From contig JACRQE010000003.1 of assembly GCA_016222815.1 (NCBI GenBank), forward strand, positions 310,001 through 374,000: 64,000 nucleotides of DNA. Reading direction: 5' to 3'. The translations under genes were made by a program, and so were the position numbers. The notes below the pieces were generated by a model. It ran no database searches, had not been told where the DNA came from, and was given only the letters and a program-made list of their open reading frames with translations. This DNA is from Candidatus Uhrbacteria bacterium (GTDB taxonomy: Bacteria; Patescibacteriota; Patescibacteriia; 2-12-FULL-60-25). Numbering within the stretch: position 1 is the first letter of the stretch; every line of letters starts with the position of its first letter. This document shows, piece after piece, positions 1-64,000 of the stretch.

Positions 1-100
1 CCGCGATTCTCTTGAACTCATCCGGGTCTTCCTCCATGAGTTCGAGCGGTGATTTGGGTTGGTCTCTGCGCATGACTGTAAGGATCGTCTTGTCTGCCAT
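1..100 (-). CDS. N-terminus of an unidentified protein, cut by the window edge
   Basis: The first 33 codons of a minus-strand gene are visible, starting at an ATG at 100 and running off the left edge. The protein begins MADKTILTVMRRDQPKSPLE and continues with an acidic, soluble stretch. A GGAG Shine-Dalgarno-like site lies about 7 nt before the ATG. There is no signal peptide and no recognisable domain in what is visible, so no function can be given. The neighbouring DUF362 gene lies upstream on the same strand, separated by a hairpin. Confidence 0.6.
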   Translation of the reverse strand, partial: MADKTILTVMRRDQPKSPLELMEEDPDEFKRIA

Positions 101-164
101 TCGTTAACTCCGAAGGTTCGAGATTACTTGCATACCCATTTTACCCAATAAAATCGGAAATGCG

Positions 165-189
165 AAGACCTCCTTTGCGGGGAGGTCTT
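165..189. terminator. Hairpin between DUF362 gene and the partial left-edge gene
   Basis: A perfect 9-bp stem (AAGACCTCC / GGAGGTCTT, 165-173 and 181-189) with a 7-nt loop sits 12 nt beyond the stop of the minus-strand DUF362 gene. The following T content on the minus strand is modest (CGCATTTCCGATTTT), so it may be a weak terminator. Confidence 0.55.
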
Positions 190-200
190 GGGAGATGCGG

Positions 201-1292
201 TCAGAACGCTCGATGGTTGATTCCGAGCTTCTTTTGCAGGCTTTCGAAAAGGCTGGCAGGCATGTTGTGTCCGATCAGGGCCGTCGGCCTTTCGCCTAGT
301 TTGAGCTCAAGCTGGCGTGCGATGACGGGATTTGTCCAGATGTCGTAGCCCGGCAACCTGATCCGGCCGTTCACCGTCACCATGATCCATTGCAGGAATC
401 TGCGGAACCACGGCGTGCGCTCGTAGCATTCGAAGAGGAAGGCCAGGGCTGTGGCGTCTGCCGCCACCTGGTCGTCAGAGGCGATGATGAGCCCGGTCTC
501 AGGCTCCAGGACACAGGACTTGAACAAGCCGATGCGCCCGAAGAACGTCAGCAGATGCTTGTTCGGACCAAGCGTGGTCTGCACCTTAGTCGCCGCGAAC
601 AGCGTGCCACGCAGCTTGTGGCGGAAGGCCAATGCCAGCTCGGCGATCATCTCGTCGAAGTGACGTTCCTGGCTTTTTGCTGGAAGCTTTTCGCTGCTTC
701 CCATCTTGATCCATCGGATGTACCAGTAAAGGGGCCCTTGCGCGTGGAACTGGTACCGGTCGTTGCGGTACAGCGCGCCGACCCAGTTCTTGGCGCCGAG
801 CGATTCGCTGGCCTGTCCGTGTCCGCTGATCCGCGGCAGGTTGATGATATGGTCGACCTGCAGCAGCAGGCGCGACACCCTGAATCCGTCTGGCCAGTGC
901 GCGGCTTCTTTGATCATGAGTCGCTCAAAGCCGTGGTTCTCCAGGGCCAGGAACTTTTCCCCGCATTCGGCCATGCCGGACTTCCCGAAGCAGTACTCGG
1001 ACGGGCTCGTCAGCGCATTCCCCTCCTTGTCATACTCGATGCCCGACTGGTCCGCGACCACGACTCGCCCGCCCCGCATCTGGATCTCGTCGGCGACGGC
1101 CCGAATCGCCCGCCAGTCGGTCGTAGCCGGATGCGGATCTTTTGAGTTCAGCGCCACCTTGAGCCAGACGGCTTCTCCGGGCATGAGCCAGGAAAAACCA
1201 TCGAAAGCGTAATTCGCTGTTTGCCGGATGCTCTTGATGGTTTCGTCATCCGTACTTCCTCGCATGACGCTGAAAATATGGACTTTGGACAT
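201..1292 (-). CDS. DUF362 domain-containing protein
   Basis: A 363-aa soluble protein that matches the DUF362 layout: an early glycine-rich segment leading to VVVADQSGIEY (residues 77-87), then VDHIINLPRISGHG (146-159) and GAKNWVGAL (167-175), the segments by which I recognise the family. DUF362 proteins are often found with iron-sulfur domains, but no Cys-rich ferredoxin motif is present here, so this is the stand-alone form. The biochemical activity of the family is not established to my knowledge. The ATG at 1292 is preceded by GAAGGA with suitable spacing. The gene is flanked by hairpins and looks monocistronic. A possible promoter (TTGAAC with a GATAAT/TAATAG box) lies near 1340-1360. 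Confidence 0.8.
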   Translation of the reverse strand: MSKVHIFSVMRGSTDDETIKSIRQTANYAFDGFSWLMPGEAVWLKVALNSKDPHPATTDWRAIRAVADEIQMRGGRVVVADQSGIEYDKEGNALTSPSEYCFGKSGMAECGEKFLALENHGFERLMIKEAAHWPDGFRVSRLLLQVDHIINLPRISGHGQASESLGAKNWVGALYRNDRYQFHAQGPLYWYIRWIKMGSSEKLPAKSQERHFDEMIAELALAFRHKLRGTLFAATKVQTTLGPNKHLLTFFGRIGLFKSCVLEPETGLIIASDDQVAADATALAFLFECYERTPWFRRFLQWIMVTVNGRIRLPGYDIWTNPVIARQLELKLGERPTALIGHNMPASLFESLQKKLGINHRAF

Positions 1293-1371
1293 AATACTGT
1301 TCCTTCATGGGTAATGTACTTGCTTTCTATTATCATACGAATCCCGAATGTTCAAGGGCAAGGCCATAAAA

Positions 1372-1398
1372 ATACTGCCGGGCATGGCCCGGCAGTAT
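1372..1398 (-). terminator. Intrinsic terminator of the pentapeptide-repeat gene
   Basis: A perfect 12-bp stem (1372-1383 with 1387-1398) with a 3-nt loop. Reading the minus strand, the stem is followed by TTTTTATGG. It lies 16 nt past the stop of the pentapeptide-repeat gene. Confidence 0.9.
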
Positions 1399-1413
1399 AT
1401 TTGTCAGATTCTG

Positions 1414-2202
1414 TTATTCAAGATGGCCTTCGCAGGTGCCCGCGTTATCTTCGCTGTTTGTACCGTCCGGACAGGTTGTATTGCTCCACACCAAGCCGAT
1501 TCTCTCTTTTGAACCCAGACCGACAGCGGCGTATAAGTTGGCGTCCGTAAAATTGACGTTCGTTAGGCTTGCATTGGTGAAGTTGACCTCATATAAAGAC
1601 GTGCCGGTGAAATCGACGCTGGATAAGAGTGCGCCCTGGAAGTCGGCGATATTCTCTTGCTGGCTGCCGCGGGAAAAATCGGAATATGTGAGATTTACGT
1701 TCGTCAGGAATGAATTGGTGAACAAGACGCCCGAGCCCATGGAGTAGCTAAGATCCGTGCCGGTCAGCGTTGCGCCTTCGAACATGGCGTCTTTCAGCAT
1801 CGTGTGGGACAAATCAGCGCCTGTCAGCGTGGTGTCGTTGAACGATACTTTTTCGATGTCGGCTTGGCAGAGCTGGGCGTTCGTCAAATCGCGGCCTTGG
1901 AACGTTTCGTTTGTCACCATCTCGCCATAATGGTCCAAAGAGAGGTTGCAGTTCGGGCACATGTATGGGAATTCCGTGCCGTTTTCCGGGCCGACGCGCC
2001 ACGTCACTGCTTCTTCGATGACGGCGGTGCATGATGACTGTGCATCAATTAACCTAACCAATCCGGATGATAAGATCTTGCAGCCATATATCTTATCGGT
2101 CCCATTACCGTCAGCCGAAACCGGCTTCCAGGCGTGTAAAATAAAAAATCCGCCCATCAAGAATAAGATACACACAATGGGGAGAGCGATACGCTTGGAC
2201 AT
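1414..2202 (-). CDS. Secreted or membrane-anchored pentapeptide-repeat protein
   Basis: A 262-aa protein with an N-terminal hydrophobic segment (about residues 5-24), consistent with a signal peptide or anchor. A Cys-containing region follows (CPNCNLSL near 82-89). Residues about 98-225 form A(D/N)LxxxxF-type pentapeptide repeats, for example FQGRDLTNAQL, GADLSHTML, GTDLSYSM and NVNFTDANL, which predict a right-handed quadrilateral beta-helix. Tandem pentapeptides usually act as binding or structural surfaces, and no catalytic role is visible. An extended -10 (TGG TATAAT) lies at 2248-2240, about 40 nt before the ATG. Export suggests a cell-surface role, by inference. Confidence 0.85.
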   Translation of the reverse strand: MSKRIALPIVCILFLMGGFFILHAWKPVSADGNGTDKIYGCKILSSGLVRLIDAQSSCTAVIEEAVTWRVGPENGTEFPYMCPNCNLSLDHYGEMVTNETFQGRDLTNAQLCQADIEKVSFNDTTLTGADLSHTMLKDAMFEGATLTGTDLSYSMGSGVLFTNSFLTNVNLTYSDFSRGSQQENIADFQGALLSSVDFTGTSLYEVNFTNASLTNVNFTDANLYAAVGLGSKERIGLVWSNTTCPDGTNSEDNAGTCEGHLE

Positions 2203-2239
2203 AAAGAAAACTACTGATTAATTATTAACGAACCTGATG

Positions 2240-2248
2240 ATTATACCA
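2240..2248 (-). promoter_or_regulatory. Extended -10 promoter for the pentapeptide-repeat gene
   Basis: On the minus strand TGG is followed directly by a consensus TATAAT (2245-2240). No clear -35 is visible, as expected for extended -10 promoters. It predicts a leader of about 30 nt before the ATG at 2202. Confidence 0.55.
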
Positions 2249-2250
2249 TA

Positions 2251-2290
2251 AAAAAATATTCACTCGTTGGACGACGAGTGAATATTTTTT
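2251..2290. terminator. Bidirectional terminator
   Basis: A 17-bp inverted repeat (2251-2267 with 2274-2290) with a 6-nt loop. An A-tract on one side and a T-tract on the other make it a terminator in both directions. It lies 18 nt beyond the stop of the CxxC protein gene (minus strand) and immediately upstream of the pentapeptide gene promoter. Confidence 0.9.
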
Positions 2291-2307
2291 CTTGATTGGT
2301 TTTCGGA

Positions 2308-2844
2308 TTATTCGACTTTCTTTTTCTTGGCTTTTTTGGCCTTCTTTTCCTTTTCTTCAGCCGTCTTGCGAGGTGCCTCGACGATGTCCAAAGCATGTTC
2401 GTCAGCCGTGATGGCGCGAGTGGCCGTGTTCACGGTCAAAGCCTTCAGGATGGCCTCAAGCTTAATGTTGATGTGTTTGAGGTGGTCGATGATTTGCTCG
2501 TTGCTCTTGTTGTCTGCCGGAGCGGCTCCACCGAATGACGGTTTGCGCGTATCACGTGATTCGAAGCGATCTGAACGTCGCGGTTCCTCGTTATTTTCGT
2601 CTTTCTTGAAGCACCAGCTGCAAAAGACCGGTCGGCTGCCGTTCGGCTTGAACGGGACTTCACAGTCTTTGCCGCAGTCCGCGCAAGTCGCGTGGAACAT
2701 GGGTGCGCCAGAACCCCCGCGGTCATTGCCGCGCTCCCAGGGTTTGGAATCGCCGAAGCGGTTCCCGCCCCTAAATCCGCCTGAATTGTTGCCATGGCCG
2801 CCTTTCCAGCCGCCAGAGCTATTGCCTCGTTGTGGTTTGAACAT
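2308..2844 (-). CDS. CxxC-x17-CxxC zinc-ribbon protein
   Basis: A 178-aa protein in three parts. Residues 1-50 are Gly/Arg/Asn-rich and low complexity, RGG-like. Then comes a zinc-ribbon-type knuckle with Cys54-x2-Cys57 and Cys75-x2-Cys78 separated by exactly 17 residues, which is the signature of the CxxC-x17-CxxC family I know mainly from Patescibacteria. The third part is a helical, Lys-rich tail ending in a run of KKAKK repeats. The combination suggests nucleic-acid binding, but that is inference; the family's role is not known to me. It has its own terminator downstream, and a T/A-rich segment 35-45 nt upstream may hold the promoter. Confidence 0.85.
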   Translation of the reverse strand: MFKPQRGNSSGGWKGGHGNNSGGFRGGNRFGDSKPWERGNDRGGSGAPMFHATCADCGKDCEVPFKPNGSRPVFCSWCFKKDENNEEPRRSDRFESRDTRKPSFGGAAPADNKSNEQIIDHLKHINIKLEAILKALTVNTATRAITADEHALDIVEAPRKTAEEKEKKAKKAKKKKVE

Positions 2845-3077
2845 ATTGTTGTTGGTTGTTTCTCAAGAAGAGAATGATGAATATACACCAGAACGAGGAA
2901 AATAGCAAGGGTTTGAGGTGAAAAAAAACGTTATTTTACCGATTAGACAATGAAACCAGGCTGTTTGAGCCCTGTAATCTTGGTGATATTGACCGTATCG
3001 TTTGCATTTTTAGGATTTTGGAGCCTAACATCACCACACAGTCGTTCATTCCATTATACACGAAAGGGAGGTACGTC

Positions 3078-4229
3078 ATGCTGGGCGTAGAAATGTCACA
3101 CCTGAACGCAGGCATCGCCGCTCTCCTCAAAGCCTACTTCGACTTCGTAAACTCGACGGTCGAGGATGCGCTCCGCAAGATTTCCGCCTATGGCAAGAAG
3201 GATACGCTCGGCATGGACGCCGGTCCGGAAATCACCATCTGCGAGGCGCTGGGCCGTTACGATACAGGCGCCGTCGTGATTACCGAAGAGATCGGATCAA
3301 AGGGCGGCGGCGACAACTTCCGGCCGCTAGATACGCAAACTCTCCGGACGGTCTTCATCAGCGACCCCACGGACCGCTCCAACCAGCTCAAGGCGTTTTT
3401 GAGGGAGTATCCCCCGGAGATGAAGATCGGCGACATCTTCTCCAATCCGGATACGAAAGAGAAGTGGGAGAGCAGGTTCAGCGGCCCGGCCTGCATCACG
3501 GGCGCTACCTCGGCCATCAGTTGCGTCCGTCGCGGCTTGCCTATCTTCGCCGTGATCGTCAACTACATCACGCAGGAAATGATGGTATCGTGCGCGGCCG
3601 GGAACCGCATCGTCAAGCTGACCGGTGATCTGCCTGACCGCATCGACCTCAAGTTCGTCTGTGACCGCGGGGATACTCTCATTTTCCCCGGCATGGAAAA
3701 GAACTTCAAGGACATGCAGCGGTTCGCCACGTTCCTCGGGGATGAGGGCAAGACCGGCTACAAGGAAAACTTCATCGATAGCGAGCTGCTCGATGAGGGG
3801 AAGATGAAGGAGTTCATCCATTACGACAAACCCGGCGGTCCGTCGCGGGCCCTCTATCTCTCCAGTCTGCAACCTAGGACCGCGCCTCTCGGATTCGTCC
3901 TGGCCAACGGCGAAAAGATAGGCGAATGGATCCATTGGTTGCCGTTCGCCCGTTTCGCGCGCAGCCAGTTCGACGACAGCCAACCGGCTTTGGTCATCTA
4001 CGAGGTCTTCCAGAAGCGGCCCTGGACCAAGGAAGGCGTGCTGATGTCTACGCCGCCGAACTACAGCATCTTCCGCGAATTCGGCGGCAGGTTCTTCATC
4101 GACACCAGCCTGCTCCTGCGCATGCCCAATCCCAGCAAGCTCCGCTCGACGCTCATTGTCGCCCCGTTCGACAACCGCGTGGTCATGAGGTTGTGCAACC
4201 AGTCCGGCTATCGGACGATCGTGTTCTGA
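3078..4229 (+). CDS. IMPase/FBPase-fold phosphatase-like protein
   Basis: A 383-aa protein. The start is set at the ATG at 3078 because AAAGGGAGG lies just upstream, although the frame stays open further 5'. Metal-site motifs of the inositol monophosphatase/fructose-1,6-bisphosphatase superfamily are visible: an acidic pair in VVITEEIG (Glu70-Glu71) and FISDPTDRSNQ (Asp96, Asp99), where the family has DPxDGT/S. A GATSAISC segment follows, and the C-terminal part is beta-rich. The replacement of DG by DR and the length (IMPases are about 260-280 aa, FBPases about 330) make substrate prediction unsafe. A sugar-phosphate phosphatase is the best guess. It is monocistronic with its own terminator. 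Confidence 0.55.
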   Translation: MLGVEMSHLNAGIAALLKAYFDFVNSTVEDALRKISAYGKKDTLGMDAGPEITICEALGRYDTGAVVITEEIGSKGGGDNFRPLDTQTLRTVFISDPTDRSNQLKAFLREYPPEMKIGDIFSNPDTKEKWESRFSGPACITGATSAISCVRRGLPIFAVIVNYITQEMMVSCAAGNRIVKLTGDLPDRIDLKFVCDRGDTLIFPGMEKNFKDMQRFATFLGDEGKTGYKENFIDSELLDEGKMKEFIHYDKPGGPSRALYLSSLQPRTAPLGFVLANGEKIGEWIHWLPFARFARSQFDDSQPALVIYEVFQKRPWTKEGVLMSTPPNYSIFREFGGRFFIDTSLLLRMPNPSKLRSTLIVAPFDNRVVMRLCNQSGYRTIVF

Positions 4230-4237
4230 AAAACAGA

Positions 4238-4266
4238 CCCGGTTCCTACGTACTACGGGAGCCGGG
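4238..4266 (+). terminator. Terminator of the IMPase/FBPase-like gene
   Basis: The stem CCCGGTTCC (4238-4246) pairs with GGAGCCGGG (4258-4266), with one G-T pair, and is followed by CCTTTTGATT on the plus strand. It starts 9 nt after the stop codon. Confidence 0.75.
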
Positions 4267-4289
4267 CCTTTTGATTATTAAACGCAAAG

Positions 4290-4313
4290 CCGTCCCGGTG
4301 GCTACCGGGACGG
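4290..4313 (-). terminator. Terminator-like hairpin after the alpha/beta hydrolase
   Basis: A perfect 10-bp stem (4290-4299 with 4304-4313) with loop GGCT. On the minus strand it is followed by CTTTGCGTTTAAT. It lies 73 nt past the hydrolase stop codon. Confidence 0.6.
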
Positions 4314-4385
4314 ATTGAGGAGAGATAGATTTCCTTGCTGGCAAAAGGTCCTAAACGTGGGACAGCGTACGGCCATCAGGTACGT

Positions 4386-5084
4386 CTAGACGGGACGCGC
4401 CAAAAAATCGTAGACCGCGGCGAACACGTCTTCGCGGACCAGGAGTCCGGCATGGTCGACATCGGGAAAGATGATGTTCTTGGCCAAAGGATGGTGGCAC
4501 CTGTCCGGTGGAGCCAGGACGTCGAAGCCCCCGGCGATCGAAAGGAAGAGAGTCTGCTCCAACCACGTCTGTCCGATCAGGTCTCGGTAGCGGTCGTGGA
4601 TAGGCAGAAGGTCGAAGGCTCCGGGTATCATGAGACAGGCCAAAGCCGCGTATGTGCCGCTGAACGGCGTACCTAGACCAACGAACCGCGTCTCCAAGCC
4701 GTCTAACGCACCCCTTTTTATGGCTTGGGCCGATAATATCCCGCCCATGCTGTGCCCGACAAGGTCGAAACGCCTGATCCAAGGTGCCGATCGCCTGACT
4801 TGGCTAATCCGGTGCATCAGCGCCTTCAAGACGGTTTCCATGGGCAAGGCCGAATACATACCAAGGTTGAAACCGAAGGACGGCATGCCGCGGCTTTCCA
4901 GGTACATTTGCAAAGGACGGGTCACCGACCTCGGGCCAAGGAAGCCCGGGAGGACCATCACCGTGTGCGTCTGGGTTGGGTTTAGACGCGGACGATGGCG
5001 CCCGTCAGGCTTGAATCCATAGCGGGCCAAGAGGGACACGTATCTAGCGGTATTGATGACGGTTTCAGGAATGATACTCAACAT
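4386..5084 (-). CDS. Alpha/beta hydrolase (lipase/esterase-like)
   Basis: A 232-aa protein. The ATG at 5084 is chosen because CAGGAG lies about 6 nt upstream; the open frame extends 19 codons further without such a site. The nucleophile elbow is DLVGHSMGG with Ser112. An oxyanion-type segment MVLPGFLGP lies near residues 43-51. Candidate acid and histidine residues occur in FDVLAPPD and VDHAGLL near the C-terminus. The overall pattern resembles bacterial triacylglycerol lipase or esterase folds. There is no signal peptide, so it is probably cytoplasmic or peripheral. It lies downstream of tRNA-Asn on the same strand, separated by a strong terminator. Substrate is unknown. Confidence 0.75.
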   Translation of the reverse strand: MLSIIPETVINTARYVSLLARYGFKPDGRHRPRLNPTQTHTVMVLPGFLGPRSVTRPLQMYLESRGMPSFGFNLGMYSALPMETVLKALMHRISQVRRSAPWIRRFDLVGHSMGGILSAQAIKRGALDGLETRFVGLGTPFSGTYAALACLMIPGAFDLLPIHDRYRDLIGQTWLEQTLFLSIAGGFDVLAPPDRCHHPLAKNIIFPDVDHAGLLVREDVFAAVYDFLARPV

Positions 5085-5149
5085 CGATACTCCTGGCAGG
5101 TCTGGTGCCTCAAGACTGATACATGGGTAGCGGTTTGTCAAAACAAAAC

Positions 5150-5175
5150 AAAAAATACCCGCAAGGGTATTTTTT
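5150..5175 (-). terminator. Terminator of tRNA-Asn
   Basis: An 11-bp stem (5150-5160 with 5165-5175) with loop GCAA. On the minus strand it is followed by a T-rich run (TGTTTTGTTTTGAC). It lies 3 nt after the tRNA CCA end. Confidence 0.9.
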
Positions 5176-5177
5176 CA

Positions 5178-5252
5178 TGGCTCCGAGGGTGGGGATCGAA
5201 CCCACGACCAAAGGATTAACAGTCCTCTGCTCTACCGCTGAGCTACCTCGGA
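5178..5252 (-). tRNA. tRNA-Asn (anticodon GTT)
   Basis: On the minus strand a 75-nt cloverleaf runs from the acceptor TCCGAGG (5252-5246) through D-arm GCTCAGCGGTAGAGC, anticodon arm with loop CTGTTAA (anticodon GTT at 5220-5218) and T-arm GTGGGTTCGATCCCCAC to CCTCGGA, discriminator G and an encoded CCA. It has its own promoter overlapping the rpoD 3' flank and its own terminator. Confidence 0.97.
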
Positions 5253-5262
5253 ATGTGGGGAG

Positions 5263-5291
5263 ATGATATCTCCCCTTTTTGGCTGTGTCAA
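5263..5291 (-). promoter_or_regulatory. Promoter of tRNA-Asn
   Basis: On the minus strand a perfect -35 TTGACA (5291-5286), a 17-bp spacer and -10 TATCAT (5268-5263) place the transcription start about 4 nt before the mature tRNA 5' end at 5252. The -35 lies within 3 bp of the rpoD stop codon. Confidence 0.9.
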
Positions 5292-5293
5292 GG

Positions 5294-6559
5294 CTAGTAA
5301 TCCACCAATTTCCTTATCAACGGATGCTGTTGGATTTTCTCGATGGACTTGGCTTCAATCTGGCGGATGCGCTCGCGCGTGACGTCGAACTCCTTACCGA
5401 CTTCCTCCAAGGTATGCGAGACGCCGTCAGTCAGGCCGAAGCGCATCTCAAGGATCTTTTGTTCGCGCGGTGAGAGGTCTTTGATGATGTCGCCCACGTA
5501 ATCCTTCAGGAGCTGGAGCGCGGCGGCGCGGTCAGGCGTGACGTTCTTGATGTCCTCGATGAAATCTTCAAGCGTCGAATCCTCATCATCCTCGCCGACC
5601 GAAGTCTCGAGCGAAACCGTGTCCTGTGAAATCTTGATGATGTGGCGCACCTTGTCCACTTCCTCGCCCATCTCGGCCGCAATCTCCTCGGGCAGCGGCT
5701 CGCGTCCCAAATCCTGGATGAGTTGGCGCTCGATCTGTTGGAATTTGTTGATGGTCTCGACCATGTGCACCGGGATGCGGATGGTGCGGCTCTGGTCGGC
5801 CAGGGCGCGAGTGATGGCTTGGCGGATCCACCAGGTGGCGTAGGTCGAGAATTTGTAGCCTTTGCGGTATTCGAACTTCTTGACCGCGCGGAATAGGCCG
5901 ATGTTGCCTTCCTGAATCAGGTCGAGGAGCGATAGCGATTTGCCCATGAACTTCTTGGCAATGGACACGACCAGGCGCAAGTTGGCTTCGATGAGCTTCT
6001 TCTCGGCCTCTTTCTCGCCTCGCTCCTTCCTCTTGGCCAAAGCAATCTCCTCTTCCGCGGTCAACAACGGGATTTTTCCGATCTCGCGCAAATACATCTG
6101 GATCGAGTCGGCCGTGATGTCGAACGGATCCATCTTGGCCCGTTTGTCGTCCGCGCTGTGGAGCGTCTCGAGCATGTCGTGGCGCTCCTTTTGGCGGCCG
6201 AGGATTCCCTCTTTGACTTCGATGAAACCGATACCTGCGGCATCCAGGCGGTCGATAAAATTCTCGAAGACTTGGATATAATCTTCGACTTCGGGGAAAG
6301 CATAAAGGATTTCGTTCTCGGTGACGAAACTCCGCGATCTGGCTTTTTCGAACAACTTATCCAAAATCTCCTGTGCCGGCGGCGGGGATTTCACGTATGG
6401 CACTTTGGGCTGTGGCTTCGGTACGGGCTTGGGTACAGGCTTCTTGGCTTTGGCTGGCGCCTGCTTCTTGGCCGGCGGCTTGATCGGTTTCTTGGAGATA
6501 GGTTTTTTTGCCACAATGTGCGATTTGATCTTCTTGAATAATTTCTTCTTGGACTTCAT
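5294..6559 (-). CDS. rpoD: Primary RNA polymerase sigma factor RpoD/SigA
   Basis: A 421-aa group 1 sigma-70 factor. The likely start is the ATG at 6559 (MKSKKK); the frame is open further but without a better start. Order: a Lys/Pro/Ala-rich tail (residues about 1-55), region 1.1-like helices (60-125), region 1.2 with [11 protein letters not shown], region 2 with [24 protein letters not shown] and [10 protein letters not shown] (2.3/2.4), region 3, and region 4 with [20 protein letters not shown], the helix-turn-helix that reads the -35. It directs promoter recognition, which fits the TTGACA/TATAAT-like promoters in this window. It follows dnaG on the same strand, the familiar dnaG-rpoD pairing. 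The Lys/Pro/Ala-rich N-terminal extension is unusual and probably disordered. Confidence 0.97.
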
Positions 6560-6606
6560 ACGAAGTTGCGTCCCTAAACGGCAGGAGCCTCGAGCCAACT
6601 GGGCCA

Positions 6607-6624
6607 CGCCCTTCGCGAAGGGCG
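6607..6624. repeat. Perfect palindrome between dnaG and rpoD
   Basis: The 18-nt palindrome CGCCCTTCGCGAAGGGCG lies in the 107-nt gap between the dnaG stop and the rpoD start. It is GC-rich and lacks a T-tract, so it is more like the dispersed palindromes elsewhere in the window than a terminator. Confidence 0.6.
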
Positions 6625-6666
6625 GGGGTGTACAGCTGGGGCAAGGGCCACCGGAATGGGATGCGA

Positions 6667-8367
6667 TTAAGGATTATCCTTAAGTGCATTAAATTGCGCG
6701 AGCAGGTCGTTGATCCGGTTTTGGTCGCCGGTACGCTCGGCTTCACGCATCTGGTGTTCCAGCTGGCTTCGCCGTTCGGTGTTGCGCATGTCGCGCAGCG
6801 AACGCGAGGCCTGCTCGAGCTCCCGCCGCAGGGTCTCGAGCGATTGGTCCTGGAACTCACGATCCGCTAGGACCGCGATATAGTTCAAAAGATCGTCTTG
6901 CGACGGAACGGGCTGATAATACTCGTCCAGGATTGATTTGGCAAGAGCCTCTAACTCGGGTTTGAGGAATAAGATGGCCCAGTATCTTTCCCGTGTCTCG
7001 TCGAGGCGTGTTTTGGCCGGTGTGGCTGTTTGAGGTAGAGGTGACGCAGGCGTCGCCCTGGGCAGGGCATGCCTTGCCCCTACGTCCCTGTTTGCTGCTC
7101 CGCGCATCGCCTCCCGTAACGAATCGGTCGAGACATCCAAGTCCTTAGCCAGACGGTTCAGCCAAGCATCGCGTTCTACCGGGTCGGCGATATGTTTGAA
7201 TTCTGCCAGAAGGCTTTTGGCGATCTCCTTCTTGCCTTCAGGCTTGCTCGCATCATGTCCGCGGAATGAATTGCGGTACAGCCAGTCGATGACCGGCAGG
7301 GCGTCTGCGATGGCCTGCTTCCACAGTCCCGGATCTTTGCGCACCGCATCATCCGGATCCTTCCCGGCTTCCGGCGGTAAGCTGATGATGCGCAGATTGA
7401 AATCCAAACCGCGCGCCAGGTCTAATCCTCTGATCGTCGCCGCATTGCCTGCGGAGTCGGCGTCGAACGCAATGGCCAGGTTCGCTGTAAAGCGTTTCAG
7501 GAGCCCGAGCTGTTCTATCGTCAACGCCGTACCCGAAGAGCAGACCACATTCTGGAAATTGAATTGATGCGACCCGATGACGTCCATATTCCCTTCTACG
7601 ATCACAGCCATGTCCTGCCGTTTGATGTGGCCTTTAGCCTTGTCCAAACCGTAAAGCACGTTGCTTTTTTTGTAGACTGCGGTCTCCGGCGTGTTGACGT
7701 ACTTTGCTTCCTTCTTGTCATCCGCCAGAATCCTCCCCGTGAACCCTACGATATTTCCGTGGACGTCGGCGATCGGGAACATTAACCGGTTGCGGAACCT
7801 GTCGTATACCCCGCCGCGGTCGCTTTTTTGGACCAACCCAGCCCGGATCATCTCGTCTTCCGTCACATCCTTGGCTTTCAAGGCATTAGCCAATGCGTCC
7901 CAGCTTTCCGGCGCGTATCCGAGCCGCCAAATATCGATGGTCAAATCATCCAGACCGCGTTTCTTCACGTACTCCCTGGCATGCGCCGCCACCACCGCTT
8001 GGAGCAGTTGGGCGTGGAAGAAACGCGCGGCCAGATCGTTCACCTCGTGGAGACGCTTCTTGTCCGAACTCGCTCTGGCGTCGAATTGCGGCAGCTTCAC
8101 GCCAGCCTTATCAGCCAAGAGCTGGAGAGCCTCGGGAAAATCCAAGCCTTCCATGCGCTGGACGAACGAAATCAAATCCCCGCCCTCGTTGCAGCCGAAA
8201 CAGTGCCATGTCTGGCGGGGACGGTTCACGTAGAAACTTGGTGTTTTTTCCTGGTGGAACGGGCAACACGCCCTGAAACTGCCGCTACCTGCGGGTTTGA
8301 GGGTCAAATATTCCGCGACGACATCCGCTACATCTAATGCCGCTTTTACCTGGTCAGCCGAATCCAT
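6667..8367 (-). CDS. dnaG: DNA primase DnaG
   Basis: A 566-aa primase that makes RNA primers at the replication fork. The CHC2 zinc finger is complete: CPFH (Cys35, His38) and HCFGC (Cys56, Cys59). It is followed by the catalytic core and TOPRIM domain with VIVEGNMDV near residue 257 and FDADSAGN near 310. The C-terminal helical domain that would contact DnaB is shorter and less conserved. Residues about 423-446 form a Pro/Ala-rich linker encoded by a palindromic repeat-like sequence (see findings). The start is placed at the second ATG (8367), where AAGG has better spacing than for 8373. Only four heptamer repeats separate it from the upstream gene, so it is probably transcribed from uvrB onwards. 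Confidence 0.95.
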
Positions 8368-8385
8368 GGCCATACCTTACAACAA

Positions 8386-8413
8386 CTGGTAGCTGGTAGC
8401 CAGTAGCTCGTAA
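8386..8413. repeat. Four tandem heptamers (STRR-like) upstream of dnaG
   Basis: The gap before dnaG is built of four consecutive heptamers, CTGGTAG CTGGTAG CCAGTAG CTCGTAA, ending exactly at the stop codon of the alkaline-phosphatase-fold gene. The same heptamer family occurs inside dus at 13951-13978. Confidence 0.75.
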
Positions 8414-9589
8414 TTAAGACAGTTTCAGGTAATTCATCACTTCTCGAGAGCGCAAAGCTGGTGGAAAAAAATCCTCTGTACTCATGGCGAAGGCGGTGCT
8501 GTTTGTTCGATTCAGGCTGCCGTGGGTTGATTTGACCGTGGCGAAAGTATTGAGGAATGCCGAACCGGAGTGCCATTCGTTCCCCAGTGAAGCGATGACA
8601 TCCGGAGGGTGTTTCACCAAATCATGATGTGCGCGCCACAATCGTTCTAAAGGTGCCGGATATGCATGGTCGACAGTCGCGCATAACACGTCGTCATCAT
8701 CATAAAAACCGTCAAGCTCGGCTATGTTCCTCAAGACGGGTCCAAGGGCAAGAGGGTCTCGGGTGATTGTTTCGTACGAACACGACTTAGCTTTCCGTCG
8801 AATCTTGGCCATGGCGCTTCCGTGTCCTAATACCATCAACGCCTCGCCATCCAGATAGCTGGTCAGCTCGACTCCTGGGACGTCATGCAGATCGATCGCC
8901 AGTTTCTGCGGATTTAGTGTCGCGAAGTTCGCATAATTCACCAAACCGAATGATGAATAAACCAAGTCTTTCGCGTTCTTCAAGGTCGTAGAAAAATTCC
9001 ATCCCTTGGTCTTAAGCACCTTCACGATCGGTGAGAGCATCGATGCGCAATAACTGTGTCCATGGTCGGACATAAGTGTAACCTTTAATGAACCATCCAG
9101 TTGCGCTTTGGCATTCATCAAGAAATCGTCCAGCTGTTTCAGGCACCTACGCTGTCCATCAGCAGCGTACTTCGTGCTGATGCCGGCCGTGCTTATCAGG
9201 TAAGCCCTGAATACGTCATGGGATTTGTTGAGGCACTGGCGTTTAAGCGACTTGAGTTCCAAGCCGAATGTCATCCATGGTGCAAGATAACTCAGTCCGT
9301 CCAAGATTGACGAAGAGCGGAACTCCAGAATCTTCGAATATGGCTGGTTCTTGAACTGGAGGTAATCCACTGTGCTGCCTGTCAGCCTCCCCTTCTCCCG
9401 GTCAAAATACACAGCTTCCATGCCTTCGCAGGTTTCGCCTTGGAGCAGGTCCTGGATGCATAAGTCGGTCAGCGTAGGGAAAGGCGCAATGACCTTCGAC
9501 GGCTCGCGGAACTCCTTGAAACCGCCGCTGTCTTTGTAGCGTTTCACGACCTCGAACCCGAAACCGTCGAGGATGATGATTAGGTGCAT
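8414..9589 (-). CDS. Alkaline phosphatase superfamily metalloenzyme
   Basis: A 391-aa protein with the metal-ligand pattern of the alkaline phosphatase superfamily: LDGFG (Asp8) at the N-terminus, a candidate nucleophile Thr in FPTLTDL (residues 38-43), LMSDHGHSY (Asp175, His176, His178), and a C-terminal STHGS (about 358-362). This resembles the phosphodiesterase/nucleotide-pyrophosphatase and phosphoglycerate-mutase branches more than classical PhoA. There is no signal peptide, so it is cytoplasmic. It starts 1 nt after the uvrB stop codon, so it is co-transcribed with uvrB and lies just ahead of dnaG-rpoD. The substrate cannot be read from sequence; the link to a repair gene may be only operonic. 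Confidence 0.75.
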   Translation of the reverse strand: MHLIIILDGFGFEVVKRYKDSGGFKEFREPSKVIAPFPTLTDLCIQDLLQGETCEGMEAVYFDREKGRLTGSTVDYLQFKNQPYSKILEFRSSSILDGLSYLAPWMTFGLELKSLKRQCLNKSHDVFRAYLISTAGISTKYAADGQRRCLKQLDDFLMNAKAQLDGSLKVTLMSDHGHSYCASMLSPIVKVLKTKGWNFSTTLKNAKDLVYSSFGLVNYANFATLNPQKLAIDLHDVPGVELTSYLDGEALMVLGHGSAMAKIRRKAKSCSYETITRDPLALGPVLRNIAELDGFYDDDDVLCATVDHAYPAPLERLWRAHHDLVKHPPDVIASLGNEWHSGSAFLNTFATVKSTHGSLNRTNSTAFAMSTEDFFPPALRSREVMNYLKLS

Positions 9590-9590
9590 A

Positions 9591-11663
9591 TTATCTAGTC
9601 CTGCCGTGGCGTGGTCCGCGCTTTGGTTTTGCGTCCGAATGTCCTGCGTCTTTTTCGCGCCTCTTGATCTCTTTGACGAGCGTAATCATCTCATCCCGCA
9701 AGATGGCGGCTAGCTCGAACTGCAGGTCTTTGGCTGCTTCTTTCATCTCAAGCTCCTTTTGTTTCAATACTGTTTTGAGGTCATGCGTCTCGGCGGACAG
9801 CTCGAGTTTCAGGATGTCCTTGACGTCTTTCGGCTCTGCGCCGATGCCGAGTACATCGCGATAATCTTTGATGGCTTTGAGGATGGTCTTGGGCGTGATG
9901 CCGTGTTCTGTGTTGTAAGCCAGCTGTTTGGCTCTACGGCGGTTAGTCTCTCCGATGGCACGCTTCATGGAACCGGTCATCCGGTCCGCGTACAGTACAA
10001 CCGTACCTTTGACGTTGCGCGCCGCCCGGCCGATGGTTTGGATGAGTGAAGTATCGGAGCGCAGGAACCCTTCCTTGTCCGCGTCCAGGATGCAGATCAG
10101 GGCCACTTCAGGCAGATCAAGGCCTTCACGCAGCAGGTTGACGCCGACGATGACCTCATATGTCCCGCGCCGGAAATCAGACAAAATCTCCAAACGTTCC
10201 ATGGTGTCGATATCCGAGTGCAGGTAGCGCGCTTTGATCTTCTTCTCGACCAAAAACTGCGCCAAATCTTCGGCCATCTTCTTGGTCAAGGTCGTGACCA
10301 ACACGCGGTCCCCTTCTGTCGTCGCCGCGCCAATCCTCTCGATCGCGTCATCTACTTGGGATTTGCCGCTCTTTGTCTTGGGCGTGATCGGTCTGACTAT
10401 GACCTCTGGATCCACCAAACCGGTCGGGCGGATGATCTGCTCCACGATTTTAGATGAATTCTTGAGTTCGTAAGGTCCGGGCGTGGCCGAGACGAAGATG
10501 GCCTGCTTCATTTTCTCTTCAATCTCTTTGAAGCGTAACGGTCGGTTATCTCTGGCGCTGGGGAGGCGGAATCCGTGTTCGATGAGCGTCTCTTTGCGCG
10601 ACCGGTCGCCTTCGGACATCCCGCCGAGTTGGGGTACGGTCACATGCGATTCGTCGATGACCAACAGGAAATCGTCCGGGAAATACGAAAATAACGTGTC
10701 CGGCGCAGCTCCTGGCGGACGTCCGGATAATGGCTGGGAATAGTTCTCGATGCCGTTGCAATAACCGAGGTTTTCGATCATCTCCAGATCGAACTTTGTC
10801 CTGCGTTCCAATCTTTCCGCTTCAAGCAGTTTTCCGTTCTTCTCGAACCATTTGAGCCGCTCGGCCAATTCTTTCCGGATATCCTTCAATGCCCGCTCCC
10901 TGTCCGGCCCCAAAGTTATGAAGTGTTTGGCCGGGAATATCCAGACGTCCTTGAGCTCGTGTTTGATATGCCGCGTCACCGGATCCAGCGCCACTATGGC
11001 CTCAATCGTCCCGCGCGGAGCTTCAAGCCTGTAGATGACCTCTTCGTTCACGGGCATGACCTCCAAGACACCGCCCACGGCGCGGAACATGCCGCGCGTC
11101 AGGTCCGTGGTGTTGGAACGCACGAACTGCATCTCGACCAGGCGGCCGAGTATATTCTCGCGTTTCATGTCATCGCCGACCGTGGCATGGATGGCAGTAT
11201 GTTCGTAAGCCTCTGGAGCGCCTAAGCCGTAGATGCATGAAACAGATGCGCAGATGATTACGTCTTTCCTCGTCAAAAGCGATTGCGTGGCATTGTGGCG
11301 CAAGCGGTCGATCTCCTCGTTGATCATCGCCTCTTTCTCGATGTAGGTATCTGATTTCGGGATATATGCCTCTGGCTGGTAGTAATCGTAATACGAAACG
11401 AAATACTCCACGGCGTTATCCGGGAAAAACTCGCGGAACTCGTTGGTCAGCTGCGCAGCCAGGGTCTTGTTATGCGCGATGACCAGCGTCGGCTTTTTCA
11501 CCTCCTGGATGACGTTGGCTATGGTGAAAGTCTTACCCGTGCCGGTCGCGCCCAGGAGTGTCTGAAAACGTTCCTTGCGTTTCACGCCGCTAATCAGGGC
11601 TTCTATGGCCTCCGGCTGGTCGCCGGCTGGTTGGTAAGGTCTGTTAAGTCTGAATTCAGTCAT
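9591..11663 (-). CDS. uvrB: Excinuclease ABC subunit UvrB
   Basis: A 690-aa DEAD-like helicase subunit of nucleotide excision repair, which receives damage from UvrA and recruits UvrC. Walker A is GATGTGKTF (residues about 38-46). The beta-hairpin that clamps DNA is YYDYYQPEAYIP (about 91-102). Helicase motifs include DESHVT, SATPGPYE, GVNLLREGLDLPEV and QTIGRAARN. A C-terminal UVR motif (about 630-665) binds UvrC. Length is normal for the family. The start overlaps the small membrane gene upstream by 8 nt, and the next gene starts 1 nt after the stop, so it is the middle of an operon. Confidence 0.98.
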   Translation of the reverse strand: MTEFRLNRPYQPAGDQPEAIEALISGVKRKERFQTLLGATGTGKTFTIANVIQEVKKPTLVIAHNKTLAAQLTNEFREFFPDNAVEYFVSYYDYYQPEAYIPKSDTYIEKEAMINEEIDRLRHNATQSLLTRKDVIICASVSCIYGLGAPEAYEHTAIHATVGDDMKRENILGRLVEMQFVRSNTTDLTRGMFRAVGGVLEVMPVNEEVIYRLEAPRGTIEAIVALDPVTRHIKHELKDVWIFPAKHFITLGPDRERALKDIRKELAERLKWFEKNGKLLEAERLERRTKFDLEMIENLGYCNGIENYSQPLSGRPPGAAPDTLFSYFPDDFLLVIDESHVTVPQLGGMSEGDRSRKETLIEHGFRLPSARDNRPLRFKEIEEKMKQAIFVSATPGPYELKNSSKIVEQIIRPTGLVDPEVIVRPITPKTKSGKSQVDDAIERIGAATTEGDRVLVTTLTKKMAEDLAQFLVEKKIKARYLHSDIDTMERLEILSDFRRGTYEVIVGVNLLREGLDLPEVALICILDADKEGFLRSDTSLIQTIGRAARNVKGTVVLYADRMTGSMKRAIGETNRRRAKQLAYNTEHGITPKTILKAIKDYRDVLGIGAEPKDVKDILKLELSAETHDLKTVLKQKELEMKEAAKDLQFELAAILRDEMITLVKEIKRREKDAGHSDAKPKRGPRHGRTR

Positions 11664-11946
11664 GGGGATGTCTTTGTCGGTTCAATTGATTGGCTACTGA
11701 TAAGCCCGCGAGCGAACCGAGTATGCTCCAGATAATCAGGGCAGATAACAACAGCATAAAAACACCGATATCGTCGGTTAGATTAGGTTTAAAAACGTAA
11801 CCAATCAATAAAATAAAGGGAGTGACCGGCAACACGATTAAGGATGTAGGAATCGGCAGATGACCAAGAAAGGATAAGACAACCAGCGCATCTGTAATAA
11901 GCGCTCCCAATATAGCCGCAAACAAAAATGAGACCTTTTTTGACAT
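11656..11946 (-). CDS. Small membrane protein, three predicted TM segments
   Basis: A 96-aa very hydrophobic protein with predicted membrane helices at about residues 5-27, 34-52 and 60-86 and a charged C-terminus (NRQRHPHD). No family is recognised. It overlaps uvrB by 8 nt and is the first gene of the uvrB unit. The promoter is an extended -10 (TGC GAGAAT, 11961-11953) ending 7 nt before the ATG, so the message is predicted to start at the initiation codon. Confidence 0.7.
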   Translation of the reverse strand: MSKKVSFLFAAILGALITDALVVLSFLGHLPIPTSLIVLPVTPFILLIGYVFKPNLTDDIGVFMLLLSALIIWSILGSLAGLSVANQLNRQRHPHD

Positions 11947-11952
11947 GCGCCT

Positions 11953-11961
11953 ATTCTCGCA
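11953..11961 (-). promoter_or_regulatory. Extended -10, leaderless promoter of the uvrB unit
   Basis: TGC followed by GAGAAT (11958-11953) on the minus strand. The predicted start coincides with the A of the ATG at 11946. There is no Shine-Dalgarno sequence. Confidence 0.55.
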
Positions 11962-12009
11962 TATTTCCGCGCGATTTTCTAGCCCCTGGAAACTAGCCCA
12001 CAGTCCCTG

Positions 12010-12015
12010 TATCCT
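12010..12015 (+). promoter_or_regulatory. Candidate -10 of the DUF5671 gene
   Basis: TATCCT at 12010-12015 ends 9 nt before the ATG at 12024, which would give a nearly leaderless message. The -35 is not clear, so this is a weaker example of the pattern seen elsewhere. It is divergent to the uvrB-unit promoter. Confidence 0.35.
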
Positions 12016-12023
12016 GATGACAT

Positions 12024-12665
12024 ATGAGCCAACCTATAGATACTTTTGTTTACGACGCCCTGGCCAAAGGCCTGGACCGTCCAAAGATTAAGACCGCGCT
12101 TAAACATGCGGGCTGGTCGGATGACGAAGTCAAGCAGGCTTTAGAGGCCTACCACGACGTAGACTTCCCAATCCCTGTTCCCAAGCGCAAACCGTACCTT
12201 TCTGCCCGCGAGGCCTTCATGTATCTCCTCATGTTCCTGACGCTCTACATCAGCGCCTTTAGTTTCGGCACCATCCTTTTCCAGACAATCAACATCTATC
12301 TGCCGGATACTCTCTTGAACATGTATAGCTACTATTACGACGGTGCGCGCCAAACCATCCGCTGGAGCACCGCAGCCCTCATCATCGCCTATCCTCTATT
12401 CCTTTGGATTTCCTACGTCCTCAATAAGGCCATTTCCAAGGATGCGGCTAAACGCGCCTCCAAGATCCGCAAATGGCTGACCTACATCACGCTCTTCATC
12501 GCCGCCGGCGTCATCATCGGCGACTTGATCGGCTTGGTCTATAACTTCCTGGGCGGCGAACTTACCCTTCGCTTCATCCTCAAGGTCCTGACCGTGGGCG
12601 TCATCTCCGGTTCCATCTTCGGCTATTACCTCTGGGACCTTAGGAAAGAAGAAAAAGAATCCTGA
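12024..12665 (+). CDS. DUF5671-type membrane protein
   Basis: A 213-aa protein. Residues 1-45 form a small helical UBA-like domain (FVYDALAKGL, KTALKHAGWSDDEVKQALEA). About four membrane helices follow between residues 65 and 205 (YLLMFLTLYISAF, WSTAALIIAYPLFLWISYVL, LTYITLFIAAGVIIG, FILKVLTVGVISG). This arrangement matches the DUF5671 family that I associate with Patescibacteria; its role is unknown to me. The next gene starts 5 nt after its stop, so the two form an operon. Confidence 0.7.
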   Translation: MSQPIDTFVYDALAKGLDRPKIKTALKHAGWSDDEVKQALEAYHDVDFPIPVPKRKPYLSAREAFMYLLMFLTLYISAFSFGTILFQTINIYLPDTLLNMYSYYYDGARQTIRWSTAALIIAYPLFLWISYVLNKAISKDAAKRASKIRKWLTYITLFIAAGVIIGDLIGLVYNFLGGELTLRFILKVLTVGVISGSIFGYYLWDLRKEEKES

Positions 12666-12670
12666 AACAT

Positions 12671-13141
12671 ATGAAAATCAACGCAGTCAAAATTTTTGCC
12701 GGTATAGTCACCATCGCGGTCACGATCGTCGTCATCCTTGGTTTCGTCATGGCCGGTTCGCCCAACACGGCCCGGGCTAGGAATGCTGACCAAAGCCGTA
12801 CGGACAGCCTGCAGCAGATCACGGGCGCATTGGATAATTATTGGAACACCAACAAAGCCATGCCTGCCAACCTCGAGGTCTTGAGGTCTAGTCCGAATAT
12901 CTACATCCAGAACATCAACGACCCCAAGACCGGGGAGTTGTATGGCTATCGCTCCGTTTCGGGTACCGCTTATGAGCTTTGCGCCACCTTCGAGACCAAG
13001 GGCAACCAGCCGGTTGAATACGCGAGTCCGGTTAAACCCATGGGGTCCGGTCCTTACGACAGGATAATGAACCACGATGTCGGCTACCAGTGTTTCCAGT
13101 TCAAAATCAACAAGTGGAATGAACCGACGATGAAGTACTGA
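12671..13141 (+). CDS. Membrane-anchored extracytoplasmic protein paired with DUF5671
   Basis: A 156-aa protein with one N-terminal membrane helix (about residues 6-28) and a soluble outside domain. ARNADQSRTDSLQQITGAL followed by YW and a short C-terminal sheet resembles the start of the soluble domain in pseudopilin-like proteins (helix, then D/Y-rich beta region), but no prepilin peptidase site is evident. It has two Cys residues (CATFE, YQCFQ) that could form a disulfide. It is translated 5 nt after DUF5671 and is followed by a strong terminator, so the two genes form a closed bicistronic unit. Function unknown. Confidence 0.65.
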   Translation: MKINAVKIFAGIVTIAVTIVVILGFVMAGSPNTARARNADQSRTDSLQQITGALDNYWNTNKAMPANLEVLRSSPNIYIQNINDPKTGELYGYRSVSGTAYELCATFETKGNQPVEYASPVKPMGSGPYDRIMNHDVGYQCFQFKINKWNEPTMKY

Positions 13142-13154
13142 CGGATCGTCCATA

Positions 13155-13187
13155 AGCAAAGCCTCCGGCGCTCCCGGAGGCTTTGCT
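13155..13187 (+). terminator. Terminator of the DUF5671 operon
   Basis: A 14-bp stem (13155-13168 with 13174-13187) containing CCTCCGG/CCGGAGG, with loop CGCTC. It lies 13 nt past the stop codon and ends 38 nt before dus. Confidence 0.85.
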
Positions 13188-13224
13188 GTTGATTGCTGTG
13201 CTTATCCGTGCTATTTTCGCCAAC

Positions 13225-14202
13225 ATGTTCGATTGGAGAAAAGTCCCGAAACCCATCCTCGCGCTGGCGCCCATGGCTGACATGACTGATCAGCCGTTTT
13301 GCCGTATCTGCAAAGAGGTCGGAGTCCCCTACATCTGGCGCGAGATGGTCTCGGCCGAAGCCATCGTGCGCGGCAACCTCAAGACTCGGGCCATGACCGA
13401 GATCTCGGATCTCGAGCGTCCTGTCATCCAACAACTGTTCGGCAACGACCCGGCCAAGCTGGCTGAAGCCGCGCGGATCGTCGAAGAACTCCAAAAACCG
13501 GATGGCATAGACATCAACATGGGCTGCCCGGTCAAGAAAATCACGGAGAACTTCGACGGCTCATCGCTCATGCGCGACCCCGTACGCGCCGCCGACATCG
13601 TCAAAGCCCTCAAATCTGCGGTCAAGGTCCCGGTTACCGTCAAGACGCGGCTTGGTTGGTCCAAGGATGACGAAATCCTGGAGTTCTCCAAAATTATCGA
13701 ATCTGCCGGTGCCGACCTCATTACCATCCACGGCCGGACCAAAGAACAAGGTTATACGGGAGTCGCTAATTGGGGGCGTATCGGGGAGGTCAAAGAACTT
13801 ATTTCTATCCCCGTTATCCTCAATGGCGACGTCGTGGACGGCGAAACCGCCAGACGCGCGCTCGAAATCTCCAACGCCGATGGCGTCATGCTGGGCCGTG
13901 GCGCCTTGGGGAACCCCTGGGTGTTCGGTGAAATCGCATCTGCTCTCCAAGTACGAGGTACGCGGTACGAGGTACCAGATTTTTCCGACCGAATCTCCGT
14001 CGTCCTCCGCCACGCCCGCTACCAAGTTGAACGTTATGGGGAACAGGGTTTGGTGAAACTCCGCAAGCATCTCCCCTTCTACTTCAAGAAAGAATTGAAA
14101 ACCGAATATCCGCAAATTGATTTCACGGATTTGCGTTCGAAATTAGTCAGAATCACTACTTTATCGGAATTAGAGGAAATTCTGAAAAAACTGTCATCTT
14201 GA
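13225..14202 (+). CDS. dus: tRNA-dihydrouridine synthase (DusB-like)
   Basis: A 325-aa FMN-dependent enzyme that reduces uridines in the tRNA D-loop. The start is at MFDWRKVPKP; upstream codons belong to the terminator region. LALAPMADMTDQPFC is the N-terminal FMN-binding strand, DINMGCPVKKI carries the catalytic Cys region, and TIHGRTKEQGYTG, VILNGDVVDG and GVMLGRGALGNPW complete the TIM barrel. The helical C-terminal domain is interrupted near residues 243-252 by a segment (VRGTRYEVP) encoded by four tandem heptamers. The stop codon lies in a dispersed-repeat-like sequence (GTCATCTTGAG). Both oddities are discussed in the findings. Confidence 0.95.
   Translation: MFDWRKVPKPILALAPMADMTDQPFCRICKEVGVPYIWREMVSAEAIVRGNLKTRAMTEISDLERPVIQQLFGNDPAKLAEAARIVEELQKPDGIDINMGCPVKKITENFDGSSLMRDPVRAADIVKALKSAVKVPVTVKTRLGWSKDDEILEFSKIIESAGADLITIHGRTKEQGYTGVANWGRIGEVKELISIPVILNGDVVDGETARRALEISNADGVMLGRGALGNPWVFGEIASALQVRGTRYEVPDFSDRISVVLRHARYQVERYGEQGLVKLRKHLPFYFKKELKTEYPQIDFTDLRSKLVRITTLSELEEILKKLSS
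13951..13978. repeat. Four tandem heptamers inside dus
   Basis: GTACGAG GTACGCG GTACGAG GTACCAG occupy 13951-13978. The reverse complement (CTGGTAC CTCGTAC CGCGTAC CTCGTAC) matches the heptamers upstream of dnaG. They are read in frame as part of Dus. Confidence 0.8.
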
Positions 14203-14250
14203 GCTTGTCGAAAGACCTTTTAAAGATCCTTCAATTCCACTCTGTTCCAT
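14193..14250. repeat. Dispersed repeat-like sequence between dus and the M23 peptidase
   Basis: GTCATCTTGAGCTTGTCGAA at the left and CATTCAGGACGACGCG at the right resemble the two ends of a dispersed repeat of the type GTCATCCTGAGCTTGTCGAAGGAC. A related sequence lies at 54405-54450. The dus stop codon TGA is inside the left end. Confidence 0.55.
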
Positions 14251-14267
14251 TCAGGACGACGCGAAGC

Positions 14268-15554
14268 TTATTCTTCATCATCGTTCGGCAAAGTCGGTAA
14301 AAAGTTTTCTGCGTTGACCGGAATCCCATTCTGGCGGACTTCGAAATGAAGATGAGGTCCAGTGGACAAGCCCGCTCCCTGTTGGCCAGGCATACCACCG
14401 GATAAACCAAGCAGATCTCCGCGCTGGACGTATGTGTCCGGCTTGGCGATGAATTTGGAAAGGTGGGCGTAAATGGTCGCGATATTGCCCGGGTGGACGA
14501 TCATGAGATAGTTGCCGTAAGCGCTGCCGGTCTTTGTCCAGGCTACATAACCTCCGGCCGCAGCGTAAATCGGAGTCCCGACCTTCGCCCGTAAATCAGT
14601 TCCCGGGTGGGCGAACCGCTGACGGAACGGGTATGTCGGGTCATGGAAATGCGCGGTGACGTAGATGTCATCGATCGGTTTGAGCGGCCAATTAAGCAGG
14701 ACGTCACCCCTGGCCAGTGACAGGTCGATGCTGTCCAATTTGTCTTTCAGCGTGTCTTTCAGTTTTGAGATTTCATCAGCCGTAGATTGTTGCTGTTCGT
14801 TCAATTCATACAGTACCCTCTCGTACTCGGATTGCTTGAGTTTGGTTTCGGCTGCCAGCGATATCTTGAAATTTTTCTCTTCCTCCAGTTGCTCCTGCTG
14901 CCTTTTCAGGTTCTTTTTGTCGTTTTCCAAAGCGATCCGCTTGCCATCCAGGTCTTTATGCGTTTCTTCCAACGATTGTTTGAAGGTCTTTACTTTCTCG
15001 ATGGCATCGAACAGTTCGCGCTGAACCCTCTTTTCCTCCTCCAACCTGTCGAAAAACGATGAAAGCGACGGTTTGCTCAACAGAACCTCAAAAGTCGGCA
15101 CGTTATCGGCTTTGTAGATCCGTCGCACCAGGTCAGCGGCGGATTGCTTTTGGCCGCCGATGCGTTCGTTTTGGTCTTCGATCTGTTCTTCCAGTGACTG
15201 GATGGTGAGCTTCGTAGTTTCCAGGTTCGCTTTGGTGCGTTCGATGTTCAACTCGGTTTCGGTGATGCGGTTGTCCAATATCAAAACGTCGTTCGCCAGC
15301 GTGGACTGTTCCTTCTCCTGGTCCGCGATGCGTTGTCTGTATTTGGCGATGACTCCATCCAGCTCTTTGACGCGGCTTTGTTGGTTCTTGATCTGTGAAT
15401 TAAGCTGGTCCACTTCCTGTTTGGCGTCAGTCGCAGCCGAAACTGGCGTAAACGAAAAATTACCGACACACATCGCGATACCGACCGTCAGAGTAATGAT
15501 TTTTCGGACTTCTTCCTTCCAATGCATGTCCTGATTATGCCGTTCCGTCTTCAA
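14268..15554 (-). CDS. Secreted coiled-coil M23 peptidase (EnvC/NlpD-like murein hydrolase)
   Basis: A protein of up to 428 aa; a TTG at 15554 or the ATG at 15527 could be the start. A signal peptide lies near residues 18-42, ending at VSAATDA. A long coiled coil (about 45-285) is interrupted near 145-180 (YKADNVPTFEVLLSKPSLSS), as in EnvC-type proteins. The C-terminal LytM/M23 zinc peptidase domain has HPGTDLRA (near 325) and HLHFEVR (near 400), with both metal motifs intact. It should cut or regulate cutting of peptidoglycan cross-links during cell division. It starts 5 nt after gltX and is co-transcribed with it. Confidence 0.9.
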   Translation of the reverse strand: MKTERHNQDMHWKEEVRKIITLTVGIAMCVGNFSFTPVSAATDAKQEVDQLNSQIKNQQSRVKELDGVIAKYRQRIADQEKEQSTLANDVLILDNRITETELNIERTKANLETTKLTIQSLEEQIEDQNERIGGQKQSAADLVRRIYKADNVPTFEVLLSKPSLSSFFDRLEEEKRVQRELFDAIEKVKTFKQSLEETHKDLDGKRIALENDKKNLKRQQEQLEEEKNFKISLAAETKLKQSEYERVLYELNEQQQSTADEISKLKDTLKDKLDSIDLSLARGDVLLNWPLKPIDDIYVTAHFHDPTYPFRQRFAHPGTDLRAKVGTPIYAAAGGYVAWTKTGSAYGNYLMIVHPGNIATIYAHLSKFIAKPDTYVQRGDLLGLSGGMPGQQGAGLSTGPHLHFEVRQNGIPVNAENFLPTLPNDDEE

Positions 15555-15559
15555 TCCGT

Positions 15560-17044
15560 CTAGCCGAGGAAATCTATGGCTGCGTCAATCCGCTGCAAGC
15601 TCCTATCTTTTCCCAGAACCTCGAGCAATTCGAATGGGCTCGGTGACTTTTCGTTGCCCGATAAAGCCACGCGTAAAGGCCAAAGCGTATCCCCATTCCC
15701 CCAGCCTTTTTCGGTGATGAGCTTCTTGATTTCCATTTCGAATTCGGTCCGAGCTCCTTGGGCTACGAAATCCGTGTCTTTGACCGTAGCCAGCATCTCA
15801 CGGACCGCTGAAAGCCGTTCAACGGCTTGCTCTTTAGGCTGTGTCTTCCATGTGATATTGACCGTCGAATAGTCCAGATCTTCTTTTAGCAGGTCAGCGG
15901 TCAATTCAACCGCTTGTGAAGGAAGCGTTACCCGGTCTCGGACTAAAAGAAGACATCTGTCTAAAAAACCATGGTCATCTGTTTTGTCTTGGACATGTGG
16001 TGCGACAAGTTCCAGATAAGCATCATTTGGCATTGACCTCAAATAGTGTTCATTCAACCAATCCAGCTTTTCAAGATTGAACACAGCGCCGGCCTTATTG
16101 ACCTTAGCCAAGTCGAACATCGCGATCAACTCCTCATGGGTGTAGATTTCCCGGTCTCCAGTCGGATTCCAACCAAGAAGCGCGACGAAATTGATGATGG
16201 CATCCGGCAGATAGCCTTTCTTGAGATAATCCTCCACCGCCACATCATTCTGGCGTTTCGAAAGTTTTGAATGGTCTGCGTTCAAAAGCAGCGGCAGATG
16301 GGCGTATTTTGGCGGGGTCCAACCGAATGATTCGAAGATGAAAAGATGCTTGGGCAAGGACGGCAGCCAATCTTCGCCTCTGATTACATGGGATATCTCC
16401 ATGTCGTGGTCATCGCATGTCGCGGCCAGATGGTAGGTCGGGAATCCGTCGGATTTGATGATGACCTGGTCGTCAATCAAGGACCAGTCGAACGTTATGT
16501 CGTCGCGGATCACATCCCAAGCCGTGATCTTCCCCTGCTTCGGCAATTTAAGGCGAATAACGAACTTCTCGCCTTCAGCAATCCTTTTCTCGGCTTCTTC
16601 AAGCGGTATGGCCCGGCATTTGCCGTCGTACATGGTTGGTCTGCCCGAAGCCTGCTGTTCTCGGCGCAGCTCCTCAAGTCTCTCGGCAGAGCAAAAACAA
16701 TGGTAAGCCTTGCCCATGACGACCATCTGTTCGGCGTACTCAGCGTGTTTTTCCTTACGCCTGCTCTGCAGATACGGGCCGTACTCGCCTCTCTCCGAAA
16801 CCTGGCCTTTGTTGTCCAGATAAATGCCCTCGTTGGCCTCCAGGCCCATGAGCTTCATTGTTCTGACGATATTCTCGATGCCGCCTTCCACCAGTCGCGT
16901 CTGATCCGTGTCTTCGATGCGTAAAATGAAGGAACCGCCCTTTTGTTTGGCTAAGAGTTCATTATATAAAGCAGTCCGCAACCCGCCGATATGCAGGAAG
17001 CCGGTCGGGCTGGGGGCGAAACGGACACGTACTTTGTCGGTCAT
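15560..17044 (-). CDS. gltX: Glutamyl-tRNA synthetase
   Basis: A 494-aa class I aminoacyl-tRNA synthetase that charges tRNA-Glu. The HIGH motif appears as FLHIGGLRTALYN (residues 17-29) and the KMSKS motif as HSKLSKRQ (about 259-266). FILRIEDTDQTR and ISHVIRGEDWLPS are family segments. Length is normal. With tRNA-Gln(CTG) in the window and no GlnRS visible, it may be non-discriminating with GatCAB elsewhere; that is inference. The promoter gives a predicted leader of about 3 nt. The gene is divergent from glmS and is followed by the M23 peptidase. Confidence 0.97.
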   Translation of the reverse strand: MTDKVRVRFAPSPTGFLHIGGLRTALYNELLAKQKGGSFILRIEDTDQTRLVEGGIENIVRTMKLMGLEANEGIYLDNKGQVSERGEYGPYLQSRRKEKHAEYAEQMVVMGKAYHCFCSAERLEELRREQQASGRPTMYDGKCRAIPLEEAEKRIAEGEKFVIRLKLPKQGKITAWDVIRDDITFDWSLIDDQVIIKSDGFPTYHLAATCDDHDMEISHVIRGEDWLPSLPKHLFIFESFGWTPPKYAHLPLLLNADHSKLSKRQNDVAVEDYLKKGYLPDAIINFVALLGWNPTGDREIYTHEELIAMFDLAKVNKAGAVFNLEKLDWLNEHYLRSMPNDAYLELVAPHVQDKTDDHGFLDRCLLLVRDRVTLPSQAVELTADLLKEDLDYSTVNITWKTQPKEQAVERLSAVREMLATVKDTDFVAQGARTEFEMEIKKLITEKGWGNGDTLWPLRVALSGNEKSPSPFELLEVLGKDRSLQRIDAAIDFLG

Positions 17045-17053
17045 AATGCGGCT

Positions 17054-17082
17054 AGATTAGGTGAAAAACATGGGTTTGTCCA
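17054..17082 (-). promoter_or_regulatory. Promoter of gltX (leaderless)
   Basis: On the minus strand TGGACA (17082-17077), a 17-bp spacer and TAATCT (17059-17054). The -10 ends 10 nt before the ATG at 17044, so the start of transcription falls about 3 nt before the initiation codon. Confidence 0.7.
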
Positions 17083-17130
17083 TATCTTTCCTATTGCGCT
17101 AAGGGTGCTTGGGCGCAATGCTATATCCAT

Positions 17131-18963
17131 ATGTGCGGCATCATCGGCTACATTGGCAAGCGCGAAGCTCTTCCCATCCTTTTGGAAGGCCTAAAGCGCT
17201 TGGAATATCGTGGTTACGACTCTGCCGGAGTCTGTGTTTCGGCTCAAGGTTTGACCACGGTCAGGTCTCCGGGAAAAATAAAGAATTTGGAAGAGAAGCT
17301 CGCTGGCCGAAGTCTCTCGGCCAGCGTCGGCATCGGACACACGCGCTGGGCCACACACGGTCCTCCGGTCGAAAAGAATACCCACCCCCACGCGGATTGC
17401 CATGGTCGCCTCTCTCTGGTGCATAACGGCATTATCGAGAACTATTCAGAACTCCGCCGTAAACTCGAATCCCAAGGCCACGTCTTCTCCTCGGACACCG
17501 ATACTGAAACTCTAGCCCACCTAATCGAACAACTGCTCTCCGACGGCGCATCCGATCTCCCATCAGCCGTCCGCGCAGCCCTGAAGCAAGTCCGCGGCAC
17601 TTATGGACTCGCAGTTATCTCGCAAGATTATCCCGATGTCATCGTCGTAGCCCGACTCGGTAGCCCCATCGTCCTAGGTATCGGCGACGGGGAGTCCTTC
17701 GTGGCTTCCGATGCCAGCGCCATCCTCGGCCATACGCGCCGCGTGGTTTTCCTCGACGATGGCGAGATGGCTACTCTCACCGGAGATGGTTATCAAGTCC
17801 GTTCATTGGATGACTCGCCAATCCAAAAAACGCCTGAAGAGGTAGATTGGTCTGATGAGCAGGCCCAAAAGAACGGCCAGCCGCATTTCATGCTTAAAGA
17901 GATGCTGGAACAACCGGACGTTGTCCGCAACTCGTTACGCGGACGCCTGGATTTGGGTGACGGCCTGGCCGTGCTCGGTGGTTTACGTGATGTGGCTGAC
18001 CGTCTGCGTCAGATAGACCGCCTCATCATCGTGGCTTGCGGCAGTGCTTACTATGCAGGTCTCGTCGGCGAATACATGATCGAAGCCAACGCCGGAGTGC
18101 CGGTCGAAGTCGAACTCGGCAGTGAGTTCCGTTACCGCAAACCTATCATCACGCCGCAGACCGCTGTCCTGGCTATCTCCCAATCCGGCGAAACCGCAGA
18201 CACACTCGCGGCTCTGCGCGAAGCCAAGATGAAAGGCGCGCTCACGCTCGGTATCGTGAACGCGGTCGGCTCCACTATCGCCCGCGAGACTGATGCTGGC
18301 GTCTACAACCATGCCGGTCCTGAAGTCGGAGTCGCCTCTACAAAGGCTTTCGTCTCCCAACTCACGGTCCTGGCGCTCCTTACTCTTTTTCTGGGTCGCC
18401 AAAGGCAGATGTCAGTGACCTACGGCAATAAGCTGGCGCAAGAACTTCTCCATCTTCCAGACATGATCCAAAAAATCCTGGACCAACGCCAAAACATCGA
18501 ACTCCTGGCCAAGCGCTGGGCCGGTGCTTCGGACATGCTCTACCTCGGCCGCAACTATCTCGCGCCAATCGCATTTGAAGGTGCGCTGAAGCTCAAAGAG
18601 GTCAGCTATATCCACGCCGAAGGTTATGCGGCTGGAGAGATGAAGCACGGACCAATCGCACTCATCGACCCAGGTTTCCCTTGCCTTGTCATGTGCCCGG
18701 AAGACAGTCTCTACGAAAAGACCAAGTCCAATATCCAGGAACTCAAAGCCCGAGGTGGTCCCATCATCGCTTTGACGACCGAAGATAACCAAGAGGTCTC
18801 CCAATTTGCCGATGACGTGATATTCATGTCGAAAACGATTGAGATGTTACAGCCCATACTCTCGGTCATTCCCCTCCAACTATTCGCATATTACGTTGCG
18901 GTCTCTAAAGGTTTTGACCCGGATAAGCCGCGCAACTTAGCCAAAAGCGTGACAGTCGAATAG
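17131..18963 (+). CDS. glmS: Glutamine-fructose-6-phosphate aminotransferase
   Basis: A 610-aa enzyme that makes glucosamine-6-phosphate, the first step towards UDP-GlcNAc for peptidoglycan. The start is certain because Cys2 in MCGIIGYIGKR is the glutaminase nucleophile. The N-terminal Ntn glutamine amidotransferase domain (1 to about 235) has GHTRWATHGPP and HNGIIENY. Two SIS sugar isomerase domains follow (about 285-420 and 455-600), with SQSGETADTLAAL and the C-terminal AKSVTVE. Length is exactly typical. It is preceded by an 86-bp divergent region with gltX and has no Shine-Dalgarno; TGCTAT just upstream of the ATG suggests another leaderless start. Confidence 0.98.
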   Translation: MCGIIGYIGKREALPILLEGLKRLEYRGYDSAGVCVSAQGLTTVRSPGKIKNLEEKLAGRSLSASVGIGHTRWATHGPPVEKNTHPHADCHGRLSLVHNGIIENYSELRRKLESQGHVFSSDTDTETLAHLIEQLLSDGASDLPSAVRAALKQVRGTYGLAVISQDYPDVIVVARLGSPIVLGIGDGESFVASDASAILGHTRRVVFLDDGEMATLTGDGYQVRSLDDSPIQKTPEEVDWSDEQAQKNGQPHFMLKEMLEQPDVVRNSLRGRLDLGDGLAVLGGLRDVADRLRQIDRLIIVACGSAYYAGLVGEYMIEANAGVPVEVELGSEFRYRKPIITPQTAVLAISQSGETADTLAALREAKMKGALTLGIVNAVGSTIARETDAGVYNHAGPEVGVASTKAFVSQLTVLALLTLFLGRQRQMSVTYGNKLAQELLHLPDMIQKILDQRQNIELLAKRWAGASDMLYLGRNYLAPIAFEGALKLKEVSYIHAEGYAAGEMKHGPIALIDPGFPCLVMCPEDSLYEKTKSNIQELKARGGPIIALTTEDNQEVSQFADDVIFMSKTIEMLQPILSVIPLQLFAYYVAVSKGFDPDKPRNLAKSVTVE

Positions 18964-19020
18964 GCTCAACAAAGCCAATTAAATTTTGCTTATCTAAGCC
19001 ACAATATTGACCTCATAGGC

Positions 19021-19049
19021 TTGACAAATAGCCCATTTTGTGTTATCTT
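19021..19049 (+). promoter_or_regulatory. Strong sigma-70 promoter of the large linker lipoprotein
   Basis: A perfect TTGACA (19021-19026), a 17-bp spacer and TATCTT (19044-19049) predict a start near 19056 and a leader of about 65 nt with a Shine-Dalgarno site. The same TTGACA-17 architecture precedes the related lipoprotein at 58.6-60.5 kb. Confidence 0.85.
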
Positions 19050-19120
19050 GTTTAGTCATTTTAATGGGATTTTCCCGTTCAAAGTGGCGTGATGTTCATC
19101 GACAACTGGAAGGAAAGAAA

Positions 19121-21586
19121 ATGCAAAATTGTGCGAGACTCATTACTCTCCTCGGTCTGATGTTGGTGGTGGGTTGCGGCGGAAACGTCGAAAACAACTA
19201 CTACACTACAGAACAAGCCGGCGGTCACTCAGGAATTGGCGGTTCCGCAGGATCATCTGGCCAGGCGGGCAACGGTGGCAGTGTCTCCACGGGAGGCAGC
19301 GCTGGGTCAGCTGGCACGGGCGGTACAGCAGGTGTCGCGGGTTCGTCAGGTCAGGCTGGTTCGTCCGGCGCCTCTGGCACGGGCGGAACCATGTCTGACG
19401 GAGGTACGGCTGGCGAGGCGGGGTCGGCGGGTTCGGGTGACGATGCGGGAGCCGATGCGGCAGATGCGCAGACGGCGCCTGTCCTCGAAGTCTCCCTGTC
19501 CGCAAGCACACCGGCCGGCATGAACATGTGCGACGGATCGCAAGCTACCGTGTTCAAGTTCGATTTGGCCAACGGATCGGCTTCGGATATTACTCTCGAC
19601 AAGCTGCGCCTGCACAGGATCGGAGTCGGAAGTTCCAGTGACATCTCGATTGGCGGACTTTCCGGCAACTTCGTCAGCCTGGGCATCCCGGATTCGACCG
19701 GATACGTGACGTTCGACGATATGGCTTTCACAATCCCGGCCAAGACCGTCATCACGCTCAGCTACTGGATCCAGGCCGCTTCGTCGAGCACGCAAATCGG
19801 CGACCAGATCGCAATCGAGTTGGCGGACGTCGGCGCGGTCACACTTGCCGGCAATGCCAAGGTGCAGGGCTCGTTCCCCGTCAGGGGCAACGTCTTCACC
19901 CTGAGCGCCGCCAAGTGCGGCACCCTCTCGGCAGAACTCGCACCGGCGCAGGTTTCCGGAACGGTAGTGAAGAAGTCGCAGAACGTCGAAGTACTGGGCA
20001 TCAAGTTCACTGCCGGCATCAATGACGTGCTGCTCACGCTGTTGCCTCTCAAGTGCCAGGCTTCGCTGAATGGTGCTCCCTTCTCGGGCAGCGATTGCAT
20101 GAAGCGCATCACGTCGCTGGCTCTTTACGACGGCGACACGCAAGTCAGCACGGCGTTCGTACCGAATACGGACGGCACGGCCACGTTCAACCCAAACTGG
20201 CTGATTCCGAACGGCGTGACCAAGACCCTAACGGTCAAGGCGTCGTTCGCTTCGTCAGCAAGCCCTGATCAGCCGTATGACAAGATCGCCATCGGCCTCA
20301 CAGACGGCGGCGCGGCCCAGGACATGGTCTACGGACAATACGTGGGGGTGACCGTGGGGGCTATCCTCGCTAACCAGCTCTCGCAGAATCCGTCCGTGAC
20401 CACGACCATCCTGAACTCCGGCACGCTCAAAATCGAAGCTGACGGGCATCCGGCGGCGCAGATCGTCGTCGGCGGCAAGGATAGCTGGTCCGTGGCCGCG
20501 AGCTACAAAGCCACGGCCCAGTACGAGGCTGCGACCATCGACTACTCCGATGTCATCCAGGATTCGCCCTATCTCGCGGACAATGCAGATGTCGTGGCCG
20601 TAGCCGTAGCTTCAGGCGGCACGATCCACGGACAAACCGTTTTGCCGGCCAGCGATACAGGTTGCGCAGACGCGGATTTGAACGGCTATCCCATCGAGGT
20701 GCCCAAGGACGGTTCCACGAATATCCAAGTGTGGGTCAAGTATGCTGCTCCGATGCCGGGCGCAGTCGTCAATAATGCCCAGCACGGCGTCCCCCGCTCC
20801 GGCCATCAGCCGCGTGTGGGGCTCTCCGACAGCATTGTCGGACCAGAGTGGAATTCCGCCTACCTGGGAAAGTTCAATCTGCGGACTACGGGTGCGGTTT
20901 CAGGCGAGCGTCTCTATGCCGACGCGGCAGGAGTCGCCAAGCCTAATGCCATGATCCTGCGCAAGACCAAGCCCATCCTCACTGCCCAAAACCTGGCCAA
21001 CAACGTCCTGTTCAACGGTGAGGTCGAGCTGTATCGGTTCCAGCTTGCTGCTGACCAGGCGGGTTGCGTAGGCTTCAAGCAGATCGCATTCGGTATCACC
21101 GGACAGCAGTACGTCGGGTTCTCGAATTTCCGCTTCTACCGCGGATCCTCGCAAATCCCGTCAAGCGAATATCACGTGGTCGACATCAAGAACGGTACTG
21201 ATCTGTATAGTGGTGCGACGGAGAACCTGTCGTCGACCTATGCGTTGGTCAACGTGTCGTTCACGGCCGAAGATACGGTTTGCGGTTCGGGCAACGTGTA
21301 CTCGCTCCGTGGCACGGCGAACTCGGTCAGCAGCGGCAAGTCCGTGTCCATCAACTTGCTGCACGAATACCCCGTCGTCATCACTGGTGTTCCCGTGGGC
21401 AGCCTGATCAACATGGCTCCGGAGAATCCCAACCCCTGGTTCTTCCACGTACTACAGGGGCAGAACACGAGCGGTCCGTTCATCTGGTCAGACCAGAGCG
21501 AGCTGCCGCATAGCGAATCCTCCGCCGATTGGACGAACGGCTATCTGGTGGAAGACCAGACCCACACGGTCGTTCTCACCAATTGA
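19121..21586 (+). CDS. Large surface lipoprotein with Gly/Ser/Ala-rich linker and beta-sandwich region
   Basis: An 821-aa protein. The ATG at 19121 is chosen because AAGGAAAG lies just upstream and MQNCARLITLLGLMLVVGC is a lipoprotein signal with Cys19. Residues about 35-125 are a low-complexity linker of GGSAGSSGQAG-type units. The rest is beta-rich, with recurring strands of the type VFKFDLANGSASDITLDKL and LYRFQLAADQAGCVGFKQI, suggesting several Ig- or S-layer-like sandwiches. The C-terminus starts FIWSDQ and includes DWTNGY, a tail I recall from Patescibacteria surface proteins. It is probably an anchored surface or S-layer-associated protein. The linker style is otherwise familiar from myxobacterial lipoproteins. 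Confidence 0.8.
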   Translation: MQNCARLITLLGLMLVVGCGGNVENNYYTTEQAGGHSGIGGSAGSSGQAGNGGSVSTGGSAGSAGTGGTAGVAGSSGQAGSSGASGTGGTMSDGGTAGEAGSAGSGDDAGADAADAQTAPVLEVSLSASTPAGMNMCDGSQATVFKFDLANGSASDITLDKLRLHRIGVGSSSDISIGGLSGNFVSLGIPDSTGYVTFDDMAFTIPAKTVITLSYWIQAASSSTQIGDQIAIELADVGAVTLAGNAKVQGSFPVRGNVFTLSAAKCGTLSAELAPAQVSGTVVKKSQNVEVLGIKFTAGINDVLLTLLPLKCQASLNGAPFSGSDCMKRITSLALYDGDTQVSTAFVPNTDGTATFNPNWLIPNGVTKTLTVKASFASSASPDQPYDKIAIGLTDGGAAQDMVYGQYVGVTVGAILANQLSQNPSVTTTILNSGTLKIEADGHPAAQIVVGGKDSWSVAASYKATAQYEAATIDYSDVIQDSPYLADNADVVAVAVASGGTIHGQTVLPASDTGCADADLNGYPIEVPKDGSTNIQVWVKYAAPMPGAVVNNAQHGVPRSGHQPRVGLSDSIVGPEWNSAYLGKFNLRTTGAVSGERLYADAAGVAKPNAMILRKTKPILTAQNLANNVLFNGEVELYRFQLAADQAGCVGFKQIAFGITGQQYVGFSNFRFYRGSSQIPSSEYHVVDIKNGTDLYSGATENLSSTYALVNVSFTAEDTVCGSGNVYSLRGTANSVSSGKSVSINLLHEYPVVITGVPVGSLINMAPENPNPWFFHVLQGQNTSGPFIWSDQSELPHSESSADWTNGYLVEDQTHTVVLTN

Positions 21587-21605
21587 GCTCCTTTTCCCAC
21601 CTCAA

Positions 21606-21641
21606 AAACCCCGCCTTCCGGTCCTTGGAAGCGCGGGGTTT
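21606..21641. terminator. Bidirectional terminator between convergent genes
   Basis: AAACCCCGC (21606-21614) pairs with GCGGGGTTT (21633-21641), and an inner CTTCC/GGAAG extends the stem. It serves the plus-strand lipoprotein and, with GTTTTTGAGG on the minus strand, the C39-like gene. Confidence 0.85.
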
Positions 21642-21656
21642 CAGTTTGTCCGACAA

Positions 21657-22112
21657 TCAGCTCGGCGGCACGGCCATCATCCAGCGGTCTACGCGGAACC
21701 TATCCGGGCTGTCAAAATCGTACCAGATCTTATCCCATTCCTCGCGTGACACGCTCCTCCGGCCTTCTTCCAGTTCCGGATCCATCAGATAGATATTCTT
21801 GTCATCCAGACCGTAAACGACCGAATAATGGTCTTCATCCGTTGACCACCAACCAACGATCACCGGCACGCCTTTATCGATCCATTCCTGCAAGTCCGCT
21901 AAAGTTGCGTTCTCTTTCACCACCGGTTCATGGCCCAATTTCTTTACCGCATCAATCATGCCGATGTGGTTGGTTCCGTGTTCAACTGTCGCATTGCATA
22001 GCTCCCCGAGCTCGGCTTCGGTGAAAATCTTTCCGTAATAATCGAAAAGTATCTTCAGCGATGCCGGACCGCAAAAGCCCGTGCTTTGTCGAAATGGATT
22101 CATTTGGATCAT
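21657..22112 (-). CDS. C39-like (papain-fold) peptidase domain protein
   Basis: A 151-aa protein made almost entirely of a C39-like domain. The catalytic Cys14 lies in TGFCGPASLK, the His95 in DEDHYSVVYG and the Asp111 in YLMDPE, matching the Cys-His-Asp order of C39 and related peptidases. There is no signal peptide or transporter fusion, so it is a free cytoplasmic domain. C39 domains trim leader peptides of bacteriocins, but stand-alone relatives have diverse and mostly unknown roles, so no substrate is claimed. It is the last gene of the run that begins with the ATP synthase operon. Confidence 0.7.
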   Translation of the reverse strand: MIQMNPFRQSTGFCGPASLKILFDYYGKIFTEAELGELCNATVEHGTNHIGMIDAVKKLGHEPVVKENATLADLQEWIDKGVPVIVGWWSTDEDHYSVVYGLDDKNIYLMDPELEEGRRSVSREEWDKIWYDFDSPDRFRVDRWMMAVPPS

Positions 22113-22130
22113 ATTTCAATTATCTAGAGT

Positions 22131-22691
22131 TTATCCTCTCACGAAATCCGCGACTTTATCTTTGCGCCTCGCCATCCTCTCGGCTGCCAGCGCGAAATCA
22201 TGCGCATTGTCGTAAGCCATGCCTCTGGCCATGAGTTCCCGCTCGTGATTTTCATGGATCAGCGTATAGACCCATTCCTGTTCGTAGCACCTCGTGTCAA
22301 TCCAAATCTCGTTTTTCGGTATGTAGTCGTAGACCAGGTCGTGGCCGCCGAGCAGGAAGTAAGGGTCGATTTGGCTTCGGACATCCGCGCCATCGACGTA
22401 GACGATTTTAGTCTTACCGAATTTTTGCGTCTTGATTACCCGAGGCTTTGATTTGTTCGGCGCAGTCAAAGTCTTTTTGGCCTCTGCCCGGATCAACCTG
22501 AAGGATTTACCGCGCATGGACCTCTCCAATCGTATGAGATCCAGGATCAGCTTGCGTTCGGGTTTAAGGTATCTGTCCAACCAAATCTCACCCAGCGGTA
22601 TCAACGGATAATCCGCATGCGTCCCCCATCCGCTGAAGTCCGTCTCAACCGTATTGCGGATTTTCCAGCCGTCAACGATTTTAATCTTCAT
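22131..22691 (-). CDS. Hypothetical protein with HENHERELM motif
   Basis: A 186-aa soluble protein that I cannot assign. The N-terminal half contains EIWLDRYLKPERKLI and a basic stretch. The middle has two predicted beta strands (KIVYVDGADV, EIWIDTRCY). The C-terminal helix reads YTLIHENHERELMARGMAYD then AHDFALAAERMARR. His-Glu-x-His-Glu plus a downstream AH..A..E is reminiscent of metal-binding helices, such as reduced zincins or phage proteins of unknown function, but the exact HExxH spacing is absent (HENHE). It lies between tagA and the C39-like gene in one orientation. Confidence 0.6.
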   Translation of the reverse strand: MKIKIVDGWKIRNTVETDFSGWGTHADYPLIPLGEIWLDRYLKPERKLILDLIRLERSMRGKSFRLIRAEAKKTLTAPNKSKPRVIKTQKFGKTKIVYVDGADVRSQIDPYFLLGGHDLVYDYIPKNEIWIDTRCYEQEWVYTLIHENHERELMARGMAYDNAHDFALAAERMARRKDKVADFVRG

Positions 22692-22707
22692 ATTCGGATT
22701 AGTTTAG

Positions 22708-22727
22708 GGGCGAATGGTTATTCGCCC
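22708..22727. repeat. Palindromic repeat overlapping the end of tagA
   Basis: GGGCGAAT (22708-22715) and ATTCGCCC (22720-22727) form an 8-bp stem with loop GGTT, preceded by TTTAG. The last codons and the stop (TAA) of the WecG/TagA gene lie inside it. A degenerate relative occurs at 56293-56320. Confidence 0.65.
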
Positions 22728-23500
22728 TTTCTAAGTTTATCGTATACGAAAACCAGCGGAAAAACCACCACAGCATCGAAAATACGCCTCCAGCGCCTTG
22801 GTTCCCTGACCAGACGATACAACCACTCGAAACCCAACGTTCTCATACACTTCGGTGCTCGTTTCTTTTCTCCGCTCCAATAATCCAATGTCCCGCCTAC
22901 TCCGATGGCGACTTTGGCGTTTGGGAATTCAGACAGATGCCGGACCATCCATGCTTCCTGCCGCGGATGGCCGAACGCTGCCAGTATCAGATCGGGTGCA
23001 AAATGGGTCAGGCGAAATCTCGCTTCAGCGCCCGCTTCCCCGTCATCGCCGTCTTTGGTGATAGCCCCGAGCTCTTCAGCCATAATCTGCAGATTCGGGA
23101 AATCTTTCCGCAATTCCCAAGCGGCTTTATCCGGCGCTCCTGGGACCTCCCTGCCCCCTCCAAGCAACGCGACCTTCCAGCCTCTTTCAGCAGCCAATAC
23201 AATCAGCTTCTTCGCCAAGTCGACGCCTGTCACGCGTTCCGGTCTGGCGCCTTTGACCCATCCGGCGATCTGCAGGCCAAAGCTGTCGACCAGTTTCAAA
23301 TCCGCTTGCCGCAGCGTATTCCAGTAATTGGGATGTTTCCGCGCGTACAACAGAATCTCCGGATTTGCCGTCACGATCATTGCCGTGTGGCCTTGCCGGT
23401 TCATTTCCTCTATCCGCTTAACCGCCGTTTCGAAATCGATGCCGTTGATCACCAAGCCGAAGCATTCAAAGCCCGAGCGGGAAGGTGTAGAGGGTTTCAT
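22718..23500 (-). CDS. WecG/TagA/CpsF family glycosyltransferase
   Basis: A 260-aa GT26 enzyme. ANPEILLYARKHP, LKLVDSFGLQIAG, VTGVDLAKKL, VALLGGGREVPGA and ILAAFGHPRQEAWM are the family's ordered motifs, and WSGEKKRAPKCMRTLGFEWL is the characteristic end. GT26 members add ManNAc-type sugars to lipid-linked intermediates of teichoic acid or capsule, so this is a membrane-associated step in surface polymer synthesis; the exact sugar is not known. The gene start overlaps the end of thpR by 35 nt. The 3' end is inside a palindromic repeat that supplies its stop codon. Confidence 0.9.
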   Translation of the reverse strand: MKPSTPSRSGFECFGLVINGIDFETAVKRIEEMNRQGHTAMIVTANPEILLYARKHPNYWNTLRQADLKLVDSFGLQIAGWVKGARPERVTGVDLAKKLIVLAAERGWKVALLGGGREVPGAPDKAAWELRKDFPNLQIMAEELGAITKDGDDGEAGAEARFRLTHFAPDLILAAFGHPRQEAWMVRHLSEFPNAKVAIGVGGTLDYWSGEKKRAPKCMRTLGFEWLYRLVREPRRWRRIFDAVVVFPLVFVYDKLRKGE

Positions 23501-24008
23501 ACTTGGTGCCTGCTGCTGATTGGATGCTTCGATATAGGACGAACTCTTCGGGTATCCAGGCGAACTCCGTGAATTCCCGTGAGAATGGTTTCAGGTGCAT
23601 TCCTTTTTGGGCCTTAGCGATCGATATATGCGGCGTCCATGGCTTGCGGTCCAGGTGCGGAGCCACGATTGAAGCGAAGTCGCGTATCCTTTGGACGAAA
23701 CTTCTCCAGCTTTCCGGGTCAACCAGCGAGGCATGGGCCGTGATCTTCACGGGCTTCTTCCTGGGGAATGCTTCCAGTCTGTCTACCAAGAAAGCGCCTC
23801 GGGGTGTTTTGTCCGTGGCCTGCGCCAGCAGCTCGGCCAAGGTCTCGACCTTATCTTCGTCAATTTCGTCCAAAAAAGCCAGCGTTACGTGCCAATTCGC
23901 TGGCGGTATTTGGCGCAAATTCGTCGGCAGGCTGTCAATTCCGCTCCAAACCTGTTGTAGATGGGTGCTTAATGCTGGGTTTAGGGGGATGCCGATGAAG
24001 AGACGCAT
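23466..24008 (-). CDS. thpR: RNA 2',3'-cyclic phosphodiesterase (2'-5' RNA ligase family)
   Basis: A 180-aa protein of the 2H phosphoesterase superfamily. Two HxT/S motifs are present: WHVTLAF (His40) and TPHISIAKA (His127). Length is typical for ThpR/LigT. Family members hydrolyse 2',3'-cyclic phosphates and can ligate 2'-5' bonds in vitro; the physiological RNA is not settled. The gene starts 6 nt after atpC and overlaps the start of tagA by 35 nt, so it is translated from the tail of the ATP synthase operon. This context probably reflects operon compaction rather than a link to energy metabolism. Confidence 0.9.
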   Translation of the reverse strand: MRLFIGIPLNPALSTHLQQVWSGIDSLPTNLRQIPPANWHVTLAFLDEIDEDKVETLAELLAQATDKTPRGAFLVDRLEAFPRKKPVKITAHASLVDPESWRSFVQRIRDFASIVAPHLDRKPWTPHISIAKAQKGMHLKPFSREFTEFAWIPEEFVLYRSIQSAAGTKYETLYTFPLGL

Positions 24009-24014
24009 GATTCA

Positions 24015-24485
24015 TTATACCGGGTTTTCGTCCTGCGGAAGAGATGCTTTGTCAACCGTAGGCGCATTCCTCGGTGCCGGGCGTCTGCGGACTAATTTGT
24101 AGCGCGCCATCTCGCGTTCCATGGCCGCCACGGCTGCGGCGAATTGGTTGTCATCCAGGCGGACCGCTTCTTTCATGACTTTCTCTGCCCGTTTCCGCGC
24201 CTCCTCGATGACCCCGATATCCAGATCTTCCCCTCTTTCAGCCGTATCCGCCAGCACCCTCACTGAATCTTTCCCGACTTGGATAAATCCGCCCGAGACT
24301 GCCACTTCTTCAGGTTTCCCATTGATGGTCAGCTTCGCGATCCCAGGTACCAACGCCGTTACCAATCCGATATGTCCTGGCAAGACGGTAATCTCACCAT
24401 TCGCGGTCGGCAAAGTCACCTTCTCCGCTTCCTGGCGGTAAAGCACGCGTTCCGGTGTGATGAGTTCGAATTTCAGAGTATTCAT
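24015..24485 (-). CDS. atpC: F1 ATP synthase epsilon subunit
   Basis: A 156-aa subunit of the central stalk that couples c-ring rotation to F1 and can inhibit ATP hydrolysis. The start is placed at the ATG at 24485 (MNTLKFELITPERVLY); the upstream open frame runs through a repeat. The N-terminal beta barrel includes TANGEITVLPGHIGLVTAL and GGFIQVGKDSVRVLADTAE. The helical C-terminus (VMKEAVRLDDNQFAAAVAA) is followed by an extra basic/Pro tail to residue 156, slightly longer than the usual 135-140. A large inverted repeat separates it from atpD. It is the last structural subunit in the operon. Confidence 0.93.
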   Translation of the reverse strand: MNTLKFELITPERVLYRQEAEKVTLPTANGEITVLPGHIGLVTALVPGIAKLTINGKPEEVAVSGGFIQVGKDSVRVLADTAERGEDLDIGVIEEARKRAEKVMKEAVRLDDNQFAAAVAAMEREMARYKLVRRRPAPRNAPTVDKASLPQDENPV

Positions 24486-24516
24486 TTCTTTATTTCCCTT
24501 TACGGTGGCTGGGTGA

Positions 24517-24581
24517 AAATTTTGTGCCGCGAGGACTGTCTGAGCCCGTCCGACGGGCGAGTTCCGCAGCAAACAAAATTT

Positions 24582-24582
<1 letters not shown>
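24517..24582. repeat. Large inverted repeat between atpD and atpC
   Basis: AAAATTTTGT (24517-24526) and ACAAAATTTT (24573-24582) flank a GC-rich core with GCCCGTC/GACGGGC. The core resembles a dispersed element I associate with Patescibacteria (GAGGACTGTCTGAG...GAGTTCCGCAG). The outer arm touches the atpD stop codon. Confidence 0.65.
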
Positions 24583-25973
<1,391 letters not shown>

Positions 25974-26870
25974 TTACTCCAGCGCCGCTTTACCGGCCGA
26001 GATTTCCGAGATTTCCCGGGTGATCATGGCTTGGCGTGCTTGGTTGAAGGTCAATGTCAGGTCCTGCAGCATGTTGTTGGCGTTGTCTGTGGCGCTGTGC
26101 ATGGCCGTGTTGCGCGCTGAATGTTCGGAAGCCGCTGATTCGAGCAGCGATTGGTAGATCTGCATCTCGAGCAGCCTGGGCAGGAGCGTATCCAGCAAGC
26201 TGGCGGCATCAGGTTCGAACAGTATCTTTGGTTCCTCGAGCTCCATCTTCCCCTCTTCATCATCCATCGTCGTCAGTTCTTTGAGCTCCGCTTCGGGAAT
26301 CGTGGGCAGGAGCTGGGTGATCATCGGGATTTGGGTCAGTGCATTCTTGAAATCCGTGTAAGCCACGAATATCCGGTCTGCACGTCCTGAAGTGAATTCC
26401 GTGTAAAGCAGGTTGCCGATGGGAGCTGAACGGTCGAATGAAGGCGCGTTCGAGACCGAACCGAAGGCGGCTAAAATCGGATATCCGGCCCGTCTCACCG
26501 CCTGCTCCGCGCGTTTGCCCACGGTGACCACCGACACGGATTCATTCCTCGATTTCAGGAAATCGACGGCTTTGCGCAAAAGCTGGGCGTTGAAACTACC
26601 GCACAACCCCCGATCCGACGAAGCTATGGCCAGGACCGTGTTCTTGGCCGTCGGACGTCCGGCCAAAAGCGGATGCGTATTCGGGTCCACCAAACCGCTC
26701 GTCTCCACCACGACTTGCCTGATGGTCCTCGCATAATCACGCGAAGCCAGGGTCAGCTGGATCGCTTTCCGCATTTTTGCGGCAGCCACAAGCTCCATGG
26801 CCTTGGTGATCTTGCGCGTGTTGGCCACGGACTTGATGCGGCTTCGGATTAAGCGGGTTGAGAGTGCCAT
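25974..26870 (-). CDS. atpG: F1 ATP synthase gamma subunit
   Basis: A 298-aa central-stalk subunit. The N-terminus is LIRSRIKSVANTRKITKAME, the conserved first helix of the coiled coil, and the C-terminus has EHSARNTAMHSATDNANNM and TLTFNQARQAMITREISEI, the second helix. The middle Rossmann-like domain includes SDRGLCGSFNAQL. It transmits rotation between the c-ring and the catalytic hexamer. It lies 7 nt after atpA, and its length is close to the usual 285-300. Confidence 0.96.
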   Translation of the reverse strand: MALSTRLIRSRIKSVANTRKITKAMELVAAAKMRKAIQLTLASRDYARTIRQVVVETSGLVDPNTHPLLAGRPTAKNTVLAIASSDRGLCGSFNAQLLRKAVDFLKSRNESVSVVTVGKRAEQAVRRAGYPILAAFGSVSNAPSFDRSAPIGNLLYTEFTSGRADRIFVAYTDFKNALTQIPMITQLLPTIPEAELKELTTMDDEEGKMELEEPKILFEPDAASLLDTLLPRLLEMQIYQSLLESAASEHSARNTAMHSATDNANNMLQDLTLTFNQARQAMITREISEISAGKAALE

Positions 26871-26877
26871 ATCTGCA

Positions 26878-28401
26878 TTATTTCGAGGCGAACACCTTGT
26901 TCCACTCTTCCAGTGCGGCTTTTAGTCCGTTTTCGATATCCGGTTCCAGCGCCTTCTTTTCCTCCAAATCCGCCATCATAGCGGTGTATTGGCCGTCCAA
27001 AAAGCGGTGCAAACCAGTTTCCCAATCGCGGCACTTGTCCAACGGAACTTCATCCACATAACCGCGCGTCACTGCGTAGAGCACCGCGACCTGATGCTCC
27101 ATGGACATGGGTTCGTATTGTCCCTGTTTCAGTATTTCGATGGTATGGCGTCCGCGTTCTATCTGTTTGCGCGTCGTCTCATCCAAATCGGTCGCGAACT
27201 GGGCGAAAGCCTCGAGTTCCGCGAACTGCGACAGGTCGAGCTTAAGCTGGCCCGCGACTTTCTTCATGGCCTTGGTTTGAGCCGCGGAACCTACGCGGGA
27301 TACTGACAAGCCGACGTTCATGGCCGGACGGATACCGCGGTAGAACAGGTCGCCTTCGAGATAAATTTGGCCGTCAGTGATGGAGATGACGTTGGTCGGG
27401 ATGTAGGCCGAAACGTCGCCGGCTTGGGTCTCGATGATCGGCAGTGCGGTGATCGAACCGCCCCCGGCTTCTGCGTTGCGGCGGCAAGAACGTTCCAACA
27501 GGCGTGAGTGGAGGTAAAAAACGTCTCCCGGGTAGGCTTCGCGTCCTGGCGGGCGGCGCAAGAGCAGAGAGACTTCTCGGTAGGCCCAGGCTTGTTTGGA
27601 AAGATCGTCGTAAATCACGAGCACGTCCTTGCCCTGGTCCATGAAATATTCAGCCATGGCGCAACCTGTATAAGGCGCAAGGTACTGGAGGGCGGCAGGC
27701 GTCGAAGCTCCGGCAACGACGATGATCGTATGGTCCATGGCGCCGTTCTCTTGGAGTTTAGCCATGATTTTTGCGACCTTCGAATCTTTCTGCCCGATAG
27801 CCACATAGACGCAAACCATGCCATTCCCCTTCTGGTTGATGATGGTGTCGATAGCGATGGCTGTTTTACCGGTCTGGCGGTCGCCGATGATGAGTTCGCG
27901 CTGTCCTCGGCCAATCGGTGTCATGGCATCGATGCACTTGATGCCGGTCATGAGCGGTACGGTGACTCCCTGGCGCTTCATCACGCCTGGTGCGATTTTT
28001 TCGACCGGATAATCAGCTTTCGCCTTGATGTCGCCTTTGCCGTCGATCGGTCGGCCCAGGGCGTCCACGACGCGGCCGATAAGCGAGTCGGATACCGGGA
28101 CCGACATGATCTTGCCCGTGGTCTCCACCTCGTCTCCGGCTTTGATGGTCTGCCATTCGCCCAAGACCATGGCGCCGACGCGGTCATGTTCCAGGTTGAG
28201 CGCCACGCCCATCTCGCCGTTCGAGAACCTGACGAGTTCCATTGATTTCGCTTTGCTTAAACCGGCGATTGAGGCGATGCCGTCGCCGACATCCCTAACC
28301 ACGCCCGTTTCCTTTTCGTGGACTCCGGCTTCGAACTGCTCGATGCGCTTCTTGAGGCTGTCGGCGATGTGCGCCGCTGCGGTTACGTTTTTCGCGTTCA
28401 T
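26878..28401 (-). CDS. atpA: F1 ATP synthase alpha subunit
   Basis: A 507-aa regulatory nucleotide-binding subunit. The P-loop is [13 protein letters not shown] (about residues 171-183). [27 protein letters not shown]-type sequence (here [17 protein letters not shown]) and [20 protein letters not shown] are the family signatures. One difference is visible: the segment after LLERS reads [16 protein letters not shown], near the usual wording. Length is normal. It alternates with AtpD in the hexamer. It lies 22 nt after atpH. Confidence 0.98.
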
Positions 28402-28423
28402 ATATTCAGGTTAGTTGGTTTGG

Positions 28424-28969
28424 TTAGGCGGCGACTGACAAGGCTTGTTTAAGACGGGTAATCTTGCCCTTCACGCTGGCGTCAAAGGTCCAATCGCCGA
28501 CCGTGATGACCATTCCGCCGAGTATGCTTTCGTCCGTGTCTTCGTGCAGGTGCTGGGTGCCGCCGAACTTCCCTTTCAATATCGCCGAGAGATCCGAACG
28601 TTCTTCCGGGGTCAAGGGCACGGCGCTCGTCACATGGATTTCGTAATGTTCAGCCAAAGATTGCGCGTTGTTGACCACCGCCGCGGCGAACACCCCGAAA
28701 TCTTTGAGCACCCCTCCCTCTTGCATGATGCAGAGCGTATTCAGGACCAGCGGATGCACGGATTTCTCGAAAGTCTCGATGAGCGCATGCCGACGCGTAT
28801 CCAGCGGAATCGTTGCGTCAGCGTATTCCGCCAAAAAGCGTCTGTGCGTCTTGACCGACTGCCCGACCAGATGGACGCTCCTCACCACTTCGGCCACGGC
28901 ATCCTGTCCCTGGGCCGTTTGGACCAAGGCTTGCGCGATATCTTTGATTTTGCGCGTTTGGATGGCCAT
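28424..28969 (-). CDS. atpH: F1 ATP synthase delta subunit
   Basis: A 181-aa OSCP/delta subunit that ties the peripheral stalk to the top of F1. The N-terminal part is a helical bundle (AQALVQTAQGQDAVAEVV). The C-terminal segment has VTSAVPLTPEERSDLSAIL and LGGMVITVGDWTFDASVKGK, the conserved beta strand and GGxxxxVGD-type ending. Sequence conservation is low, as is normal for delta. It lies 4 nt after atpF and 22 nt before atpA, the expected position. Confidence 0.93.
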   Translation of the reverse strand: MAIQTRKIKDIAQALVQTAQGQDAVAEVVRSVHLVGQSVKTHRRFLAEYADATIPLDTRRHALIETFEKSVHPLVLNTLCIMQEGGVLKDFGVFAAAVVNNAQSLAEHYEIHVTSAVPLTPEERSDLSAILKGKFGGTQHLHEDTDESILGGMVITVGDWTFDASVKGKITRLKQALSVAA

Positions 28970-28973
28970 AGCT

Positions 28974-29501
28974 TCAGGTTTTGACGTTTGCCTTCTTGAG
29001 TTCGGCCAAAGCCTCGTCTATCAACTGCCGTTGTTGTTTGGCGTCGAAATGCAGGGCGACTTTTTCCGTGGCTTGGGCGATCAAAGTGGCTATATCGTTT
29101 TGCAGTGCCGAAAAAGCCGAGTCCCGCTCCACTGCTATCCGTTCCTTGGTCTCGCTCACGATTTTTTCTATCTCCGCCTTTGTTTCATCAAGTTTTTCCT
29201 GACGCACGGCCTCGGCCCTGTTCTGCGCTTCTTCAATCAGCCTTTGGCCTTCGTTGCGCGCTTCGCGGATGACGCGCTCCTTCTCGATGTCGCTTTCCTG
29301 CAGGCGTTTCTTGGCTTCTGTCGCGTCTCTCAAACCTTTGGCGATCTCTTTGGCGCGTTTGTCCATGGCCGCCAAAAGCGGTCTGTAGACCCAATGCCAA
29401 AGGGCTCCAACGACAATCGTGAAGTTTACGAGCTGGGCTATGAACAATTTCCAGTCCAAGCCGAGTGTCCCTAGTACGCTTTGTGTTGCATGAGGTTCCA
29501 T
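28974..29501 (-). CDS. atpF: Fo ATP synthase b subunit
   Basis: A 175-aa peripheral-stalk subunit. The start is placed at MEPHATQSVLGTLGLDWKLF (ATG 29501). One membrane helix (about residues 17-37, FIAQLVNFTIVVGALWHWVY) is followed by PLLAAMDKRAKEIAKGL and a long charged helix that dimerises along the stalk. Only one b-type gene is present, so the stalk should be a homodimer. It lies between atpE and atpH in standard order. Confidence 0.93.
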   Translation of the reverse strand: MEPHATQSVLGTLGLDWKLFIAQLVNFTIVVGALWHWVYRPLLAAMDKRAKEIAKGLRDATEAKKRLQESDIEKERVIREARNEGQRLIEEAQNRAEAVRQEKLDETKAEIEKIVSETKERIAVERDSAFSALQNDIATLIAQATEKVALHFDAKQQRQLIDEALAELKKANVKT

Positions 29502-29556
29502 ATTGGTTTCGATCGGCTCCCCGCTTGCGCGGGAAGCCTCGGAAATCGATATCGAT

Positions 29557-29781
29557 TTACAGCGTGAATACCACGACCAGCGAGTAGATGGCGATGGCTT
29601 CTGCGAAAGCGGCACCGAGCAACATCGGGACGAACAGCTTCTCGGTTGATTCCGGGTTGCGGCCGATGGACTCCATGGCTTTAGCTACGATCTTGCCGAT
29701 GGCGAAGGCAGGAGCGATACCACCGATGGCGATGGCGCCGGCTTTGGCCAAGAGCTTTACGGATTCTGCATCCATAGTCAT
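29557..29781 (-). CDS. atpE: Fo ATP synthase c subunit
   Basis: A 74-aa proteolipid with two membrane helices. Helix 1 is AGAIAIGGIAPAFAIGKIVA, the polar loop is GRNPES, and helix 2 contains the ion-carrying Glu in AAFAEAIAIYSLV. The residue after the Glu is Ala and helix 1 lacks the Gln of sodium-type c subunits, which suggests proton coupling (inference). A Pro inside helix 1 (GIAPAF) is less usual. Two in-frame ATGs (29781, 29775) are possible starts. A strong hairpin lies just upstream, between atpB and atpE. Confidence 0.96.
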   Translation of the reverse strand: MTMDAESVKLLAKAGAIAIGGIAPAFAIGKIVAKAMESIGRNPESTEKLFVPMLLGAAFAEAIAIYSLVVVFTL

Positions 29782-29849
29782 TTTGCGTTCCAGCTCGACG
29801 ATATTGTTTTTGGGTTTAACGTCGTCTGTCGCGCGGTTACTCTTTAATC

Positions 29850-29904
29850 CCGAATCACTATCGCTAGTGTTCGGACCTGAATCCTCAAAAAGGACTCGGG
29901 TCCG
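29850..29904. repeat. Two overlapping hairpins between atpB and atpE
   Basis: CGGACCTGAATCCT (29872-29885) pairs with AGGACTCGGGTCCG (29891-29904) at 13 of 14 positions. A second stem-loop (29850-29874, CCGAATCACTA with a matching right arm) shares three bases with it, so the two may be alternatives. There is no T-tract on the minus strand, so this is not a simple terminator; an RNA-stability or processing role ahead of atpE is possible. Confidence 0.6.
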
Positions 29905-29908
29905 GACA

Positions 29909-30748
29909 TTAGGTGGCCGGCGCCGGTTCTACGTGATGTTTTTCGCCATGCCCTTCGTCATGCGCTTCATGCGAGGTTGTCATGGTCGTCAGGTACACCA
30001 GCGTCAACATGCTGAAAACCGTGGCCTGTATCACGCCCACGATGAGTTCAAGCGCGATGAACGGCAGCGGTACGAAAAACGATACCATGGACGAAATCAC
30101 GGTCATCAGCACTTCGCCGGCGAAGATATTGCCGAATAGACGCAATGAGAGCGACAGGATTTTGGCCACCTCGGAGACGAGTTCGAGCAAACCGACGCCG
30201 AACTGCACCACAGCAGTCACCAAATTCATGGGTTTCAGCGACACGATAGCTTTCCATAGTCCACCAAGTTGTATGAATTTGTTCCAGTGCACAAAGAATC
30301 CCAAGGTGAACATGCCGATGACATGGGAGGCTATGACCGAAACTAAAGCCATGGCCAGGGTCATGTTCAGGTCGCTGTTCGACGGCCGCAAAATCGGGAC
30401 CAGCTCAATCTCGCCGTGCATCATGAGCCATCTGCCGATGCTTCCGGTTCCAGGCAGTAGGCCAATCCAGTTGGATAAAAGTATGAAAATGAAGAGCGTA
30501 CCGACCAAAGGCAGGAATTTCAATGATTTTACGCGCGACCCCGTGACTTGATCGAAATAACCTAGCAAGAACTCAATCAGGCTCTCAACCGCCGATTGAA
30601 GTTTGCCCGGGATGCGTTTGATACCGCGGCTGAAGCTGAACGCAAAAATCACTATCAAAAGCGTGACTAAACTCGAATTGATGTAAGCATTCGTGACCGT
30701 GAAGTGTCCGATTTCGAAGATTGGTTCGGCAGCTATGGGGATGTTCAT
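29909..30748 (-). CDS. atpB: Fo ATP synthase a subunit
   Basis: A 279-aa membrane subunit forming the ion half-channels against the c-ring. The essential Arg is in LSLSLRLFGNIFAGE (near residue 208). About six membrane helices are visible, including LFIFILLSNWIGLLPG and MALVSVIASHVIGMFTLGFF. The C-terminus carries a His-rich tail (SHEAHDEGHGEKHH) that is unusual and could bind metal or be unstructured. Its start overlaps the stop of atpZ/I by 4 nt. Confidence 0.96.
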   Translation of the reverse strand: MNIPIAAEPIFEIGHFTVTNAYINSSLVTLLIVIFAFSFSRGIKRIPGKLQSAVESLIEFLLGYFDQVTGSRVKSLKFLPLVGTLFIFILLSNWIGLLPGTGSIGRWLMMHGEIELVPILRPSNSDLNMTLAMALVSVIASHVIGMFTLGFFVHWNKFIQLGGLWKAIVSLKPMNLVTAVVQFGVGLLELVSEVAKILSLSLRLFGNIFAGEVLMTVISSMVSFFVPLPFIALELIVGVIQATVFSMLTLVYLTTMTTSHEAHDEGHGEKHHVEPAPAT

Positions 30749-30993
30749 TGTTTGGGGCCGCCAAGGCGTTTTGCGATATCTTTTGCCTTGCGGGAAATCA
30801 AGATATAAGCCGTGAAGAGCGCGATAGCCAGTCCGAGGATCGTGAACCAGGGAGTTGCGCCCAGACGATTATCGAGCCAGCGTCCGCCGAGTGCGAGTAA
30901 AGTCGTAGGCAACGCGATGATAATCACGATGTCCCAGACGATGTTCAGCGCCTCAAGCAGCTTCATGTCCGTTTTTTTTGCAGGTTCGGCCAT
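30745..30993 (-). CDS. AtpZ/AtpI-family small membrane protein
   Basis: An 82-aa protein with two membrane helices (about residues 18-36 and 48-68), with GGRWLDNRLGATPWFTILGL between and in the second helix, the AtpZ-type signature. Its position as the first gene of the operon, overlapping atpB by 4 nt, supports the assignment. AtpI/AtpZ proteins assist c-ring assembly or magnesium supply in some bacteria. AtpI and AtpZ are hard to separate at this length. Confidence 0.85.
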   Translation of the reverse strand: MAEPAKKTDMKLLEALNIVWDIVIIIALPTTLLALGGRWLDNRLGATPWFTILGLAIALFTAYILISRKAKDIAKRLGGPKQ

Positions 30994-31007
30994 ATCTAGG
31001 CGTCGCG

Positions 31008-31036
31008 AGTGTACCCAAATAATAAAAAAAGGTCAA
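31008..31036 (-). promoter_or_regulatory. Promoter of the ATP synthase operon
   Basis: TTGACC (31036-31031), a 17-bp AT-rich spacer and TACACT (31013-31008) on the minus strand. The predicted start lies about 8 nt before the atpZ/I ATG at 30993, so the leader is very short and has no Shine-Dalgarno site. Confidence 0.8.
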
Positions 31037-31058
31037 TGGCGGTCCAAATTCGGGACGC

Positions 31059-31961
31059 CTAATTCGCGTCAATTGCCTCGCGGATCCACGAATAGAAGAG
31101 TTTGTCAGATTGTATTCCGGCTGTAGACAAGGCTTTCGGCATTAGCGATGCCGATGTGAAGCCGGGAATCGTGTTTGTTTCGAGGAATGTGATATTGCCG
31201 GAGCTGTCCACGATGAAATCAGAACGGGAAATATGCCGGAGTCCCAGCTGTTTATGCGCCAAGAGGGCTAATCGCTGTAATTCATCAGATAAACTATCAG
31301 GAATCGGCGCCGGGCAGATTTCATCGCACTTCGCAGGGTCGTATTTCGCTTCCAGGTCGAAAAAAGCGGTTTTCGGCTTTATGGCTATGACCGGTAGCGC
31401 GATATCCCGTCCTTCAGACTCCACTATGCCCACCGTGAACTCATCGCCTGCGCAAAAGTCCTCGATGAGCCAGGTGATCGGAGAGTTCGAATGCTTGTCG
31501 CGAAAATCCTCCAACTCATCCTGGCTTTTGCAGATTGCCGTGTGGTATGACGAACCGCTATCGATCGGTTTAACCACAACAGGCTTTGACCAAGCCGGCC
31601 AATTTTCCCCCGGCATGACCACGTTCGCTTCAGCGACAGGCATACCAAATGGTGCCAAAACTGATTTTGTCTTCTGTTTATCGATGGCTAGCGCGTGAGC
31701 TCGGCAGGAAGAAAACAAGAAAGGGGTGCCTATAAGCTCCAAGAATCCCTGGAGCGAACCGTCCTCGCCCCATTTCCCGTGGATGACCGGAACTACACAC
31801 TCGATATCGCTCCTTGCTTCCAGAAATCTGTCCAAATCTCCAGGAAAATCAAACAGCGCGGTCTGAAAACCCGCGCCATCGATTATTGTACGGATGTTCG
31901 CCGCGCTTTTACGTGAGATACCTGCTTCATCCCCGATGCCTCCGGTCAGGATTGCGATCAT
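31059..31961 (-). CDS. ddl: D-alanine--D-alanine ligase
   Basis: A 300-aa ATP-grasp enzyme that makes the D-Ala-D-Ala end of peptidoglycan precursors. The N-terminal MIAILTGGIGDEAGISRKSA contains the substrate loop. VVPVIHGKWGEDGSLQGFLE is the family signature, VVKPIDSGSSYHT the ATP-binding strand, and FLETNTIPGFTSASLMPKA the C-terminal catalytic motif. Length is typical. It overlaps the stop of tatD by 4 nt and is the last gene of the cvpA-tatD-ddl unit. Together with glmS, the M23 peptidase and the GT28-like enzyme it shows a peptidoglycan cell wall. Confidence 0.95.
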   Translation of the reverse strand: MIAILTGGIGDEAGISRKSAANIRTIIDGAGFQTALFDFPGDLDRFLEARSDIECVVPVIHGKWGEDGSLQGFLELIGTPFLFSSCRAHALAIDKQKTKSVLAPFGMPVAEANVVMPGENWPAWSKPVVVKPIDSGSSYHTAICKSQDELEDFRDKHSNSPITWLIEDFCAGDEFTVGIVESEGRDIALPVIAIKPKTAFFDLEAKYDPAKCDEICPAPIPDSLSDELQRLALLAHKQLGLRHISRSDFIVDSSGNITFLETNTIPGFTSASLMPKALSTAGIQSDKLFYSWIREAIDAN

Positions 31962-32797
31962 ATCTTGAAGAACCTTCTCGCATTCTCCGTCGTTATCTCC
32001 GCGACCTCTCCGTAATCCATTTTCCGCAGTTCCGCGATTTTCCTCGCGACATACTCGACATAGCTCGGCTCATTCTGTGCTCCGCGGTGCGGATCCGGTG
32101 CGAGCCATGGCGCATCTGTCTCTATCATCATCCGGTCGAGCGGCATCCTCTCGATGACGCGGTGTACGTGCTTTTCAGGATCCAGCGATTTTTTGACGCC
32201 GAACGTGATGATGCCTGTGAACGATATCCAAAGTCCCAGATCCAAAAGTTTTTGCGCTTCTTCCCAGTCGCCGGTATAGCAATGCATCACCCCTTTGATT
32301 TTGCGTCCTTTGGCCTGTTCGTCCTTGATGATGGAGATGAAGCGTTCTCCGGCTTCGCGGCAATGGATGATGAGCGGCTTGTCGACTTCCTCCGCCAATG
32401 CGATATGTTGCCTGAATACGTCTTCTTGGAGTTGTTCTGCTTCTTCTCGCTTCAGTTCCGGGTCGATACGGAAAAAATCCAAACCTGTCTCTCCGATTCC
32501 GACTACCTCGTCGAACGAGGCTAAGGTTCTGATCTTCTCGAAATCGTAAGGCTCGTGCTCTCCCTCGCTTTCATCATGGTAAGTACTCGTCAGATGCTCC
32601 GGATGGTAACCGACCGAAGCGAAGACGCCATCATGTTTCCGTGCGAACTCAATCCCCTCCCGTGAAGTCGTAGCCGTGGTGCCCACCGTCACGGTCCACG
32701 CGTCCTTTTCTTTCATGCGCGCCAAAACCTCCGGTAGGTTGTCTTTGTACGCCGGAAAATGGAGATGTGAGTGCGAATCGATCAAATGCGGCGTCAC
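31958..32797 (-). CDS. TatD family metal-dependent hydrolase
   Basis: A 279-aa TIM-barrel metallohydrolase. The metal ligands are visible: DSHSHLHFP (N-terminal HxH), GIGETGLDFF (Glu), LIIHCREAG (His), MHCYTG (His) and IETDAPWLAP (Asp). TatD proteins are 3'-5' DNA exonucleases or deacylases in different reports, so the substrate is open. It overlaps cvpA by 4 nt and ddl by 4 nt, giving a translationally coupled trio. Confidence 0.93.
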   Translation of the reverse strand: MTPHLIDSHSHLHFPAYKDNLPEVLARMKEKDAWTVTVGTTATTSREGIEFARKHDGVFASVGYHPEHLTSTYHDESEGEHEPYDFEKIRTLASFDEVVGIGETGLDFFRIDPELKREEAEQLQEDVFRQHIALAEEVDKPLIIHCREAGERFISIIKDEQAKGRKIKGVMHCYTGDWEEAQKLLDLGLWISFTGIITFGVKKSLDPEKHVHRVIERMPLDRMMIETDAPWLAPDPHRGAQNEPSYVEYVARKIAELRKMDYGEVAEITTENARRFFKI

Positions 32798-33270
32798 AAC
32801 AGTAGTCCTAGCAAGGTGTGGAACACCCCTTCGACCCAGATGGCTACCTGCGATGTCGCGAACCAGTTGATGAGCGTGGGCGAGAGATGGAAATTCAGGA
32901 CAAGGTAAATGACGCCTCCCAGGACGATGACGCCTTCGACCAAACCGAGGAGAGCTCCCAGTAGTTTATCGATCGATTTCAGGAAAGGCAGGAGTTTCAG
33001 GATTTCGAATAAACCATCCACTAGCTTGAATGCCAGGCCGGCTAATCTCGTGATGAGCACGAAAATCAGGATGAATGCGATAAGTCGCGCCCAACCCGCA
33101 GGCATGAATATGCCGAAGATTCCGACCAGATAGATCGACCAGGCTCGGGCCGCGATGAAGCCCAGAACCGCCCCGATGAGCCTTCCCAGGGTATAGACGA
33201 ATCCGTCTTTGGCTCCGGCTCCTGCAAATCCGAGGATAAGCAGCGCTAGGACAATGTCAACTAAAATCAT
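32794..33270 (-). CDS. CvpA-family membrane protein
   Basis: A 158-aa protein with four predicted membrane helices: about residues 3-22, 28-52, 58-82 and 105-128. MILVDIVLALLILGFAGAGA with a following G.V.......G...GFIAA matches the CvpA/colicin V production family. CvpA has been linked to colicin V export and envelope homeostasis, without a settled mechanism. It is the first gene of cvpA-tatD-ddl, 20 nt downstream of rsmI. Confidence 0.8.
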   Translation of the reverse strand: MILVDIVLALLILGFAGAGAKDGFVYTLGRLIGAVLGFIAARAWSIYLVGIFGIFMPAGWARLIAFILIFVLITRLAGLAFKLVDGLFEILKLLPFLKSIDKLLGALLGLVEGVIVLGGVIYLVLNFHLSPTLINWFATSQVAIWVEGVFHTLLGLLL

Positions 33271-33290
33271 ATGGTTGTATGGCTGTAAGT

Positions 33291-33971
33291 TTACCTCTTT
33301 GGTTTAGGGCCGACAATGATGACGAATTCCCCCTTGGTGCTCGTGTTTTTTAGTCTGACCGCCACCTCTTTAGCCGTCCCTCGATACAGCGTTTCGTGCA
33401 TCTTGGTCAATTCCCGTCCCACGAAGACCAGCCTGTTCTCCTCCAGTTCGGTGGACAACGAATCTATGGTCTTATCTATGCGGTGGGTCGATTCCAGGAA
33501 TATGCTCGAAATCTTGTTTTCCGCTATCTGTTTGAACAGCGTCTGTCTCCCCTTCTTGTGCGGGATGAAGCCAAGATAGTGGAACTCCTGCAGGTCAAAA
33601 CCGCAGACCGAAATCGCAGCCGTCAACGCAGACGCGCCGGGAATCGGTACTATCGTCAATCCCGCTTCGTATGCAGCCTCCACTAGCTTGCCTCCTGGGT
33701 CGTTCATGTTCGGCGTCCCTGCATCGCAGACATAAGCCACATTTTCTCCCTCGTGTATTCGTCTGATGGTTTTCTCGACCGACGCGGGTTGTGTATGTTC
33801 ATGCACGATGGCCAACGGTTTCGAGATCCCGTATGACGTCAAGAGTTTGGACGTCACCCGCGTATCCTCGCAGACGATCAGGTCGCAGTTTCGCAGCGTA
33901 TCCAAACCCCTCTGGCTCATGTCCTGCAGGTTGCCGATAGGCGTCGCCACCATGAATAGTTTTCCGCTCAT
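33291..33971 (-). CDS. rsmI: 16S rRNA (cytidine-1402-2'-O)-methyltransferase
   Basis: A 226-aa SAM-dependent enzyme of the tetrapyrrole methylase fold that modifies C1402 in the ribosomal P site. FMVATPIGNLQDMSQRGLDT is the N-terminal signature, followed by CEDTRVTSKLL, VAYVCDAGTPNMNDPG (the usual form is DAGTPxISDPG, so Ser is replaced by Asn), IVPIPGASALTAAIS and GFIPHKKGRQ. The shortened C-terminus (226 aa against about 280) lacks the usual last domain, as in some other small-genome bacteria. It starts 3 nt after the preceding secreted-protein gene. Confidence 0.95.
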   Translation of the reverse strand: MSGKLFMVATPIGNLQDMSQRGLDTLRNCDLIVCEDTRVTSKLLTSYGISKPLAIVHEHTQPASVEKTIRRIHEGENVAYVCDAGTPNMNDPGGKLVEAAYEAGLTIVPIPGASALTAAISVCGFDLQEFHYLGFIPHKKGRQTLFKQIAENKISSIFLESTHRIDKTIDSLSTELEENRLVFVGRELTKMHETLYRGTAKEVAVRLKNTSTKGEFVIIVGPKPKR

Positions 33972-33974
33972 ATT

Positions 33975-34598
33975 TTAATACATCCTGAATATCGCTTTGA
34001 ATGAATTTGCGATTCGGTCAGTCAGTTCGCTCCACTTGAATTCATCTTTGCCTTTCAGCCTTATGGTGTAGCGTCCTGTTCTCCCGTCAGGCGCCCTGAT
34101 GGCGATACCGTAAGTCGCTTTTTCCGGCAAAGCTATTTTGACCCTCGGACCAATGAAGAACGAAGTGAAGACCGATCTGTCGAAGTACGCCCCTCGTTCA
34201 TTTACCCGGCTGACGATGGCGCCATTGCCCTCGCCGATCACGATCACCGGATCTTCTTTGGGTTTAGCCAGCCCAGGACCGAAAAAAGTCAGGGTCGGAT
34301 CGAAATCCCCGTCCGCTTTCGGCGTATCGAGCTCTATCTGCAATTCCGTGTCTTTCGGAGCAGTCACCGAGTAATAAGCGGTCTGGTCTTTGTTTTCCAA
34401 TCGTCCGAAAAACCTCTGTTCCGTCTTGGTGTCACGGATGATGATTGCGGTTTCCGGCGAATAATTGTCGGTTTCCTGGAAACGCATAATCTCGGCATTC
34501 ACCCGAGTCGGTTGGACCAAAACGGCCGCAATGCCTAACGCAGCAGCCGTCATTGAAGCCTTATTATCGAATCTTCTGGCCTGTTGCGTGTTTGGCAT
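33975..34598 (-). CDS. Secreted beta-sandwich protein (PPC-like), unidentified
   Basis: A 207-aa protein with a signal peptide (hydrophobic about residues 16-30, ending near VNAEIMRF). The mature part is beta-rich: RFFGRLENKDQTAYYSVTAP, TELQIELDTPK, DPTLTFFGPGL, TYGIAIRAPDGRTGRYTIRL. This order resembles bacterial pre-peptidase C-terminal (PPC) domains, which help secretion or binding. It is not fused to an enzyme. It lies upstream of rsmI with a 3-nt gap and divergent to a lipoprotein gene. GGAG lies upstream of the ATG, and TATACT about 25 nt before it may be the -10. Confidence 0.65.
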   Translation of the reverse strand: MPNTQQARRFDNKASMTAAALGIAAVLVQPTRVNAEIMRFQETDNYSPETAIIIRDTKTEQRFFGRLENKDQTAYYSVTAPKDTELQIELDTPKADGDFDPTLTFFGPGLAKPKEDPVIVIGEGNGAIVSRVNERGAYFDRSVFTSFFIGPRVKIALPEKATYGIAIRAPDGRTGRYTIRLKGKDEFKWSELTDRIANSFKAIFRMY

Positions 34599-34692
34599 GT
34601 TTGGAGTTGCTCCAGTATACGGTCTGGGACCCGGCGCAACAAATCATGACGCGGTCTGCCCCGCATGATATGCTATCCCATGATTCAAAGCT

Positions 34693-35379
34693 ATGCATTT
34701 TACCAAAATTTCGCTCCTCGCCGTTCTTTCCGTGGCTTTCCTCTTGGGCGCGGGTTGTTCAGGTTCTAAGACCCAAAACGGTACGGCGACCGGTGTCCCA
34801 AGTAATGTCCCATCCGCCCAGCGCGGCAAGCCAGAGACTAAGCCCCTGGATCCGAAGTCCGAATATCTTCTGGCCCAGGCGAATTTTCATAATGCCAAAT
34901 CCTTCAAAGCCAAATTCACGTTGCCTACCTCCCAAGGTATCGTAAAAGGAGACCTTTCTTATCTCAAACCCGACCGTTTCCGCGGCACCATGCAGATGGA
35001 TAAGGGCGACATCACGGATATGATCCTGGTCGCGGATAATTGCTATATGCGGGTCGGCAACAATCCGTGGGTCGACATCTCGGGCAGCAAAGTCGCTAAA
35101 CAGACCATCGAAAACATGCGGACCGCGGTCCAGGGCAATAAGGTCCTCGACCAAAGCGAAGTCGAAAACCTGGAGATCGTGTCCAAACGCTGGGATCAGC
35201 TAAGGTCATGCGACATGTTCGCCGTCAGGCTTAAGGACTCGACACCCGACTTACCCGTCATCAACCTCTGCGTCCAAGATGGTTATCCTTTGTTCCTGGA
35301 AGTCGACACTCCGAACGGAGTCATGCATGTCGATTACTACAATTACAGCAGCGTCTTCCTCATCGAAAGGCCAATGTAG
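34693..35379 (+). CDS. Lipoprotein, LolA/LppX-like fold suspected
   Basis: A 228-aa protein with a lipoprotein signal ending at LLGAGC (Cys22). A Gly/Thr/Pro linker leads to a domain with antiparallel strands: FKAKFTLPTSQGIVKGDLSY, LKPDRFRGTMQM, DMILVADNCYMRV, WVDI. This is the pattern of LolA/LppX/LprG-type half-barrels that bind lipids. Two further Cys residues (ADNCY, LRSCD) may pair. The lipid role is inference from fold pattern only. The gene has its own strong terminator and is divergent to the PPC-like gene. Confidence 0.7.
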   Translation: MHFTKISLLAVLSVAFLLGAGCSGSKTQNGTATGVPSNVPSAQRGKPETKPLDPKSEYLLAQANFHNAKSFKAKFTLPTSQGIVKGDLSYLKPDRFRGTMQMDKGDITDMILVADNCYMRVGNNPWVDISGSKVAKQTIENMRTAVQGNKVLDQSEVENLEIVSKRWDQLRSCDMFAVRLKDSTPDLPVINLCVQDGYPLFLEVDTPNGVMHVDYYNYSSVFLIERPM

Positions 35380-35394
35380 CTTCGGACTCGAATT

Positions 35395-35433
35395 CAGCGA
35401 AAAACCTCGCAAAAATTGCGAGGTTTTTCGCTG
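35395..35433 (+). terminator. Terminator between lipoprotein gene and clpB
   Basis: A 16-bp stem (35395-35410 with 35418-35433) with loop AAAAATT. It ends 3 bp before the clpB -35 box, so it insulates the CIRCE-controlled promoter from upstream transcription. Confidence 0.88.
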
Positions 35434-35435
35434 CT

Positions 35436-35464
35436 TTGACACTTAGCAGTCATAGAGTTAGACT
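35436..35464 (+). promoter_or_regulatory. Promoter of clpB
   Basis: TTGACA (35436-35441), a 17-bp spacer and TAGACT (35459-35464). The -10 ends 12 nt before the ATG at 35476, predicting a leader of about 5 nt without a Shine-Dalgarno site. Confidence 0.8.
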
Positions 35465-35469
35465 GCTAA
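35443..35469 (+). promoter_or_regulatory. CIRCE-type operator (HrcA site)
   Basis: TTAGCAGTC (35443-35451), 9 nt, GACTGCTAA (35461-35469): a perfect 9-9-9 inverted repeat. The classical CIRCE is TTAGCACTC-N9-GAGTGCTAA; this copy differs only by one symmetric C/G exchange in each arm. It covers the spacer and -10 of the clpB promoter, where a bound HrcA repressor would block polymerase. HrcA itself is not in the window. Confidence 0.9.
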
Positions 35470-35475
35470 AAAGCT

Positions 35476-38109
35476 ATGATTCCCCAAAATTTCACTACCA
35501 AATCGCAAGAAGCTATTCAACGGTCGCACCAGATTGCCCAAGGTCTCGGCATACAGGCTGTCGAACCCGTGCATCTGCTGGCGGCGCTGCTTGAACAGGA
35601 GGGAAGTGTCGTCCCCTCCCTCATGAATAAGCTTCAGGTGGATTCTGCGGCTCTCTTGTCCGATCTTGACCAAATCTCAACACAATCACCACGCGTCCAA
35701 GGAGGAGCTGGCGGGGTCGGAGAGATTTATTTGTCTCAAGACTTGGTTCGTGTATTCGTCTCCGCTGAAAAAGCCGCGCGCTATTTCAAGGACGAATACA
35801 TCTCCACCGAACATCTTCTCCTGGGTTTATGCGAAAGTCGTGATGAAGTCGGTAGCGTCCTCAACCGCCACGGCGTGACCACAGATTCGATTCTGAAAGC
35901 GCTCAAGGACGTCCGTGGCAGTGCCAAAGTGGATAGTATAGAACCCGAGACTAAATACCAAGCCCTGGAAAAATATGCCAAGAACCTGACCGAGCTTGCC
36001 CGCCAAGAAAAGCTCGACCCAGTCATCGGCCGCGACGAAGAGATCCGCCGCGTCATGCAAGTCCTCACGCGCCGCAAAAAGAACAATCCGGTGCTCATCG
36101 GCGAAGCCGGTACTGGCAAGACGGCCATTGTCGAAGGGTTAGCCCAGCGCATAACTTCCGGCGATGTTCCCGAGTCCCTGAAAAACCGCGAAATCGTGGC
36201 TTTGGACGTCGGTTCACTCGTCGCCGGCACCAAGTTCCGCGGTGAGTTCGAAGAGCGGCTCAAGGCCGTGGTCAAGGAAGTCGAGAAGTCAAACGGAAAA
36301 ATCATCCTGTTCATCGACGAACTCCATACTTTGGTCGGAGCCGGAGCTTCGGGCGAAGGTGGTTCCATGGATGCCTCAAACCTTCTGAAACCCGCTTTGG
36401 CGCGCGGCGAACTTCGGGCTATCGGCGCCACGACCCTCAAGGAGTATCAAAAATACATCGAACGCGATCCTGCGCTCGAGCGCCGTTTCCAGCCGGTCTT
36501 CGTAGATGAACCTTCTTTGGACGATACCATCGCCATCCTGCGAGGCATCAAAGACAAATACGAGCTCCACTTCGGCATCCGCATCACGGACAACGCGTTG
36601 GTCTCGGCCGCCAAACTCTCCTCGCGTTATATCACCGACCGTTTCTTGCCGGATAAAGCCGTGGACCTCATCGATGAAGCTGCTTCAGCCCTCAAGATGC
36701 AGGTCGAATCCATGCCTGACGAACTCGACAAATTGAAACGCGAATTGATGCGTCTGGAGATCGAAAAACGCGCTTTATCCAAAGAAGACGACAAGGAATC
36801 CAAACTCCGTCTTAAGGATCTTGAAAGGCATTTGGCCGAAGTCCAGGAGAAAGTCCACGAAATGGACCTGGCTTGGAACGCCGAAAAAGACATCCTCGAA
36901 GCCAATGCCGTACTCAAGCGCCAAATCGAGAAGTACAAGAGCGAAGCCGAAATCGCTGAACGCCAAGGCGATTTGGAAAAAGTCTCCGAGATTCGCTACG
37001 GCAAATTGCCCCAGACCCAAAAAGAACTTGAGCAAGGCGAAGCCAAGCTCAAGAAGCTCCAAGGCCAGCGCGGGCTTTTGCGCGATGCAGTGACCGAAGA
37101 AGATGTCGCCAAAGTCGTGGCCCGCTGGACCGGCATCCCTGTTTCACGCATGTTGGTCAGCGAAGGTGAAAAGTTAGCCAAACTCGAAGATGAGCTCCAT
37201 AAGCGCGTCATCGGACAGGACGAAGCCGTCAAGGCCATAGCAAACGCTTTGCGCCGTTCTCGCGCCGGTTTAAGCGATGAGAAGCGACCCATCGGTTCCT
37301 TCCTTTTCCTCGGTCCGACGGGTGTCGGCAAAACCGAACTCGCGAAAGCCTTGGCCCAGGCCATGTTTGATGACGAGGATGCCATCGTCCGTCTGGATAT
37401 GAGCGAATACGCTGAACGCCACACGGTCGCCCGCATGGTCGGTTCCCCTCCCGGATACGTGGGTTATGATGAGGGCGGACAGCTCACGGAAAAAATCCGC
37501 CGCCGTCCATATTCCGTCGTGTTGCTCGACGAAATCGAAAAAGCGCACCCCGAAGTCTTCAATACCCTGCTCCAAGTCCTGGACGATGGTCGTCTGACTG
37601 ACGGCAAAGGCCGGACCGTATCCTTCCGGAACACCATCGTCATCATGACCTCGAACATCGGTTCTGACCGCATTCTGGAATGGGGCGTCAAAGGCAACGA
37701 AATCGGATTCGTGGACAAGGATGAGAAAGAAGACCGCGATACGTCACTACGTGCCCAGATCATGGACATGCTGAAAGACAACTTCCGTCCTGAATTCCTG
37801 AATCGGGTCGATGAGATCATTATGTTCAAGTCATTGACCCAGAAAGACCTGCTCCAGATCGTGGATATCCAGCTCCAGATGGTATCTGATCGGCTCAAGG
37901 AAAAACGCATCACCGTCCAATTCACGGATAAAGCCAAAAAATTCCTCGTGGAAAAAGGTTATGACCCGGTCTACGGAGCGCGTCCGCTCAAGCGCACCAT
38001 CCAGGACCAGGTTTTGGATGAACTCTCGCTCAAAATCGTCGAAGATAAGGTCAAAGAAGGCGACGGCATAACGATTGATGTCACTAAAGGGGAAATCGTA
38101 TTCAAATAG
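35476..38109 (+). CDS. clpB: ATP-dependent disaggregase ClpB
   Basis: An 877-aa Hsp100 chaperone that extracts proteins from aggregates with DnaK. N-terminal Clp repeats occupy about residues 1-150 ([28 protein letters not shown]). The first AAA+ module has Walker [11 protein letters not shown] (near 213). A long coiled-coil middle domain (about 410-525), which distinguishes ClpB from ClpA/ClpC, holds [19 protein letters not shown]. The second AAA+ module has Walker [11 protein letters not shown] (near 614) and a pore loop in GYVGYDEGG. Length is normal. There is no ClpP-binding loop evident. It is under CIRCE-type control. Confidence 0.98.
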
Positions 38110-38113
38110 ATTG

Positions 38114-38554
38114 TCACGTCTCCCGCCTCGCCTCGCGCATGACGTTGCGCAGCCTTTTGCGTACCTGTTTCCTCTCATGGTGCCGCAGCTCCACGTCGAT
38201 GCCGTAGAACTTTGCAGCTGCCGATAGCCAGGACCGCGTCCGGTGGAACCAGGTGTACATTTCTTCACTGGTCAAAAAGATGCGTCCCCGTGCGATCAGG
38301 TCTATTTGTTTCAGGAAAGCGAGTTTGAGCACGTCATTCGCCAGTTTGCGTTTCTGTCCCGGTTTCGGCGCTTCATGCTCGCCTGCCTCGCTTTGGCATA
38401 TCTCGATGGCTTCACGGACTTCGGCATGCCAGCCGTCGATTTCCACTCGGTAAGGCATTCCAGCATGTTCGAATTCGAAAATGTGCCCATGTTCAAAACC
38501 AGGCGGAAGTAGTTCCGCCTCGGCTTTGATCAGGAAGTCCGTATTTGACACCAA
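38114..38554 (-). CDS. Hypothetical protein
   Basis: A 146-aa soluble protein without a recognised family. The N-terminal half has beta-like stretches (FEHAGMPYRVEIDGWHAEV) and the C-terminal half is helical and basic (MYTWFHRTRSWLSAAAKFYG, then HHERKQVRKRLRNVMREARR). It is tail-to-tail with clpB, with 4 nt between the stops and no terminator, and lies 3 nt after the YtxH gene, so it is probably co-transcribed with it. The basic C-terminus could bind nucleic acid, but there is no direct evidence. Confidence 0.55.
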   Translation of the reverse strand: MVSNTDFLIKAEAELLPPGFEHGHIFEFEHAGMPYRVEIDGWHAEVREAIEICQSEAGEHEAPKPGQKRKLANDVLKLAFLKQIDLIARGRIFLTSEEMYTWFHRTRSWLSAAAKFYGIDVELRHHERKQVRKRLRNVMREARRET

Positions 38555-38557
38555 TTT

Positions 38558-38884
38558 TTATTTTGATTTCAACTGTCTTTCAATGGCTGACCATTTTTTC
38601 ATCAAATACTTTTTGACTTCCGGGACTTCTTTCTTGGTTACGTCCTTGGTCTTCACGTAATAATCCGTGACCTTGTCGACCATGTCCTCATATTTGTCTT
38701 TGGACAAATCTTCGGCGTTTTTAAGCTCTTTCATGAGCTTGGTTTGCAAGGCTGCAGCTTTCTTCTCGACATCTTTCATCAACTCCTTGCCCTTTTTGCT
38801 CTGCACGAACAAACCGGTGGCCACGCCAATGATCGTACCGATGGCGAGCCCGAGTCCCAGGTGGGAAGACTTCTTCTCAGTCAT
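38558..38884 (-). CDS. YtxH-like membrane-anchored protein
   Basis: A 108-aa protein with one N-terminal membrane helix, HLGLGLAIGTIIGVATGLFV (residues 8-27), followed by QSKKGKELMKDVEKKAAAL and a charged helix. This is the YtxH layout (GxxxGxxxGxLFAPxxGxE-like start). YtxH proteins are common stress-associated envelope proteins in Gram-positive bacteria and in Patescibacteria, with no defined biochemical role. A hypothetical gene follows 3 nt later. Confidence 0.75.
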   Translation of the reverse strand: MTEKKSSHLGLGLAIGTIIGVATGLFVQSKKGKELMKDVEKKAAALQTKLMKELKNAEDLSKDKYEDMVDKVTDYYVKTKDVTKKEVPEVKKYLMKKWSAIERQLKSK

Positions 38885-38974
38885 ATGTAATATTGAACGC
38901 TGATTAGCGAATAATGAATTATGGTCGAATTATAGACTATTTTAAGGTTTGTAAATAGTTCGATGTTCTCAAGA

Positions 38975-40291
38975 CTAAGCTGTCAAGTATGATCTGGTCG
39001 CTACTTTCCCCTCTTCAACTCCCGGTTGGTCATAAGCGTTGATGCTATAGAGGCGACCTGCTATCCCCGTCGCAATCTCAAAAAACATGAAGAGTGCGCC
39101 TATGGTTTTTGGCGAAATGTCCGCAACCACAATTCTACCGTTCGGCCGCTTATTCGCCGTCAGTGCGTCTGCCGTGCCTTTAAGTTCCGCCCTGATGATC
39201 CGCCCGAACTCCAAACCGGCCAAAAATTTCAGGTCACCGATAGTTTTGGCGTTATGCGGTACTTTTAGCCTTGAATCGAACCTGGTCACTTCGATGAAAG
39301 TCACCAGTTTATTGTTCGGACCCTCCATGTAAAGTTGGATCTGGGAATGTTGGTCGGTGGCGCCAAGGGCCGCGATCGGCGTGGGTCCGACATGCACCAC
39401 GTCACCGTCTGAATTGTATTTTTTCCCCAAACTTTCAGCCCAAATCTGGCGAAACCACCGCCCGAATTCCTGTAGTCTCGAGCTATAAGGCATCAAAACA
39501 TGGATGTTTTGCCTGCGCTCGGTATCACCCAAGACGTGGAATAACGCAAACAGGCAGGCTGGATCTTTAGTCGCCTTATTTTTCACAAAGTCGTTTTTCA
39601 CCGAATCAGCCCCTGACAGGATTTTCTTGATGTCGATGCCGGCGCAAGCCAAGGGAAAAAGGCCTACCGGCGTCAGGACCGAAAAGCGCCCTCCTATGTT
39701 TTTTGGTATCGGTAAAACGTCGTAGCCTTCTTTTTCCGCCAGTTTGCGGAGCGACCCCTCTTTCGCATCCGTGGTCGCCACGATATGCCTTGCCGCATCT
39801 TTCCTGCCGACTGTCTTCACCAACCGTTCCCTTGCCACCAGGAAAGCCGACATCGGCTCGATCGTCTCCCCTGATTTTGAGATGATGTTGATGAGGGTTT
39901 TGCTCCAATCGAGCCCGGCTAAGACGGTTTCCAGTTCATCCGGGTCAGTGTTTCCGCCCGCGAACACGAGTTTCATGCCATGTTTCGCCGTATGCGCCAA
40001 CGCTTGGTGAGCAGCTCGAGCGCCCAAATCCGATCCTCCGATGCCCAAAACCAGGCATGTATCGAAGAGTTTTGATTTGCGTTCAGCGAGCTTGATTGTT
40101 TTTTCCGCCATCTTGGTCTCATCCGGGCACCCTAACCAGCCCTGTTTCTTCTTTCTGAAATCCTCCAAAAGTCCATGTTTCGCGGTCTCCAACCTCGTCG
40201 CTTCCCGTGTAAGCTCGTTTTTTGAAGCGCCGTGCAGACCGACAGCCTCGCGCAGCATGTTCTTGTGGTCGTATCTGATTGGTTTGGGCAT
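38975..40291 (-). CDS. pgi: Glucose-6-phosphate isomerase
   Basis: A 438-aa glycolytic enzyme interconverting glucose-6-phosphate and fructose-6-phosphate. LVLGIGGSDLGARAAHQAL is the first phosphate-binding SIS motif, ISKSGETIEPMSAFLVARE the second, GGRFSVLTPVGLFPLACAGI follows, and QIWAESLGKKYN carries the catalytic Glu. GATDQHSQIQLYMEGPNNK is the PGI signature. The length is that of the short bacterial PGI type (about 440). CATAAT about 12 nt before the ATG may be a leaderless -10. It supplies fructose-6-phosphate to GlmS. Confidence 0.96.
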   Translation of the reverse strand: MPKPIRYDHKNMLREAVGLHGASKNELTREATRLETAKHGLLEDFRKKKQGWLGCPDETKMAEKTIKLAERKSKLFDTCLVLGIGGSDLGARAAHQALAHTAKHGMKLVFAGGNTDPDELETVLAGLDWSKTLINIISKSGETIEPMSAFLVARERLVKTVGRKDAARHIVATTDAKEGSLRKLAEKEGYDVLPIPKNIGGRFSVLTPVGLFPLACAGIDIKKILSGADSVKNDFVKNKATKDPACLFALFHVLGDTERRQNIHVLMPYSSRLQEFGRWFRQIWAESLGKKYNSDGDVVHVGPTPIAALGATDQHSQIQLYMEGPNNKLVTFIEVTRFDSRLKVPHNAKTIGDLKFLAGLEFGRIIRAELKGTADALTANKRPNGRIVVADISPKTIGALFMFFEIATGIAGRLYSINAYDQPGVEEGKVATRSYLTA

Positions 40292-40319
40292 AATGCTTGG
40301 TAATTATGGGGTGATATCG

Positions 40320-40592
40320 TTAACCCAGTATCTCGAAACCAGTATAGTTTTCCGTCGGTGCTTCTACAACCTCTGCCTCGTCCACCCTTGCTGACGTCGG
40401 TCCGATTTTGCACCAGTCAGAAAAAATCTCGAGTTCATCCGGTTCTCCTTCGACTTCGATCAGCAGAGTCCCGTCTGATTCGTTTTTGGCATATCCGCTC
40501 AAGCCCAGCTCTTCAGCCTTGGATTTTGCCGAATGGCGGAAAAATACCCCCTGTACCATTCCGCTGATTTTGATGGTGTGGTGGCTCTGCAT
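40320..40592 (-). CDS. Acylphosphatase
   Basis: A 90-aa enzyme that hydrolyses carboxyl-phosphate bonds. The phosphate-binding Arg19 lies in GMVQGVFFRHSAKSKAEELG and the catalytic Asn37 in GYAKNESDGTLLIEVEG, the two defining family motifs. Length is exact for the family. It lies 3 nt after the PEBP lipoprotein gene on the same strand and ahead of pgi, so the four genes from rsmE to acylphosphatase read as one unit. Confidence 0.95.
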   Translation of the reverse strand: MQSHHTIKISGMVQGVFFRHSAKSKAEELGLSGYAKNESDGTLLIEVEGEPDELEIFSDWCKIGPTSARVDEAEVVEAPTENYTGFEILG

Positions 40593-40595
40593 GGT

Positions 40596-41198
40596 TTAAC
40601 GTCTGTAGCTGCTCTGCAGCTCGGCCTGATCCAAGACATGTCCGGACATGACTTGTTCTATCTCTTGCCTTGATGCACCTGCTTTCAGGTCGAGTATTAT
40701 ATCCAAAGCGTAAAGATGAAATATGTATCGATGCTGGCCGCTCGGTGGGCATGCACCGACGTACCCGGTCCTTCCTGCGCTGTTCCTTCCAGATAATCCA
40801 GGGGAATTCGTCAAATTTTTCGTCTGTGCCGGTAGATTGAAAACTATCCAGTGATCAAAAGTCCCATTGGGCGCATCCGGGTCTTCCATGATGAGCACCA
40901 AACTCTGCGTTTCGCTCGGAGCATCGCTGAATTCAAGCGGCGGGTGCAGGCCAGCGCCGTCGCATGTGAATTCGACCGGCAGTTCCTCGTGATTTTTGAA
41001 TGCTGGGCTTATGAGTTGCATAATGTTTGGTGTTTTCTGGTTTGGATTTAATGCGTTCGGTAGCTGTTGTCCGATTATAGGCTTCGTTTCCGATGAAGGG
41101 GTATTGAAGCAACCGGCGCCAAAGATGACCGTTATCGCCGCCATGAACGCGGAGGTCATGAAGGGCGAAATTATCCTTTGGCGATTCAGCGATGGCAT
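40596..41198 (-). CDS. YbhB/YbcL-type PEBP lipoprotein
   Basis: A 200-aa protein of the phosphatidylethanolamine-binding (Raf kinase inhibitor-like) family. A hydrophobic segment ends in the lipobox IFGAGC (Cys30), giving a lipid-anchored form. The PEBP core is seen in FTCDGAGLHPPLEFSDAP, LVLIMEDPDAPNGTFDHWIV, GYVGACPPSGQHRYIFHLYA. Bacterial members are of uncertain function. The start overlaps the rsmE stop by 13 nt. Confidence 0.9.
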   Translation of the reverse strand: MPSLNRQRIISPFMTSAFMAAITVIFGAGCFNTPSSETKPIIGQQLPNALNPNQKTPNIMQLISPAFKNHEELPVEFTCDGAGLHPPLEFSDAPSETQSLVLIMEDPDAPNGTFDHWIVFNLPAQTKNLTNSPGLSGRNSAGRTGYVGACPPSGQHRYIFHLYALDIILDLKAGASRQEIEQVMSGHVLDQAELQSSYRR

Positions 41199-41890
41199 AT
41201 GATATAAGAGACGATGATGGCCGCCGTTTCACCGCGCAGCATTTGGGGGCCCAGACCAGCGAGTTTGAACCCCGCACCCAGAGCCAAATTCCTTTCCTCA
41301 TCGGTCCAACCGCCTTCAGGCCCGACCCATCCGGCGACATGTGTTGCCGTAGTCAGTTCTGTGACGGACTTCAAATCACGACCTGTCGCATCGAAGAAGA
41401 TATTCAGCCGTTCCTCTTCAGCTTTCTCGATTGCTGTGGCCAGTTTTATCGGGTCGGCGATTTCAGGAATTCTTCCCCGGCCAGAAAGTTCCGCTGCTTC
41501 CTGTGCTATCTTCGCCAATCTTTCATGTTTTATGTCGGTTTTTATCGTCCTGGCTGTGATGATTGGGATGACTTTTGAAATGCCGACTTCCGTCGCCTTT
41601 TGGACCACCAGTTCGAAATTTTCGCGCTTCAGGATGGCGCAGTATATTTCTGCATCAACCGGCGACTCTGCCGTATTTTTCAATTTCTCAACCACTTTGA
41701 CGTCTACCCCTTTTTTACCGACTTCCGTTATTGTGCATAAAGCATCATTCATGTGTCCATCGCACAAAAAAATCTCCTCATTCCGTTTCAGTTTGAGTAC
41801 GTTGTTTATCTGATGGATAGTGTCGGAATCCTTGATCGTCAAACGGTCTGCCCCAAAATCATAACTGCCGATGAATCGATGGATTTTCAT
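41186..41890 (-). CDS. rsmE: 16S rRNA (uracil-1498-N3)-methyltransferase
   Basis: A 234-aa SPOUT-class methyltransferase acting on U1498 of 16S rRNA. The N-terminal PUA-like region has HQINNVLKLKRNEEIFLCDG. The knotted SAM-binding domain has VVQKATEVGISKVIPIITAR, GWVGPEGGWTDEE and LGPQMLRGETAAIIV. Length is normal. It overlaps both neighbours by 4-13 nt, with the class I methyltransferase gene upstream and the PEBP gene downstream. Confidence 0.96.
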   Translation of the reverse strand: MKIHRFIGSYDFGADRLTIKDSDTIHQINNVLKLKRNEEIFLCDGHMNDALCTITEVGKKGVDVKVVEKLKNTAESPVDAEIYCAILKRENFELVVQKATEVGISKVIPIITARTIKTDIKHERLAKIAQEAAELSGRGRIPEIADPIKLATAIEKAEEERLNIFFDATGRDLKSVTELTTATHVAGWVGPEGGWTDEERNLALGAGFKLAGLGPQMLRGETAAIIVSYIICHR

Positions 41891-42705
41891 AGACTTTTCA
41901 CAGCCTCAAGGTACATGAATAACGGAATCTCTCTTCTTGATGAATTCTCCGCATTCGCTCTCGGCCCAGAATCGCTGGTCTTGTTCGATGCCCACTCCTC
42001 GACATTCCTGACCTGAAAACCTGCCGACCTTAGCCATTTGAAATATGTCTGGAGCGGTCTATGGTACGAAAACGTGACTTCGCTCGAGTTCGAACCGGGA
42101 TGCATCTGGATTTCGCTTTTGAATTCCGAAAGATACCTGTCAACTCTCCGGTACTGCACGCCATCCTGATCATCCCAGCCCCAACTGCTGTGTGTCGGGA
42201 TGCGGAAAGCAGGATGGTTCAAAACCAGGAATAATGAGCCGTTTGGCACCAAGACTCTCTCACACGCTTTAAAGACCTCATCTGGATTATGGATATTCTG
42301 GATTGCTAAAACGCTGATCACTTTATCGAACGACCCATCCTCGAATGCATCTAATTCATGCGCCGGTGAAACTTGATAATCAATCTTCAGGCTTGGCGAC
42401 ATGATTTTCGCTTTTGCGATGAGTTCCGGTGAAATATCAACTCCGCATACCCTCGCTCCCGCAAGCGCGAATTCTCGACTGAAGAACCCTTGTCCGCATG
42501 CTAGATCCAGAATCTTTTCACCCTTTTTCGGAGCTACCAGTCTCTTCAGGTTCGGCAATATCAAATCGCTTTGGTATGTCCCTCCTTGCTCCAACAGGAC
42601 GTTATACCAATCCGCGGATTTCCCCCACGAAGTTTTACGCGTCACCGGCCTTCTGCCGCGTCCATCATTCGGACGTTGGTTAAAGGATTTGTTCATCGGA
42701 ATCAA
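41887..42705 (-). CDS. Class I SAM-dependent methyltransferase
   Basis: A 272-aa protein. After a basic N-terminal tail and KSADWYNVLLEQGG, the Rossmann motif I is ILDLACGQGFFSREFALAG, motif II reads CGVDISPELI, and FDKVISVLAIQNIHNPDEV plus ERVLVPNGSLFLVLNHPAF give motifs IV-VI. This matches the methyltransf_11 group. The acceptor is not identifiable. It overlaps the M20 peptidase stop and the rsmE start by 4 nt each, showing translational coupling. Confidence 0.88.
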   Translation of the reverse strand: MIPMNKSFNQRPNDGRGRRPVTRKTSWGKSADWYNVLLEQGGTYQSDLILPNLKRLVAPKKGEKILDLACGQGFFSREFALAGARVCGVDISPELIAKAKIMSPSLKIDYQVSPAHELDAFEDGSFDKVISVLAIQNIHNPDEVFKACERVLVPNGSLFLVLNHPAFRIPTHSSWGWDDQDGVQYRRVDRYLSEFKSEIQMHPGSNSSEVTFSYHRPLQTYFKWLRSAGFQVRNVEEWASNKTSDSGPRANAENSSRREIPLFMYLEAVKSL

Positions 42706-43793
42706 GGACAGCAGTAAATTTCCAAAAATGTTTTTACGACATTCGTATATATTTCAATCGAATCAATATCGACCCATTCGTTTTTTCCGTGATGACCTTC
42801 TCCCTTAGGCTGGCTCAAGATGACCGGAATGCCTAAAGATGTGAAGAATCGGGCATCAGAAGAGCCATAGTCTAGCGCAAATTGAGGTTTCAGCCCGTTT
42901 ATGCGCATAGCCTGCTGGTAGGCTTTTACTACAGCGTGTTCGCTGTTTACATACACCAGTGGCTCATTCAACAACTGCTCAATTTTGATATCTTTTTCGA
43001 TTTTTCCCTTGATCATTTCGACAATTTTCTTAGGTTCGTCTTTTTCCGTGAACCTTATGTCGCAGACGGCAGAGGCGTATTCTGCGACACGGTTATTGGC
43101 GGATCCGCCCTCGATATGCCCTATATTGCACGTCGATATCCAATGATCGTTAGGATGGTCTTCGTGTGGTGTGAAACAGGATAAAACTGCCGTAACCGCT
43201 TCAGTCAGCTTGACTATCGCGTTATCCCCTAACCAAGGCACCGATCCGTGTGCCGCTTTGCCCTTGGCCGTCAATTTGAGCCACATTGCGCCTTTCTCCT
43301 TTTGGACAATCTTGTTCGGTGCCTTTCCGCCATCCGGCAAGATTACGGCGCTGGCGCTATAACCGTTGTCTATCAGGAATTTCGTGCCGTCAAATCCGCC
43401 GATTTCTTCGTCTCCCGTCAGCATCAAACCTACGCTAGCGCTCATCTTGGCCCGTTCTTTCATGATTGCCATCAGGACGGCAATGCCGCTTTTCATGTCT
43501 AAAGCCCCTCGGCCATAGATACGCCCAGATTTTTCATATGGTTTGAATTGATGATCCTCCCCGTCAACTACGTCGAGGTGTCCAGCAAGGAATACTTTAG
43601 GGATTTTTTCGCCGTGCGTTACGACAATTGAATTCACTCCGTTGTGCACGAATCGTTTAACCTTCAAGTTTGTGCCCTTGAAATACCTTTCTACGTAGTC
43701 AAAACAGTGGCTGAGTTCGCTCGGTCGGTTCAAAGTCGTCCTGAACTTGATCAAATCCTTGGTCAATTTAACCATCTTTTGTAGTTCGTTCAT
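42702..43793 (-). CDS. M20 family metallopeptidase (ArgE/DapE-like)
   Basis: A 363-aa amidohydrolase. The zinc ligands are visible: VFLAGHLDVVDG (His), YGRGALDMKSG (Asp), MLTGDEEIGG (Glu-Glu), ILPDGG and a C-terminal GEGHHGKNE (His). A dimerisation domain lies between (LKLTAKGKAAHGSVPWLGDN). It could be a dipeptidase, deacetylase or DapE-like desuccinylase; the sequence does not decide. The promoter is an extended -10 (TGC TATCAT, 43809-43801) ending 8 nt before the ATG, so the operon M20-methyltransferase-rsmE-PEBP-acylphosphatase starts with a leaderless message. Confidence 0.88.
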   Translation of the reverse strand: MNELQKMVKLTKDLIKFRTTLNRPSELSHCFDYVERYFKGTNLKVKRFVHNGVNSIVVTHGEKIPKVFLAGHLDVVDGEDHQFKPYEKSGRIYGRGALDMKSGIAVLMAIMKERAKMSASVGLMLTGDEEIGGFDGTKFLIDNGYSASAVILPDGGKAPNKIVQKEKGAMWLKLTAKGKAAHGSVPWLGDNAIVKLTEAVTAVLSCFTPHEDHPNDHWISTCNIGHIEGGSANNRVAEYASAVCDIRFTEKDEPKKIVEMIKGKIEKDIKIEQLLNEPLVYVNSEHAVVKAYQQAMRINGLKPQFALDYGSSDARFFTSLGIPVILSQPKGEGHHGKNEWVDIDSIEIYTNVVKTFLEIYCCP

Positions 43794-43800
43794 GACGCTA

Positions 43801-43809
43801 ATGATAGCA
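43801..43809 (-). promoter_or_regulatory. Extended -10, leaderless promoter of the M20-rsmE operon
   Basis: TGC directly followed by TATCAT (43806-43801) on the minus strand. The -10 ends 8 nt before the ATG at 43793. Confidence 0.65.
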
Positions 43810-43833
43810 CAATATTGGGCTAATGTAAGAAAA

Positions 43834-43858
43834 GAGGGGACGGCGATGCCGTCCCCTC
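43834..43858 (-). terminator. Terminator of the ATP-grasp gene
   Basis: A perfect 11-bp stem (43834-43844 with 43848-43858) with a 3-nt loop; the minus strand then reads TTTTCTTAC. It is 8 nt past the ATP-grasp gene stop. Confidence 0.9.
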
Positions 43859-43866
43859 AAAGAAGT

Positions 43867-45249
43867 TCAGAGCGGGAGCTCTGATGCAAGCTGATGCATG
43901 CCGGCGTTGAGTTCCAGGGCATGTCTGGTGGTCTCGGCCAATGCGACATAACCCATGGATCCACCCGCTGGCGGGATAGCTACGATGACACCTTCGCCGC
44001 GGCCAGGATCCCAGTCCAGGCCGAGGTCCTGCATCACCTTAAGCACCAGGCCGAACGTCGCCCTTTTGTCGAGCTTCAAAGCGTCGTTCGAAAGCGTCAC
44101 CACGCCGTGGACATTGTCAGGGCGCAGCCGTCGCTTGATTTCGTTCACGTGGATCATCCCGCCGTAGCGGAAATTGCTTTCGAACGCCACCAGGGAGCTG
44201 TCCTCGAGGACTCCCCAATCGATTCCGCAATAGCCGTACCCGCCGCGTTTGCGGACATGTTCGGCATACACCCTGGACATGCATATCATCTCGTCAAGCA
44301 GGACGTGGCGCAATCCGGACGGGGCGAAAGAGCCGATGTAGCACGTTTCCTTGATGATTTGAGTCGAATGGGAGACCAGACGCACGCCCTGCGGAAGGAT
44401 GCGCATCATGGTGGCCGGAGACTGCTTGACCTTGAGGACGGTTTCGACCAGTACCGTGCCATTTGCCCAGATTTCGACCGGATTCATGCGCGGTACGATA
44501 AACTCCTCCAGCGTATTGCATTCGGCTAGCGCCAGCATCTGCTTCGTGACCAGGATGTTTCCCAGCCCCCCGGCGCCCAGGGCTTGGCGCAGCATGACGG
44601 CCCCATGACGCCTGAATATTTCATCCGCCGCCTGGCAGACTTCCTTGATACCCCTGGCATGGACTGAATTCGGCACCGGGATGCCGATTTTCTGGCAGAC
44701 GTTCTGGAAGATTGCCTTGTCGTTCAGCTCGGCCACCCGGTTCTTGGACACGCTCTCCTGCGTCATTCCTGCGACTTTCAAGCCGGTGGCTTTTGCCAGC
44801 TCGAACACCTTGGGGTGCTGGATGAACGGCGTGATGCTCCAGCGTCGTCGGTGGCCTTCGCGGGCGATGTCGGCCAAGAGCTGCTTATCCTCCAGGATAT
44901 TGTCCAGAAGCGACAAAGGCTTAGAGGTGTCCGTGTAGCGAGAGCGCGGCACGAAAGTCATAGGCTTGAATCCGTACAGACCGCGGAAGTACTCCTCGTA
45001 GTCTGTCGGAAGCTGTTCGTACAGGATTGCCGCGTCGCCAGACTTGAGGTAGTGGACCGCCCGAGGGGCGACATCCACGCACTTTTGGGCGAGCTTGCCC
45101 ACCGCCTGACCTGCCATGGTGATGGCGTCATCGATATTGGTCACGATGATGCCGTTGTCGTAGTTGCCCACGAACAACTGGCTTTGCTCGCCTTCTTCTT
45201 GGCTACCGGTCATCGTTTCCGACTCTGCTGTCATCAGATGAGCCTGCAT
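43867..45249 (-). CDS. ATP-grasp ligase-like protein (PGM1-type suspected)
   Basis: A 460-aa protein. The start is the ATG at 45249 because AAAGGAG lies 6 nt upstream. An N-terminal pre-ATP-grasp region (LFVGNYDNGIIVTNIDDAI) is followed by a central ATP-grasp-like part: LNDKAIFQNVCQKIGIPVP, GAVMLRQALGAGGLGNILV, GYCGIDWGVL and ESNFRYGGMIHVNEIKRRL near the metal site. The C-terminal portion (VIVAIPPAGGSMGYVALAE) recalls PGM1-related peptide ligases. This suggests amide or peptide-bond formation with an unknown acid and amine. It is monocistronic, and its long structured leader indicates dedicated regulation. The family call is moderately sure, the reaction is not. Confidence 0.6.
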   Translation of the reverse strand: MQAHLMTAESETMTGSQEEGEQSQLFVGNYDNGIIVTNIDDAITMAGQAVGKLAQKCVDVAPRAVHYLKSGDAAILYEQLPTDYEEYFRGLYGFKPMTFVPRSRYTDTSKPLSLLDNILEDKQLLADIAREGHRRRWSITPFIQHPKVFELAKATGLKVAGMTQESVSKNRVAELNDKAIFQNVCQKIGIPVPNSVHARGIKEVCQAADEIFRRHGAVMLRQALGAGGLGNILVTKQMLALAECNTLEEFIVPRMNPVEIWANGTVLVETVLKVKQSPATMMRILPQGVRLVSHSTQIIKETCYIGSFAPSGLRHVLLDEMICMSRVYAEHVRKRGGYGYCGIDWGVLEDSSLVAFESNFRYGGMIHVNEIKRRLRPDNVHGVVTLSNDALKLDKRATFGLVLKVMQDLGLDWDPGRGEGVIVAIPPAGGSMGYVALAETTRHALELNAGMHQLASELPL

Positions 45250-45256
45250 CACTGTC

Positions 45257-45271
45257 TCCTTTGGCAAAGGA
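45257..45271 (-). promoter_or_regulatory. Hairpin over the Shine-Dalgarno site of the ATP-grasp gene
   Basis: TCCTTTGCCAAAGGA on the minus strand is a palindrome whose right arm contains the AAAGGAG ribosome-binding site (45262-45256). When folded it would hide the site. Two more hairpins lie just upstream in the leader (45275-45287 CCCC/GGGG; 45293-45317 CGTCAGC/GCTGACG). Confidence 0.6.
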
Positions 45272-45336
45272 CGTCCCCTCTTCGGGGCAGATCGTCAGCC
45301 AATTAAATTCGCTGACGGTCCGCGCCGAAAAAACAA

Positions 45337-45361
45337 CAGCCACCGCGTTTTGCGGTGGCTG
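45337..45361 (-). terminator. Leader terminator (attenuator candidate)
   Basis: A perfect 10-bp stem (CAGCCACCGC with GCGGTGGCTG) with loop AAAAC, followed on the minus strand by TTGTTTTTTCGG. It lies between a promoter at 45486-45458 and the ATP-grasp gene. The sequence GCGGTGGC of its right arm also occurs upstream at 45402-45395, where it could pair with the left arm instead. Confidence 0.75.
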
Positions 45362-45378
45362 GTCAATCGCTCGTAGGA

Positions 45379-45450
45379 CTAAAGCAAAGTCCCTGCCACC
45401 GCGTCCGGGGTAAACAGGTTAAAAATGTAACTAGTGGCTCTGCTTTGCAT
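45379..45450 (-). CDS. Possible 23-codon leader ORF
   Basis: An ATG at 45450, at or within one base of the predicted transcription start, opens a frame of 23 codons (MQSRATSYIFNLFTPDAVAG then TLL) ending in TAG. There is no Shine-Dalgarno site. Codons 17-20 contain the segment able to pair with the leader terminator. It shows no run of one regulatory amino acid, so it does not look like a classical amino-acid leader peptide. Confidence 0.4.
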   Translation of the reverse strand: MQSRATSYIFNLFTPDAVAGTLL

Positions 45451-45457
45451 GATTTTG

Positions 45458-45486
45458 AATTTACTTGTGTCGCGAATATCTGTCAA
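45458..45486 (-). promoter_or_regulatory. Promoter of the ATP-grasp leader transcript
   Basis: A perfect TTGACA (45486-45481), a 17-bp spacer and TAAATT (45463-45458) on the minus strand. The start is predicted near 45451, giving a leader of about 200 nt before the ATP-grasp ATG. Confidence 0.8.
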
Positions 45487-45495
45487 GTGGTTGGT

Positions 45496-46272
45496 TTACT
45501 TCAGCGAGAAGGTTGTCCTTACGATTCCCGTCACTTTCTTGTCCTTTGTCGTCAAATCATACGCCCCGTAATCCGATACCTCGGTCGAATTCACTGCCGT
45601 TATCTGGAAGACCCCCATACTTGCGTTTTGGAGCTTGCCGATGCTCGAGCCTGTCGACTTCACTATCCTGCCTGCTCGTTCCTGGGCGTTCTTGGTCGCC
45701 TCCTCCAACATGTCGAGCTTAAGGTCAGCCAGTTTCGAATAGTAGTACTCCGGATTGTTGCTGCTGAAGAGGATCCCGCTGTTGGCGAAAGCCGATTGGG
45801 CATCCTGTGCTATCTTGGTCACCTCATCGACTTTTGGAGATTCGACCATTATGGATTGCAGTATCGTATATCCGACGGTTCGGTTGCTCCCGCAATTCTG
45901 GTTGCCGAATTTGTCCCAACCCATGGGGTTCTGACCTTCGCAAACCGGCGTCAGCGTCGGTGGTTGGACCGTTATTTCCTTGTCGCTGACCCCATTGTTC
46001 TTCAGATACTCCGTGATAGTCAACAAGTCTGCCTTTATCTGGTCGCTCCCTTGTTTGATGTCATTCAATCCTGCCTGGCGTGAAAAATTGCCTGTCCATT
46101 TGATCGTATCCGACGTCACCAACCTTTCCGTCGAACCTGTAACGCTTATTGTATCCCCAAGTCTTTTGGCCTGGAGGAAGGCCAGCGATCCCACGACCGT
46201 GCAGGCAATAAGCGCAATCCCGAGGACCAGAGCCGCGAATGTATTTGATGTCCTTTCCATAAAAACTGGCAT
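45496..46272 (-). CDS. SIMPL domain (DUF541) exported protein
   Basis: A 258-aa protein with an N-terminal membrane segment (about residues 12-33) and an outside SIMPL domain: ISVTGSTERLVTSDTIKW, ITEYLKNNGVSDKEITVQPP, VGYTILQSIMVESPKVDEV, LEEATKNAQERAGRIVKSTG, SIGKLQNASMGVFQI. The order and wording match DUF541/SIMPL proteins, whose function is unclear (periplasmic or surface, linked to stress in some species). Two Cys residues (PVCEG, NQNCGS) may pair. A second possible start is Met5. TATACT about 18 nt upstream may be its -10. Confidence 0.85.
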   Translation of the reverse strand: MPVFMERTSNTFAALVLGIALIACTVVGSLAFLQAKRLGDTISVTGSTERLVTSDTIKWTGNFSRQAGLNDIKQGSDQIKADLLTITEYLKNNGVSDKEITVQPPTLTPVCEGQNPMGWDKFGNQNCGSNRTVGYTILQSIMVESPKVDEVTKIAQDAQSAFANSGILFSSNNPEYYYSKLADLKLDMLEEATKNAQERAGRIVKSTGSSIGKLQNASMGVFQITAVNSTEVSDYGAYDLTTKDKKVTGIVRTTFSLK

Positions 46273-46316
46273 AAGAATAATGGTTTGAGTATAGATGGTT
46301 GGTCAGAAAAAACAAA

Positions 46317-46346
46317 ATACGGTCCGTGCAGGCTTTCGGACCGTAT
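46317..46346 (-). terminator. Terminator of the unknown gene at 46.4 kb
   Basis: A perfect 10-bp stem (ATACGGTCCG with CGGACCGTAT, 46317-46326 and 46337-46346); the minus strand then reads TTTGTTTTTTCTG. It is 33 nt past the gene's stop. Confidence 0.88.
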
Positions 46347-46378
46347 CATTGAGGTGGGTTCTTTGGACTCCTGTCTGC

Positions 46379-47293
46379 CTATTTCGTATGCCGAGCCAGG
46401 AATTCGGTGATTGGCGTCGGGTCGACTTTTAGCTCAATTGCCCGTTTCTCGAGTCGCATGAGGTCGCGGATGGCGTTCCGCATCGCATTAGCGACTTCTC
46501 CGGCCCGATGCCCGAGATTCTGGCTGACATCGAAGAGTATGTCCCGGTTCGACCCGAACACTCCTTGGGCCTTAGCGACGTCCTCCATTACTGACTTGAC
46601 CTGTTCGCGATGGAGTTCGGCTAGCTGCCCTGGAAGAGCATCGGGTGCTTGAATCATGAGGGCGAGCGACAGCAACTGGCCTATGGAGAAGTCGATGCCG
46701 ATACCATTCCCCATCTCCAACCAATCGAACACTTTGTCGGCACCGACGAGGATTGAGAGATCGCCACGCCCACCGCTGACTTGACGCACGGTCGGCAAGT
46801 ACAAGAAGTCGTCCTTCTCGAACAGCATGTCAACCGAATGCAGTCCGGACCGATGGCGCGTATCGACCCAACTGGACTTTCCGCCAGTCCTGAAGCCGAA
46901 GCTTCCGTCGGTCAAATCCAACACCAGCTTGTCGTCGGACAAGATGCCGAGCGAGATGTCGCGTCTTCGCAGTTCTTCGTATCCTGATGGACCGAATCCG
47001 CCACCGTGCCCGGTGTTGTGCCATTCGCGTTCCGTCCGGATGGCGAGGATGTACTGGCCGATGTTGCCCGCGAGCGCGCTTTCGAGCTGCTTCAGCCAAT
47101 CCACGACCTGTTCGTCGCCGTTCCACTGGACCATTACATAGTCCATGACGGGATCGCCTGTTGTTTCGCCGTTCTTGATGCGTTCGCGGAGCTCACTTAG
47201 CCTATTGGCCTGAGCCTCTCGTTCGGCCCGAAGCATTACGGCAGCCCGTCGTTCGTCCACCTTAACCGCTTCCACTTCTTCTCGAATGCCCAT
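46379..47293 (-). CDS. Unidentified soluble protein
   Basis: A 304-aa protein I do not recognise. The ATG at 47293 has GAGGGAAG just upstream, a strong Shine-Dalgarno site. The N-terminal 50 residues are a charged coiled coil (EEVEAVKVDERRAAVMLRAE). The middle is a mixed alpha/beta region with Gly-rich turns (NTGHGGGFGPSGYEELRRRD, GSFGFRTGGKSSWVD). The C-terminal 80 residues are helical (LAELHREQVKSVMEDVAKAQ). No signal peptide or membrane helix is present. It is monocistronic with its own terminator and lies beside tRNA-Gln. An SD-led unknown gene among many leaderless ones could be a later arrival, but this is only suggestive. Confidence 0.6.
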   Translation of the reverse strand: MGIREEVEAVKVDERRAAVMLRAEREAQANRLSELRERIKNGETTGDPVMDYVMVQWNGDEQVVDWLKQLESALAGNIGQYILAIRTEREWHNTGHGGGFGPSGYEELRRRDISLGILSDDKLVLDLTDGSFGFRTGGKSSWVDTRHRSGLHSVDMLFEKDDFLYLPTVRQVSGGRGDLSILVGADKVFDWLEMGNGIGIDFSIGQLLSLALMIQAPDALPGQLAELHREQVKSVMEDVAKAQGVFGSNRDILFDVSQNLGHRAGEVANAMRNAIRDLMRLEKRAIELKVDPTPITEFLARHTK

Positions 47294-47386
47294 ATCTTCC
47301 CTCGTTGTTGAATGAACTAGCCAAAGCTTACTCAACACCTATTTTCCTGACAAGTCTGGCACCACGGTGGTCGAGACCCCCGTGGC

Positions 47387-47415
47387 TTGACGCAGGCCGC
47401 CAAAAGACGTATTAT
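47387..47415 (+). promoter_or_regulatory. Promoter of tRNA-Gln
   Basis: TTGACG (47387-47392), a 17-bp spacer and TATTAT (47410-47415). The predicted start lies about 4 nt before the tRNA. Confidence 0.88.
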
Positions 47416-47425
47416 CACGGCACAA

Positions 47426-47499
47426 TCCGGGGTCGTCTAATGGTAGGACAACAGACTCTGAATCTGTTTATCGGGGTTCGAGCCCCTGCCCCGGAGCCA
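47426..47499 (+). tRNA. tRNA-Gln (anticodon CTG)
   Basis: A 74-nt cloverleaf from acceptor TCCGGGG (47426-47432) through D-arm GTCTAATGGTAGGAC, anticodon arm ACAGA-CTCTGAA-TCTGT with anticodon CTG (47458-47460), and T-arm CGGGGTTCGAGCCCCTG to CCCCGGA, discriminator G and encoded CCA (47497-47499). A hairpin (CATGCACC/GGTGCATG, 47498-47517) follows at once, then a terminator at 47556-47585. Confidence 0.97.
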
Positions 47500-47555
47500 T
47501 GCACCGGATGGTGCATGGCGGAGCCGAAAAGCTTCGTCATGTACCTGGTGGACCA

Positions 47556-47585
47556 AAAAACCCATCTTGCAAAAGGTGGGTTTTT
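47556..47585 (+). terminator. Terminator of tRNA-Gln
   Basis: AAAAACCCATC (47556-47566) pairs with GGTGGGTTTTT (47575-47585) and leads into TGTAA. It lies 57 nt after the tRNA and 17 nt before the GIY-YIG start. Confidence 0.8.
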
Positions 47586-47602
47586 GTAATAGCTGTATAA
47601 AT

Positions 47603-47869
47603 ATGTATTACATGTATGTCCTCCAAAGCGTGCGAGATCATGGGCTCTATATTGGTTATACGCATGATCTCCGTGAGAGGTTAAACAGGCATAATTCAGG
47701 TTTCGTTAAAGCAACCAGACCAAGAAAACCTTTTGAATTGATATTTTATGAAGCATATCTCAATAAGTACGACGCCCTCAGACGAGAAAATTATTTTAAG
47801 ACAAGTAAAGGAAAAACAACTCTAAAAACCATGTTAAAAGAATATTTTTCGAAAAAATCTATGACTTAA
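47603..47869 (+). CDS. GIY-YIG nuclease-like protein
   Basis: An 88-aa single-domain protein. MYYMYVLQSV supplies the GIY-equivalent strand, GLYIGYTHDLRERLNRHNSG the YIG strand and the catalytic Arg helix, and ALRRENYFKTSKGK the conserved Glu. This is the small UPF0213/YhbQ-like group, very common in Patescibacteria; the DNA target, if any, is unknown. The start is the ATG at 47603, with a second in-frame ATG at 47612. Its codons are clearly more AT-rich than neighbouring genes (runs such as AAATTATTTTAAG), and it sits just behind a tRNA gene, which together suggest recent acquisition. Confidence 0.85.
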   Translation: MYYMYVLQSVRDHGLYIGYTHDLRERLNRHNSGFVKATRPRKPFELIFYEAYLNKYDALRRENYFKTSKGKTTLKTMLKEYFSKKSMT

Positions 47870-47898
47870 CAACGATTATTCATTGCACCCCCGCTCCA

Positions 47899-49515
47899 TC
47901 AGACTACACTACCCCCGAAATTCTTGATGAAATTGGCTACGTTGTCGCGTTTGATTTCTTTGCCGTCAGCCGTCAATTCACCCACCACGCCGTCCAAATG
48001 GATTTCGTTTGATGCGAATACGCTCCTGAAACAGTCTTCGACCAAGCGTTTGGTCTTGAGCTCACCTAAGATTTTCTCCTTATGGAACGGATATTGGAAT
48101 CCGATGGTTATCAAGCCGTTCTCGACCTTGATCGGTTGGGATATCTTCAACACGAAAGTTAAAGACGGACTCTTCTCATCAACGGCCTTAAGTAACGCCG
48201 GCCATTTTCCCAGCACCTGTCCAAGCGTCAATAGGTAGGACGTGCCGGCTGTCTCCTCTTGGGTTTTTACGGAGTTCAGTGGGATGATTTCCGGTTCAGG
48301 GATGCCCTCGGGATCGGTACTGGAGACCTCTTCTCGTTTTGTTTGGATTGATGTCTTCTCGACGTTTCCGCCTGCACCTCCACTCCTGTCGTTGTTTTGT
48401 CCCGATTTGTCGCTCTTTGGCCCATGCGGCAAGGCCCCTAGAGCTACTGCAGTCGCCGAGAGCTCCAGGCAGAATCGTACATCCGCACCTTGTTTGGCGT
48501 CGCGCCTTCGTTCCATGAGCATGAGCGCTATATCGGCCAGTTCTTCTGGCATGAAAACCCCTACGCATTTCGCCAGCGCTTTTTCGCCCTCATCGCCGGT
48601 CTCGAGCTTCTTCTTCCATTCAGCCGAATCTGCCGCCAGGAGCAGTAGGCGGATAGCCTGGATCAAATCATCGAACAGAGAAAGCAATGGGATGCCTTGT
48701 TCTTCCAGTTCTTCCACGGACTTCAAGGCAGCCCCTAAATTGCGTCCTGACCAGCAGTAAAGCAAATCAGCGGCCATGGGCAGCCTGGAGAGAGGTAGGA
48801 CGATGCTCGCCAGTTCAGGTCCGATGTCTTTCTCACCCAGCGAAATCAACTGCCCCAAAAGGCTTTCGGCGTCGCGAGCGCTGCCGTCCGATTTGGAGAC
48901 TATGGTTTGGATGACGGTTGGATCGATCTTCACCCCTTCAGATTCGGCGATGGCCTGCATCTTTATGACCAGCGCTTCAGGCGATATGCGCTTGAAATCG
49001 AATCTCTGGCAGCGGCTCTGGATAGTCGCCGGGACTTTATGGAGTTCTGTCGTCACGAAAATAAATATCGCGTACGGTGGCGGTTCCTCGATGGTCTTGA
49101 GCAAGGCGTTCCAGGCGCTCGTCGAAAGCATATGCGCCTCATCCAGTACATAAACCTTGAATTTCCTGGCATGCGGTACGAACCGTACGTGTTCAATTAT
49201 GGCTTCACGGACATTATCCACGCCCGTGTTCGAGGCGGCATCCATTTCGATGAAATCCATGGACTTGCCTGATGCGAACTCCACACATGCGGTGCATGCG
49301 CCACAGGGCTCGCCGTCCTTCCTGTCCTGGCAATTGAGCGCTTTGGCGAAAATCCTGGCCAACGTCGTCTTGCCCACGCCGCGCGGCCCTGCGAACAGGT
49401 AAGCATGTCCGGTTTTCCCGGTCTGCACCTCAAGTCGCAGCGTCTCTTTTATCGCATCCTGTCCGGTGATATCAGAGAATTGCTGGGGTCGATACGTTTT
49501 GCTCAAGGATGGCAT
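47899..49515 (-). CDS. dnaX: DNA polymerase III subunit gamma/tau
   Basis: A 538-aa clamp-loader ATPase. TYRPQQFSDITGQDAIKETL is the N-terminal signature; Walker A is FAGPRGVGKTTLARI (near residues 42-56); the four zinc Cys are in LNCQDRKDGEPCGACTACVE; Walker B is YVLDEAHMLS; and a sensor/Arg-finger region follows (IQSRCQRFDFKRI). The C-terminal part (from about 380) is Ser/Thr/Gly-rich, then a tau-like domain. No obvious frameshift signal was noticed, but I did not test for one. The promoter predicts a leader of about 3 nt. Confidence 0.96.
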   Translation of the reverse strand: MPSLSKTYRPQQFSDITGQDAIKETLRLEVQTGKTGHAYLFAGPRGVGKTTLARIFAKALNCQDRKDGEPCGACTACVEFASGKSMDFIEMDAASNTGVDNVREAIIEHVRFVPHARKFKVYVLDEAHMLSTSAWNALLKTIEEPPPYAIFIFVTTELHKVPATIQSRCQRFDFKRISPEALVIKMQAIAESEGVKIDPTVIQTIVSKSDGSARDAESLLGQLISLGEKDIGPELASIVLPLSRLPMAADLLYCWSGRNLGAALKSVEELEEQGIPLLSLFDDLIQAIRLLLLAADSAEWKKKLETGDEGEKALAKCVGVFMPEELADIALMLMERRRDAKQGADVRFCLELSATAVALGALPHGPKSDKSGQNNDRSGGAGGNVEKTSIQTKREEVSSTDPEGIPEPEIIPLNSVKTQEETAGTSYLLTLGQVLGKWPALLKAVDEKSPSLTFVLKISQPIKVENGLITIGFQYPFHKEKILGELKTKRLVEDCFRSVFASNEIHLDGVVGELTADGKEIKRDNVANFIKNFGGSVV

Positions 49516-49524
49516 ACGGCGACT

Positions 49525-49553
49525 AGGTTACAGTGCGATACCTAAAACGTCGA
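49525..49553 (-). promoter_or_regulatory. Promoter of dnaX (leaderless)
   Basis: TCGACG (49553-49548), a 17-bp spacer and TAACCT (49530-49525), with TG two bases upstream of the -10 as in extended -10 promoters. The -10 ends 10 nt before the ATG. Confidence 0.65.
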
Positions 49554-49573
49554 GCCACGGCACCTGCCCTCTT

Positions 49574-50197
49574 TCAACCCTCGTTTTTGATGATGTTTTC
49601 GATGGCTGCCCACTTTGAAGGCGCAGCTTTGGGGATAATGATTACCGCCTCATCACCCGCTTTTCCTTTGTGGTAAGAAACGGCAGCAGTGAGCACCGCG
49701 TATTTCCGTCCTGCTGCGATGACGCGCCAGTCGTTCGTGATTTCGTCGCGTGTGAGCGTCCCCATGGCCCTTTGGCGTTCGATAGGTCCGATCTGCTTGT
49801 AGATGAACGATCCGTTTGGCTGGATGGTCAATTTCAGGATGTCTCCTTCCACGAGTTTCGATTTGGACGAGTAATTCGGCGGTACGATGTACTGCCTGCC
49901 GTCCGAACCCACCATGTTCTGTCCGTCGAAAACTCCTTCCAGGATTTTTCCTTCATTCGCCGGAGAGAGCGATTCGCCGTTTTCATCACGCCTTATCCGG
50001 ACTAATTGCTCCAAATCATCCGCATCGATGTCTTCCGAATCGACCATTATCCTTTCTAGGCCTGCCAGTTGGTCCTTGATATCCGCTATGATTTTTCTGG
50101 CTAACGCAAATTTAGCGTCAACGCCGCTAACCCTCAAACTTTTTTCGTCGCCGTCTTGGATGATTTCGACGTCGTTCTCTTCTGTCTGTTGAGCCAT
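49574..50197 (-). CDS. Hypothetical protein, possibly Patescibacteria-specific
   Basis: A 207-aa soluble acidic protein. Residues 1-60 are helical (VDAKFALARKIIADIKDQLA). The C-terminal two-thirds is beta-rich: KILEGVFDGQNMVGSDGRQY, IVPPNYSSKSKLVEGDILKL, and a Lys-rich end with DEAVIIIPKAAPSKWAAIEN. The 'EGVFDGQNMVGSDGRQYxVPxNYxSKSKLVEGD' pattern feels familiar from other Patescibacteria hypothetical proteins, but I cannot attach a function. It lies upstream of dnaX in the same direction, 58 nt apart, with the dnaX promoter between. Confidence 0.6.
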   Translation of the reverse strand: MAQQTEENDVEIIQDGDEKSLRVSGVDAKFALARKIIADIKDQLAGLERIMVDSEDIDADDLEQLVRIRRDENGESLSPANEGKILEGVFDGQNMVGSDGRQYIVPPNYSSKSKLVEGDILKLTIQPNGSFIYKQIGPIERQRAMGTLTRDEITNDWRVIAAGRKYAVLTAAVSYHKGKAGDEAVIIIPKAAPSKWAAIENIIKNEG

Positions 50198-50288
50198 TTA
50201 ATTTGTTTTTATCTTTTTCTTTTTCCTATGTCATTCCCATGAAAACGGGAACTCATCCCTAATCTTTATATAGTTTACCACTTGTCAG
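50198..50288. repeat. Gap with a short inverted repeat
   Basis: The 91-nt gap before the ATPase stop holds a pyrimidine-rich tract and GTCATTCCCATGAAAACGGG followed by AACTCATCCC. TTCCC/GGGAA form a short stem. The wording resembles a widely dispersed bacterial repeat (GTCATTCCCGTGAAAACGGG type). Confidence 0.45.
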
Positions 50289-52874
50289 TCAAAGCGTGAA
50301 CTCATCGTCAGACTCGTCACCCATAGCCATGCTTTCCTGGGCGCGTTGGCGTTCCAAAATTTCAGCCTCGATCAGTTCCCGTTTCCGTCCGTATTTGTAT
50401 CGGGACAGCTCGACTATCATCTTGGCCAATTCTTTTTCTTTTGCTCCGGGACGCGGAGCGAACTGTACTTTCATGCTGAACGGCCTAGAAGCCGTATTGT
50501 CTATCAAAAGCCTGGTCAGGTAATTCAAGCCTTCGACATTGACTAGGTCGTATTGCGAGAAGATCGGTGCGAATTCCTTGGCCAGGAATTCCGCATCATC
50601 CACGCCCACGCGACCGACCATCTTGGTGCCTACATTGCCGAAAATGGCGTCGCGGATCGCGGTATCGCCTTTCGGAGCCAATTGTCCGATGTATTGGTGC
50701 GCCACGATCAGGTCAAGGCCGTATTTACGCGCTTCGGACAAGATTGCCGAAATCGAGTCTGTAAGGAAATTCTGGAACTCGTCGATGTACAGGTAAAAAT
50801 CCTTGCGCTTATCCGGCTCCATATCGGTCCGTGACAGTGCTGCCATCAAAATCTTGCCGACCAGCACCATACCGATGAGATAGGCGTTCAGATCGCCGAG
50901 CTTTCCTTTGGATAGGTTCAAGAGCAGAATCTTGCTACCGTCCATGATCTCGCGCAGGTTGAAAGCGCTCTTCTGCTGGCCGATGATCGGCCGCATGATG
51001 TCGTTGGCGATGAAAGGCGTCAGCTTGGAGGTGATATAAGGCACCATGTTCTGCAAAGAAGCCTCGCCGCCCGCCTTTTGCGCTTCCTTTATCCAGAAAT
51101 CCTTGACCACCTGGGTCTTGCACTTCGTGAGCTTGAATGCCCTGAATTCCTCGTCAGATAGCACTTTCGGTATTTCCATCAGCGTCGAGCCGGATTCAGG
51201 ATGGTCCATGAGCAGGATCATGGCGTTGCGCATGTACTGTTCGAACATCGGACCGCCCGTAGACTTCAGGTCGTACAGTTTGTCGAATATCTTGAGCATC
51301 TCGTTGATGACGAAGGTCTTCTGTTCCGGATACCTCTCGTCATACTCCATCATGTTCAAGCCCATCGGCCGTTCCGTGTCCGATGGATTGAAATACACAA
51401 CGTCGTCTGCGCGTTCTTTGGGCACGAAGGTCAGACATTCGTCCGCGAAATCACCATGCGGGTCGATGACGCAAACACCGTGTCCGTTCATGATGTCTTG
51501 CCTGACAATCGAAGCCATGAGAGCTGTCTTACCTGCTCCTGATCCGCCGATTATGTACATGTGGCGTCGCCTGTCCTCGCCCTTCATCCTGATTTGGTAG
51601 CGATGGCCGCGGTATTCGGAAAGTCCGAGCAAAATGCCTTCGGTCGGCAGATTCGGCGGAGGTAAGGCGCGCCGCACCAAGAGCCAATTGATTTTCGGGG
51701 TTTCAGTTGAAGGTAGCGGAAAATGGAATACAGATGACACCTCTTCCGTATTCATGGTCAGGCGGTATCTCGGATCGTAATGCCGATAGATAAAATGGCG
51801 CACCATGCCGCTTTGGAATGTAGGCGTGTGCGCAGCGAAAGAGTTCCCATATTCGTAAATATTGAACTGGCCGAACGAACCCACGATGTCGTTGAGATAT
51901 CGCCTTGCCTTATCTGCGTTTTTCGAAGATACGATGATCCTAATATTGCAATCCAATCCGGCTTTCGAGGATTTTTCTTCCAATCCCTTTACCATCTCTT
52001 CCTCCAACGGCGACAGGCGATATTGTTCCGGCGCCTTCTGTTCTCCCGGTTTGGCCGTTGAGGCCAGGCTGATTAGCTCTTTGCCGACAGAACTCAAAAC
52101 ACCTCCTTTGTTAACTTCCGACAGCTTCTTACCCTGCTGCATCGCTTTGGCGATGCGCAATCCCTCGCGTCGCCATTTCGGCGGTGCGCTGGTCATCACT
52201 ATCTGGACTGCGGCTCCGTCCCCTTCTTCGATTTTAGACAAAGCGTTGGTCAGCGAGTTCAACGGGTCTGATTCAATCTTTTTGTAAGTCTTAATCGGGA
52301 AATGCGAAGGCCTCTTAAGCTTCAGGTAGCTTCCCATGATGATGCCGTTCGGTTGGAAGATATTGTAATCCGGTACTTCTTCGACGTCCGCGGTCGGGAA
52401 TTGCGCATGGATCTGTTGTTCAACGAACTCACGGTATTTCGATGGTGCGACGATGTAGAAAGATATCTTGTTCTTAGCCATCACGATCTCACATGAGAAA
52501 ATCCTTTCCCGTCCTAAAAGCCATGGCATGAATCCCCGTTCGGATTTGGTTGCACCGACCGAAGCGAAAAACGTTTCCATGACCGAAATGAGTTCCTGAA
52601 TCTGCTGGGCCGTTTTTGACTGTTCGACGTCTTCTTTTTTGGTCTCCTTCGGCACCCTAACTAACAGGACCTGGAGGTTGAATGCGACCGACGCCCTGCC
52701 GCGCCTGACGAAAAGGCTATGGATGATGTAAAGCACCAAAAAGACACCGAGGACCAGTCCGGCCAAGACCAAGACCAGCAGGACTATCGGATCCTCAAGC
52801 ACCTGCAGAATCCCTGCACTACTGACCGAATCTGTGCTCATCACATCCAATTGGAGCAGGAATAGTGGGATCAT
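50289..52874 (-). CDS. VirD4/TraG-like type IV secretion ATPase
   Basis: An 861-aa protein. One membrane helix lies near residues 28-55 (IVLLVLVLAGLVLGVFLVLY). A middle region of about 350 residues (LQVLLVRVPKETKKEDVEQS, AKNKISFYIVAPSKYREFV) precedes the motor. Walker A is IIGGSGAGKTALMASIVRQD (near 436-455) with Walker B FYLYIDEFQNFL (near 692-703) and LIVAHQYIGQL. It belongs to the conjugative coupling-protein-like AAA+ group found in most Patescibacteria genomes I know. It probably pumps DNA or protein across the membrane, perhaps for DNA uptake; this is inference. It overlaps its partner gene by 4 nt. Confidence 0.85.
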   Translation of the reverse strand: MIPLFLLQLDVMSTDSVSSAGILQVLEDPIVLLVLVLAGLVLGVFLVLYIIHSLFVRRGRASVAFNLQVLLVRVPKETKKEDVEQSKTAQQIQELISVMETFFASVGATKSERGFMPWLLGRERIFSCEIVMAKNKISFYIVAPSKYREFVEQQIHAQFPTADVEEVPDYNIFQPNGIIMGSYLKLKRPSHFPIKTYKKIESDPLNSLTNALSKIEEGDGAAVQIVMTSAPPKWRREGLRIAKAMQQGKKLSEVNKGGVLSSVGKELISLASTAKPGEQKAPEQYRLSPLEEEMVKGLEEKSSKAGLDCNIRIIVSSKNADKARRYLNDIVGSFGQFNIYEYGNSFAAHTPTFQSGMVRHFIYRHYDPRYRLTMNTEEVSSVFHFPLPSTETPKINWLLVRRALPPPNLPTEGILLGLSEYRGHRYQIRMKGEDRRRHMYIIGGSGAGKTALMASIVRQDIMNGHGVCVIDPHGDFADECLTFVPKERADDVVYFNPSDTERPMGLNMMEYDERYPEQKTFVINEMLKIFDKLYDLKSTGGPMFEQYMRNAMILLMDHPESGSTLMEIPKVLSDEEFRAFKLTKCKTQVVKDFWIKEAQKAGGEASLQNMVPYITSKLTPFIANDIMRPIIGQQKSAFNLREIMDGSKILLLNLSKGKLGDLNAYLIGMVLVGKILMAALSRTDMEPDKRKDFYLYIDEFQNFLTDSISAILSEARKYGLDLIVAHQYIGQLAPKGDTAIRDAIFGNVGTKMVGRVGVDDAEFLAKEFAPIFSQYDLVNVEGLNYLTRLLIDNTASRPFSMKVQFAPRPGAKEKELAKMIVELSRYKYGRKRELIEAEILERQRAQESMAMGDESDDEFTL

Positions 52875-53392
52875 GTTTTTTTTGAGGCCTCCTCCTTGCG
52901 GGCTTCGGCCAGTTCGATGATGCGGTCGACTTTGATTTTCGCCTCCTGCTCAAGGAAAAACTTGTTGACGCCCGGGACGCACAAGAGCCAATCGCGGAGT
53001 ATCTGCAACGCGCGTTTGAATTTGACCTTGAATCCGCGGACCATGCCCGCGAGTTCCTTGGCAGTTTCTTCGCCTTTAGTCTTGAATTTAAGCTGTGCTT
53101 CAGGAGTCAATTTGTTGAAATATTCGCCCAAGCCGTCCTCCATGATTTTTTCGACGCTAATCGTGACTTCGTCAGCCGGTAAGATCGGGACTGGTGCAGC
53201 TGTCTTAGGTTGGCCTTCGATGACTTTGGTGACTAACGCCTTTTCGGTTTCCGTCGGTTGTTCCAGGAATACATCTTTCGCCTCTGGCGAACGCTCAAAA
53301 GCCTTCTGATCGGCTTCGACCAAATTCTCTTCGACCGGCAAAATCTGTTCAGGTTTCAGTATCTCAGGTTTAGGGATCGGCTGGTCAGCCAT
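52871..53392 (-). CDS. Short partner of the VirD4-like ATPase
   Basis: A 173-aa protein starting at the ATG at 53392 (MADQPIPKPE). An acidic, Pro/Glu-rich N-terminal 85 residues is followed by a helical C-terminal domain (GEYFNKLTPEAQLKFKTKGE, then ALQILRDWLLCVPGVNKFFL, ending in a charged helix). No enzyme motif is present. It ends in a 4-nt overlap with the ATPase gene, so the two products are made together and probably interact. An extended -10 (TGG TAAAAT) ends 10 nt before the ATG. Confidence 0.65.
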   Translation of the reverse strand: MADQPIPKPEILKPEQILPVEENLVEADQKAFERSPEAKDVFLEQPTETEKALVTKVIEGQPKTAAPVPILPADEVTISVEKIMEDGLGEYFNKLTPEAQLKFKTKGEETAKELAGMVRGFKVKFKRALQILRDWLLCVPGVNKFFLEQEAKIKVDRIIELAEARKEEASKKT

Positions 53393-53401
53393 AGTCACAC
53401 C

Positions 53402-53410
53402 ATTTTACCA
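53402..53410 (-). promoter_or_regulatory. Extended -10, leaderless promoter of the ATPase operon
   Basis: TGG followed by TAAAAT (53407-53402) on the minus strand, ending 10 nt before the ATG at 53392. It is back-to-back with the CorA-like promoter 31 bp away. Confidence 0.65.
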
Positions 53411-53440
53411 CACCCTCGCGTCTTCTGCTGGTCACGGCTG

Positions 53441-53449
53441 TGGTACAAT
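53441..53449 (+). promoter_or_regulatory. Extended -10, leaderless promoter of the CorA-like gene
   Basis: TGG followed by TACAAT (53444-53449). The -10 ends 7 nt before the ATG at 53456, so transcription is predicted to begin at the initiation codon. Confidence 0.65.
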
Positions 53450-53455
53450 ATGCAC

Positions 53456-54385
53456 ATGCCTAAACGGCCGATAGCTTTTATTAAAGAATACAAAACATCC
53501 CGTGCCGAATGGGTGCATGTTGAACGCAACTCCGAAAAAGAAAAACGGCTGTTGGGCGAACGTTACCATTTCCATCAAGTCGATCTCCAGGAGATCCTAC
53601 CGCCTCTGCAAAGGCCGAAAGTCGTTGTCCGGGAGGGTTACATCTTCATGATCCTCCTTTTCCCGGTTTTCGATCCTGATACGCGGGTCATCTCCACCGC
53701 CGAAGTCGATTTTTTCATCTCGCCTGACCGCCTGGTCACGGTTTGTGGTTCGAAATTGCCGGCATTTGGCTCCGTATTCGAAGTCCTGTCCCAAAAGACC
53801 CGTAAAATACAATCCGCCAACGTTACCCACGTCCTGCATTCGATCTTGGACGCCCTGCTCGAATCCCTCTTCCCCATGCTCATCCATATCTCGCGGGATA
53901 TCGATGATGTCGAAAAAGGGCTGTTCGAAGACAAACAGCGCGGCGTGATCATGGAGCTTTTGCGCATAAAGACCAATATCGTGAATATCCGCAAAGCCAT
54001 GCAAGGCCATAAGAAGGCCATCCGCATGCTCATGGCCACCGGCACCACCATCCTGCCGATCAATCGCATGGAGGATTATTACAACCAGCTGGTCGACTAC
54101 ACCAAGGAAATCTGGGATACGCTCGAAGTCCAGCGCGAAACCATCAACGCCCTGCATGAGACCCATTCATCTCTGATCGACAGCCGCACGAACGATATAA
54201 TGAAGACATTGACCATTTTTTCTGTCATGATCTTTCCAGCGACTTTAATCGCGACTCTCTTCGCCATGCGGGTTAACGGTATCCCCTGGATCGATGATCC
54301 ATCCGGTTTTTATTACGTCATCGGCCTACTGATCGCCCTCGGCGCCGGTATGCTGGGATTCTTCAAATACAAAAAGTGGATTTGA
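53456..54385 (+). CDS. CorA-family divalent cation transporter, GMN motif altered
   Basis: A 309-aa protein with a large cytoplasmic alpha/beta funnel (VREGYIFMILLFPVFDPDTR, TAEVDFFISPDRLVTVCGSK) and a long stalk helix (SILDALLESLFPMLIHISRD, DIDDVEKGLFEDKQRGVIME). Two C-terminal membrane helices follow (about 250-275, 283-303), and the end is FKYKKWI. This is the CorA/MIT architecture. The canonical GMN at the pore mouth reads AMR here (ATLFAMRVNGIPW). The GMN loop selects magnesium, so ion preference or activity may differ. The start is placed at 53456 on the promoter position; another ATG lies 6 nt upstream. Confidence 0.85.
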   Translation: MPKRPIAFIKEYKTSRAEWVHVERNSEKEKRLLGERYHFHQVDLQEILPPLQRPKVVVREGYIFMILLFPVFDPDTRVISTAEVDFFISPDRLVTVCGSKLPAFGSVFEVLSQKTRKIQSANVTHVLHSILDALLESLFPMLIHISRDIDDVEKGLFEDKQRGVIMELLRIKTNIVNIRKAMQGHKKAIRMLMATGTTILPINRMEDYYNQLVDYTKEIWDTLEVQRETINALHETHSSLIDSRTNDIMKTLTIFSVMIFPATLIATLFAMRVNGIPWIDDPSGFYYVIGLLIALGAGMLGFFKYKKWI

Positions 54386-54404
54386 TTTTTCCCCGCACCC
54401 CTCG

Positions 54405-54450
54405 TGTCGTCCTGAACGAAGGCCGTCAGACGGCCGTAGTTGAAGGACCT
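54405..54450. repeat. Dispersed repeat-like element after the CorA-like gene
   Basis: GTCGTCCTGAACGAAGGCCG leads into a perfect GGCCGTC/GACGGCC hairpin and then GTAGTTGAAGGACC. Similar wording occurs at 14193-14250. It lies between convergent genes (CorA-like and cysS) and could act as a terminator with TTTTT on the plus side. Confidence 0.55.
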
Positions 54451-54463
54451 TTTTACTGAGCGG

Positions 54464-55843
54464 TTATTTCGGCATCGCCTTTTGCCCTTCTTTCGTGTCC
54501 TCGATTATCCAACCAAGATCTTCAATTTGTTTGCGAATAGTGTCTGATCCTGCCCAATCCTTGTTTTCCCTCGCTTTTTGGCGTTCATTCATCAAATTTT
54601 TGATATTCTCCGGCACCTCGATCTTCTTACCGACGTATTTTTCCAGATCCAAACCTAAGACTTTATCCATCCAAAGCAAAGTCGCGCCTTTATCTCCTGC
54701 CGGATAATCCCCGTCCACGAGCTTCCAGATGACGGCCAAAGCTTTCGGTGTATTCAAGTCATCGTCCAATGCCGCTATGAAATCCGCCTCTATATCCGTC
54801 AGGACAGATCCTCCTGCTTCCAGCTCGCGTGAATATGCCCAAAGCCTGTTCAAAGCATTCTGCGAGGCTTGTAGCGCCTCAAACGTAAAATTTTGGAGCT
54901 GTCTGTAATGTGCGCCAAGATAAAAGTAGCGCAACGACAGTGGATTGAATCCTTTTTCCGCCAATTCGTTGATAGTGTAAACATTGCCAATGGATTTGGA
55001 CATCTTTTGCCCATCCACGAGCAGGAATTCATTGTGCCACCAATAGTTCGCCAATTTCACCCCATAAGCCGCCTCGCTCTGGGCGATTTCGTTCTCATGA
55101 TGCACCGGAATATGGTCCACGCCGCCGCAATGGATATCGAACGGCTGGCCAAGATATTTATGCGCCATTGCCGAGCATTCCGCATGCCAACCCGGGAATC
55201 CAACACCCCACGGACTCTCCCATTCCATTTGACGTTTTTCGTTCTTAGGTGAAAATTTCCACAACGCGAAATCCGTCTTGTTCCGCTTTTCCGGATTCGC
55301 TTCCACCCGCGCCCCTTCTTCCTTATCTTCAGCCTTCTGTCGGCTAAGCTGTCCATAAGACGGGAATTTTGAAGTATCGAAATACACACCATCAGAAATC
55401 ACATAGGCATAACCCTTATCCATCAGGATTTTGACTAGCTCGATCTGTTCCGCAATATGGTCAGTTGCCCGACAAAGTAAAGGTTTGGGGGGGATTTTGA
55501 GGTTAAGCTTAGCCGCATTCTCAAGATATCGCTGGATGTAAAGCTCCGCGATTTCCCACACTGTCTTGTTTTCGCGCTTCGCACCCTTCTCCATCTTGTC
55601 CTCGCCTTCGTCGCTGTCGCTGACCAAATGCCCGACATCCGTGATGTTCAGGGCACGAGTGACCTCAAAACCGTTGAGCTCCAAAGTCCTCACGAGCACA
55701 TCTTCCAACACATAAGACCTGAAATTCCCGATGTGCGCATCCCAATAAACCGTAGGCCCGCAGGTATACATCCGGACCTTTCCGTCATCGATAGGCTTGA
55801 ATTCCTCGAGTTGTCGTGTGACGGTATTGAACAATTTGAGCAT
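54464..55843 (-). CDS. cysS: Cysteinyl-tRNA synthetase
   Basis: A 459-aa class I synthetase. The zinc and HIGH region is MYTCGPTVYWDAHIGNFRSY (Cys28, HIGN). Further zinc ligands lie in GWHAECSAMA and the His-rich VDHIPVHHENE. The KMSKS motif is DGQKMSKSIGN. The C-terminal helical DALR-like domain ends in RKQIEDLGWIIEDTKEG. Length is typical. The -10 GATAAT ends 9 nt before the ATG, predicting a leader of about 2 nt. Confidence 0.98.
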   Translation of the reverse strand: MLKLFNTVTRQLEEFKPIDDGKVRMYTCGPTVYWDAHIGNFRSYVLEDVLVRTLELNGFEVTRALNITDVGHLVSDSDEGEDKMEKGAKRENKTVWEIAELYIQRYLENAAKLNLKIPPKPLLCRATDHIAEQIELVKILMDKGYAYVISDGVYFDTSKFPSYGQLSRQKAEDKEEGARVEANPEKRNKTDFALWKFSPKNEKRQMEWESPWGVGFPGWHAECSAMAHKYLGQPFDIHCGGVDHIPVHHENEIAQSEAAYGVKLANYWWHNEFLLVDGQKMSKSIGNVYTINELAEKGFNPLSLRYFYLGAHYRQLQNFTFEALQASQNALNRLWAYSRELEAGGSVLTDIEADFIAALDDDLNTPKALAVIWKLVDGDYPAGDKGATLLWMDKVLGLDLEKYVGKKIEVPENIKNLMNERQKARENKDWAGSDTIRKQIEDLGWIIEDTKEGQKAMPK

Positions 55844-55851
55844 TGCATAAG

Positions 55852-55857
55852 ATTATC
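55852..55857 (-). promoter_or_regulatory. -10 of cysS (leaderless)
   Basis: GATAAT (55857-55852) on the minus strand ends 9 nt before the cysS ATG at 55843. The -35 is not clear. Confidence 0.55.
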
Positions 55858-55930
55858 CGATAACCCTAAGCAATGCAAACGCCTCTCTCGAGTGTTGATA
55901 AGCATAGATTTTCGATTGGTTGAGCAATTT

Positions 55931-55959
55931 TTGTCACGACAGAAGATCGGTGTTAGCAT
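55931..55959 (+). promoter_or_regulatory. Promoter of the small coiled-coil gene (leaderless)
   Basis: TTGTCA (55931-55936), a 17-bp spacer and TAGCAT (55954-55959) with TGT just before the -10. The -10 ends 9 nt before the ATG at 55968. Confidence 0.6.
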
Positions 55960-55967
55960 GTACATGT

Positions 55968-56279
55968 ATGGAAAAAGAACCCACGACCCAAGATATCCTC
56001 GAGGCGATAAATCATTTTGCTTCAGACGTGGATGATAAATTCATTAGCATTGATAAGAGGTTTGATGGTATCGAAACAGATATTCGGCAAATCAAAGCAA
56101 CGATGGTCACTAAATCCTACCTGGATGACAAAATGGCGGATCTACGCGGAGATCTGGTCTCAATAGTGCGCAAAGAAGATTCGAAAGTCGACACATTCGT
56201 TAAAATCGCGGCCGATGAAGGCGCAATCAGTAACAAATCCGCGCAGAAAATCCTGGCAATAAGCCCGTTCCCGAAATAA
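55968..56279 (+). CDS. Small coiled-coil protein
   Basis: A 103-aa soluble protein. TTQDILEAINHFASDVDDKF leads into a heptad region (SIDKRFDGIETDIRQIKATM) and a second helix (SYLDDKMADLRGDLVSIVRK), then a short C-terminal AISNKSAQKILAISPFPK. Such short 'DxIxxxxxxFxxxDxRFxxIDxR' proteins are frequent in Patescibacteria; no role is established to my knowledge. The nucleotide composition is more AT-rich than neighbours. It is monocistronic, divergent to cysS. Confidence 0.65.
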   Translation: MEKEPTTQDILEAINHFASDVDDKFISIDKRFDGIETDIRQIKATMVTKSYLDDKMADLRGDLVSIVRKEDSKVDTFVKIAADEGAISNKSAQKILAISPFPK

Positions 56280-56292
56280 ACAATGAATATCT

Positions 56293-56320
56293 GTAGGGTC
56301 GGATAATCATTTGCCCCTAC
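56293..56320. repeat. Degenerate palindromic repeat
   Basis: GTAGGG at 56293-56298 and CCCTAC at 56315-56320 flank an imperfect core (TCGGATAATCATTTGC). It looks like a decayed copy of a GTAGGGGCGAAT-type palindrome; the copy at 22708-22727 is better preserved. Confidence 0.5.
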
Positions 56321-56336
56321 CTGATCGATAATTCAA

Positions 56337-56364
56337 AAAATCCCCCATTTAACCGAGGGATTTT
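56337..56364 (-). terminator. Terminator of the S74-type surface protein gene
   Basis: AAAATCCC (56337-56344) with GGGATTTT (56357-56364); the minus strand continues TTGAAT. It is 5 nt past the stop codon. Confidence 0.75.
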
Positions 56365-56368
56365 GTAT

Positions 56369-58492
56369 CTATTTCAGGTTATTCAGTCTGCTCTCGATTA
56401 CCCTCAATCTAAGTTCCAACGTCTCATTCTGGGCTTTCAACGCATCGTTCTCTGCTTTGAGTTCTTTGATTGATTCTACAACCAATGCGTCATATTCGTA
56501 TGGAAGTTGCACTACTTTTATCTCTCCATCGTTGACTAAAGAGGCGTCATTTCCATTAGCTATGGATTTTGCAACCCAATTTGGGAACGATTTCTCCACG
56601 TCCTGTGCAATGAACCCTCCATCCACTCCGCTGACTCCGCCATGCAATTCAGGGTTTTTCCATTCGAAGTTAACACCGTTTAGTTTGCTGAGTTTTTCCA
56701 AAGCACCCGTCATCGGTTTGACATTTGTCTTCAATCTCAAGTCCGATGGAGCAGCCCACGCTCCACCTCCAGGCTTTGTGGCGACACCCGCACCGCTGAA
56801 TGTATACTGCCAGCCTATTGTGGGGTTCCAGAACCCGATTAACCTACTCGCAGCAGGTTGGGCTCCCCCGATGGCATCCCCGAAGAACCATTGATCCGTC
56901 GTTCCGCTCGATAGCCAAATACCTGCGGTACCGGCTGCCCCATTTCTTACTCTCATACGGTCTGCAACATCTAGCGCATATCCAGGCGTCGTCGTCTTTA
57001 TTCCTACGTTATCCGCGAAATAATTAGCCGTTCCACCATAACCCCAGCTGAAATATGTACCGTCATACCAAAGTGCTTCAGCCGCTCCGACTCGCATAAC
57101 TGTGCCTGGTGCTCCAGATGGTTTTAAGGTCAAAACGCCGTCAACTCCAAGGTCATTGTTTACGTCAACATCTTGGAGGCTGCTTAGTCCGATAGCGCTT
57201 ATGGCATAAGTTCCATCTGCCAGTGTCAAAGCGGTTGTACCTTTACTGAAATATCCCGCCTGCTGCCTGCATCCTATCCAAACCGTTGCACCGGCTACGC
57301 TTCTGAAGTCGCCGGCGCAATGTGCATATCCATCAGCGAGATTGATGGAGTTGTAGCTCTTGATTCCTTCTTCAGTCAGCAGATTACCCAGATACGTTCC
57401 AGGAACATTTACGTTTAATGTTTTATAAACCGTCATTCGGGTATTCGCGTTGTCGTACGTTAGATTCGCCGAACCACCGAACGCGCCGCTGTTATTGTAT
57501 TGGATTTGAGTATTGGCGCCTCCTGGTGTTCCGCTTGAAGGCCAAGCTGTGCGACAGTCCGGTAGGCCACCAGATAAACCAAGGCAGAGCTTTGTCGTCG
57601 GTGCAATCAACTGCAGTGTCCCAGAAACCGTAGTCGTATCATTTATCGAACCCAGTCTGGTGTTGCCTGAAACCGATAAGCCGTAATTTGTGCTTGGATT
57701 CGCTAACTCGACCGATCGGTTACTGCCTGCATCTACAAAATAACCAGCCGGTCCAGCACTAGAACCTCGGACAAACAAACCATAAGAAGTTCCGAGTGCA
57801 TTCTGCGCGTTGAAATAAGCGGCATAACCATTAGTCACGTCTGCCCCAATATAGCTCGAAACCGCCCTGGCATTAACTCCTCTCCCAATGGAATAAGAAC
57901 CGTAGGCTCCATCAAAATAGCCGCCATAACCTCCCCAGTTCGAAGTATTCGGATATGCGCCAGTCATTGTCAGATTACCTGTCATCGTATCACCAGCCTT
58001 CAACACATAGCTACCCGCCCCACCCGAGGGCCAGGTCGTGATGCAATCAGCAGGATTTCCTGGATTGAAACAGTATTTATCGGCTTGAATACGTCCATCT
58101 TCACCGAGAACTGGATTGGCTGTAATGCCCAGCGCTCGCAACCCACCGTAAACGTTAAACGTTAGCGGTTTTGCACCAGCTCCCAAGTTTCGCATGTCTA
58201 ATGTCGAAGCACCTGCGTTATCGACTCGAATTGCTCTGCCGCTTTTAAAACCAACGTCGCTGATGAAATTATACCCTCCAGGATGACCTCCGCCCGTCGC
58301 ATCTGTTCCAAAATTGATATTTGCTCCTTCTTGATGCGCTGAAGATCCCGCGGTATTCCATATGACCCCTGGCACATTACCTCCTGTGGGCTGTGTTGAT
58401 GGCCCTGTGAATTGCGCATTAGCAGCAAACACAAGACTTAGAATGGCAACCGCCGATAACGGAACTATATAACGCAAATTTAAGCGCTTCAT
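56369..58492 (-). CDS. Secreted surface protein with C-terminal S74 intramolecular chaperone
   Basis: A 707-aa protein. MKRLNLRYIVPLSAVAILSL is a signal peptide, probably cleaved after AANAQ. A long low-complexity beta-rich stalk (about 30-575) with Gly/Asn/Ser-rich units resembles tail-fibre or adhesin repeats. From about 583 the S74 domain starts (SDLRLKTNVKPMTGALEKLS) and runs through NGVNFEWKNPELHGG and GGFIAQDVEKSFPNWV. A coiled coil closes the chain (ELKAENDALKAQNETLELRL). S74 domains trimerise and cut themselves off at the Ser of SDLRLK, using a Ser-Lys dyad. It should form a trimeric surface fibre. Confidence 0.85.
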   Translation of the reverse strand: MKRLNLRYIVPLSAVAILSLVFAANAQFTGPSTQPTGGNVPGVIWNTAGSSAHQEGANINFGTDATGGGHPGGYNFISDVGFKSGRAIRVDNAGASTLDMRNLGAGAKPLTFNVYGGLRALGITANPVLGEDGRIQADKYCFNPGNPADCITTWPSGGAGSYVLKAGDTMTGNLTMTGAYPNTSNWGGYGGYFDGAYGSYSIGRGVNARAVSSYIGADVTNGYAAYFNAQNALGTSYGLFVRGSSAGPAGYFVDAGSNRSVELANPSTNYGLSVSGNTRLGSINDTTTVSGTLQLIAPTTKLCLGLSGGLPDCRTAWPSSGTPGGANTQIQYNNSGAFGGSANLTYDNANTRMTVYKTLNVNVPGTYLGNLLTEEGIKSYNSINLADGYAHCAGDFRSVAGATVWIGCRQQAGYFSKGTTALTLADGTYAISAIGLSSLQDVDVNNDLGVDGVLTLKPSGAPGTVMRVGAAEALWYDGTYFSWGYGGTANYFADNVGIKTTTPGYALDVADRMRVRNGAAGTAGIWLSSGTTDQWFFGDAIGGAQPAASRLIGFWNPTIGWQYTFSGAGVATKPGGGAWAAPSDLRLKTNVKPMTGALEKLSKLNGVNFEWKNPELHGGVSGVDGGFIAQDVEKSFPNWVAKSIANGNDASLVNDGEIKVVQLPYEYDALVVESIKELKAENDALKAQNETLELRLRVIESRLNNLK

Positions 58493-58501
58493 ATTGTCGT
58501 C

Positions 58502-58510
58502 ATTATAGCA
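58502..58510 (-). promoter_or_regulatory. Extended -10, leaderless promoter of the S74 protein
   Basis: TGC followed by a consensus TATAAT (58507-58502) on the minus strand, ending 10 nt before the ATG at 58492. Confidence 0.75.
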
Positions 58511-58545
58511 CACCCATGTTAAATGGTACGAACGAATAAAAAACA

Positions 58546-58614
58546 CCCGCGGGATGGTCGGGGCGGTCCACGCTCACTTTCTGGGTGATGTGTCCGCCCC
58601 TCGCATGCCGCGGG
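58546..58614 (-). terminator. Long two-helix terminator of the EGF/propeller lipoprotein
   Basis: CCCGCGG (58546-58552) pairs with CCGCGGG (58608-58614), and GGGGCGG (58560-58566) with CCGCCCC (58594-58600). A small inner TCAC/GTGA stem is also present. The minus strand then reads TGTTTTTTATTCG. It ends 15 nt after the stop codon and is unusually long and GC-rich. Confidence 0.88.
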
Positions 58615-58628
58615 GTTGAGGTTGAGGT

Positions 58629-60503
58629 TCAGTTGCAGTCCAGGGTGTACACGCCCGCGTTGGGCGAGATAGTTGGAAACCAGGCCTTGCCAGCGTTGTA
58701 CCAGACTGCGACACCTGGGCCGTACGCGAGTCCGTCAGCCGCATAGGTCGCAGGCTGACTGACTTGGTCGATTGTCGTAATCTTCAGGTTGCCAGGCTGA
58801 AGTGGCTCGGAGCCACCTAGGGCGAGCGTTGTCCCTGTTCGAGCCGAGAAAATCGGCGTGTAACCGTACGTGTTCTCGTTGACGTAGGGCGTCCAAGTAG
58901 CCAGGTTGTTGGTCACGTGGTACACAACGCCTTTGCCGGTCGTCGTACTTCCCGAGGCCCACAGGTCGCCGGTGGAAGATCCGTGGATCGCCTGAAGCGA
59001 TGCACATTCGGCTGGAACCGAAATCTTGCTCCACGTAGAACCGTTCCACCGGATCAGGAAGCCCGCCACCGGGACAGTCCCACCACCGTCGACGGGCACG
59101 GACTCTTCACCGGTGACAAAAACATTCGAGGGGTCCAGGCCCCAGACATGGTAGAAACGGCCGTACCCCGTGGACGAGGTCGGAGCCCCGGTGTCCATCC
59201 AGCTAGTTCCTGACTTTCGCCAGACTTTGTAGCCTGTGGTCTTCCACCCTGTCACGAACACGTTGGAGGAATCGCTTCCCCAAATGCTTTCGAACGACTT
59301 CGCGTATGGCTCATTCAAGTCCTCTACCCAGCTGCCTGTCGTCTTGTGGAAGAGCATGCCCTGGGTTCCTGAATTACCTCGGGCTGCTGCCCATATGTCA
59401 TTCGGGCCCGAACCCCAGATTTCGTGTATCTCCTCCGCTGTAGCCGGGGATCCTGAAATCGTCGTCGCAAGTGCCTCGTTGAGCCACGTGCTTCCGTTCC
59501 AGTGCGCGACCACGCCCTTGCTGTAGCTCGCTGCCGTCACGTAGACGTTGGAGTTGTCAGTTCCCCAGATGCCTCCTGTCAGGTCGGCCTGCTCGCCGTC
59601 GATCTTGAACTGGTCGAATGCGGCGTGCCTCGTCGCGTTGTTGCACGTGAACGGTTGCGGGACGATGTTGCACTTGGGATAGCCCGTGAAACCGCTGGCG
59701 CAAGCGCCGCAGCTCGCAGTGTCAAACCCCGTGTCGCAACTGCACGTTCCCGTCTGGTCGTTGCAGGTCCCATGACCTGAACAGTCGGCCGGACACGCTT
59801 GGACGGCGTAGCACGTCGGGTAGTTCTTGTACCCGGTCGCGCACGATCCGCAATCAGGGGTGTTGAAGCCCGTGTCGCAGGTGCACGTCCCGTTGGACGT
59901 ATCGCACGAGCCGTGGTTCGAACAGTCGGCCGGACACGGAACGACAATCGTTCCGCCGGTCCCCGAGTCAGTCGACCCGGTTCCGCCGGTGTTCGATCCG
60001 CCTGTACCCGAGCTTCCGCCCGAGCCAGAGGTTCCACCTGAACCGGTCTCGGCGTCGCCTGCGTCATCGTTCGGTGCGCTGGAGTAGCCAGCCGCGCCGC
60101 CCGCATCAGCATCCGAACCGCCTGCTCCTCCAGCTTCTGCGTCGCCGCCGTCGTTGAGAGGCGCGCTGCCGAATCCGGCCTCGCCGCCTACTCCCGCCGT
60201 ACCGGCATTTCCGCCAGCATCCTGGTCGGTTCCACCGGTCCCGGAGCCGCCAGACGTACCGCCAGTGCTTCCTCCGGTAGATCCGCTTCCGCCCGTTGCC
60301 GAGCTTCCGCCGATTCCACCAGCTCCTGACGTACCGGCGCTTCCGCCAGTTCCGCCATCCGGAGTACTGCCGCCTGAGCCGCTCGTGATAATCGGCTGGC
60401 TGGGTGAGTCGTCGCTCCCGCAACCGGGAACAACGAACGCGTTGAAAGTTACGAGCAGGGCCCCAGCGGCCCAGCCCAGTACCCGCAGGGTCTGCTTGTT
60501 CAT
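58629..60503 (-). CDS. Lipoprotein with Gly/Ser/Ala linker, EGF-like modules and propeller-like repeats
   Basis: A 624-aa protein starting at the ATG at 60503 (GAGG upstream). A lipoprotein-like signal ends at VVPGC (Cys28). Residues about 35-185 are a GGSAGTSGAGG-type linker with Asp-rich interruptions. Two EGF-like modules follow (about 188-270), for example CPADCSNHGSCDTSNGTC and CPADCSGHGTCNDQTGTC. The rest has about five 40-50 aa repeats of the form (I/V)WGxxxxxVFVTG...WNGSTW, suggesting a beta-propeller. The whole architecture is familiar from myxobacterial surface lipoproteins and unusual for Patescibacteria, so transfer is possible. It probably acts as a surface binding protein. Confidence 0.85.
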   Translation of the reverse strand: MNKQTLRVLGWAAGALLVTFNAFVVPGCGSDDSPSQPIITSGSGGSTPDGGTGGSAGTSGAGGIGGSSATGGSGSTGGSTGGTSGGSGTGGTDQDAGGNAGTAGVGGEAGFGSAPLNDGGDAEAGGAGGSDADAGGAAGYSSAPNDDAGDAETGSGGTSGSGGSSGTGGSNTGGTGSTDSGTGGTIVVPCPADCSNHGSCDTSNGTCTCDTGFNTPDCGSCATGYKNYPTCYAVQACPADCSGHGTCNDQTGTCSCDTGFDTASCGACASGFTGYPKCNIVPQPFTCNNATRHAAFDQFKIDGEQADLTGGIWGTDNSNVYVTAASYSKGVVAHWNGSTWLNEALATTISGSPATAEEIHEIWGSGPNDIWAAARGNSGTQGMLFHKTTGSWVEDLNEPYAKSFESIWGSDSSNVFVTGWKTTGYKVWRKSGTSWMDTGAPTSSTGYGRFYHVWGLDPSNVFVTGEESVPVDGGGTVPVAGFLIRWNGSTWSKISVPAECASLQAIHGSSTGDLWASGSTTTGKGVVYHVTNNLATWTPYVNENTYGYTPIFSARTGTTLALGGSEPLQPGNLKITTIDQVSQPATYAADGLAYGPGVAVWYNAGKAWFPTISPNAGVYTLDCN

Positions 60504-60589
60504 GACTGATACCTCGTTGTAAAGAGCCAGGTTGAGCAAAATTCGCCCACCTATCGCAAGACCCACCACGGGTCCCGCTGACAAGTTTC

Positions 60590-60618
60590 AGTAAAGCACT
60601 AAATCACGGATTTGTCAA
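60590..60618 (-). promoter_or_regulatory. Promoter of the EGF/propeller lipoprotein
   Basis: A perfect TTGACA (60618-60613), a 17-bp spacer and TTTACT (60595-60590). The start is near 60583, giving a leader of about 80 nt with a Shine-Dalgarno site. Confidence 0.85.
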
Positions 60619-60678
60619 TCCACATCAGACCTGGTAAGTTATCACGTTTTGTAACTTGATCTGTGCATAAAAACGGAA

Positions 60679-60705
60679 AAACGATGGCCTGGATGGTCAT
60701 CGTTT
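60679..60705 (-). terminator. Terminator at the end of the 60.7-61.0 kb unit
   Basis: AAACGATG (60679-60686) pairs with CATCGTTT (60698-60705), extended inside by GCC/GGT. On the minus strand it is followed by TTCCGTTTTTATG. No annotated gene precedes it on this strand, which implies an unrecognised transcript upstream of it. Confidence 0.75.
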
Positions 60706-60733
60706 CATGATAGAGGGAGCTGGGTAGTGGGAT

Positions 60734-60753
60734 GCCCCGACATTCGTCGGGGC
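60734..60753. repeat. Perfect GC-rich hairpin
   Basis: GCCCCGAC (60734-60741), ATTC, GTCGGGGC (60746-60753). There is no T-tract on either side. It resembles a dispersed palindrome or a structural element of the surrounding transcript. Confidence 0.6.
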
Positions 60754-60810
60754 GAGGGGGATCGACTCAGTTCAACATACACGCCTCCTTTCCTGGGGCT
60801 GTTAGCTCAG

Positions 60811-60978
60811 TTAGAGTGAGCGGTACAAGTACCGCATGACTCCGCAGAGCAAACGCTCCAACGGAGGAAATCGGGTTTGCGCTCGATGCGCCATTCCCCG
60901 ATCCAGGGTGTAGTTCCGGTGAGCTTTCGCATCGAACCGGTTTGTCTCCTGCGTATGCTTCTGAATCAATCCAGCCAT
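60811..60978 (-). CDS. Possible small basic protein (55 aa)
   Basis: An ATG at 60978 opens a 55-codon frame to TAA at 60811. The product is basic, begins MAGLIQKHTQETNRFDAKAH and ends RLLCGVMRYLYRSL. No family is recognised. It lies between a perfect TTGACA at 61049-61044 and the terminator at 60705-60679. Against it: no Shine-Dalgarno, the ATG sits in the loop of a CCAGCC/GGCTGG hairpin, and the region is rich in stem-loops, which fits a structured RNA as well as a gene. Confidence 0.3.
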   Translation of the reverse strand: MAGLIQKHTQETNRFDAKAHRNYTLDRGMAHRAQTRFPPLERLLCGVMRYLYRSL

Positions 60979-61020
60979 GTAGGCTGGTGAAAAGGGCTAT
61001 CCGCGTTCAGCGAATATAAA

Positions 61021-61049
61021 TGCTTATCATTTACCTAAATACCTGTCAA
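61021..61049 (-). promoter_or_regulatory. Candidate promoter of the 60.7-61.0 kb unit
   Basis: A perfect TTGACA (61049-61044) on the minus strand. The -10 is ambiguous: GATAAG at 15 bp spacing or TAAGCA at 17 bp, or a TATATT further down at 61018-61013. The uncertainty lowers confidence. Confidence 0.4.
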
Positions 61050-61172
61050 GACCGCATGGTTGAGCACAAAAATAGGTGACCATACGACAAGCTCAGGGCA
61101 AATTAGTTCGTGAGTCTGTCGAAGGAATTCCGGTTATGCAGTTCAGGACTACCAACTCGGTTGGGATTAACG

Positions 61173-61178
61173 TACAAT
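61173..61178 (+). promoter_or_regulatory. -10 of the OYE/FadH-type gene (leaderless)
   Basis: TACAAT at 61173-61178 ends 10 nt before the ATG at 61188. The -35 is weak. Confidence 0.5.
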
Positions 61179-61187
61179 ATCCCTACT

Positions 61188-63116
61188 ATGCCCTATCCCC
61201 TTTTATTTACTCCAGGCAAAATCGGTAATTTGAAACTCAAAAACCGATTGGTCATGCCGCCCATGGTGCGCAATTACGCTGACGAGAACGGTTTGGTCAC
61301 CCAGCGCTATGTCGATCATATTGAGTCCATAGCAAAAGGAGGCGTAGGCATGCTGGTCCTCGAAGCCAGCTTCATCCGCCAGGATGGTCGAGGCTTCAAG
61401 AACGAACTTGGCATCCAATCGGACAAGACAATCGCCGGCTTGAAGCGTTTGGCTCGAGTCGCCCACAAACATAAGGCCGCGATCGGCATCCAGCTTTACC
61501 ACGCCGGCCGCCAAACGAATTCCCAGACCACCGGTATCCGCTGTGTAGCGCCGTCCCCCATCGCCGATCCCATCAAACAGGAAGTCCCGCACCAATTGAC
61601 GACAAAAGAAATCGAAGCGCTGGTCAAGGCTTACGGTGCCGCAGCCAGAAGGGCAAAAAAGGCTGGACTTGATTTCGTCGAGATACACGGCGCCCATGGC
61701 TACCTCATCACGCAATTCCTCTCGCCCTTCACCAACAAACGCAAAGACCGTTACGGCGGTTCGGCGGAAAACCGCTTCCGTTTCTTGGCCGAAGTTTTTG
61801 CCGCCGTCCGCAAAGCGGTCGGAAAAGATTTTCCGGTCACGGTTCGATTGAGCGGTGATGAATTAGTTGCCGGAGGTTTGCGCTTGAAAGATACGGTCTT
61901 GATCTCCAAAAAACTTGAAGCGCTCGGAGTCGATGCTCTCCACATATCCGCCGGCAATTACGCTTCCTATGTCCAAGGCATGATGATTCCACCCATGGCG
62001 ATTCCTGATGCACCGCTCGCTCATTTGGCTAAAGGCGTCAAACAGGCCGTCAAGATCCCGGTCATCGCTGTGGCGAAAATCCGCACACCAGAACTTGCTG
62101 AAAAACTCCTCAAGAATAAAACCGCTGATTTCATCGCAATCGGCCGCTCTTTATTAGCTGATCCCGAGTGGCCTAAAAAAGCTAAAGCCGGGATGGCTAA
62201 AGACATCAATAGCTGTATCGCATGCAACCAAGGCTGTATCAGCCGTCTTTTCGCCGACCAGGATGTGTGGTGCACGGTCAATCCGGTGTGCGGCCGAGAA
62301 AAGAGGTTCCTGGCAAAGCGCAAAGGCAAGATCAAAAAAGTCCTTATCGCCGGCGGCGGACCTGCCGGTATGCAAGCCGCCATCACTGCGGCTAAGCGTG
62401 GACACAAAGTGACGATTTTCGAAAAATCCGCACGTCTCGGCGGCCAATTGTTTGCCGCATCAGCCGCTCCCTACCGAAAAGATTGGGATTTATTGCGCCA
62501 GTCTCTTGTCAAACGCATCGCCGATTTAGGCGTCAAGGTAAGGCTAAAAACAGAACTGACTCCGGATATCGCAAGAAAAGAAAAACCGGATGCCGTCATC
62601 GTCTCATCAGGTTCTACACCGTCCTGGCCAGAAATACCCATACTCGCTGGCGTTGATGTCATGACCGCTCGCGACGTCATGGAAGGAAAATCTAATGCCA
62701 AAGGTAAAGTCATCATGGCCGGCGGCGGATGCGCCGGTGCGCAGACAGCCGAACATCTTGCGAAGAAAGGCCATAAGGTCACGATCGTTGAGGCCAAAGG
62801 CGAAATCGCGGCAGAAGCTCCGGTGGATGAACGGATGTTGCTTCTCGGACGTCTGGCAAAGGCCAAAGTCGACACCCTGATCAACACAAAGATAAAGCAC
62901 ATCGGGAACCGTTCCGTCATCGTCGAAACTTCAAAAGGAGAAAATACCATTAAAGCCGACAGTGTGGTCCTGTGTTTCGGTTCGCATAGCGAAAACAACC
63001 TTGCCTTGTCGCTCAAATCATTGGTCCCGCAGGTAATCCTCGTGGGCGACGCCCTGAAAGCCCGCCGCGTGACCGACGCCGTGCTGGAAGGCTCGCTCGC
63101 CGCTCTATCGCTTTAA
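61188..63116 (+). CDS. NADH:flavin oxidoreductase / 2,4-dienoyl-CoA reductase family (FadH-like)
   Basis: A 642-aa flavo-iron-sulfur enzyme. The start MPYPLLFTPGKIGNLKLKNR is the family N-terminus. The OYE-type FMN barrel (1 to about 330) has VEIHGAHGYLITQFLSP and FVIAIGRSLLADPEW-like sequence (here DFIAIGRSLLADPEW). A 4Fe-4S motif Cys-x2-Cys-x3-Cys-x11-Cys lies in CIACNQGCISRLFADQ...WC (about 344-364). The FAD/NAD domain has VLIAGGGPAGMQAAITAAKR and KVIMAGGGCAGAQTAEHLAK. FadH reduces dienoyl-CoA, but Patescibacteria generally lack beta-oxidation, so the substrate here is open (trimethylamine-dehydrogenase and enoate-reductase relatives share this layout). Confidence 0.88.
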   Translation: MPYPLLFTPGKIGNLKLKNRLVMPPMVRNYADENGLVTQRYVDHIESIAKGGVGMLVLEASFIRQDGRGFKNELGIQSDKTIAGLKRLARVAHKHKAAIGIQLYHAGRQTNSQTTGIRCVAPSPIADPIKQEVPHQLTTKEIEALVKAYGAAARRAKKAGLDFVEIHGAHGYLITQFLSPFTNKRKDRYGGSAENRFRFLAEVFAAVRKAVGKDFPVTVRLSGDELVAGGLRLKDTVLISKKLEALGVDALHISAGNYASYVQGMMIPPMAIPDAPLAHLAKGVKQAVKIPVIAVAKIRTPELAEKLLKNKTADFIAIGRSLLADPEWPKKAKAGMAKDINSCIACNQGCISRLFADQDVWCTVNPVCGREKRFLAKRKGKIKKVLIAGGGPAGMQAAITAAKRGHKVTIFEKSARLGGQLFAASAAPYRKDWDLLRQSLVKRIADLGVKVRLKTELTPDIARKEKPDAVIVSSGSTPSWPEIPILAGVDVMTARDVMEGKSNAKGKVIMAGGGCAGAQTAEHLAKKGHKVTIVEAKGEIAAEAPVDERMLLLGRLAKAKVDTLINTKIKHIGNRSVIVETSKGENTIKADSVVLCFGSHSENNLALSLKSLVPQVILVGDALKARRVTDAVLEGSLAALSL

Positions 63117-63184
63117 TCCGATCGTCAACCGACCCGATAATCTCAAAAGTCACGAAAATCCGCTGGCTCAACTTGCTCCGGATG

Positions 63185-63193
63185 TGATATTCT
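63185..63193 (+). promoter_or_regulatory. Extended -10 of the GT28-like gene
   Basis: TGA followed by TATTCT (63188-63193), ending 11 nt before the ATG at 63204, again a very short leader. Confidence 0.45.
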
Positions 63194-63203
63194 ATTTGTC
63201 GTT

Positions 63204-64000
63204 ATGCATAATCCGATGCACACGCACAAGAAAGCCTACGTCGTCTCCGTCAACATGGGCTACGGCCATGAACGCGCCGCTTACGGTCTACGTGACCTGG
63301 CCTACGGCGACATCATCACGGCAAACGCTTATCCCGGTATCCCGAAGAAAGACAAGAAGCTCTGGACAGAAAGTCGCAGCCTATACGAAGCCATCTCGCG
63401 CCTCAAGCCGATTCCTGTACTCGGCGATATGATATTCGAGGTCATGGACAAGATGCAGCGTATCGCACCTTTTTATCCGCGCCGCGATCTGTCTGCACCT
63501 AACATGCAGATCAGACAGACGTATTATTTCATCGAGAATCTTGGGCTCTGCAAGCACCTGATCGACAAACTCGCTAAGCATCCCCTGCCTCTGGTATGCA
63601 CATTCTTCATGCCGGCTTTTGCCGCTGAAATCTACAATTACCCGGGCGATATCTATCTTGTGGTCTGCGATGCCGACATGGCCCGTGCCTGGGTGGCACG
63701 CGATCCCAAAAAAAGCCGCATAAAATATTTCGCACCGAACGGTCGCGTGGCTGAACGACTGAAACTTTACGGCGTCAAAGCGGAAAATATCTTCTTGACC
63801 GGCTTCCCTCTTCCCAAAGAACTGATCGGCGGACCGGAGGGCACGATAATCAAGAAGGATATGGCCAAACGGTTATGCAATCTCGATCCGAACGGAGTTT
63901 TCCTGAATAAATATTCCCGGACCCTGCAGGCTGAACTTGGCGAGAATACCTGCCCGATAAAATCAGACCATCCCTTGACCCTGACTTTCAGCGTGGGCGG
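63204..64000 (+). CDS. GT28/MGDG-synthase-like glycosyltransferase, cut by the window end
   Basis: The first 265 codons of a gene that runs off the right edge. It begins MHNPMHTHKKAYVVSVNMGY and continues GHERAAYGLRDL: the GYGHxRAA pattern near residues 19-26 is the N-terminal loop of MurG/MGDG-synthase-like glycosyltransferases. LVCTFFMPAFAAEIY, DIYLVVCDADMARAW and FLTGFPLPKEL follow in family-like order (donor-independent N-terminal Rossmann domain). The C-terminal domain that binds the nucleotide sugar is outside the window. It may glycosylate a lipid; the acceptor is unknown. Confidence 0.65.
   Translation, partial: MHNPMHTHKKAYVVSVNMGYGHERAAYGLRDLAYGDIITANAYPGIPKKDKKLWTESRSLYEAISRLKPIPVLGDMIFEVMDKMQRIAPFYPRRDLSAPNMQIRQTYYFIENLGLCKHLIDKLAKHPLPLVCTFFMPAFAAEIYNYPGDIYLVVCDADMARAWVARDPKKSRIKYFAPNGRVAERLKLYGVKAENIFLTGFPLPKELIGGPEGTIIKKDMAKRLCNLDPNGVFLNKYSRTLQAELGENTCPIKSDHPLTLTFSVG

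Follow-up and report, generated by a model that had tools for sequence, protein, structure and literature searches.

A probable trp-type leader-peptide attenuator before a BesA-like ATP-grasp ligase gene in Patescibacteria

The locus described here raises the question of what the leader of an ATP-grasp gene does and which signal it may respond to. It lies on the minus strand of the window (the whole 64,000-nt stretch of DNA analysed, from a genome of 1.3 Mb that is 98% complete) between a SIMPL-domain gene (45496-46272) and the ATP-grasp gene itself (ATG 45249, end 43867), which is followed downstream by genes for an M20 peptidase, a methyltransferase and an RNA methyltransferase. Our findings make it quite probable that the leader is a ribosome-mediated transcription attenuator of the trp type, which controls a BesA-like ATP-grasp ligase and is perhaps read through Phe codons.

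The elements of such a switch (Table 1) are present. A sigma-70-like promoter (TTGACA-17-TAAATT, 45486-45458, minus strand), a 23-codon leaderless ORF beginning at about +1 (45450-45379) and a strong intrinsic terminator with its U-tract were all found where the initial annotation had placed them. The ATG at 45450 is 7 nt past the -10 hexamer, hence at about +1, and start codons 6-9 nt past the -10 are also seen in genomes G166 (two leaders), G151, G152 and G681. The terminator (CAGCCACCGC-AAAAC-GCGGTGGCTG, 45361-45337, then TTGTTTTTT) has 10 pairs and a free energy of -20.1 kcal/mol. The repeat that had been reported is there as well: ACGCGGTGGC occurs at 45404-45395 within the leader ORF, which thus contains segment 2, and again at 45348-45339 in the right arm of the terminator. 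The leader copy can pair with the left arm, and this antiterminator pairing (GCGGUGGC:GCCACCGC) and the terminator exclude each other. The antiterminator duplex, at -21.5 kcal/mol, was not equalled in any of 1000 dinucleotide shuffles of the upstream sequence (p=0.001), a chance that comes nearer a few per cent when corrected for selection of the site from a 64-kb window with some 26 terminator-like sites. Against a background of 159 terminator-like sites in 291 kb of stretches from the same genome, upstream copies of the right arm of at least 9 nt were observed at 2 sites where 0.2 were expected (computed with shuffled upstream sequence), and the window terminator ties for the longest copy of all.

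Table 1. Coordinates of the leader and its surroundings in the window, and of RNA sensors before related ligase genes (L numbers)
Feature	Position	Strand	Sequence, basis or remark
Sigma-70-like promoter	45458..45486	-	TTGACA-17-TAAATT; sole promoter-like site found in 44800-46000
Leader ORF, 23 codons, near-leaderless	45379..45450	-	MQSRATSYIFNLFTPDAVAGTLL*; start codon at about +1
Putative control codons 8-13	45412..45429	-	TAC ATT TTT AAC CTG TTT (Y I F N L F); a ribosome stalled no farther than these would permit the antiterminator
Segment 1	45438..45446	-	AAAGCAGAG; pairs with CUUUGCUUU at 45389-45381 as a weak protector stem (fold; z -1.2)
Segment 2, antiterminator arm	45395..45402	-	GCGGUGGC
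Segment 3, terminator left arm and antiterminator partner	45352..45361	-	CAGCCACCGC
Segment 4, terminator right arm	45337..45346	-	GCGGUGGCUG
U-tract	45328..45336	-	TTGTTTTTT
Long imperfect post-terminator hairpin, 63 nt	45274..45336	-	Fold; left arm includes the U-tract
Small hairpin with Shine-Dalgarno AAGGAG (45261-45256)	45254..45272	-	-5.1 kcal/mol; not above background
ATP-grasp ligase gene, BesA-like / PreAtp-grasp	43867..45249	-	ATG 45249; Pfam PF18604, NCBIfam BesA (far below cut-off), PDB 8ynd and 8yi6
Terminator after the ATP-grasp gene	43833..43857	-	
M20 metallopeptidase gene	42702..43793	-	Recurrent ligase neighbour
T-box leader before GCS2-type ligase gene	L062 1167-1401		
T-box leader before GCS2-type ligase gene	L069 2335-2579	-	
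T-box leader before GCS2-type ligase gene	L070 1186-1428		
T-box leader before GCS2-type ligase gene	L076 2288-2574	-	Below gathering score
SAM riboswitch before PreAtp-grasp-type paralogue	L093 1054-1159		
SAM riboswitch before PreAtp-grasp-type paralogue	L094 2141-2245	-	

How these parts may work together can be put as follows. RNA polymerase would start at about 45451 and a ribosome would load on the AUG at the very 5' end of the transcript. Having moved past about codon 14, it would cover segment 2 (45402-45395), so that the terminator (3:4) forms and transcription stops near 45328. A ribosome held at codons up to about 13 by uncharged tRNA for Tyr, Ile, Phe, Asn or Leu - most likely Phe (codons 10 and 13) - would instead leave segment 2 free to pair with segment 3 before segment 4 has been synthesised, and the ligase gene would be transcribed. 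At equilibrium, folding lets the terminator beat the antiterminator once arm 4 is out, and therefore the switch must be kinetic. The window's 1:2 protector stem does not stand out from shuffles (z -1.2), so the model predicts read-through for an untranslated leader, and the unoccupied leader does favour the antiterminator (0.90-1.00) before arm 4 is made.

The same layout recurs before related ligases. Preceding the ATP-grasp gene of G166 are a promoter (TTGACG-17-TAATCT), an ORF starting 8 nt after it (MNYTKQNNSVVIGLFIIKSPNW), a terminator, a long hairpin and a Shine-Dalgarno sequence, and a GCS2-type ligase gene of the same cluster carries a second, recognisably related leader of this kind (MKYMQNNFFFFFFIHPNR). 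Scanning 358 kb (the 291 kb of own genome and six homologue contigs) for the combination of promoter, start codon (5-9 nt past the -10), ORF (8-40 codons) and terminator (within 200 nt) turned up three matches, namely the window locus, the GCS2 leader of G166 and a GCS2-type leader in G151 (MQSKQAIQPTPNLWWCARNLP), and none in the reversed and five shuffled controls; with criteria fixed after the window and G166 were known, these counts measure rarity and are no independent prediction, the G151 leader being the new one. Across the class, 20 of 381 genomes have GCS2-type relatives; nine homologous leaders upstream of such ligases, and one upstream of trpB, code for short peptides in which Trp/Phe codons occur. 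Runs of these residues (FFFFFF, WFFFF, WQFFFF, YWATW, WWW, WW) mark the peptides MKYMQNNFFFFFFIHPNR, MNYRINKINSWFFFFTDTEVG, MSQSIDFRQIIKSNGWQFFFFTEERFS, MTNFSKNNSCNYWATWLSDGKLVFDLVN, MNKLVSANLNHWWWTSSDARS, MQFLISNLLNWWWTLRAHAQGSGFA and MQSKQAIQPTPNLWWCARNLP and, at trpB, MQIAWWWTVFWR. A terminator follows the Trp/Phe peptide in G152 (SWFFFF), G606 (GWQFFFF), G089 and G079 (both WWW) and G662 (WRW) and also, ahead of an amidotransferase-ligase pair, in G681 (YWATW) and G695 (YWYSW), whose peptides have YW--WLSDG-LVFDL-N in common. With 11 other leaders combined, antiterminator pairing reaches p 2e-7, a value carried by five or six of them; taken alone, the pairing is not significant in the G151, G089, G079, G662 and G667 trpB leaders. 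Between the anatomy of the window leader and these homologues, the earlier proposal of an attenuator with a translated leader has gained support.

A compact operon in G667 (L080 3-3650, minus strand) comprises a trpR-like gene, the leader MQIAWWWTVFWR, trpB, a GCS2-type ligase gene and a trpS-like gene, and MQIAWWWTVFWR is a candidate trp attenuator in a Patescibacterium. The motif GTTGTTTTGATGT, considered as a family marker, is shared by both G166 leaders and that of G151 and absent from the window leader; the six further matches across the class are in other places, for the most part within coding sequence, and the motif was therefore rejected as such a marker.

Where along the ORF the switch sits was modelled by masking, codon by codon, the nucleotides under a stalled ribosome and by checking upstream pairing of the left arm before the right arm exists. 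In the five leaders that combine such Trp/Phe codons with a clear antiterminator (G166B, G152, G606, G681 and G695), the stretch in which stalling permits the antiterminator runs to within about one codon of the final Phe or Trp control codon (control codons in the relatives being picked by eye, and G606 giving an uneven plateau whose boundary was not called automatically at most footprint settings), and boundaries move by no more than 1-2 codons over downstream footprint edges of 11-17 nt. The G166A boundary follows V-V-I-G-L-F-I-I-K, and that of the window falls at Phe13/Thr14, right after Y-I-F-N-L-F (codons 8-13). That control codons count as far as the last stalling site favouring the antiterminator has been set out before (PMC1183508). 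Phe10 and Phe13 stand three codons apart, as do the Trp codons of G681 and G695, and Phe is therefore taken as the most likely signal, a tentative choice that we would rather doubt than defend; Tyr, Ile or Leu are possible too. Whether translation itself, a small molecule or a protein provides the signal had been left open by the initial annotation, on the ground that the ORF has no run of a single amino acid. That ground stands, yet the choice has narrowed to ribosome position on codons up to about 13 and, on the masking model, such a codon-position switch points to an amino-acid signal rather than to a small-molecule aptamer.

A related account shares the ribosome-position switch and differs in the signal only. 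Here slow or blocked translation in general (owing to an antibiotic, for example), and not shortage of any one amino acid, would relieve termination. The mixed control codons of the window (Y I F N L F) and the preference of its unoccupied leader for the antiterminator speak for this idea; however, related leaders have amino-acid-specific runs and paralogues of the ligases have amino-acid-specific sensors, so to our minds it is unlikely, albeit the best placed among the alternatives.

Close relatives of the ATP-grasp gene are few. A search of 41 genomes of its family found it in its own genome and one relative only, a single-protein scan of the whole genome collection found no relative and an alignment-based scan of that collection returned only the four genomes already known. 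G015, whose homologue is the closest (44% identity), shows a short plain leader without terminator, and the G085 homologue (40% identity), which lies behind a gene that reads as panD-like, has no leader. Hence the suggestion that leaders of close homologues lacking terminator or repeat would speak against the attenuator has a divided outcome: both nearest homologues lack the leader, but more distant ones have the layout. Among the homologues, no close orthologue was found for the window leader stems, and aligning the window leader with those of G166 revealed nothing convincing beyond the promoter. A DNA match of 30 nt in G035, located within a coding gene, was put down to chance. As a side observation, the ATP-grasp frame of G085 (L003 1416-1560) seems shifted near its start, reading LFVGNYDEGITCAV* and then TNIDGAF in another frame, which is either a sequencing error or a real frameshift.

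The plain leader of the closest homologue also speaks for another reading, whereby the terminator, situated as it is downstream of a co-oriented gene, merely ends the SIMPL-domain gene (stop 45496), the ATP-grasp gene is served by an undetected promoter or by read-through, and the repeat is due to chance. Yet 135 nt separate the SIMPL stop from the start of the terminator, against about 10 nt for the ATP-grasp stop and the terminator that follows it; a promoter lies between SIMPL stop and terminator, and scanning 44800-46000 showed no sigma-70-like site between terminator and ATP-grasp gene. With the repeat at p=0.001 and homologous leaders in existence, we consider this reading improbable. 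SIMPL synteny was set aside as a test of it, the sole genus relative with a SIMPL gene having it in another neighbourhood.

Beyond the terminator, the region had been described as two more hairpins and a palindrome with the ribosome-binding site. Instead of two hairpins we find a single long imperfect one (45336-45274), and the small Shine-Dalgarno hairpin (45272-45254) is indeed there. A second, translational checkpoint, in contrast, was not borne out: this small hairpin is within background, 6 of 34 genes with a Shine-Dalgarno sequence in the sampled genome being equally structured, and is thus not distinctive. The whole post-terminator region of the window folds with z -4.5, and in all nine leaders where this region exceeds 50 nt it folds better than shuffles (z -2.8 to -5.9), against a background in which 12 of 99 upstream regions of the own genome reach z -2.8 or lower. 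At a guess, the long hairpin may protect read-through RNA that is not translated against Rho or nucleases, or may provide a site for RNase III. Near-perfect hairpins of about 24 bp, with compensatory differences, lie behind the terminators of two paralogous leaders in L044 (4900-4970 and 7790-7850), and by sequence reading the two post-terminator hairpins of G166 keep their pairing despite changes on both sides.

As for the regulated gene, its protein has a PreAtp-grasp domain (Pfam PF18604), matches two solved ligases (PDB 8ynd and 8yi6) and matches the NCBIfam model BesA (propargylglycine-glutamate ligase) far below the model cut-off, from which we infer a BesA-like gamma-glutamyl--amino-acid ligase. 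For the GCS2-type partners the match is to the YbdK / glutamate-cysteine ligase group, likewise below cut-off, and such a ligase is found in trpR-trpB-ligase-trpS operons. An M20 peptidase gene accompanies the ligases in L044, and M20-like genes, judged from sequence, stand beside a ligase in L041, L043 and L086. In G023, of the same family (L086 1734-6999), sequence reading likewise gives RsmE-like, methyltransferase, GCS2-type, M20 and DnaX-like genes and no ATP-grasp gene, where the window counterpart reads RNA methyltransferase, methyltransferase, M20, ATP-grasp and DnaX-like; these arrangements suggest that either ligase fold may fill one and the same role.

Other RNA sensors precede members of both ligase groups. 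T-boxes stand before GCS2-type ligase genes at gathering score in G022, G726 and G041 and below it in G654, and where the specifier usually lies their alignments show GAAAUUGG, the specifier apparently being UGG (Trp). SAM riboswitches precede ATP-grasp (PreAtp-grasp-type) paralogues in G662 and G747. The window leader itself matches neither RF00230 (T-box) nor RF00162 (SAM riboswitch) nor any other Rfam family, and a small-molecule riboswitch or protein-binding attenuator with an incidental short ORF - conceivable in that paralogues use SAM riboswitches and T-boxes, that the window ORF has no single-residue run and that the order of the pairing arms would allow segments 1 and 2 a pseudoknot-like element - is very improbable given this lack of an Rfam match, the ORFs with Trp/Phe codons kept at the switch point of related leaders and the peptide sequence shared by G681 and G695. 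The pseudoknot-aptamer idea was put aside in favour of the simpler ribosome model.

Staying with the trp-type attenuator, we think the ligase is probably tied to amino-acid shortage, as in relatives these gene families bear the same kind of switch or else other sensors of amino acids. Going further, and with somewhat less conviction than doubt, one may envisage across this class of Patescibacteria a set of amino-acid-specific ligases, each wired by an RNA sensor to scarcity of its own amino acid, as a hitherto undescribed retention or salvage regulon. This would combine ATP-grasp or GCS2 folds, M20 peptidase or class-1 amidotransferase neighbours and a leader-peptide attenuator, T-box or SAM riboswitch, with the structured post-terminator element belonging to the leader-peptide version. 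Gene regulation in Patescibacteria has hardly been studied; they are reported to be without pathways for making amino acids, and an inducible expression system is still to be developed for them (PMC11665869, a 2024 review). That two ligase families carry trp-type attenuators, T-boxes and SAM riboswitches would mean that these cells sense single amino acids via RNA leaders. Control codons or sensors may thus offer substrate hypotheses for uncharacterised ligases, and the leaders could serve as natural regulatory parts. In the literature we searched, outside which most subscription journals lie, no attenuation or T-boxes were found for Patescibacteria or the candidate phyla radiation.

Ribosome-mediated attenuators of the trp and phe type are known from trpL and pheL of enterobacteria. 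Like these, the window leader combines a promoter, a short leader ORF, an antiterminator and an intrinsic terminator that exclude each other and putative control codons just before the switch point. Unlike them, it belongs to uncultured, ultrasmall Patescibacteria, its ORF is near-leaderless with mixed hydrophobic codons, its 1:2 stem is weak, a long hairpin follows the terminator and the regulated gene is that of an amino-acid ligase. Control codons for one amino acid, typical of the trp type, are present in the relatives (FFFFFF, WFFFF, YWATW), whereas the window has the mixed series Y I F N L F. In Actinobacteria, candidate trp, trpS and leuS attenuators have been predicted in the same way (PMC1262725). 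T-boxes (RF00230), found before GCS2-type ligases of the same class and not matched by the window leader, follow the same logic in that uncharged tRNA prevents termination, and SAM riboswitches (RF00162) precede the ATP-grasp paralogues of G662 and G747, while the window leader is without a SAM aptamer. The proposed mechanism is classical and the regulated gene family unusual.
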